Shown: positions 1-35,606 of the stretch, one piece after another
Layout of the letters: each line of letters opens with the position of its first letter
Position numbering within the stretch: position 1 is the first letter of the stretch
Assembly (NCBI GenBank): GCA_902511185.1
Contig: CABXEK010000008.1
Span: 1 to 35,606 of the forward strand
Length of the DNA stretch: 35,606 bases
Source: an uncultured Pelagibacteraceae bacterium
GTDB taxonomy: Bacteria > Pseudomonadota > Alphaproteobacteria > Pelagibacterales > Pelagibacteraceae
Direction: 5' to 3'
Notes under the pieces: model-generated
The model's database searches: none
Told to the model about the DNA's origin: nothing
Seen by the model: the letters and a program-made list of their open reading frames with translations, nothing else
Position numbers and translations under genes: made by a program

Positions 1-78
1 TGTTTTATTATCAAAGTCTCCTTTAACTAATCTTACACATTTTTTATCTTTAATATCTATTGCTGGAAATATTTTCAT
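1..78 (-). CDS. hisA: HisA, phosphoribosylformimino-5-aminoimidazole carboxamide ribotide isomerase (partial, N-terminus only; runs off window)
   Basis: Reverse complement from CAT at 76-78 reads MKIFPAIDIKDKKCVRLVKGDFDNKT, the typical HisA N-terminus; adjacent to hisH and hisB. Confidence 0.9.
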   Translation of the reverse strand, partial: MKIFPAIDIKDKKCVRLVKGDFDNKT

Positions 79-79
79 T

Positions 80-706
80 TTATAGATTTATAAAGTTACT
101 AATTATTTTGAGGCCTAATTTATCACTCTTTTCAGGGTGAAATTGAGTTCCAAAGATGTTTTCCTTTTCAACAGAACAAACGATATTTGATGAATAATCT
201 GTTGTAGCAGAAATTACTTTTTTATCTTCTGGAATAAATTCGTAACTATGTACAAAATACATGTGTGATTTATTTTTTATATCCTTAAAAATCTTGCTTT
301 CTTGAATAATACTAATTTCGTTCCAACCAATATGTGGAAGTTTATATTTATTATTTTGATTATTTATCTTTGATACTTTTCCAGAAATCCAGCCTAAACC
401 TTTTGTTTCAGTTTCTTCATAGCCAATATCAGCAAACATTTGTAAACCAACACAAATTCCAAGGAGTGGTTTTTTATCATTAATTGCAAATTCATTTAAA
501 GTATCAATTAGGCCATTTATTCCATTTAAAGCATTAACACAACTCTTGAACGATCCTTGGCCTGGTAAGACAACCTTATCACACGATTTAATCTTATTTA
601 GATTTGAAGTTACTTCAATATTAACTTTGTCTTTAGCGACTTCCTTAAAAGAATTTATTACGGAGCTTATATTTCCAGAGTTATAGTCAACAATTGTGAC
701 GTTCAT
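80..706 (-). CDS. hisH: Imidazole glycerol phosphate synthase subunit HisH (glutamine amidotransferase)
   Basis: Class I GATase motifs VVLPGQGSF, LLGICVGLQM and GTQFHPEKS. Confidence 0.96.
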   Translation of the reverse strand: MNVTIVDYNSGNISSVINSFKEVAKDKVNIEVTSNLNKIKSCDKVVLPGQGSFKSCVNALNGINGLIDTLNEFAINDKKPLLGICVGLQMFADIGYEETETKGLGWISGKVSKINNQNNKYKLPHIGWNEISIIQESKIFKDIKNKSHMYFVHSYEFIPEDKKVISATTDYSSNIVCSVEKENIFGTQFHPEKSDKLGLKIISNFINL

Positions 707-711
707 TAAAT

Positions 712-1302
712 TTATAAAGAGCCCTTAGTTGATGGAATACTCTTCTTATTTCTAGGATCTATTTCTAGAGCAGTTCTTAATGATCTTGCCAGAGCTTTAA
801 AGCATGACTCGATTATATGATGGCTATTGTCACCATAAATATTTTCCATATGCAGTGTTATTCCTGCTGATTGAGAAAATGCTTGGAACCATTCTTTAAA
901 AAGTTCTGTATCCATTTCTCCAAGTCTTTCTACTTTTAATTTTACTTTCCAAATTAGATAGGGTCTATTTGAAACATCAATTGCAACTCTTGTTAATGTT
1001 TCGTCCATTGGAATCATTGCGTGTGCATATCTTCTAATTCCTTGATAATTTTTTAATGATTTTTTTAAAGCCTCACCTATAGCAATTCCAGTATCTTCAG
1101 TTGTGTGGTGAAGATCAATATGAGTGTCACCTTTAGCTTTAACTTTTAAATCAATAAGAGAATGCTTTGATAATTGTTCAAGCATATGATCTAAGAAACC
1201 AATTCCAGTATCAATTTTATACTGACCTTTACCATCAATATTAACCTCTACACTAATACTAGTTTCTTTAGTTTTTCGAGATACTTTTCCTTTTCTAGCC
1301 AT
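712..1302 (-). CDS. hisB: Imidazoleglycerol-phosphate dehydratase
   Basis: [30 protein letters not shown] and [13 protein letters not shown] motifs. Confidence 0.97.
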
Positions 1303-1356
1303 ATATTTTAGAGGTATACATGCATAATCTTGCTATATCAATATCAGCAATCAACA

Positions 1357-1385
1357 CTTGAAGAATTAAAATTAGTTACCATTTA
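1357..1385 (+). promoter_or_regulatory. Putative sigma32 (RpoH)-type promoter upstream of hslVU
   Basis: CTTGAAG (1357-1363) - 14 nt - ACCATTTA (1378-1385); compare E. coli sigma32 consensus CTTGAAA-N11-16-CCCATNTA. Directly upstream of the hslV ATG at 1392. Confidence 0.5.
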
Positions 1386-1391
1386 TCAGTT

Positions 1392-1907
1392 ATGACAACA
1401 ATTGTATTAGTTAGAAAAAATAATGAAGTAGTTGTAGCTGGGGATGGCCAAGTAAGTATGGGAAATACTGTGGTTAAAAGTACTGCTTCTAAAATTAGAA
1501 AAATTGAAAAAAGAGATGTGGTGGCAGGCTTTGCAGGATCAACAGCTGATGCACTTACTTTGTTTGAAAGATTAGAGGCTAAAATTGAAAAACATGCAGG
1601 AAATTTATCAAGAGCTGCTGTTGAATTAGCAAAAGATTGGCGAACAGATAAATACCTTCGAAGATTAGAGGCTCTGATGGCAATTGGTGACAAAGATAAT
1701 AGTTATATAATTTCAGGAACTGGAGATGTTCTGGAGCCCGAGGGTGACGTAATAGGAATTGGTTCTGGTGGAAATTATGCTTTAGCTGCTGGCAAAGTTC
1801 TTATGGAAACTGATAAGAGTGCTGAAGAAATTGCAAAAAAATCTATTAAAGTTGCTTCTGAAATTTGTGTTTTTACAAATGATAATATTAAAGTTCTTAA
1901 AATATAA
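1392..1907 (+). CDS. hslV: ATP-dependent protease subunit HslV
   Basis: [28 protein letters not shown] and [14 protein letters not shown] motifs; followed by hslU with TAATG stop/start overlap. Confidence 0.97.
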
Positions 1908-3280
1908 TGGAAAATTCAAACGTAACTCCCCTTGTTCCTAAAGATAAAAACACCAAGGAAGAAAGTTCTTTGGTAAGTTCATTATCTCCAAGGGAAATTG
2001 TTTCTGAATTAGATAGATTTGTAGTTGGACAAAATAAAGCTAAAAAAGCTGTTGCAGTCGCTCTAAGAAATAGATGGAGAAGACAGGCACTTAAGGGTGA
2101 AATGAAAAATGAAGTTTTGCCTAAAAATATTCTAATGATTGGCCCAACTGGGGTTGGGAAAACTGAAATTTCAAGAAGACTTTCTAAACTTGCTGAGGCT
2201 CCTTTTGTAAAAGTTGAGGCTACAAGGTTTACTGAAGTTGGTTATGTCGGAAGAGATGTAGAACAAATAGTTAGAGATTTAATTGAAATTGCAATTGCAA
2301 TGGAAAAAGTGAAAATGAGAAAAGAAGTTCATGCTCAAGCTCAAAAATTAGCAGAAGAAAAAGTATTGGATGCATTGGTTGGTAAAAAAGCAAGCCTTGC
2401 AACAAGAGAAAGCTTTAGGAAAAGACTTCGAAATGGTGACCTTGATGATAATGAAATAGAAATAGCCGTCAATGATTCAGGATCAAATAATACTTCATTT
2501 GAAATACCTGGAATGCCTGGAGCAAATGTTGGTATGATTAACATTGGTGAAATGCTTGGAAAATCTATGGGAAATAAAGAAGTAAAGAAAAAAATGTCAG
2601 TAAAAGAATCTCATGAAATTTTGATTAATGACGAGTCTGATAAGTTAATTGAGCAAGATAAAATCATCAAAGCTGCAAAAATGTCTACTGAGAATAATGG
2701 AATAGTATTTTTAGATGAAATAGATAAAATTTCTGCGAGAACTGATAGAGTTGGGGGAGATGTTTCTCGCGAAGGTGTTCAAAGGGACTTATTACCTTTA
2801 ATTGAGGGTACAACAGTCAACACAAAGCATGGTCCTATTAAAACAGATCATATTTTATTTATTGCATCTGGAGCTTTTCAACTTGCTAAACCATCCGATT
2901 TACTACCAGAGCTTCAGGGAAGACTGCCTATTAGAGTTGAGCTAGAAGCGTTGACTAGTGATGATTTTAAGAGAATTTTAAGAGAACCAGACTTTAGTTT
3001 GATTAAACAATACGTGGCTCTTTTAAAAACAGAAAATGTAGAACTTGAATTTTCAGATGATGGTATAGATACAATAGCAAATATTGCCTCTGAAGTGAAT
3101 ACAACAGTCGAAAATATTGGTGCTAGAAGATTGCATACAATTATTGAGAAAATCTTAGATGAGATTAGCTTTACCGCAAGTGATAGATCTGGCGAAAAAA
3201 TAATAATTAATAAAGAATATATTAATAAAAATTTAGATAATTTAGTAAAAGATACAGATCTTTCAAAATTTATTCTTTAA
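1907..3280 (+). CDS. hslU: ATP-dependent protease ATPase subunit HslU
   Basis: [33 protein letters not shown], Walker [14 protein letters not shown], Walker [12 protein letters not shown]. Confidence 0.98.
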
Positions 3281-3285
3281 TAAAA

Positions 3286-4146
3286 TTACAAATACCCAAG
3301 TTCGATCATTTCTTTTTGAAATGCTTTTTCTATTTTTGCTCGTATATTATCTTCTAAATTTGTTTTCCAATCGTTTTTTGGACCAAGATTAAAAAAAGAA
3401 CTTTTTTTTCCTGTTTTGTGGTTAATTCTAGCCTCAACAAAACCTTTTTTTTTCTCAAGTTTTTTCATATTTTCAAAATTAGTGGTTTCAATAACATTTT
3501 TAAATTTATTTTGATCTATTTTAAATTTTGTTCCATTAATTTTGTAAATAAATTTTAAAACATCTCTAAAAATATAATCACTATGTTCAATCAAATTTTC
3601 ATATTTTATTAAAAGATATTTTCCTTGAGTATTAAAAGATTTCCAGCTGATATAATTTGACCCCCAGGATCCTGTATAAGTAATTACTATTCTTTCCAAT
3701 TTTTTATCTTGATTCAATTTTTCTCCTCCTAAAGCGTGAGCATTAATCAATTTGTCTGCAGCTTCATCATTTGAAATTCCTAAAAAATTTGCCCAGGAAG
3801 TTACTACATTTCTTGGGTCCCTAACTATATATATGGCTCCAAGAGAGTTATCTAAATTAGTAAATGCATTATTGTTAATATTAAACAGATGGCTATGAGT
3901 TTTTAAAAATTGTATTGAGTTTTTATTGTTAAAGTTTTCTTGTACTTTAATATAATTTTTTATTACCTCTTGTTCATTTTCAATATTTATTCCTAAGTTT
4001 TTAAATAAACCAGTCTCAGGAAATTGTTTTATATTTGTGATTAAATCAAAATTGTAAATTCCTGTATTTGAAAAAAAGTAAGCTGCCAACATAGATCTGA
4101 GCCATGTATTCCCACTTTTTGGATAAGACGCCAGCCAAACAAACAT
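3286..4146 (-). CDS. Sulfotransferase domain protein
   Basis: N-terminal WLASYPKSGNTWLRSMLA (5'-PSB loop) and IYIVRDPRNVVTSW (3'-PB motif) typical of PAPS-dependent sulfotransferases. Confidence 0.85.
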   Translation of the reverse strand: MFVWLASYPKSGNTWLRSMLAAYFFSNTGIYNFDLITNIKQFPETGLFKNLGINIENEQEVIKNYIKVQENFNNKNSIQFLKTHSHLFNINNNAFTNLDNSLGAIYIVRDPRNVVTSWANFLGISNDEAADKLINAHALGGEKLNQDKKLERIVITYTGSWGSNYISWKSFNTQGKYLLIKYENLIEHSDYIFRDVLKFIYKINGTKFKIDQNKFKNVIETTNFENMKKLEKKKGFVEARINHKTGKKSSFFNLGPKNDWKTNLEDNIRAKIEKAFQKEMIELGYL

Positions 4147-4161
4147 TGTAAAATTTTTAAT

Positions 4162-4575
4162 TCATTTTAATTTTTTTAAATATATATAAAATGCGCCACT
4201 TCCACCATCTTTAATATCTGCATCTTTAATTTCAATAATCTTTGACATTAAATCTTTGTTTCCTTCGATAAATTCAGGCACTGAATATTTCAAAATACTT
4301 AGGTCTTTTGAAACAAAAGGATCTTTTTCATTTTTTGAGTGCAGGCCTTTACCAGTTACTATTATTAATTTATCTATTTTTTCTAAGTAAGATTTTCGAA
4401 TAAAATCATCAATTGTTTTATTAGCATGATCTAGTGAATATCCATGTAAATCGATTGATTTTATTTTGAAAGATGATTTCTTTTGATATTTTTGATCTTT
4501 ATTAGGCAACTTTTCTTTGCTCGATATAAAATCTTGCCAATCTTTTTTGTCTTTATCTTGAATATCGTTACTCAA
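4162..4575 (-). CDS. Smr/MutS2-type domain protein
   Basis: IDLHGYSLDHANKTIDDFI ... KLIIVTGKGLHS ... GAFYIYLKK pattern of Smr domains. Confidence 0.85.
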   Translation of the reverse strand: MSNDIQDKDKKDWQDFISSKEKLPNKDQKYQKKSSFKIKSIDLHGYSLDHANKTIDDFIRKSYLEKIDKLIIVTGKGLHSKNEKDPFVSKDLSILKYSVPEFIEGNKDLMSKIIEIKDADIKDGGSGAFYIYLKKLK

Positions 4576-5172
4576 TTAAGTTAAAATATTTACCAGTTGC
4601 CAATTTGGATTGACCGAAGTAACATCTCTTGCAAAAACCCATGTGTCATAAATCTTTTTAATTTTTTCAGGATCGCCAGAAACAATTTTCTTATCTTTAT
4701 CCTTTATACAAGTAATTACCTCTGCAACAAAATCTACAGTCACACTTAAAATTTTATTAATTTTTTTATGTTCCTTTATATCTGCAGAATTTATACCTAT
4801 AAAAGTAATATCTGCATAATGACCTCTTTTACTTCTCTCTTTTAGTGCATCATTAAATTGATTATAAATTTCTTTGTTAAGAAGTGGTTTACTAGCAATT
4901 ATTTTATTATCATTATCACTAAAATCAGTAATGATAGTTTCGTAAGCAATCTTCGCGCCTTTTAAAAATTCTTTTTTTGCATCTTCATCAAAATTTTCAT
5001 TAATTTTAATTACCTTGTCTATTTTCGTTTTATTTAAAACCTCTTCAAATTGTGGGGGTGCTTTCCCGTCAAAACCAGTTCTTTTTCCTAAAATTCCTCT
5101 TAATCTTAAAAAAATGAACCCAGCAATCATGGCTAGTAAAATTATATCAATATACTCAAAGCTGTAACTCAT
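4576..5172 (-). CDS. Tim44-like domain protein; start likely at internal ATG 5172 (MSYSFEYIDIILLAMIAGF...) rather than the ORF-track start 5214
   Basis: N-terminal membrane helix followed by LRLRGILGKRTG; C-terminal DTWVFARDVTSVNPNWQLV typical of the alphaproteobacterial Tim44/TimA family. Confidence 0.85.
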   Translation of the reverse strand: MSYSFEYIDIILLAMIAGFIFLRLRGILGKRTGFDGKAPPQFEEVLNKTKIDKVIKINENFDEDAKKEFLKGAKIAYETIITDFSDNDNKIIASKPLLNKEIYNQFNDALKERSKRGHYADITFIGINSADIKEHKKINKILSVTVDFVAEVITCIKDKDKKIVSGDPEKIKKIYDTWVFARDVTSVNPNWQLVNILT

Positions 5173-5230
5173 AATATTATAATAATTACTATGTTGATTA
5201 ATTTCAACTCTCAATTTAAATTAAGGACAA

Positions 5231-5656
5231 ATGAACTCAATACTATTATTAATTATTTTAGTACCTGCTATAGAAATTTATTTATTAATCAAAATTGGTT
5301 CTCAAATTGGGGCTATTTCAACAATTTTACTTATATTTACTACAGCATTTGTTGGCATTTATTATGCTAAATATGAAGGTTTAAATACTCTCAAATCTGG
5401 ATTTGTCCAATTAAGCAAAAATGAAGCTCCTACATATCAAGTGATATCTGGAGCAGCAATTGCTTTTGCTGCACTGCTCTTAATTATACCTGGATTTGTA
5501 ACTGATATTTTAGGTTTTCTTATTATTTTTCCAATAAGTAGAAAGTTTATTTTTAATAATTTTTCCAAAAAATTTAAATATAAAAATAATGAAAGAAATA
5601 ATTTTATAGATGGGGACTTTGAAGATATAGAAGATGACGATGACAAAAAAATATAA
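5231..5656 (+). CDS. fxsA: FxsA family membrane protein
   Basis: PAIEIYLLIKIGSQIGAISTILLIFTTAFVGIYYAKYEG and LLIIPGFVTDILGFLIIFP motifs. Confidence 0.88.
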   Translation: MNSILLLIILVPAIEIYLLIKIGSQIGAISTILLIFTTAFVGIYYAKYEGLNTLKSGFVQLSKNEAPTYQVISGAAIAFAALLLIIPGFVTDILGFLIIFPISRKFIFNNFSKKFKYKNNERNNFIDGDFEDIEDDDDKKI

Positions 5657-6062
5657 AATTCTAGGTAAATACATTAAAGATATGTCAAGTGAAACACCTA
5701 ATTCAGAAACCTACATTTTTGTTAAAGATAATATTTCTAAATACCAACTTGGTATAGATATCAATTCAAAACCAATAAAAAATAAAATGATAGAGATAAG
5801 TACTTTATTAAAATTTGAAGATAAAGGAGAGAGTGTAAAAAAATCTTATTTTGAAATAAACTATTGTACAATTGTTAAAATTGATGACGAAGTTAAAGAA
5901 AAAAAAGACTTAGAAAAAATAATATTGTGTGATGTTCAAATTGAAATTTATCCCAACTTAGAAAAGAGTCTTTTAGATCTTTTGCATAACTCTGGATACC
6001 AGGAGATAAAATTTGAAAAAAAAGTAGATTTTGAAAAACTTTATAATCAGAAGTTTAATTAA
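5634..6062 (+). CDS. secB: Divergent SecB-like protein-export chaperone (start at 5634 or 5640)
   Basis: YIKDMSSETPNS..Y resembles SecB YIKDLSFENPNSP; C-terminal IYPNLEKSLLDLLHNSGYQEIKFEKKVDFEKLYNQKF resembles [34 protein letters not shown]; lies between fxsA and dnaQ, where alphaproteobacterial secB commonly lies. Confidence 0.72.
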   Translation: MTMTKKYKILGKYIKDMSSETPNSETYIFVKDNISKYQLGIDINSKPIKNKMIEISTLLKFEDKGESVKKSYFEINYCTIVKIDDEVKEKKDLEKIILCDVQIEIYPNLEKSLLDLLHNSGYQEIKFEKKVDFEKLYNQKFN

Positions 6063-6724
6063 AAAAAATTTTTTTTTAAATTATTTTTTAAATAACTTTC
6101 ATGTTTTTTTATTTCATCAGCAGTTGGAATAACAACTTTTTTAAAATAAGATATCTCTAAATCATTTATTTTTTTAACTTCGTCATCATCCTTGTTTTGA
6201 AAATTTAATGTTGGTTCTTTTTGATCTATCAAGTTTATATAAACTTTTGCCAACAAATCACAATCTATCAATGCCGTATGTTGGGTTCTTTTCGAATTAT
6301 CAATCCTATATCTTTTACAAAGCGCGTCCAAACTAACTGGTGAACCAGGAAATTTATCTCTAGCTAAAATTAATGTATCAACAACTTCGTTAATTATTTT
6401 TTTTTTACCCAGCAAAGCAAGCTCATTGTTAAGATGAGCAAGATCAAATTCAGCGTTATGTATTATAAGCCTTTTGTCTTTGATAAAATCTAGGAAATCT
6501 TCACCAACATCTTTAAATTTTTTTTGTTTTGACAAAAAAACATCTGAATATCCGTGAACTTCGAAAGCTTTCTCAGAAACTTTTCGCTCCGGATTCAAAT
6601 AACAGTGAAATTTATTTTGAGTGGGTATTAAATTTTCTAATTCGATACAACCAATTTCAACTATTCTGTGACCTTCTTTTGTAGATATTCCAGTTGTTTC
6701 TGTATCTAGTACTATTTCTTTCAT
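6059..6724 (-). CDS. dnaQ: DNA polymerase III epsilon subunit
   Basis: KEIVLDTETTGIS (ExoI), LIIHNAEFDLAHLNNEL (ExoII), HTALIDCDLLAKVY (ExoIII). Confidence 0.96.
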   Translation of the reverse strand: MKEIVLDTETTGISTKEGHRIVEIGCIELENLIPTQNKFHCYLNPERKVSEKAFEVHGYSDVFLSKQKKFKDVGEDFLDFIKDKRLIIHNAEFDLAHLNNELALLGKKKIINEVVDTLILARDKFPGSPVSLDALCKRYRIDNSKRTQHTALIDCDLLAKVYINLIDQKEPTLNFQNKDDDEVKKINDLEISYFKKVVIPTADEIKKHESYLKNNLKKNFF

Positions 6725-7294
6725 TTACATAATTTTATTTAAAATATTTCGTACATTCATCATAACATGTTTTTTGGTAAAATTATTTCTAATAATAAAT
6801 TGAGACTTTTTTCTTTTATAATCTAGTGGTAGTTGAATATTTTTAAATTTGTTAAAAAGTTTTTGATTAAAATTATTTCTTTTTTTTAATCTCTTTGAAA
6901 TTTCAATTTTTTTAGACTGAACGAATATAAGTATATCTTCTTTATTATTGAGCTTATTTTCCAGTAAAAGAGGAATGTCCAAAATAACAAATTTTTTATG
7001 TTGATTTTTTTTTAAAAAATTATTCAATTTTTTTCTTATTTCTAAATGAATAATTTTTACAATTTTACTTAAATTAGATTTGTTGGCTAATATTGCATTG
7101 GAAACTTCTGCTTTGTCTATTGGAAATGATTGAAAATGTTTAGGTAAAATTTTTTTTAATTTATTGTAAGTTCTTTTATCTTTTTTGTATAATTTACTTA
7201 CTTCATAGTCTGCGTTAAAAACCGGATATCCAAAACATTTTGCTACATAACTTTTTCCTGATCCTATGTCTCCTAAAATTCCAATTTTTATCAT
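6725..7294 (-). CDS. coaE: Dephospho-CoA kinase
   Basis: IGILGDIGSGKSYVAK P-loop, VFNAD, LDIPLLLENK; position between dnaQ and aroE. Confidence 0.93.
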   Translation of the reverse strand: MIKIGILGDIGSGKSYVAKCFGYPVFNADYEVSKLYKKDKRTYNKLKKILPKHFQSFPIDKAEVSNAILANKSNLSKIVKIIHLEIRKKLNNFLKKNQHKKFVILDIPLLLENKLNNKEDILIFVQSKKIEISKRLKKRNNFNQKLFNKFKNIQLPLDYKRKKSQFIIRNNFTKKHVMMNVRNILNKIM

Positions 7295-8085
7295 AAGTCT
7301 AAAAGCTTAAGAGTTTCATCGTTAATTTCTGGTTGAATTCCATGCCAAACTCTAAAAGCAGCAAGTGCCTGATAAACAAACATTAATTTTCCATTTTCAG
7401 AGGTGTTTCCTTGATTTTTCGCATTTTTTAAAAAGTTTGTTTCGCTTGGGCTGTATATAACATCATAAAAGAATTTTTTATTTCCAACTTTTTTAAGATC
7501 TAAATTTAATTCATCGTCTTTATTTAAACCAATGCTAGTAGCGTTAATAATCATGTCAAAATCAGGTATTTCTCCCCAATTAACAACTTTAATGTTTTTA
7601 AATAAAACCTTTAAGTGTTCAGCTTTAGCCTTCGTTCTATTAGCTACTACAATTTCTAAAGCTTTCATATTTTTTAAAGCAAAAATTAATGAGGGCACAA
7701 CACCACCTGCACCCAGTATAAAAACTTTTTTACCAGATACATCAAACCTAAAATTTTTAATAGCAGACTCAAATCCATAAATATCGGTATTGTGTCCAAT
7801 AACTTTATTATTTTTTAAATAGATAGTATTCACTGATTGCGTATCATTAGCTTCAGGGCTTAAAATGTCTAGGTGGGGTATTATTTTTTTTTTAAATGGT
7901 ACAGTTACATTGGCCCCATCTATTCTTTTTTTTTTTATTTCGAAAATTAAGTTTTTAAGATCAGCCTCATCTATTTTTTGCCTTTCATAAATTGCATCAA
8001 TATTATTATTTTTAATCCAATAATTGTGGAGTTTTGGTGATAAAGAGTGGTTAATGGGGCTCCCAACTACTAAATACTTTTTCAT
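7291..8085 (-). CDS. aroE: Shikimate dehydrogenase
   Basis: VVGSPINHSLSPKLHNYWIK, GANVTVPFKKKI, GHNTDIYGF, LGAGGVVPS, INATSIGL motifs. Confidence 0.97.
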   Translation of the reverse strand: MKKYLVVGSPINHSLSPKLHNYWIKNNNIDAIYERQKIDEADLKNLIFEIKKKRIDGANVTVPFKKKIIPHLDILSPEANDTQSVNTIYLKNNKVIGHNTDIYGFESAIKNFRFDVSGKKVFILGAGGVVPSLIFALKNMKALEIVVANRTKAKAEHLKVLFKNIKVVNWGEIPDFDMIINATSIGLNKDDELNLDLKKVGNKKFFYDVIYSPSETNFLKNAKNQGNTSENGKLMFVYQALAAFRVWHGIQPEINDETLKLLDL

Positions 8086-8669
8086 TTTATAGTTTCCAAA
8101 TATTCTTTGATTTTTTTTACTGGCAATCCCATTATTGTTTCTTCGTCTCCATTAATTTCTGAAAATAAATTTCTTCCCTCACCTTCAATTTGATAAACAT
8201 TATAAGCATATAAATTTTCGTCCGATATTTTGGATAAATAGATCTTAAGATCTTCTATAAAAAAATTTTTCATTATTAAAGATGCTTTATCTGTAAAATT
8301 CCAAATCATAGAACCATTCCTTGATATACAAGCTGAGCTAATTAAATAATGTTTTTTACCATTAAGTCTTTTCAATATATCTAAAGCTTCATCTCTGCTT
8401 TCTGGTTTGGATATTAGCTGACCCTCTAAATCAATTACACTATCTGCACCCAAAACAATACTATCTTGAAATTTTAAGCTTACTTTATTAGCCTTAAGTT
8501 CAGCTAAATTCTTAGAAATAATTTCTGGGGTTACTTTTTCTTTCAATAAACTGTTTTTGACAACCTCCTCATCAACATTTGATGGAATTACTTCGTTGGG
8601 TATTTTATTCTTATCTAATATTTCTTTTCTAACCTTGCTCTTAGATGCAAGAATAATTTTATTTAACAT
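8082..8669 (-). CDS. maf: Maf-family nucleotide pyrophosphatase
   Basis: IILASKSKVRKEIL, VLGADSVIDLEGQLISKP, LNGKKHYLISSACI and EINGDEETIMGLPV motifs. Confidence 0.93.
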   Translation of the reverse strand: MLNKIILASKSKVRKEILDKNKIPNEVIPSNVDEEVVKNSLLKEKVTPEIISKNLAELKANKVSLKFQDSIVLGADSVIDLEGQLISKPESRDEALDILKRLNGKKHYLISSACISRNGSMIWNFTDKASLIMKNFFIEDLKIYLSKISDENLYAYNVYQIEGEGRNLFSEINGDEETIMGLPVKKIKEYLETIK

Positions 8670-9486
8670 TATTTAAATATATTTCATGAATTTTTATTAT
8701 CGATGCTGCAGTTTCTTCAACTGATTTTCTTGTAACATCTATAGAAGGCCACTTATATTTCTGAAAGGTTTTTTTTGCTTCATATATTTCTTTTTTTATG
8801 TTTTCAATACTTGTGTAGTTTTTGTTTTCTGTTTCTTTTAAAGAGTTCATTCTATTTCTTCTTAAATCTACCAAACGCTCAGGTTCTGTGTTTAAACCAA
8901 TTACACAGGTTAATTGTGGACTATCCTTTAACTTTTGTGGTAAAGAATTTTCGTTAACAAGTGGTATGTTCGATGTTTTAAAACCTTTGTTTGCTAAATA
9001 AATAGATGTGGGGGTTTTGCTCGTTCTGCTAACTCCAACCAATACTATGTCTGATTTTTCTATTTCATTACTTAGATTGCCATCGTCATGATTCATTGTG
9101 AATTGAATTGCTTCTATTCTATCATAATATTCATCGTTAAGAACATGTTGTCCGCTAGGTTCGTGTGAGGCTTTTTGATTAAGAATTTTAGAGAAATTTA
9201 AAATTAAATTTCCCAGAACACCAAAACAAGGAATTTTTTTTTCATTGCTTACATTTGATAAATATTTAGCCAACGCGTTGTCTACAATTGTATATAATAT
9301 TACAGAATTCTGATTTTTTTTAGCATCTTCTAGAATTTTGAGAATTTGATTTTCTGTTCTAGTAAATGAATAGGAGTGTATTTTATATTCTATATTTTTA
9401 AATTGTGCTTTTAATGCTAAAAAAATTCTATCTAAAGTTTCTCCAGTAGAATCTGAAATTAAATATATTTGATATGTATTATTCAT
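8659..9486 (-). CDS. ppsR: Pyruvate, phosphate dikinase regulatory protein family (PpsR/DUF299) kinase/phosphorylase
   Basis: YLISDSTGETLDRI, QFTMNHDDG, DIVLVGVSRTSKTPTSIYLANKGFKTSNIPLV motifs. Confidence 0.94.
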   Translation of the reverse strand: MNNTYQIYLISDSTGETLDRIFLALKAQFKNIEYKIHSYSFTRTENQILKILEDAKKNQNSVILYTIVDNALAKYLSNVSNEKKIPCFGVLGNLILNFSKILNQKASHEPSGQHVLNDEYYDRIEAIQFTMNHDDGNLSNEIEKSDIVLVGVSRTSKTPTSIYLANKGFKTSNIPLVNENSLPQKLKDSPQLTCVIGLNTEPERLVDLRRNRMNSLKETENKNYTSIENIKKEIYEAKKTFQKYKWPSIDVTRKSVEETAASIIKIHEIYLNNVK

Positions 9487-9758
9487 GAATAATTTGTTAA
9501 TAAATATGTATTATTTTAATATTATTAAACAATTTAAATATTATTGAATAATTGTTGTAAAATAAGGGTTTTATTAACATTAATAAACAGAATTAGAGAA
9601 TAATACATTAAATTTAATAAAATTATAAAAAGCTTCATTTTAAACAATTTTATTACCTCATAGATGTTATTAAAATGTTAATATAATGTTAATAATTAGT
9701 TATCTTCATTATTCACATTACATAATACTAATACAATAATTATATATATTATTTTAAT
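9487..9758. other. oriC: Putative chromosomal replication origin (oriC) in the ppsR/hemE intergenic gap
   Basis: Longest non-coding gap in the window, extremely AT-rich; flanked by leftward ppsR/maf and rightward hemE, the alphaproteobacterial oriC neighbourhood; TTATTCACA at 9709-9717 matches DnaA-box consensus TTWTNCACA; one-mismatch TTATTAACA boxes at 9572-9580 (+), 9495-9503 (-) and 9687-9695 (-). Confidence 0.72.
9665..9717. repeat. 11-bp-phased repeat array (TGTTATTAAAA/TGTTAATATAA/TGTTAATAATT/AGTTATCTTCA) running in phase into the DnaA box TTATTCACA
   Basis: TGTTA begins at 9665, 9676 and 9687, AGTTA at 9698, and TTATTCACA at 9709; every step is exactly 11 bp. Confidence 0.6.
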
Positions 9759-10760
9759 ATGACACCAATTCAGGAAGTAATAATTAATAAAAAAACTAAT
9801 ATAAATCCGATATGGATAATGAGACAGGCTGGTAGATATTTACCAGAATTTAGAGAAATAAGAAAATTAAATCCAGATTTTATAAAACTTTGTTTAAATA
9901 AAGACCTTTCCACAGAAATAACATTGCAGCCAATTAAAAGATTTAATTTAGATGCCGCTATAATTTTTTCAGATATTTTAATGTTACCCTATGGTTTAAA
10001 TCAAAAAGTAGAATTCAAAAAAAATGTTGGGCCAATTTTAGGTGAATTAGATATTAAAAAAATGTCACAATTAGATGAAATAGATTTTGTTGAAAAGATC
10101 TTTCCAGTTTATAAAGCAATTGAAAAAGTAAGTAAAAATAATCTTACTAAAAATATAAACACAATAGGTTTCGTTGGTGCGCCTTGGACCTTATTAGTTT
10201 ACATGATTAATCTTCAATCACCAAAAAAAGATTTAAAAAAAGACTTTTTTGAAGATAATTTTTTAATAAATAGAATTTTATTAATTTTGGAAAAATTTTT
10301 AAAGATTCATATTAAAAACCAAATTGAAAATGGTGCAAATATAATTCAAATATTTGATAGTTGGGCAGGTCTTTTAGGTGAAAAAGATTTGCCAAATTAC
10401 ATTTATACACCAACATTAAATTTAGTTAATTATACAAGAAGTTTAGGAGTGCCCGTTATCTGTTTTCCGAGGGAAATAAAAAATTATAAAGAATTTTGTG
10501 AAATTGTAAAACCTGACGCTGTTAGTATTGATTATAATATTGATCCAAAAAAAATATGTAATGATATTAAAATACCAATTCAGGGAGGACTTGACCCAAA
10601 AATTTTACTTGGTGATAAGGAAACAATAAAAAAAGAAGCAACAAAATATTTGGATATTTTTAAAAATCATCCATATATTTTTAATCTTGGACACGGTGTT
10701 TTGCCAGAAACAAAACCAGAGATGGTTGAGTATTTAGTAAATATTGTAAAAAATTATTAA
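9759..10760 (+). CDS. hemE: Uroporphyrinogen decarboxylase
   Basis: PIWIMRQAGRYLPEFR, IIFSDILMLPYGL, GFVGAPWTLLVYM, IFDSWAGLL, FNLGHGVLPETKPE motifs. Confidence 0.98.
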   Translation: MTPIQEVIINKKTNINPIWIMRQAGRYLPEFREIRKLNPDFIKLCLNKDLSTEITLQPIKRFNLDAAIIFSDILMLPYGLNQKVEFKKNVGPILGELDIKKMSQLDEIDFVEKIFPVYKAIEKVSKNNLTKNINTIGFVGAPWTLLVYMINLQSPKKDLKKDFFEDNFLINRILLILEKFLKIHIKNQIENGANIIQIFDSWAGLLGEKDLPNYIYTPTLNLVNYTRSLGVPVICFPREIKNYKEFCEIVKPDAVSIDYNIDPKKICNDIKIPIQGGLDPKILLGDKETIKKEATKYLDIFKNHPYIFNLGHGVLPETKPEMVEYLVNIVKNY

Positions 10761-11794
10761 TGAGGAAAGCAGTAATTTTATTTAACTTAGGTGGACCTGA
10801 TAAATTAGAAAGCGTAGAGCCTTTTTTGTTTAACTTATTTAACGATCCAGCAATCCTTAATTTACCAACTATTTTAAGGTATCCACTTGCTAAATTAATA
10901 TCTAACAGAAGGGCGCCAATAGCTAAGAAAATTTATAAAGAAATAGGTGGTTCTTCACCAATATTAAAACTAACACAAGAACAATCACTTGCTTTAGAAG
11001 ATAAGCTTAACAGCACCGATGATGCTTCTGAGTACAAATGTTTTGTTGTTATGAGATGTTGGCACCCGAGAGCAGAAGATGTAATAAAAAAAGTAATAAA
11101 ATATGAGCCAGACGAGATTATTTTAATGCCACTATATCCACAATATTCAGCAGCAACATCTGGATCCTCAATTAAGGAGTGGAAAGACGTTTGTAAGAAA
11201 AATAACTTTAATATAAAAACCAACACAATATGTTGTTATCCAACTGATGATAATTTTATCTTGGCTCACAAAAATATAATATTAAATAAAATTAAAAGTT
11301 TAGATAATTTTAAGTTAATTTTTTCTGCTCATGGGTTGCCCGAAAAAAATATTAAAAAAGGGGACCCCTATCAATGGCAGGTAGAACAGTCTGTTAACAA
11401 AATAATCAAAACTTTAAAAATAAAGGATCTAGATTGGGTCCTTAGTTATCAAAGTCGCGTAGGACCATTAAAGTGGATTGGTCCATCAACCGAAGATATA
11501 ATTATTGAAAATTCTAAATTAGGCAAACATATTATTTTAGTTCCTATAGCTTTTGTTTCCGAACATTCCGAAACTTTGGTTGAGCTAGATATTGAATATA
11601 AAGAATTGGCTGATAAAAATGGTTGTAAAAATTATACAAGGGTTCCAGCATTAGGAACCAATGAAAATTTTATAAAAGCCATGTCAGAATTAATTATTAA
11701 AAAGGAAGAATATAATTTTGATAACAAACTTTACCCTCCTAAAATTCATTGTCCAAATAATTTTAAAAAATGTCCGTGTTTAAATTATGAATAG
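10760..11794 (+). CDS. hemH: Ferrochelatase
   Basis: LFNLGGPDKLESVEPFLFNLFNDP, MRCWHPRAEDVI, LPLYPQYSAATSGS-type motif, FSAHGLPEKNIKKGDPY, PIAFVSEHSETLVELD. Confidence 0.97.
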   Translation: MRKAVILFNLGGPDKLESVEPFLFNLFNDPAILNLPTILRYPLAKLISNRRAPIAKKIYKEIGGSSPILKLTQEQSLALEDKLNSTDDASEYKCFVVMRCWHPRAEDVIKKVIKYEPDEIILMPLYPQYSAATSGSSIKEWKDVCKKNNFNIKTNTICCYPTDDNFILAHKNIILNKIKSLDNFKLIFSAHGLPEKNIKKGDPYQWQVEQSVNKIIKTLKIKDLDWVLSYQSRVGPLKWIGPSTEDIIIENSKLGKHIILVPIAFVSEHSETLVELDIEYKELADKNGCKNYTRVPALGTNENFIKAMSELIIKKEEYNFDNKLYPPKIHCPNNFKKCPCLNYE

Positions 11795-12221
11795 TTATTT
11801 ATTGTTTAAAAGCCTACACTTAATTGCCGTCATCTCGTGGATGTCAGGCCTTTTATACCTACCAAGAATTTTCGTTTACCATGTAGAAAATATTGAAAAA
11901 AAACAAGCTACAGAAATTTTTGAAGTTATGGAAAGAAGACTATATTTTTATATTATGAGACCAGCAATGATATTGACGTGGTTGTTTGGTATTACCCTAA
12001 TCTTTATAAATGGATTTGAAATTTTATCAGAACTATGGATTCAATTAAAATTATTTCTAATAATTCTGTTGTCAATATTTCATGAATATTTGGGAGGTTG
12101 TCTTAATTCTTTAAAACAAAACACCAACACAAAATCAGCCAAGTATTTTAGAACTATCAATGAAATACCAACAATATTGCTCATTTTTATTGTATTTTTG
12201 GTTATTTTTAAGCCAATCTAA
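11787..12221 (+). CDS. hemJ: HemJ-type protoporphyrinogen oxidase
   Basis: FKSLHLIAVISWMSGLLYLPRIFVYHVE plus four hydrophobic segments; downstream of hemE-hemH. Confidence 0.9.
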   Translation: MNSYLLFKSLHLIAVISWMSGLLYLPRIFVYHVENIEKKQATEIFEVMERRLYFYIMRPAMILTWLFGITLIFINGFEILSELWIQLKLFLIILLSIFHEYLGGCLNSLKQNTNTKSAKYFRTINEIPTILLIFIVFLVIFKPI

Positions 12222-12287
12222 GGTTGTAATTTAATTAAGAGTATATATATTAAACGTATCTATTTAGTCCTTATCTAATTTAAAATC

Positions 12288-13556
12288 ATGAACATCCAAG
12301 AATTAAAATTAAAGTCATCAGAACAACTTATTACTCAAGCCGAGGAATTGGGCATTGAGAACGCCAGCACACTTAGAAAACAAGAAATTCTTTTTGCAAT
12401 ACTTAAAAAGGTTGCAGAAAAAGAGGAGATAACTGGAGCAGGAGTTTTGCAATTACTGCAAGACGGTTTTGGTTTTTTGAGAGCAATGGAGTCTAATTAT
12501 TTACCGGGTCCAGACGATATTTATGTAAGCCCAAGTCAAATTAGAAAGTTTGGATTAAGAACTGGTGATACAGTAGAAGGACCTGTTAGAGCACCGAAGG
12601 AAGGTGAAAGATATTTTGCTTTACTACAAGTTAGTAAAATAAATTTTGAAGAACCAGAAAAGTCTAGACATAAGATTGCATTTGAAAACCTTACTCCACT
12701 ATACCCAGACAAACAATTGGTTATGGAAGTTGAAACAACTAAAATAGAAAAAAAACCAGACTTAACTCCTAGGCTTATTGATTTAGTTAGTCCGATTGGT
12801 AAAGGACAAAGATCAATAATAATTTCACCACCCAAAGCTGGTAAAACAATGATTTTACAAAGTATTGCAAATTCAATCGCAAAAAATTATCCAGAATGTT
12901 ACTTAATAGTTTTATTAATTGATGAGCGACCAGAAGAAGTTACAGACATGCAGAGATCAGTTAAAGGAGAGGTTATTAGTTCAACATTTGATGAACCCGC
13001 TCAAAGACACGTTGCCGTTGCTGAAATGGTAATTGAAAAAGCGAAAAGATTAACAGAGAATAAAAAAGATGTGGTTATATTGTTGGACTCAATTACAAGA
13101 TTGGGGAGAGCCTACAACGCAGTTATACCAAGTTCTGGTAAAGTCTTAACGGGTGGTGTTGATGCGAATGCTCTACAAAGACCAAAGAGATTTTTTGGTG
13201 CAGCTAGAAATATTGAAGAAGGAGGATCTTTAACTATTATTTCAACTGCTTTAATTGATACTGGAAGTAGAATGGATGAGGTAATTTTTGAAGAATTTAA
13301 AGGAACAGGAAACAGCGAAACTGTTTTAGATAGAAAAATAGCAGATAAGAGAATTTATCCTGCAATAGATATTACAAAATCAGGAACAAGAAGAGAAGAA
13401 TTATTATTTGATAAAAATGATCTACAAAAAATGAATGTGCTTAGAAGAATAATTGCCCCAATGGGAACAATGGATGCTATTGAATTTATTAGCTCAAAAC
13501 TAAAAGACACAAAAAATAATGCTGAGTTTTTTAACTCAATGAATAAGCCAGCATAA
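12288..13556 (+). CDS. rho: Transcription termination factor Rho
   Basis: [74 protein letters not shown] motifs. Confidence 0.98.
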
Positions 13557-13615
13557 GACTTCGCTATTATAATTAAAGTTTTACAGAAACCTAAATTTGA
13601 AGTTATAGTCTTTAA

Positions 13616-14947
13616 ATGACAATTTATGCTTTATCAACTGGACCAGGAACTTCTGGTATTGCTGTTATAAGAATATCTGGCGAAGAAACATCAAAAGTTG
13701 TCAAATTGTTAACTGGCAAAACTATACCCAAACCAAGAGTGGCCACATTAAGAAAAATCAACAAAATCAACACTTCTGAGCTTATTGATGAGGGTATAAT
13801 ACTGTGGTTTCCTGGGCCTGAGAGCTACACAGGAGAGGATATGGCTGAAATACATGTGCATGGAAGCAAAGCTGTAATTTATGCTCTACATTCTACAATT
13901 TCACAAATCAAAAACTGTCGTATGGCTGAACCTGGTGAATTTACAAAGCTAGCTTTTCAAAATGGAAAAATAAATTTGCTTAAAGCAGAGAGTGTTGCCG
14001 ATTTAGTTTCGTCCGAAACTGAAATTCAAAGACAGCAAGCAATTAAAATTATGAATGGAAAATCATCTGACAAATTTAATTCTTTAAGAGAAAAACTTTT
14101 AAAAATATTATCTCATGTTGAAGCTAAAATAGATTTTCCAGATGAGGATTTACCAGATGATATTTTAAAAGAAATTAAAAAAAGTTCAGATGAAGTTTTA
14201 ATAAATATCGAAAAGATTTTAGATGATCAAAAAGTTGGAGAAAGAATTAGAGAAGGATTTAAGATTGCAATTCTTGGACCTACCAATGCAGGTAAGTCTA
14301 GTCTCCTTAATCATCTGTCTAATAGAGATGTCGCAATAGTTTCAGAGATTGCAGGAACAACAAGAGATGTAATTGAAACACATCTTAATATAGATGGCTA
14401 TCCTGTAATTGTTTCAGACACCGCAGGCATAAGAGAGTCAAAAAACGAAATTGAAAAGAAAGGTATTAAATTATCTTTAAATAGAGCAGAAGAAGCCGAT
14501 TTAAAATTGGTAGTTGTTGATGCAAAAAACCTTGATTTTAATAAGGTTTTGAAGGGTTTATTAGATGAAAATGCAATCTTAGTAATAAATAAATCAGATC
14601 TTTTAAAGGGAGATATTGATTCAGAGATCAAAGAATTAAATCATGTATTAATTTCAATTAAAGAGAATTTAAACATTGATGAATTAATTTTAAAAATAAA
14701 AAATAATTTAAAAAATAAATTTATATCAAGTGATGACATTTTAATTACCAGAGAACGACATAGAGAACATCTTGAAAAGTGCTTAGAGTGTATAAAAAAT
14801 TTTAATAAAAAAAAAGGAGTTGAAGATTTTGATAAAGCTGCAGAAGATTTAAGGTTAGCCACTAGACATCTTGGTATGATTGTTGGAAAAGTCGATGTTG
14901 AGGAGATATTAGGTAGTATTTTCAACGATTTTTGTATAGGTAAATAA
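13616..14947 (+). CDS. mnmE: tRNA uridine-5-carboxymethylaminomethyl modification GTPase MnmE
   Basis: GPTNAGKSSLLN, EIAGTTRDVIE, SDTAGIRE, NKSD and the C-terminal FCIGK. Confidence 0.98.
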   Translation: MTIYALSTGPGTSGIAVIRISGEETSKVVKLLTGKTIPKPRVATLRKINKINTSELIDEGIILWFPGPESYTGEDMAEIHVHGSKAVIYALHSTISQIKNCRMAEPGEFTKLAFQNGKINLLKAESVADLVSSETEIQRQQAIKIMNGKSSDKFNSLREKLLKILSHVEAKIDFPDEDLPDDILKEIKKSSDEVLINIEKILDDQKVGERIREGFKIAILGPTNAGKSSLLNHLSNRDVAIVSEIAGTTRDVIETHLNIDGYPVIVSDTAGIRESKNEIEKKGIKLSLNRAEEADLKLVVVDAKNLDFNKVLKGLLDENAILVINKSDLLKGDIDSEIKELNHVLISIKENLNIDELILKIKNNLKNKFISSDDILITRERHREHLEKCLECIKNFNKKKGVEDFDKAAEDLRLATRHLGMIVGKVDVEEILGSIFNDFCIGK

Positions 14948-15064
14948 TACCCTATTTTCCTGGTTTTTAAGCCCCTTTTTGTAAAAAAACGTTGATAAGT
15001 AAAGCTTATTTAGGCAAAACTTTACGTACCTTGTAAATATAATAATCAGTTATAAATTTAGCTT

Positions 15065-16936
15065 ATGAAAAATGATTTATCATTTGATGTCGTGATAATA
15101 GGTGGTGGTCATGCAGGCTGTGAAGCAGCAGCAGCTTCTGCACGACTAGGAGTTAACACTGCTCTATTCACCCACAAGATAGAAACAATTGGAGAGATGT
15201 CTTGTAACCCAGCAATTGGTGGTTTGGGTAAAGGACATTTAGTACGAGAGATAGATGCCCTTGACGGTGTTATGGGCGAGGTTGCAGATAAATCGGGTAT
15301 ACAATTTAGATTATTAAACAGAAGTAGAGGCCCAGCAGTAAGAGGACCAAGAACTCAATCTGATAGATCATTATATCGCAAATATATGCAAGAAAAACTT
15401 GTAAACTACTGTAATTTAAACATTTTTTCTGATCCTGTTATAAAGTTTATTTTTGATAAAAATACAATAACTGGCTTTATAACTAAAGCAGGTAAAAAAG
15501 TTTTATGTTCTAAGCTAATACTAACAACGGGCACTTTTTTAAATGGTTTGATACATATAGGTGATGAAAGAACACCTGCTGGAAGATATGATGAGAAACC
15601 TTCAACGGGATTAAGTGAACAATTAGAAAAATATAATTTTAAAATAGGAAGATTAAAAACAGGAACCCCTCCCCGACTTGACTCAAGAACAATTAATTAT
15701 GAAAATTTAGAAGAACAGTTTGCAGATGATGATCCTTATTTTTTTTCTTTCTTAACTAAAAAAAATTTTAACAAACAAGTTTCATGTCGTATGACTTATA
15801 CCAACGATAAAGTGCATAAAATTATTGAAAAAAATTTATCTAAGAGCGCCATGTACTCTGGTAGCATACAGGGTGTTGGACCTAGATACTGCCCATCTAT
15901 TGAAGACAAGATAGTAAAATTTGCTGATAAGGGTCGGCACCAGATATTTTTAGAGCCTGAAGGGCTAAATGACCATACAATTTACCCAAATGGCATATCT
16001 ACGTCACTTCCAGCTGATATTCAGCAAGAAATATGTAATAATATCAATGGTTTAGAAAATGTATCTATTATAAGACCAGGATATGCTATAGAATATGACT
16101 ATGTAGATCCAAGAGAGCTGTTTTTAACGCTTGAGACCAAGAAGATTAGTAATCTTTACCTTGCAGGCCAGATTAATGGAACAACAGGTTACGAAGAAGC
16201 AGCAGCACAGGGGTTAATAGCTGGGATAAATGCAGCTTTATCAATTAAAAAATTAGAGCCTTTCATACTTGATAGATCAGATGCATATATAGGAGTAATG
16301 ATCGATGATTTAGTGACCAAAGGTGTGGCTGAACCATACAGAATGTTTACATCAAGAGCTGAATATAGATTAAGTCTGAGATCTGATAATGCAGATCAAA
16401 GATTAACTGCAAAAGGAATAGAAATTGGATTAATTGGCGATTTAAGAAAAGATCTTTATTTAGATAAATTCGACAAAATTAACCAAATCAATATAAAAAT
16501 GGATCAATCAACTATAACGCCTAATAAAGCTGATGAATTTGGTATAAAAATAGCAAAAGACGGTGTTGTAAGATCTTCTAATGAAATATTAACTCAAAAA
16601 GGAGTTGATATGAATAAAATTAGAGAAATATGGGCTGATATTCCTTTTTTTAGCAAAGAAATAGATGAGCAGGTTGAAATTAATGCTCATTATAGAGGTT
16701 ATTTGAAGAAGCAAAAAGCTGATATTTTAGCTTTTAAAAGAGATGAAAACCTTATAATACCAGATAAAATCAATTATGATGACCTTTCAGGACTATCAAA
16801 TGAGGTTAAGGCTAAATTTAAACAAATAAGACCCAAAACGATGGGTCAAGCACTAAGAATTGATGGAATTACACCTGCTGCAGTATATATTTTGTTGTCA
16901 CATGTTAAAAGAAAGTCTATTAAGCGTATAGCTTAA
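15065..16936 (+). CDS. mnmG: tRNA uridine-5-carboxymethylaminomethyl modification enzyme MnmG (GidA)
   Basis: [70 protein letters not shown] motifs. Confidence 0.98.
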
Positions 16937-17589
16937 TGGAACAAGAAATTATAAATTCATATAATAGACTCAATGGCTTAAATGTTTCACGTGAAACATA
17001 TATGGACTTTGAGTTCTTGATTTCAATGATAATTGAAAAAAACAAGAAGATTAATATAATAAGTCAAGAAACTGCGAAAAAAAAAGTTATAAGAGACCGT
17101 CATATTATAGATTCTGCACAAATAATTGATTTTATTGATTTAAATAGCAATACAACTACTGATATAGGTACTGGAGGTGGAATGCCAGGGATAATTATCG
17201 CAATCATATTAAAAAATATGAAAAAAAACATGAAAGTGCATTTATATGAGAAAAGCTATCATAAAAGTGCTTTTTTAAAAGAAGTATCCAGAAAGCTAGG
17301 ATTAAAAACGGAAATATTCCAAGAAAATATTTTTAATTTAAAAAAATTAGAAACAGGAACTATAATGTCAAGAGCATTTAAACCAATGCCAATTGTTTTA
17401 GATTTAGTTTATGAAAATTTTTCAAGTTATAAAAATTTAATTTTTTTTATGGGCAAGAATGGAAAAAAAATTTTTGAAAACTCTTTAAGAAATTGGGATT
17501 TGGAGTACACAGAAAAAAAAAGTTTAACTAATGAAGACTCTTTTTTGTTAAATATTAAAAATATAAAAAAAAAAATTAAAAAAAATTAA
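16936..17589 (+). CDS. rsmG: 16S rRNA (guanine527-N7)-methyltransferase RsmG (GidB)
   Basis: NVSRETYMDFEFLISMI, RHIIDSAQI, DIGTGGGMPGIIIAI, SRAFKP motifs; between mnmG and parA. Confidence 0.96.
   Translation: MEQEIINSYNRLNGLNVSRETYMDFEFLISMIIEKNKKINIISQETAKKKVIRDRHIIDSAQIIDFIDLNSNTTTDIGTGGGMPGIIIAIILKNMKKNMKVHLYEKSYHKSAFLKEVSRKLGLKTEIFQENIFNLKKLETGTIMSRAFKPMPIVLDLVYENFSSYKNLIFFMGKNGKKIFENSLRNWDLEYTEKKSLTNEDSFLLNIKNIKKKIKKN
16983..16998. promoter_or_regulatory. parS: parS centromere site (perfect 16-bp palindrome TGTTTCACGTGAAACA) inside rsmG
   Basis: Exact match to the canonical ParB/Spo0J parS core TGTTTCACGTGAAACA; about 0.6 kb upstream of parA-parB. Confidence 0.95.
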
Positions 17590-18384
17590 ATGCAAATTAT
17601 TTCTGTCATAAATCAAAAGGGTGGGGTTGGTAAAACAACAACGGTCATTAATCTTGCTGCTGGTTTGTCTCAACAAAATAAAAAAATTTTAGTTATAGAT
17701 TTAGATCCTCAGGGTAATGCAACTACAGGTCTTGGATTGTCTAATATGGAAAATTCTACAGATACAATTTATGGAGTGTTGAACGGAACCAAAGAAATTT
17801 CTGAAGTAATTAAAAAGACCCAGTTTGAAAACCTTGATATTATCACTTCAAATGTTGATCTGTCAGGTTTAGAAGTTGAGACTGCTGAAGATGGAAATAG
17901 AGCCTTTATTTTGAAAGTCAAATTAACCGCCTATTTAAATAATTCTAGTTCATTATATGATTATATATTGATTGATTGCCCTCCTTCACTGAGCTTGCTA
18001 ACAGTTATGGCGCTAGTCTCTTCGAACTCTCTTGTGGTGCCGCTTCAGACAGAATTCTTTGCTCTCGAGGGTCTTACACAACTTATTAAAACAATTGAGA
18101 GAATAAAAGTTAGTTTAAATCCAGAATTAAAAATAAGAGGAATTCTTTTGACCATGTATGATAAGAGAAACAAACTTTCAAGCCAAGTTGAAAAAGAAGC
18201 AAGAGATTATTTTAATGAAAAAGTTTATTCAACTGTGATACCAAGAAATGTAAGATTATCAGAAGCTCCTTCTCATGGTATGCCGGTTTTGATTTATGAT
18301 AAATCATGCCCGGGTAGTAAATCATATTTCAATTTTACAGATGAATTTATAAATCAAGAAACAATTATTGGTAGTGCTGCGTAA
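17590..18384 (+). CDS. parA: Chromosome partitioning ATPase ParA (Soj)
   Basis: ISVINQKGGVGKTTTVINLAAGL, LVIDLDPQGNATTGLG, IDCPPSLSLLT, VPLQTEFFALEGL. Confidence 0.97.
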   Translation: MQIISVINQKGGVGKTTTVINLAAGLSQQNKKILVIDLDPQGNATTGLGLSNMENSTDTIYGVLNGTKEISEVIKKTQFENLDIITSNVDLSGLEVETAEDGNRAFILKVKLTAYLNNSSSLYDYILIDCPPSLSLLTVMALVSSNSLVVPLQTEFFALEGLTQLIKTIERIKVSLNPELKIRGILLTMYDKRNKLSSQVEKEARDYFNEKVYSTVIPRNVRLSEAPSHGMPVLIYDKSCPGSKSYFNFTDEFINQETIIGSAA

Positions 18385-19232
18385 TGGACCCTAGCAAAAT
18401 TAAAAAAGGGTTAGGTCGTGGATTATCATCTCTAATTGGAGAAACAAAAATAGAGACTCAAAAAAACCAATTATCTATTAGCGACTTAATACCTAATAAG
18501 TTTCAACCTAGAAAAATTTTTGACGAAAATAATTTAATTGATCTCACAAACTCAATTAAAGAAAGAGGTATCTTGCAACCAATTATTGTTAGAAAATCTA
18601 AAGAGAATAAATCAAAATTTGAAATAATTGCTGGAGAGAGAAGGTGGCTGGCGGCTCAAAGAGCAGGGCTTCATAGCGTACCAGTAGTTATCACTGAAGC
18701 CAATGATTTAAAATCCCTGGAGTTTGCAATAGTTGAAAACGTACAAAGACATGATTTAAATGCGCTAGAAGAAGCACAAGGTTACAAACGTTTGATTGAT
18801 GAATTTTCTTATGACCAAGAAAAAGTTTCAAAATTTATAGGAAAAAGTAGGAGCCACATTACAAATTCTTTAAGACTTCTTACATTGCCTTCTGAAGTAG
18901 TAAATTTAATACAAGAACAAAAATTGACAGCTGGCCATGCAAAAATTTTAGTAGGGCTTGAAAATGCTAATTTTGTTGCAAATAAAATTATAGAAAAAAA
19001 ACTTTCTGTAAGACAAGCAGAAAGTTTTGTAAAAATATTTAAAAAAAAAGGCAAAAAACTTATTAACTCTAAAGATCCAAATATAAAAGATCTTGAAATA
19101 TCTGTATCAAATAAAATAGGTGTAAACGTTGTTATTCAAAACAAAAAAAATAACAAAGGTAAAGTTTCCTTTGAATACAAAAATTTAGATCAACTGAACA
19201 GTATACTGGATATAATTAAAAAATATTATTAA
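18384..19232 (+). CDS. parB: Chromosome partitioning protein ParB (Spo0J)
   Basis: GLGRGLSSLIGE, NKFQPRKIFDENNL, IIAGERRWLAAQRAGL, IVENVQRHDLNALEEAQGY, AGHAKILVGL. Confidence 0.97.
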   Translation: MDPSKIKKGLGRGLSSLIGETKIETQKNQLSISDLIPNKFQPRKIFDENNLIDLTNSIKERGILQPIIVRKSKENKSKFEIIAGERRWLAAQRAGLHSVPVVITEANDLKSLEFAIVENVQRHDLNALEEAQGYKRLIDEFSYDQEKVSKFIGKSRSHITNSLRLLTLPSEVVNLIQEQKLTAGHAKILVGLENANFVANKIIEKKLSVRQAESFVKIFKKKGKKLINSKDPNIKDLEISVSNKIGVNVVIQNKKNNKGKVSFEYKNLDQLNSILDIIKKYY

Positions 19233-20218
19233 TTTACAGTTGCTTTTTCTAAAATAAAATTTGAAATAATGTTAACCGAGTTATTGGCATTTTTTTTTAT
19301 TTGAAGCTCTATTTCATTTATATCAAATATTAATTTATAAATCTTATCTGGTGATAGTTTGTATATTTGTTGTTTTACAATTTCTTTATCTTTCCAAAAT
19401 ATTGGTGGTTTAGCATTAGATATTGTTTGATCTAAATTTTTGTTTATCTCATAATTCTTAGATAAGCTTAATATCTTTTTTAATTTATTTAAAAAAGTTC
19501 TTGTAATAATCATACAATCTTCATTGTTAAAATTATTTTCACTGAGGATGCTTATTGTTTTTTTTTGGTTCTTTGCCAAACAATTATCTACAAGCTCTCC
19601 GATACTAAAATTTTCAATTAAATTTATTAATCTTAAAATGTTATCAGTTGATATTTTTTTACCATTTTGTGTAAATGAACTAATTTTTTCTAACTCATTT
19701 TTTAAAATACCTCTATCACCATTACATTTGTTGACTATCAAATTTATATTTGACTGTGAGATTATAATATTTTCTTCTCTTAAAAATTGATATGCTATTT
19801 TTGAAAGTGCCACATTGTTATCATGATAAAAGGCAACACATATTAAATTTTTGTTTTTTTCAAATAATCCTCTTAATTTAGATTTTTTTTCTAGATTATG
19901 GGAATTAATAATTATTGATATATCCTCAATATTTTTTTCTAATAAATCTTCAATTATTTTTAATATTTTTTCAGTAGCTCTATTTATAATAAAAATCTTT
20001 TGAGCTTCAAATAAAGACCCAGAAAGTATCTCGTTATAAAAAACTTCAATATTTTCTAATATTTGTTGTTCTTCATATTTAACTAACGTTTTGTTCTTAT
20101 TAGATCTAATTATTTTTGATATTTCTTCTTCTTTAACACCTTGGTTTTCACCATAAAATAAAACTAAATTATTTTTATTAATATCAATTTTATTAGTTTC
20201 ATAAGCTTTTAAGATCAT
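19229..20218 (-). CDS. holA: DNA polymerase III delta subunit
   Basis: LVLFYGENQGVKEEEISKI, RIL/NKCNGDRGILKNELEKI pattern; neighbour of lptE and leuS. Confidence 0.88.
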   Translation of the reverse strand: MILKAYETNKIDINKNNLVLFYGENQGVKEEEISKIIRSNKNKTLVKYEEQQILENIEVFYNEILSGSLFEAQKIFIINRATEKILKIIEDLLEKNIEDISIIINSHNLEKKSKLRGLFEKNKNLICVAFYHDNNVALSKIAYQFLREENIIISQSNINLIVNKCNGDRGILKNELEKISSFTQNGKKISTDNILRLINLIENFSIGELVDNCLAKNQKKTISILSENNFNNEDCMIITRTFLNKLKKILSLSKNYEINKNLDQTISNAKPPIFWKDKEIVKQQIYKLSPDKIYKLIFDINEIELQIKKNANNSVNIISNFILEKATVN

Positions 20219-20673
20219 TTCTTATTAAGCAATTCTAGATTTAGCTTTCTTACCATTGAAATAGCAAAATTTCTTTTGATCATTTTTTCATAATTTTTTT
20301 GATCAAATGTGTTGTTGCTATTCTTTATATTTTGTTTTTCTTGAAAAACAATTTCTTCACTGGTTTCATTGTGCTGAATTATAAATTTTGCATCAAGAAC
20401 AACTTGATAGTTTGATACGATACCTTTTGTATCCTTGGATAAAATTATTTTTTTATAATTAGTTTTAATCTTAATTTTATATTTTTTAATTGAGCTTATT
20501 TTAGAGTTTCTGGCAATTTCAGATTTAATTATATTGTTTATTATTCCATCCCCTTTTGTTTCAACAATCTCTATTGCAAAATCTGATTTATTTGACTCTG
20601 AATATATCGGAGCAAATCCACAATTACTCAGTATCAAAAATATAAATATTAAAAAAATACTTTTTTTCATCAA
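20215..20673 (-). CDS. lptE: LPS-assembly lipoprotein LptE-like
   Basis: Lipobox-like signal [16 protein letters not shown]; located between leuS and holA as in many proteobacteria. Confidence 0.78.
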
Positions 20674-23204
20674 ATAATTATATTCATTAATTTATCTTTA
20701 ATAAAAATTTTTCTTTTAATATTTTTTTTATCTAAATATTTAAATAACATTTCATCTCCATTTATCTTATTTAATAAATTTTCTTCAGATATATTGGGTT
20801 GTGTTTTTATTAATCCTCTTTTTTTTCCATTAATTTGTATCACTATATTAACTATATTTTCTTTTAACAATGATTGATCATAGCTTGGCCATGCCGTTTC
20901 TTTGCTATCCATCATTACCAAACATTCATTGGAAAAATGAGGTATCACTGGTGTCATTGCAATTAAAATTTTTTGATAGTTTTCAATTAAAGTATTCTTC
21001 TTATAGTTTTTATTTATTTGTTTTGATAAAAAAGAGTACATTTCATGTAAGTTAGCTATAATTTTGTTGTAACTAAAGTTTTCAAGATTATCAGTGATTT
21101 TTTTCAAAAATTTATTTGTATATTTTTCAATTTCATTATCATTATCTTTTTCATGATTTTTTTTTATCTCTTCAAAAATTTTAGAATTTAAATTCCATAA
21201 CTTTTGAATAAATTTAAATGACGAAACAATTCCTTCTTCAGACCACTGAACATCCTTTTCTGGAGGACTATCTGATAAAATAAACAATCTAGCCGAGTCA
21301 GCACCATAATTTTTAATTATCTCTTCTGGGTCAATAGTATTTTTCTTTGACTTTGACATAGACTCTGAGGGCCCAACTTTAACTTCTTTAGATTTATTGT
21401 TTTTAAGATATTTTTTACCGTTTATTGTTTCTATTTCATCTGGACTTACCCAGTTATTTTCAAAATCTTTGTAAGTTTCGTGACAGACCATTCCCTGGGT
21501 AAAAAGACCTGTAAAAGGCTCTAATAAATCTATTTCTTCGTTTTTATAAGAAAGTGCATGCATAAAAAATCTAGAGTAGAGCAGATGTAGAATAGCATGC
21601 TCCACACCTCCGATATATTGATCAACTGGCATCCAGTATTTAACTTCATCATTATCAAAACCGTAATCTGTTTTATTTGGAGAACAAAATCTTAGAAAAT
21701 ACCAAGAAGAGTCTACAAATGTATCAAGCGTGTCGGTTTCTCTAATATAGTCTACATTATCAATTTTAATTTTTTTCCAATCATCTGCCTTATCAAGAGG
21801 GTTACCTGTTGGTTCAAGTTGATCAATTTTAGGAAGTTCAACTGGAAGCATGTTTGAAGGAATTTTTTTAGGGTTACCTTTATTGTCATAAACAATTGGT
21901 ATTGGGCATCCCCAATATCTTTGTCTTGAAATACCCCAGTCTTTTAATCTAAAATTAATTTTTTTTTCTCCTAGTTTGTTCTTTTCAAGATAATCAATTG
22001 TTTTTATGATTGACTCATCTGGACATTTAAGTCCATTTAAGAATGATGAATTAAATATATAGCCTGGTCCAGTATATGCATTTTCTTCAATATCAAAATT
22101 TAAATCATCATAGTTTGGCGTCACAACTGGTTTTACTTTTAAATTATATTTTTTTGCAAAGTCTAGATCTCTTTGATCATGAGCAGGACACCCAAAGACT
22201 GCGCCAAGACCATAATCCATCAAAACAAAATTGGCAAAATAAACTGGAACCTTAATATTTTTATCAAGGGGGTTTATTGCTACAAGGTCTGTTTTAAAAC
22301 CGATTTTTTCAGCGTTTGCTATAGATTCTTCTGTGGTGCCAGTAGATGAACACTGTTTTTTAAATTTTACGAATTCTTTGTTATTTTCATAGAATTTTGC
22401 GAGAGGATGATCAACTGATAACGCTAAAAATGATAAACCAAATAAAGTATCTGGTCTTGTGGTAAAACATCTAATCTCTGAGACGTTCTTTGAGGATTCA
22501 ATTTGAAAATTTATCTCACAGCCAAAAGATTTACCAATCCAGTTTTTTTGCATTATTTTTACTTTGTTTGGCCATTGATTAAGCATATCTAGATTTTGTA
22601 AAAGTTCTTCTGAAAATCTTTTGATGTTAAAAAACCATTGATTTAATTTTTTTCTTTCAACTACTGCCCCAGAACGCCATCCTTTTCCATCAATTACCTG
22701 TTCATTAGCAAGTACGGTTTGATCTATAGGATCCCAGTTTACATACTCTTCTTTGCGATAAACTAAACCTTTGTCATATAATTCTAAAAAAAATTGCTGT
22801 TGATGTTTGTAATAATCTGGCGAGCAAGTAGAGATTTCTCTATCCCAATCAATTGAAAGACCAAGCTTTTTTAATTGGAATTTCATTTTTGAAATATTAG
22901 ATTCTGTCCAGCTCTTAGGATCTAATTTATTTTGTCTTGCAGCATTTTCTGCAGGCATACCAAACGAATCCCAACCCATTGGGTGGAGAACATTATATCC
23001 TTGTAAAGCTTTATATCTTGCCAGCACATCACCAATTGTATAATTTCTTACATGACCCATATGAATTTTTCCAGATGGGTATGGAAACATCTCCAAACAA
23101 TAAAATTTTTTTTTATTTTTATCTATTTTGGCAGAAAAAGTTTTATCTTTATTCCAGAGACTTTGCCATTTATCTTCTATTAATTTAAAGTTATATCTTT
23201 CCAC
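20670..23204 (-). CDS. leuS: Leucyl-tRNA synthetase
   Basis: [57 protein letters not shown] motifs. Confidence 0.98.
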
Positions 23205-23252
23205 AAAATTAAATACTTATTAATGATGATTATAGAATTTCAAAATTTTTTT

Positions 23253-23825
23253 TTATTTTTTTCTTGCCTTTTTTCTTTTGTTTGTTTTTTCTTTTTTGTA
23301 AGTAGCTGCTTTTTTTAATATTTCTTTTGTTATTTCGGTGACTAGAATTTTATCAGTTTCAGTTATATTGCAATTTATAAAATTATTATTACACTTTCTA
23401 TTGAAAATTTTAATATCTAAAGCATCCGACCTTATTTCGTTGGTAAGAAATCTTATTGAAATTTTAATACTTTCATTAGAATTTTGTCCATCAGAATACC
23501 AATCAGTAATAATTATGCCTCCACTATAATTAACTGAACTTAATGGCATAAAGTCGATTACATCAAGTGAAGCTCTCCATAATTCATTTGAATTAGCAAA
23601 ATCAAAAGTTCCTCCTTTACTGCCACCAAAAGTATCATTGAGTGTAAATCCTCGACCTTCAGCAAGGTTTTGTTCAACTCTTTTTTTTGGGTCTGCTGGA
23701 AATTTTCTTGCATCACCACCTGGTAATTTTCCGTTGCAACCATTTAAAATTAAAATGATTAAACTAGAAAAAATTAATGTAATCGTAACTTTTTTCGGTA
23801 ATATTTTGAAAATCATATTTTTCAT
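23253..23825 (-). CDS. DUF3576-like lipoprotein (outer-membrane-associated, unknown function)
   Basis: Signal with lipobox-like LILNGCNG; ELWRASLDVIDFMPLSSVNYSGGIIITDWYS motif; lysine/arginine-rich C-terminal tail. Confidence 0.75.
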   Translation of the reverse strand: MKNMIFKILPKKVTITLIFSSLIILILNGCNGKLPGGDARKFPADPKKRVEQNLAEGRGFTLNDTFGGSKGGTFDFANSNELWRASLDVIDFMPLSSVNYSGGIIITDWYSDGQNSNESIKISIRFLTNEIRSDALDIKIFNRKCNNNFINCNITETDKILVTEITKEILKKAATYKKEKTNKRKKARKK

Positions 23826-23996
23826 TGCTTATACAACATATTTTTTAATTCTATAAAATATATGAAAAAATAGGATAAAAAGTGTGATAAAAATACAACA
23901 TTTTAAATTTTATTCAATAAATTCAATAAATTTAGTCAATAATAGAAACCAAAATGATAAATAGACAGTGTTTATTATTAATAATTAACATTAATT

Positions 23997-24003
23997 AAAG
24001 GAG
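23997..24003 (+). promoter_or_regulatory. Strong Shine-Dalgarno sequence for the porin
   Basis: AAAGGAG at 23997-24003, just upstream of the ATG at 24009. Confidence 0.7.
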
Positions 24004-24008
24004 TTTTA

Positions 24009-24968
24009 ATGAACACATTTAAAAAAATAGGTTTAACTGCATTAGCTAGTTCGCTTGTAGTTACATCTGCAGTAGCTGGCGAAATGTCAGTTGCTGGTGG
24101 AGCAAGTATTGGTCTAAAAAACACGACTAAATCTGCTTCAGGTAAATCATGGACAATGGGAAATCAGTTAACTTTCTCTGGTTCTGGTGAATTAGACAAT
24201 GGTATGAACGTATCATTATCTTTCGTAATTGACCAAGGTGATGACGCTACAACTACAAATAATACTAGAGATCCATTCGATAGTCATTCTGTAACAGTTA
24301 GCTCAGACACATTAGGTACTTTAGTATTTTCTGGTGAGGGTGGATCTTCTGCTCAATCAGCTATAGATACTACAGCAGCTGGTGACCTTTGGAATAACGG
24401 ATCAGGCTTTACAGCTCCAAGAGCTTCAGAAGCTGGTGACAATAGCATGATGTATACATTACCAACATTTGTTGAAGATGTTACTGTTAAAGCTAGTTAC
24501 TCTCCAGGATCAGCTGGTGGTTCATCTGCAACTGCATGGTCTTTAGGCTATACAGGTGTTGAAGGTTTATCTCTAGACTACGCTGTTGGTGAAACTAACA
24601 CTGTTGGTTCAGAGCAAGATCATACAACTATGAAAGCATCATACGCTATTGGTTCTTTCACTGTAGGATACTCTAACTCAGAAAGCATCTATGATAATTC
24701 AGCTTCAGTTGATGAAGAAGTAAGTTCATGGAATCTTGCTTACACTGTATCTGATGATATTTCTGTATCATACGGTACTGAAACACTTGAAACTGAAGGA
24801 TCAGCTGTTGATGAAGAAGCTTCAGCAATTAATGTATCTTACACTACAGGTGGTGTTACTTTAAGTGCAACTACTTATGAGTTCTCAGGTGCAGGAAACA
24901 GTGCTACTGAGTCTCCTACTACAGGTGATAAAGAAAGATGGGCTTTATCAGCTACATTTGCATTCTAA
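24009..24968 (+). CDS. Outer-membrane porin (beta-barrel)
   Basis: MNTFKKIGLTALASSLVVTSAVAGEMSVAGGASIGL signal peptide; Gly/Ser/Thr-rich alternating beta-strand pattern; C-terminal aromatic WALSATFAF. Confidence 0.85.
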   Translation: MNTFKKIGLTALASSLVVTSAVAGEMSVAGGASIGLKNTTKSASGKSWTMGNQLTFSGSGELDNGMNVSLSFVIDQGDDATTTNNTRDPFDSHSVTVSSDTLGTLVFSGEGGSSAQSAIDTTAAGDLWNNGSGFTAPRASEAGDNSMMYTLPTFVEDVTVKASYSPGSAGGSSATAWSLGYTGVEGLSLDYAVGETNTVGSEQDHTTMKASYAIGSFTVGYSNSESIYDNSASVDEEVSSWNLAYTVSDDISVSYGTETLETEGSAVDEEASAINVSYTTGGVTLSATTYEFSGAGNSATESPTTGDKERWALSATFAF

Positions 24969-24993
24969 TTTAATTTAGATTGAAAATTATAAA

Positions 24994-25021
24994 AGGGCCC
25001 CTTTATAAGGGGCCTTTTTTT
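24994..25021 (+). terminator. Rho-independent terminator after the porin
   Basis: GGCCCCTT-TAT-AAGGGGCC hairpin followed by a T-run (aaaagggcccctttataaggggccttttttt). Confidence 0.9.
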
Positions 25022-25551
25022 TATTCAAAATAAGATATTCCAGCAAATTCTGGGTTTTTAATAAGCTTAAGCTTTTTCAAATTATTCTTTGAAACACCAC
25101 CAAGTACGACAACATTTTTTCTTGTAAAATTTGAGACTAATTTAAATCTATTAATACCCAAATAGTTTTTATTTTTTTTAAATAATGAGGATAGAAAAAT
25201 TTTATCAACTCTTTGAAGTTCTTTTGTTCGTATCTGTTTAAGATTGTGTGCAGATCCAATAATTTTGAATTTTTTTTTATATGAATAATTTAAATGATCA
25301 AACTTTTGATTAAATGATGGAATGTAAGCCCCATCTAAATCTAGTTTAATAGCTAACTTGCAATTGTTTGATAAAAAAAATTTAATATTCCTTTTTTTAC
25401 AATAATTTTTTAACTTTAATATGAGCGACACATCAATTTTTTTAGAAAGATAATTTCTGTAAATAATGATTGTTTTTTTATCTTGTTTTTCAATATTGTT
25501 TGTATCAAATTTATTTATAAAGTAATATTTTGTTTTAAAGTAATTATGCAT
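25021..25551 (-). CDS. Thiamine-phosphate synthase (ThiE)-like protein; start proposed at 25551 (MHNYFKTKYYFINKF...) instead of 25563
   Basis: KIIGSAHNLKQI, DKIFLSSLFKK, NVVVLGGVSKNNLKKL, AGISYF resemble the TenI/ThiE TIM-barrel C-terminal half; adjacent to yggS. Confidence 0.72.
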   Translation of the reverse strand: MHNYFKTKYYFINKFDTNNIEKQDKKTIIIYRNYLSKKIDVSLILKLKNYCKKRNIKFFLSNNCKLAIKLDLDGAYIPSFNQKFDHLNYSYKKKFKIIGSAHNLKQIRTKELQRVDKIFLSSLFKKNKNYLGINRFKLVSNFTRKNVVVLGGVSKNNLKKLKLIKNPEFAGISYFE

Positions 25552-26205
25552 AAGTCCGTACAAAATTTAATCGAAATAGAGAAAGAAATAAAATTAAATT
25601 TAAGTAATTTAAATATTAATAATTTACCAAAAATTATCGCTGTATCCAAGACTTTTAAAATAGACAAAATTTTACCATTAATAGAATATGGACATACTGA
25701 TTTTGGTGAAAATAAAGTCCAAGAAGCAATAGACAAATGGGACAATCTTAGAGAAGCAAATTCAAATATTAAATTGCATATGATAGGCAAATTACAAACT
25801 AATAAAGTAAAATTAGCGGTAAAATTATTTGATTATATTCATTCAGTAGATAGTCAAAAACTTGCAAAAAAAATTGCAGATGAACAGGAAAAAATTAATA
25901 AAAAAGTTAAAATTTTCATTCAAGTAAATATTGGTAATGAAGATCAAAAATCTGGAATAAATAAAGTTGAACTTGGTAAATTAATAGATTATTGCAAACA
26001 AATTAACTTAAGTGTTGAAGGTTTAATGTGTATACCTCCTAATGATTTAGACACTTCTTCTTATTTTAGTGAGATGAATTCATTAAATAAAAATTTCAAT
26101 TTATCTGAACTTAGTATGGGCATGTCTTCAGATTATTTAAAAGCTTCTGAAAATTTAGCCACATATCTAAGAATTGGGTCAAAAATTTTTGGTCAGCGAT
26201 CTTAA
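25546..26205 (+). CDS. yggS: YggS/PLPBP family pyridoxal phosphate homeostasis protein (start at 25546, MHKSVQNLIEIEKE)
   Basis: IIAVSKTFKIDKI, DFGENKVQEA, LHMIGKLQTNK, FIQVNIGNEDQKSGI, LSMGMSSDY, LRIGSKIFGQR motifs. Confidence 0.95.
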   Translation: MHKSVQNLIEIEKEIKLNLSNLNINNLPKIIAVSKTFKIDKILPLIEYGHTDFGENKVQEAIDKWDNLREANSNIKLHMIGKLQTNKVKLAVKLFDYIHSVDSQKLAKKIADEQEKINKKVKIFIQVNIGNEDQKSGINKVELGKLIDYCKQINLSVEGLMCIPPNDLDTSSYFSEMNSLNKNFNLSELSMGMSSDYLKASENLATYLRIGSKIFGQRS

Positions 26206-26696
26206 AAAATTTTTATTTTTGAACTTTTTTTAATTATTTTAAGCATAATCAAAAAATCTTTTTCTTTTAAAGCAATACATCCGGCCGTGGGTTTGTAATC
26301 TTTAGTAAGATGAATAAAAATACAACTACCTAGCCCTGTAATAGGTTTTTTAAAGTTATACTTAATTGGAATTAAAAAATCATATTTATAATCTTTTCTA
26401 TTTAATTTTTCATGTTTAATTACTTTTTCTATTTTAAAAAGTTTGTTATATTTTTTTGGAAAACGAGCATCATCACACCAACCCATATATTTTTTTATTT
26501 TAATACATTTTAATAAAGTTAATGGTTTTTTTTTACGATCTCCCCTAAAATATAGATTCTCTATTTCAAAGGTTCCTTTTGGCGTTTTTTTATCTCCTTC
26601 TTTTTTATTCAATGTTGATCCCTTTTTCCCAATACAACACCTAAATTTAAATTCATCTATTTGAAGAGTGTGTTTATTTTTAACAAAAATTGTCAT
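26202..26696 (-). CDS. L,D-transpeptidase (YkuD-type) family protein
   Basis: GSCIFIHLTKDYKPTAGCIALKEKD (His...Gly-Cys catalytic motif); RCCIGKKGSTLNKKEGDKKTPKGTFEI. Confidence 0.82.
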   Translation of the reverse strand: MTIFVKNKHTLQIDEFKFRCCIGKKGSTLNKKEGDKKTPKGTFEIENLYFRGDRKKKPLTLLKCIKIKKYMGWCDDARFPKKYNKLFKIEKVIKHEKLNRKDYKYDFLIPIKYNFKKPITGLGSCIFIHLTKDYKPTAGCIALKEKDFLIMLKIIKKSSKIKIF

Positions 26697-26711
26697 ATTC
26701 TCCTTTTAAGT

Positions 26712-27269
26712 ATGCAGAATTTAATAATATATAAGTTTACATCATTATATCATATTCTCGAAGAACTTAGTCTAGATTTAAATTTTAATATAAGTTTTGT
26801 AGATGATGTTAATTCTTTAAATAATAAATTAAAAAATCATAATAATTATCTAATTATATCTAATAAGAAATATTTAGATATTAGTAATCAATTTGTTTTA
26901 GAAAATACTCCAATTAATATTTTTAAATTAGTAGAAAAAATAAATATTGAATTTTTAAAATTACAATTTAATAGCCAGTCACATGTGAAAGTAAAAAATT
27001 ATATTATAGATCTAAATTCAAGAGAAATGTCAGTAAATAGTACCAAGATTAAGTTGACCGAAAAAGAAATTAATACAATCATCTATTTATCTAAATCAAA
27101 CAAACCAGTTAGCATTGATAAATTACAAGAAAAGGTGTGGAGCTATCAATCTGATATTGAAACTCATACTGTTGAAACTCATATCTACCGTTTAAGAAAA
27201 AAAATTCTAAACATATTTAATGATAAAGAATTTATAATTAGTGAAAAAAATGGTTATCAAATCAAATAA
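26712..27269 (+). CDS. OmpR/PhoB-type winged-helix DNA-binding protein with an atypical N-terminal domain (start likely 26712)
   Basis: C-terminal INTIIYLSKSNKPVSIDKLQEKVWSYQSDIETHTVETHIYRLRKKI is the Trans_reg_C winged helix; the N-terminus shows no clear receiver phosphoacceptor motif. Confidence 0.82.
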   Translation: MQNLIIYKFTSLYHILEELSLDLNFNISFVDDVNSLNNKLKNHNNYLIISNKKYLDISNQFVLENTPINIFKLVEKINIEFLKLQFNSQSHVKVKNYIIDLNSREMSVNSTKIKLTEKEINTIIYLSKSNKPVSIDKLQEKVWSYQSDIETHTVETHIYRLRKKILNIFNDKEFIISEKNGYQIK

Positions 27270-27375
27270 GAAAAATCCGATAGTTAAAGATTTGTTTACT
27301 AAAAAATATAAACCAAAAATAGTTAAACCTAAAAAAGGTAAAGGAAGTTTTAAAAGAAAAAAAAACCAAATTTAA
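27250..27375 (+). CDS. arfA: ArfA-like alternative ribosome-rescue factor, 41 aa (not in supplied ORF track)
   Basis: ATG 27250 to TAA 27375: MVIKSNKKNPIVKDLFTKKYKPKIVKPKKGKGSFKRKKNQI. KPKKGKGSFKRK aligns with the E. coli ArfA core ([31 protein letters not shown]); overlaps the upstream gene by 20 bp in another frame. Confidence 0.75.
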   Translation: MVIKSNKKNPIVKDLFTKKYKPKIVKPKKGKGSFKRKKNQI

Positions 27376-28301
27376 AGTCTTGCCCCAATTTGCTGTATTA
27401 CCTTTGATGACATTTCAGTACCTTTTTTGAGACATTCCCTTGTAGATAATTTGTTGATGTATCCATGTAAAAATCCAGCAGCAAAGAGATCTCCTGCTCC
27501 TGTAAGGTCAACAATTTTTAGATTTTTTTGTATATCACTTTCAACAACTTCATCACCATTAATTGCAACAGCACCTTTTTCTCCTCTAGTTACAATCATT
27601 AATTTATTAAGTTTTTTTGAAAAGTTTATAACCTCATCAAAATTTTTTGCTTCAATTAATGAGGTAATTTCTTGTTCATTAGCAAAAGTTATATCAAGCT
27701 TATTTTTAACTAGGTTTAAAAAATGAGGTTTGTGTCTATCTACACAAAATAGATCAGAGAGTGACATAGCAACTTTGTTTGCATTATTTATAGCTTTATC
27801 AAAAGCTTTCTTGGGATCTCCCTCATCCCATAAGTAACCTTCCAAAAATATTATCTCACTTTTTCTAATTGCATCAGAGCTAACATCTTTTTCATTAATT
27901 TTTCCTGCCGTTCCTAAGAAAGTACACATTGTTCTTTCTGAGTCTGGGGTTACCAATATTAAACATGTTCCAGTTGGTAATTCCTCTCTCTTTTTAGAAT
28001 AAAAGTATTCTACATTTTCTTTTTTCAATCCTTCTTCGTAATTGCTACCAAATTCATCATCTGAAATTTTACCTATAAAGCCAGCTTTATTACCAAGCTG
28101 AGATATACCAACTATTGAGTTTGCAACAGAGCCTCCAGAAACTGTTTTTTCAATTTTAAGATTTTTTAATAAATTTTGAAATTCATTCTCATCAAAAAAT
28201 AATTTCATTGTGCTTTTTGTGAGATTATTTTGTACAATAAAATTGTCATCCACTTTACAAATGACATCTACTATAGCATTTCCTATTCCTAAGATTTTCA
28301 T
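27372..28301 (-). CDS. PfkB-family carbohydrate/adenosine kinase
   Basis: GIGNAIVDVICKVDD, GGSVANSIVGISQLG, GFIGKISDDEFG, DLTGAGDLFAAGFLHGY motifs. Confidence 0.93.
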   Translation of the reverse strand: MKILGIGNAIVDVICKVDDNFIVQNNLTKSTMKLFFDENEFQNLLKNLKIEKTVSGGSVANSIVGISQLGNKAGFIGKISDDEFGSNYEEGLKKENVEYFYSKKREELPTGTCLILVTPDSERTMCTFLGTAGKINEKDVSSDAIRKSEIIFLEGYLWDEGDPKKAFDKAINNANKVAMSLSDLFCVDRHKPHFLNLVKNKLDITFANEQEITSLIEAKNFDEVINFSKKLNKLMIVTRGEKGAVAINGDEVVESDIQKNLKIVDLTGAGDLFAAGFLHGYINKLSTRECLKKGTEMSSKVIQQIGARL

Positions 28302-28302
28302 A

Positions 28303-28956
28303 TTAAGCCTTTTTGGTAATAACAGGTTTTTTTCTATTTGGGTAGCAAGTAGTGCATATTTTGCAGGTTAAACCATAACAATCTCTTGCCTTGCAATATT
28401 CTCTGCCATAAAAAATTATTTGTAAATGAAGTTTAGACCAAGTTTTTTTTGGAAATATTCTTTTTAAATCTTTCTCAGTTTGAATTACATTTTTTCCATT
28501 TGATAAACCCCAGCGTTGTGCAAGTCTATGAATATGAGTATCAACAGCGAAAGCTGGATATCCAAAACCTTGAGACATTACTACACTTGCTGTTTTATGT
28601 CCTACACCAGGTAGTTTTTCAAGTTCTTCAAAAGTTTTAGGCACTTTACCCTTGTGTTTTTCTAACACTTGCTTTGACATCAAGTAAATACTTTTTGCTT
28701 TGACTCTAAAAATACCGATTTTCTTAATTAATTTTTCAATTTTTTTTCTGCCTAATTTTACGAAATGTCCTGGCTTATAGTATTTTGGGTATATATTTTT
28801 AGTAACGTTGTTGACATTTATATCGGTGCATTGTGCAGAAAGAAGAACGGATATCAAAAGTGTGAAAGTGTTTTTACTTTTAAGAGGGACTGGTGTTTTA
28901 GGATAAATTTTATTTAATACTTTAATTATTATTTTTGCTTTTTGTTTTTCATTCAT
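28303..28956 (-). CDS. nth: Endonuclease III
   Basis: LLSAQCTDINVNNVT, LEKLPGVGHKTASVVMSQGFG, AVDTHIHRLAQRWGLS, C-terminal Cys cluster CKARDCYGLTCKICTTC. Confidence 0.96.
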   Translation of the reverse strand: MNEKQKAKIIIKVLNKIYPKTPVPLKSKNTFTLLISVLLSAQCTDINVNNVTKNIYPKYYKPGHFVKLGRKKIEKLIKKIGIFRVKAKSIYLMSKQVLEKHKGKVPKTFEELEKLPGVGHKTASVVMSQGFGYPAFAVDTHIHRLAQRWGLSNGKNVIQTEKDLKRIFPKKTWSKLHLQIIFYGREYCKARDCYGLTCKICTTCYPNRKKPVITKKA

Positions 28957-29732
28957 TATGAAAAGTTAAGCAAATCTCTCATAGAGTATAATCCTGGCTT
29001 TTTTTTCATTAGCCATTTAGAGGCCGTTAAAGCTCCATCAGAGTATAGAGCTCTATCAAAAGCTTCGTGATTTAGCGTAATTATTTCTTTTCCACTTGAG
29101 AATTTTACTTCATGTTCACCAATAATTTCACCTTTTCTTATAGAGTTAAAGTTAATTTTTTTTCCATAGGGAAAAGTTTTTTTATTTAAAAATTTTTTAC
29201 CTAATAAATTATACAAATCTTTATTTTTTCCGTCTGCAATTCCCTTTCCAAGCATTAAAGCTGTGCCAGATGGATAATCTTTTTTATGTTTGTGGTGTAC
29301 TTCAAATATTTTACTTAAATATTCATCGTTTAGTGATTTTGATGCAATTTCAGTTAAATACATTAACAAATTTACACCTAAACTCATGTTGCCAGCTTTT
29401 AAAATAGATATTTTTTTTGAATATTTTTTAATTTGGCTTTCTTGCATTCTATTAAAACCAGTCGTTCCAATCACGACCTTTTTTTTTAGTTTTGATGCTA
29501 TTTTTAATATTTCTAGGGTGCAATCAGGGACAGTAAAATCAATAATTATATCTGTCTTTTTAAACACTTTATCAGAATTTAATTCTGGTCTAATCCCATT
29601 AAATTTTTTATTTATTGATCTACTTTCTGTAAGTGCAACTAATTTAAAATTTTTATTTTTTTTAGATGACTTAATAAGTTGCTGGCCCATTCTGCCCATG
29701 CATCCTGAAATCGCTAAATTAATTTTTTTCAT
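28956..29732 (-). CDS. dapB: 4-hydroxy-tetrahydrodipicolinate reductase
   Basis: LAISGCMGRMGQQLIK, VIGTTGFNRMQ, FEVHHKHKKDYPSGTALMLG, GEIIGEHEVKF motifs. Confidence 0.97.
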   Translation of the reverse strand: MKKINLAISGCMGRMGQQLIKSSKKNKNFKLVALTESRSINKKFNGIRPELNSDKVFKKTDIIIDFTVPDCTLEILKIASKLKKKVVIGTTGFNRMQESQIKKYSKKISILKAGNMSLGVNLLMYLTEIASKSLNDEYLSKIFEVHHKHKKDYPSGTALMLGKGIADGKNKDLYNLLGKKFLNKKTFPYGKKINFNSIRKGEIIGEHEVKFSSGKEIITLNHEAFDRALYSDGALTASKWLMKKKPGLYSMRDLLNFS

Positions 29733-29769
29733 TTTGGAAAATATTAACCTTTTTTAGTTAATTAGTCTT

Positions 29770-30900
29770 TTATTTTTTCCAGAAACTTTTTGCTTTTTGA
29801 AAGAATTTTCTAATACTTGGATTTGATTTTTCGTTTTCAATTTCTCTAAATTTTTCAAGTAATTCTTTTTGTTGTTTATTTAAAGATATTGGTACTTCCG
29901 TATTAACCTGAACATATAGATCTCCATAATCTCCTCTACGCATAAAGGGCATTCCTTTACCTTTAAGCCTAAATTGTTTACCACTTTGTGTACCATCTGG
30001 AATCTTAATTTTTGCTTTACCTCCATCAATTGTTGGTATTTCAATTGTTGTTCCCAGTGCAGCATCAGCTATTGAAATTGGAAATTCAAAAAATAAATTT
30101 TCATCCGATCTTTTAAATAAATCATGGGAATTGACGTTTATAAATAAGTATAAATCTCCTGTAGATCCGCCTCTAATTCCAGCTTCACCTTTTCCGGCCA
30201 ATCTAATTCTTGTTCCATCATCAACACCTTTTGGTATTGTTACAGATATTTTTTTTGAAGCTTGTTTCTTACCTTGACCATTACAATCAATACATGGATT
30301 GGTAATTTCTTCTCCATTACCATTACATTGAGGGCAAGTTTGCTGAACAGTAAAAAATCCTTGGTTAGATCTTATTTTTCCATTTCCACCACAATAAGTA
30401 CATCTATCAGGAGAATGACCAGGTTTAGAGCCATTTCCTTTGCATGTATTACATTTTTCTGTTGTTGAAAACTTTATATCCTGTTTTTTACCTTCATAAG
30501 CTTCCTCTAGTGAAATTGACAAATCATATCTTAAATCTGATCCTCTATTATTTGAGCTCGCTCTATTTCTTGATCTTCCACCTCCTCCAAAATCTCCAAA
30601 AAAATCTTCAAAAATGTCAGAGAAATCAGCTCCACCGAAACCACCGAAACCTCCTCCTTGTCTGCCGCCACCATTTTCAAAAGCTGCATGACCAAAATTA
30701 TCATAATTTTGTTTTTTTTCTTTATCTGAAAGGATGCCATAGGCTTCACTGGCTTCTTTAAATTTATCTTCTGCAGTTTTGTCACCTGGATTTTTGTCAG
30801 GATGGTATTTTACAGCAAGCTTTCTGTAGGCTGATTTTAATTCTTCTGGGGATGCAGTTTTTCCAACACCTAGGACGTCATAAAAATCTCTTTTAGCCAT
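29770..30900 (-). CDS. dnaJ: Molecular chaperone DnaJ
   Basis: [41 protein letters not shown] domain, Gly-rich linker, four CxxCxGxG zinc motifs. Confidence 0.98.
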
Positions 30901-30932
30901 AAGTTATTTTGAGATAATAGTTGTTGGAATTT

Positions 30933-32867
30933 TTAAGCGCTTTTTTCTTTATCTTCTTCCTTATTTTCTTCTTTTACTTCTTCAAAATCTGCATCAACTA
31001 CGTTATCGTCTTTTTTCCCTTCGTCATTATTTTTACTATCATCGGGTGAGTCTGGTTTCTTTTCTTGAGATTTGTATATAGCCTCTCCTAATTTCATTGA
31101 AGCTTGAACTAAAGTTTCTGTTTTTTTTTTAATATCTTCATTATCAGTTGCTTTTAGAGCCTCTTTTAAACTAGATGAAGCATCTTCAATTGCTTTTTTC
31201 TCAGCATCTGTAATTTTAGATCCATGTTCTTTAAGATTTTTTTCAGTTGAGTGAATTAGAGTATCAGCTTGGTTTCTTACATCTACAGACTCTCTTTTCT
31301 TTTTATCTTCTTCTTTGTTAGCTTCTGCATCTTTGACCATTTTTTCAATTTCTTCTTCGCTTAATCCTCCTGAAGCTTGAATCTGGATTTTTTGTTCTTT
31401 ACCAGTACCCTTATCTTTTGCAGAAACGCTAACTATTCCGTTTGCATCAATATCGAAAGTTACTTCAATTTGAGGAACTCCTCTTGGTGCAGGAGCAATA
31501 CCAACTAATTCAAAGTTACCTAACATTTTGTTATCAGTTGCCATTTCTCTCTCACCTTGAAGCACTCTTATTGAAACTGCAGGCTGGTTATCTTCAGCTG
31601 TAGAAAATACTTGGCTTTTCTTTGTTGGAATTGTTGTATTTTTTTCAATTAATTTAGTAGAAACCCCACCTAGAGTTTCAATACCTAATGATAAAGGTGT
31701 AACATCTAGAAGAAGCACATCTTTTACATCTCCTTGAAGCACCCCTGCCTGAATAGCTGCACCCATTGCTACTACTTCGTCAGGATTAACACTTTTATTT
31801 GGGTCTTTTCCAAAAAAGTTTTTAACTTCAGTTAAAACTTTAGGCATTCTCGTCATTCCACCTACCAAAACAATTTCATCAATTTCACTTGCAGAAATTC
31901 CAGCATCCTTCAATGCAGTTTTACATGGCGGCAATGTCTTAGCTATTAAATCTTCAACAAGAGCTTCTAATTTTGCTCTAGTCATTTTTAGATTAATATG
32001 TTTCGGTCCAGTTTTATCTGCAGTTATAAATGGCAAATTAATATCTGTTTGTTCTGCTGAAGAAAGTTCAATTTTAGCTTTCTCTGCTGCTTCTTTTAGT
32101 CTTTGAAGTGCAAGTTTATCGGATGTTAGATCAATACCATTGTCTTTTTTAAACTCAGAAATTAGATAATCTACTATTGAATTATCAAAGTCTTCACCAC
32201 CTAAAAAAGTATCTCCATTAGTTGATTTAACTTCAAATACACCATCACCTAATTCAAGAATTGAAACATCAAATGTTCCTCCACCTAAATCATACACTGC
32301 AATTTTTTTATTTTGTTTTTTATCTAAACCATATGCTAGTGATGCTGCAGTAGGCTCATTAATAATTCTTAAAACTTCTAGGCCAGCAATTTTTCCAGCA
32401 TCTTTTGTAGCCTGCCTTTGAGCATCATTAAAGTATGCAGGAACAGTTATCACTGCTTTAGTTACTTCTTGACCTAAATATTTTTCAGCTGTTTCTTTCA
32501 TTTTTTGCAGAATAAAAGCAGATATTTGAGAAGGTGAATATTTTTCTCCTTTTGCCTCAATCCAAGCATCACCTTTTTCAGAGTTAACTATTTTAAAAGG
32601 AGCTGCTGCTATATCTTTTTTTACAGTCGGGTCTTCAAAATTTCTTCCAATCAGTCTTTTAACAGCAAAAATTGTATTTTCAGGATTTGTTACAGCCTGT
32701 CTTTTGGCTGGTTGACCAACTAATTTTTCGCCATCATCTGTAAAAGCTACAACCGAAGGAGTAGTTCTTGCACCTTCAGCGTTCTCTAAAACTTTAGGTT
32801 GGGTACCTTCCATAATTGATACACATGAGTTTGTAGTACCAAGGTCTATTCCAATGATTTTGCTCAT
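30933..32867 (-). CDS. dnaK: Molecular chaperone DnaK (Hsp70)
   Basis: [62 protein letters not shown]-terminal [14 protein letters not shown]. Confidence 0.99.
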
Positions 32868-32885
32868 AATTTTATTCTCTCTTTC

Positions 32886-32913
32886 ATATATGTGTTAATA
32901 TTAAATCTGCAAG
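32886..32913 (-). promoter_or_regulatory. Putative sigma32 (RpoH)-type promoter upstream of dnaK
   Basis: On the minus strand: CTTGCAG-N12-CACATATAT, equivalently CTTG-N17-CATATAT; 18 bp before the dnaK start codon. Confidence 0.5.
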
Positions 32914-32927
32914 CTCTCCAAATGCAA

Positions 32928-33563
32928 TTATTTGTCTAAATTCTCCTTGTTTTCCTCATTATTTTCATCTTTTTTTTCTACTTTTTTAGAAACACCAACT
33001 AAAGAAGGTCTTAGCAATCTATCTTTTATCATGAAACCTTTTTGAATTTCTTGAACGATTGTACCTGGTTCTTTTTGATCATCTTCTATTTCCATCATGG
33101 CTTGATGTAAGTTTGGATCTAATTTTTTATTAAGACAATCAATTGGTTTAATATTATTTTTAGTAAAAATAGAAATTAAATCTTTATTAATTATATCAAA
33201 ATGCTCTAAAGTTTTTTTTAACGCTTCAGTATTTTTAAGCGTTTCATCGCTCTCCAAAATTAATTTTGATCTTGTTAAATTATCAATTAAATTTAAAGCT
33301 TCTTTAGCAAAGGCAAAACCTCCATAATCAAATGCATCATTTTTTTCTTTTTCAAACCTTCTTCTTTGGTTTTCCATTTCAGCAAATGTTCTTGTAAGCT
33401 TATCTTCTAATTCTTTTATTTTTTCTTCGGGTGATAATTCTTTTTTTTCTTCTACGTTTGTTTGTTTTTCTTGTTCTTCACTTGATTGTTTATCAGCAAC
33501 ATCATTTTCATTTAATGGTTCTGATGAGGTATTTTCATGCACAATGTTTTCTTCTTTTTCCAT
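32928..33563 (-). CDS. grpE: Nucleotide exchange factor GrpE
   Basis: AEMENQRRRFEKEKNDAFDYGGFAFAKEAL, LDPNLHQAMMEIED, GTIVQEIQKGFMIKDRLLRPSLVGVSK. Confidence 0.97.
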   Translation of the reverse strand: MEKEENIVHENTSSEPLNENDVADKQSSEEQEKQTNVEEKKELSPEEKIKELEDKLTRTFAEMENQRRRFEKEKNDAFDYGGFAFAKEALNLIDNLTRSKLILESDETLKNTEALKKTLEHFDIINKDLISIFTKNNIKPIDCLNKKLDPNLHQAMMEIEDDQKEPGTIVQEIQKGFMIKDRLLRPSLVGVSKKVEKKDENNEENKENLDK

Positions 33564-33605
33564 GAAAACATATATGGTAAGAAATCTTAGAATTGCTAGG
33601 TTTTA

Positions 33606-34202
33606 ATGAAAAAAATTTCAAAATTGCTTATAGGCACTAATAATAAAGGAAAATATAAGGAAATTAGAGATTTACTGCCAAAAAACATTAAAACATACTC
33701 AACATCTGAATTTAATCTTAAAAGTCCAAAGGAAGATGGGCTGAATTTCATAGAAAATTCACTCATCAAATCAAAGTATTTTTCAAAAAAAACTAAATTA
33801 ATATGTTTAGCTGATGACTCAGGACTTGAAATAGATCTATTAGACAAGAATCCAGGAATTTATTCAGCAAGATGGGGTGGAAAAGGGGGAGATTTTGATA
33901 AAGCTATCAATAGAGTTTATAGGGAACTTAAAAAAAAAGACAAAAAATGGAAACAAAAAAAAATAAAAGCAAGATTTATTTGCGCATTGTCAATTAGTTA
34001 TTTGGATAAAAAAATTTCATCTGTTTTAGGTAAAGTGGAAGGATATATTTCAAATGAACCTAGGGGAAGTAATGGATTTGGTTATGATCCAATATTTATT
34101 CCTAAAAATAAAAATAAAACATTTGGAGAGATGAGCTCTTTACAGAAATATAAGATGGATCATCGTTTTGATGCATTTAAAAAGATCAAAAAATTTCTAT
34201 AA
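33606..34202 (+). CDS. rdgB: RdgB/HAM1 non-canonical purine NTP pyrophosphatase
   Basis: LLIGTNNKGKYKEI, CLADDSGLEIDLLDKNPGIYSARWGG, EPRGSNGFGYDPIFIP motifs. Confidence 0.96.
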   Translation: MKKISKLLIGTNNKGKYKEIRDLLPKNIKTYSTSEFNLKSPKEDGLNFIENSLIKSKYFSKKTKLICLADDSGLEIDLLDKNPGIYSARWGGKGGDFDKAINRVYRELKKKDKKWKQKKIKARFICALSISYLDKKISSVLGKVEGYISNEPRGSNGFGYDPIFIPKNKNKTFGEMSSLQKYKMDHRFDAFKKIKKFL

Positions 34203-35337
34203 GTTTTTTATCATCAATTTTATAAAAATTTAGTCTATGATTAATTTTATTATCCTTTATATCAAAAATTCCTATCTTACCTTTAAATGAGTTTTTTTTT
34301 TTAAAAAGTTTATCTAAATTTGTAAGATCATTTTTCAAAGAAAGATAGTAAACGAGACCCACAAGATCATAACTTAGTAAAGATAAATGGGTAGGATTTT
34401 CATTAAATTCAATAAAAAATTTATCTCTATAATTATCAAAATTACCTTTATTTATTGATGGATAATATAACGGCTGAATATCTGTTTCGTTTAATAAACT
34501 TTCATCAAACCACTGATTTAATGTAATAAAAAATTTATTTTTAGGAGATACATCTGTATACAAAAGTGATGTTGTTACACTTTTTAAGCTCTCATCAAAA
34601 TCTGAAATTACTACAGCATCAAAATTTAATCCACCCAGTGTATATCTTTTTTCTAATTTTTTTATTTTTTTTTCTTTATTAAGTTCATCAGATTTTTTTA
34701 TTCTATTGATTTCATCTTCCAAGTTCTGTTTTCTAATTTTATAATTAGTAATTTTTTCTATTTGATTTGTTAATTTTGTTGGTTCTGTATCATAAACATA
34801 ATCTTTAAAAATCTTGATTTTAGAATTTTTAATACCTTTTTTTATTTCAGGCTCATAATCTAACTTTGGAGTCAAAAAAATAACTTTTTTAATGTTAGTC
34901 ATTTTTATAAATTTTTTAATTGTGTTAAATTGTGATGTAGAATTAATCCCAGCAGAAATTATATTTTTTGGAATATCTAAATTTTTGTTAGTTAATGACA
35001 AAAAAGTTAAATCTTTTATTTCATCTAAATATATTAAACTTTCGTAAAACACAGGACCAATAACAATACTTACCCCCATCTCTTTTAATTCATAAGCTGA
35101 TTTAAGAGTTATATCTGGTTTTGTGGCTGTATCTTTTGGCACAATCTCAATTGAATCATTGTCAATATCATTGACTGCTAATCGAACCGCCTTGATTATT
35201 GATTGACCAATATCTTTATTAGGCCCTGTCATTGGCACTAAAAGACCAATTTTAATTTTCTCTTCTGAAATTGCTGAACTTAAAAATAATAAAGAAAAAC
35301 TTATAACAAAAAAAATAATTTTAATATATGTGGCCAT
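34186..35337 (-). CDS. LppC-like / penicillin-binding protein activator (periplasmic-binding-protein fold); start likely 35337 (MATYIKIIFFVISF)
   Basis: Signal-like N-terminus; KIGLLVPMTGPNKDIGQSIIKAVRLAVNDID; divergent from rsmI as is common in alphaproteobacteria. Confidence 0.78.
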   Translation of the reverse strand: MATYIKIIFFVISFSLLFLSSAISEEKIKIGLLVPMTGPNKDIGQSIIKAVRLAVNDIDNDSIEIVPKDTATKPDITLKSAYELKEMGVSIVIGPVFYESLIYLDEIKDLTFLSLTNKNLDIPKNIISAGINSTSQFNTIKKFIKMTNIKKVIFLTPKLDYEPEIKKGIKNSKIKIFKDYVYDTEPTKLTNQIEKITNYKIRKQNLEDEINRIKKSDELNKEKKIKKLEKRYTLGGLNFDAVVISDFDESLKSVTTSLLYTDVSPKNKFFITLNQWFDESLLNETDIQPLYYPSINKGNFDNYRDKFFIEFNENPTHLSLLSYDLVGLVYYLSLKNDLTNLDKLFKKKNSFKGKIGIFDIKDNKINHRLNFYKIDDKKLIEIF

Positions 35338-35371
35338 TTTGATGATAGTATAATATTTTTTAAGTTCAATT

Positions 35372-35606
35372 ATGACCATAAAATTGCAATCTCAAATAAA
35401 AAATGATGAAAGCGGTCTTTATTTAGTTTCAACACCAATAGGTAACTTAAAAGATATTACATTTAGAGCAATTGAAATATTAAAAAAATCTGACTTTATT
35501 TTATGTGAAGATACCAGAGTTTCAAAAAATTTATTGAATAAATATGAAATCAAATCAAAATTAATCTCAAATCATAAATTTAATGAAAAAAAAAATACAG
35601 AAAAGA
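35372..35606 (+). CDS. rsmI: 16S rRNA (cytidine1402-2'-O)-methyltransferase RsmI (partial, runs off window)
   Basis: ATG at 35372: [55 protein letters not shown]. Confidence 0.93.

Follow-up and report, generated by a model that had tools for sequence, protein, structure and literature searches.

The ppsR-hemE gap as a probable replication origin

The window analysed here, a stretch of 35,606 nucleotides from an uncultured Pelagibacteraceae bacterium (CABXEK010000008.1 of assembly GCA_902511185.1), is one of the 55 contigs of a 973,581-base assembly that is 75.6% complete. Judged by hemE, its closest relatives are Pelagibacter/Pelagibacteraceae (SAR11) records. SAR11 bacteria are among the most abundant cell types of the ocean, and in the literature searched we found no account of the anatomy of their origin. 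Between ppsR and hemE lies a very AT-rich intergenic gap, and downstream of hemE we noticed the gene for ferrochelatase, a UPF0093 (hemJ-type) gene and then rho. The genome encodes DnaA, with a DHTT motif in the C-terminal domain, as well as proteins of the IHF/HU family. The locus comprises the following features.

8659..9486, minus strand: ppsR / COG1806 (Kinase-PPPase), flanking gene (PF03618, 8.1e-90)
9487..9758, no strand: ppsR-hemE intergenic gap of 272 bp, probable oriC (origin synteny, conservation, GC-skew switch)
9759..10760, plus strand: hemE, flanking gene (PF01208, 3e-85)

The origins of Caulobacter and Rickettsia are located between these same two genes, ppsR/COG1806 and hemE (PMC1914354). 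The marks of the hemE-COG1806 type of alphaproteobacterial origin were found in the SAR11 locus as well: the intergenic region between hemE and ppsR/COG1806 is conserved among relatives (261-285 bp across those used), the gap holds a cluster of six conserved DnaA boxes, and the GC skew switches nearby. In a complete genome of the same genus, the cumulative GC-skew minimum, taken from 20-kb samples and not continuously, falls at ~1.19-1.235 Mb and the gap at 1.262 Mb of 1.343 Mb, placing the two tens of kb apart.

The spacing of the genes departs from this pattern at one locus (L079), where the matching ppsR piece lies 1.65 kb from hemE, compared with <300 bp elsewhere, owing to an insertion, a rearrangement or an assembly error. 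In the second family sampled within the order (f2, e.g. G062 and G064) the listed genomes gave no PF03618 match, hence the origin context there, if it is in this region, must differ.

Three DnaA boxes at an 11-bp period beside an anchor box

The initial annotation of the gap had listed TGTTA at 9665, 9676 and 9687, AGTTA at 9698, TTATTCACA at 9709-9717 and TTAA at 9678 and 9689, and all of these letters and coordinates were correct. The elements of the gap are given below; box scores are matches to TTATNCACA, with a maximum of 8, and offsets are relative to the anchor at 9709.

9495..9503, minus strand: further conserved DnaA box, TTATTAACA on this strand (80% of 50 relatives match TTATNMACA at 7 or more of 8 positions)
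9571..9579, plus strand: further conserved DnaA box, TTATTAACA (94% of 50 relatives match TTATNMACA at 7 or more of 8 positions)
9665..9673, minus strand: array box A1, TTAATAACA on this strand, two mismatches to TTATNCACA (offset -44, mean 6.24 of 8, 50 relatives)
9676..9684, minus strand: array box A2, ATATTAACA on this strand (offset -33, mean 6.14 of 8, 50 relatives)
9687..9695, minus strand: array box A3, TTATTAACA on this strand (offset -22, mean 6.10 of 8, 50 relatives)
9700..9708, plus strand: possible weak forward DnaA box abutting the anchor, TTATCTTCA (offset -9, mean 4.5 of 8)
9709..9717, plus strand: anchor DnaA box TTATTCACA, a perfect TTATNCACA (mean 7.40 of 8; ACA 100% conserved)
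9718..9722, no strand: 5-bp spacer, TTACA in the window (GGATA, AGACA, GGACC, TGACC and similar in relatives)
9723..9734, plus strand: four DnaA-trios, TAA-TAC-TAA-TAC (all four in 46 of 50 relatives)

A1-A3 share one orientation, on the minus strand and thus opposite to the anchor box on the plus strand, and are separated by 2 bp, which gives the 11-bp period. In the window A1 and A2 each carry two mismatches to the E. coli consensus. Three TGTTA units at 11 bp occur only once in the 974-kb assembly, in the ppsR-hemE gap. The shuffling control proposed in the initial annotation, run with dinucleotide composition kept, reproduced this arrangement in 0 of 5000 shuffled gap sequences. Three successive boxes on one strand (at most two mismatches each) at 11 bp appeared in 8 of the 5000, and 2.7% of them held some pentamer in three copies at this period. 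The single-sequence evidence for an array as against chance is thus moderate, and the case for the array rests on conservation.

Conservation of the array among SAR11 relatives

We aligned 104 distinct ppsR-hemE gaps, window included, and dereplicated them below 85% identity to 50 relatives (23 at 75% and 14 at 65%). Across the 50 relatives, reverse-strand box similarity peaks at -44, -33 and -22 only (reverse-strand background: mean match 2.55, sd 0.69, maximum 4.36), and the forward peak is at 0. The same three offsets remain at the top with only the 14 sequences of <65% identity, and the result is stable over 50, 23 and 14 sequences, indicating that it does not arise from repeated counting of close relatives. 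At least two array boxes are in register in 46 of the 50 relatives, where shuffles predict 0.095, and all three in 22, where shuffles predict none. The comparison with relatives that had been suggested for this gap therefore demonstrated that the three-box 11-bp register is conserved in SAR11 ppsR-hemE gaps. Indels between 9665 and 9735, a segment spanning array, anchor and trios, affect one of the 104 rows; such changes are seen in 63 rows for the 40-bp block 9607-9646 and in 87 rows for the 40-bp block 9647-9686, which takes in variable sequence to the left of the array.

These data bear on whether the array could be a periodicity that arose by chance in very AT-rich DNA, as the composition of the gap and the 2.7% of shuffles with some phased pentamer might suggest. 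The exact register in 50 dereplicated relatives, almost free of indels, and the single occurrence in the assembly argue against it; conservation refutes the chance reading, to which we give practically no credence.

The array had also been described as running in 11-bp steps into the anchor through a fourth unit, AGTTA at 9698. Three units and the anchor are real and conserved; the fourth is not a member of the array, as TGTTA with at most one mismatch is present at -11 in 1 of 50 relatives, compared with 30-37 for the true units.

Within the array boxes, position 5 is free to vary, conservation reaches 88-96% at positions 1, 2 and 7, and at position 6 A is commoner than C. The box variants among relatives (TTATTAACA, TTAATCACA, CTATCCACA and TTATAAACA) all fall within the DnaA-box family, and this substitution pattern points to DnaA, and not an unrelated regulator, as the probable binding protein. 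Of 7 genomes, 2 contained the strict two-box pattern TGTKNATAANNTGTKNATAA, in each case within the ppsR-hemE gap, showing that a strict consensus misses most members. The proposal that ordered DnaA sites stand beside a stronger anchor is thus well supported by sequence conservation in 50 relatives.

The phasing also places two TTAA half-sites, correctly spaced, at 9678-9692 (TTAA-N7-TTAA), and the initial annotation had considered that CtrA or a similar response regulator might bind there and compete with DnaA, as in Caulobacter. Both half-sites are retained in only 4 of the 50 relatives. Furthermore, no match to a CtrA model exceeded 141 bits in the window's own genome and 10 relatives at least 90% complete, compared with a cut-off of 350 bits that one control genome passes, and a ctrA ortholog is reported to be absent from Pelagibacter (PMC2877005). 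Neither component of a Caulobacter-type CtrA-controlled origin, a CtrA gene and a conserved TTAA-N7-TTAA, was therefore found in these genomes and gaps, and such competition is highly improbable.

Nowhere in the gap are indels more frequent than in 9607-9664, directly to the left of the nearly indel-free array.

A DnaA-trio core next to the anchor

The four DnaA-trios, overlooked in the initial annotation, begin five bases past the anchor, and their central A residues at +15, +18, +21 and +24 are conserved at 96-98%. In genome surveys for BUS elements, a DnaA box with at most two mismatches had to be accompanied by three or more NAN trios within 16 bp (PMC8287927); the anchor box and trios of the SAR11 core conform to this sequence rule.

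On the other side of the anchor, 9700-9708 is conserved as TAAT-C/T-A-C/T-C, with the TAAT core at 92-96% and sequences of the TAATCACC/TAATCATC type in relatives; its match to a DnaA box is moderate. This stretch may represent a weak forward box joined directly to the anchor, in the manner of the fused DnaA boxes reported for the origins of H. pylori and B. subtilis (PMC8235120). As a box, it would be inverted relative to A3 at a distance of 4 bp; in Thermotoga maritima, 4 bp is the measured optimum for inverted DnaA boxes (PMC10316083).

A sigma-70-like match (10 of 12) at 9712-9740 overlaps the anchor and trios, and hemE starts at 9759, so that the conserved stretch might be mainly the promoter and regulatory region of hemE, with transcription controlled there by DnaA or another factor. 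The number of promoter-like matches makes this a weak signal, nine compared with 6.0 expected. The supposed -10 element is poorly conserved, whereas the strongest conservation past the anchor follows a 3-bp period from +14 to +25, within what would be the promoter spacer, and the boxes retain the substitution spectra of DnaA boxes. We regard a mainly promoter-related role as unlikely; an additional, secondary one is possible.

Comparison with known origins

At E. coli oriC, a high-affinity box is accompanied by weak DnaA boxes of one orientation with 2 bp between them (11-bp period), and the arrays fill progressively from the strong site (PMC6070618). The SAR11 array resembles the low-affinity DnaA-ATP arrays beside R1 and R4 in its same-orientation 9-bp boxes spaced by 2 bp, their weakness being predicted from sequence. 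In E. coli, the left array and R1 point in the same direction (PMC10316083), whereas the SAR11 array is opposite to its anchor, and so does not share the orientation of the DUE-proximal strong box, and trios follow the anchor.

With the DnaA-box/DnaA-trio system of B. subtilis and H. pylori the SAR11 locus has in common a box, a 4-5 bp spacer and at least three NAN trios; it differs in that the fused upstream box is weak and a phased reverse array is added. In T. maritima, direct boxes 2 bp apart give maximal DnaA pairing, and box direction may vary while spacing and helical phasing matter (PMC10316083). The DnaA-oligomerizing region of this species, like SAR11, combines direct boxes 2 bp apart with mixed directions; the box sequence is different, and the 4-bp inverted junction in SAR11 depends on the weak 9700-9708 box. 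Cori of Caulobacter crescentus (hemE / CC0001) has the same flanking genes and likewise mixes stronger and weak DnaA boxes, but no CtrA was found in SAR11 and the types and order of the boxes differ.

The initial annotation did not recognise the layout as a described one. This holds in part, since 2-bp same-orientation spacing is known from E. coli and T. maritima, whereas the opposition of array and anchor looks like a lineage-specific variant.

A model for origin opening in SAR11

Together, we consider it very probable that these elements constitute the half of the SAR11 oriC on the unwinding side, made of a box/trio core and a weak array of three boxes 2 bp apart. It is probably assembled from known parts in a lineage-specific layout and not a new kind of system. 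From sequence we infer an active origin bound by DnaA, with array boxes of low affinity that depend on ATP and fill in a set order. DnaA would bind the anchor at 9709-9717 first, and perhaps the fused weak box at 9700-9708 as well. Anchor, 5-bp spacer and TAN trios would form a DnaA-box/DnaA-trio (BUS-type) opening core. Across A1-A3, DnaA protomers would stack on one face of the helix owing to the 11-bp period, and filling would be cooperative, in the order A3, A2, A1, because the 2-bp spacing lets neighbouring DnaA molecules join. The filled array may then help to deliver or stabilise the DnaA oligomer gripping the trios, which would extend onto the trio strand and open the AT-rich DNA toward hemE.

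More speculatively, SAR11 may have lost CtrA control, leaving a minimal, rigidly phased array of three boxes, opposite in orientation to a trio-type unwinding core, whose filling would time initiation as the sole switch of a streamlined cell; we put this forward tentatively, as an idea with perhaps some chance of being right. A compact origin with a strictly conserved array, a trio core and no CtrA offers a small test case for the roles of spacing and orientation in origin opening, of interest mainly to origin specialists, and peak-to-trough estimates of SAR11 growth rates could be anchored to it precisely.

Distribution beyond the SAR11 relatives

Loci from other genera of the Pelagibacteraceae show TAN-like repeats, a GC-containing 5-mer and a forward box with AACA at its end. 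Several also keep two boxes 11 bp apart, at -33 and -22, but some differ by one base or are unclear. The family-level profile blurs or understates the array, as automatic anchors look misplaced in five divergent members (L121, L122, L125, L127 and L129), some of which were read by eye. A three-box array of the SAR11 kind was found in none of 40 other alphaproteobacterial loci, a few of which have only a reverse box near -22. The array as a general alphaproteobacterial feature is thus unsupported; within this limited sample, it appears to be an elaboration of the SAR11 lineage. Runs of [TC]AN in other alphaproteobacteria are barely above shuffles (at least four in 26% vs 14%), and for this reason we do not claim class-wide trios.

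A separate element, ATCCCC, was noticed in the ppsR-hemE region of 20 of the 40 other alphaproteobacterial loci (among L139-L178). It is present in 16 of 31 gaps with a located hemE, compared with 1.7 expected by shuffling. In many it stands just upstream of the presumed anchor position, where the aligned place in SAR11 reads TAATCAYC, and in some of these loci (e.g. L140 and L141) the first base of a forward DnaA box lies seven bases past that of ATCCCC.
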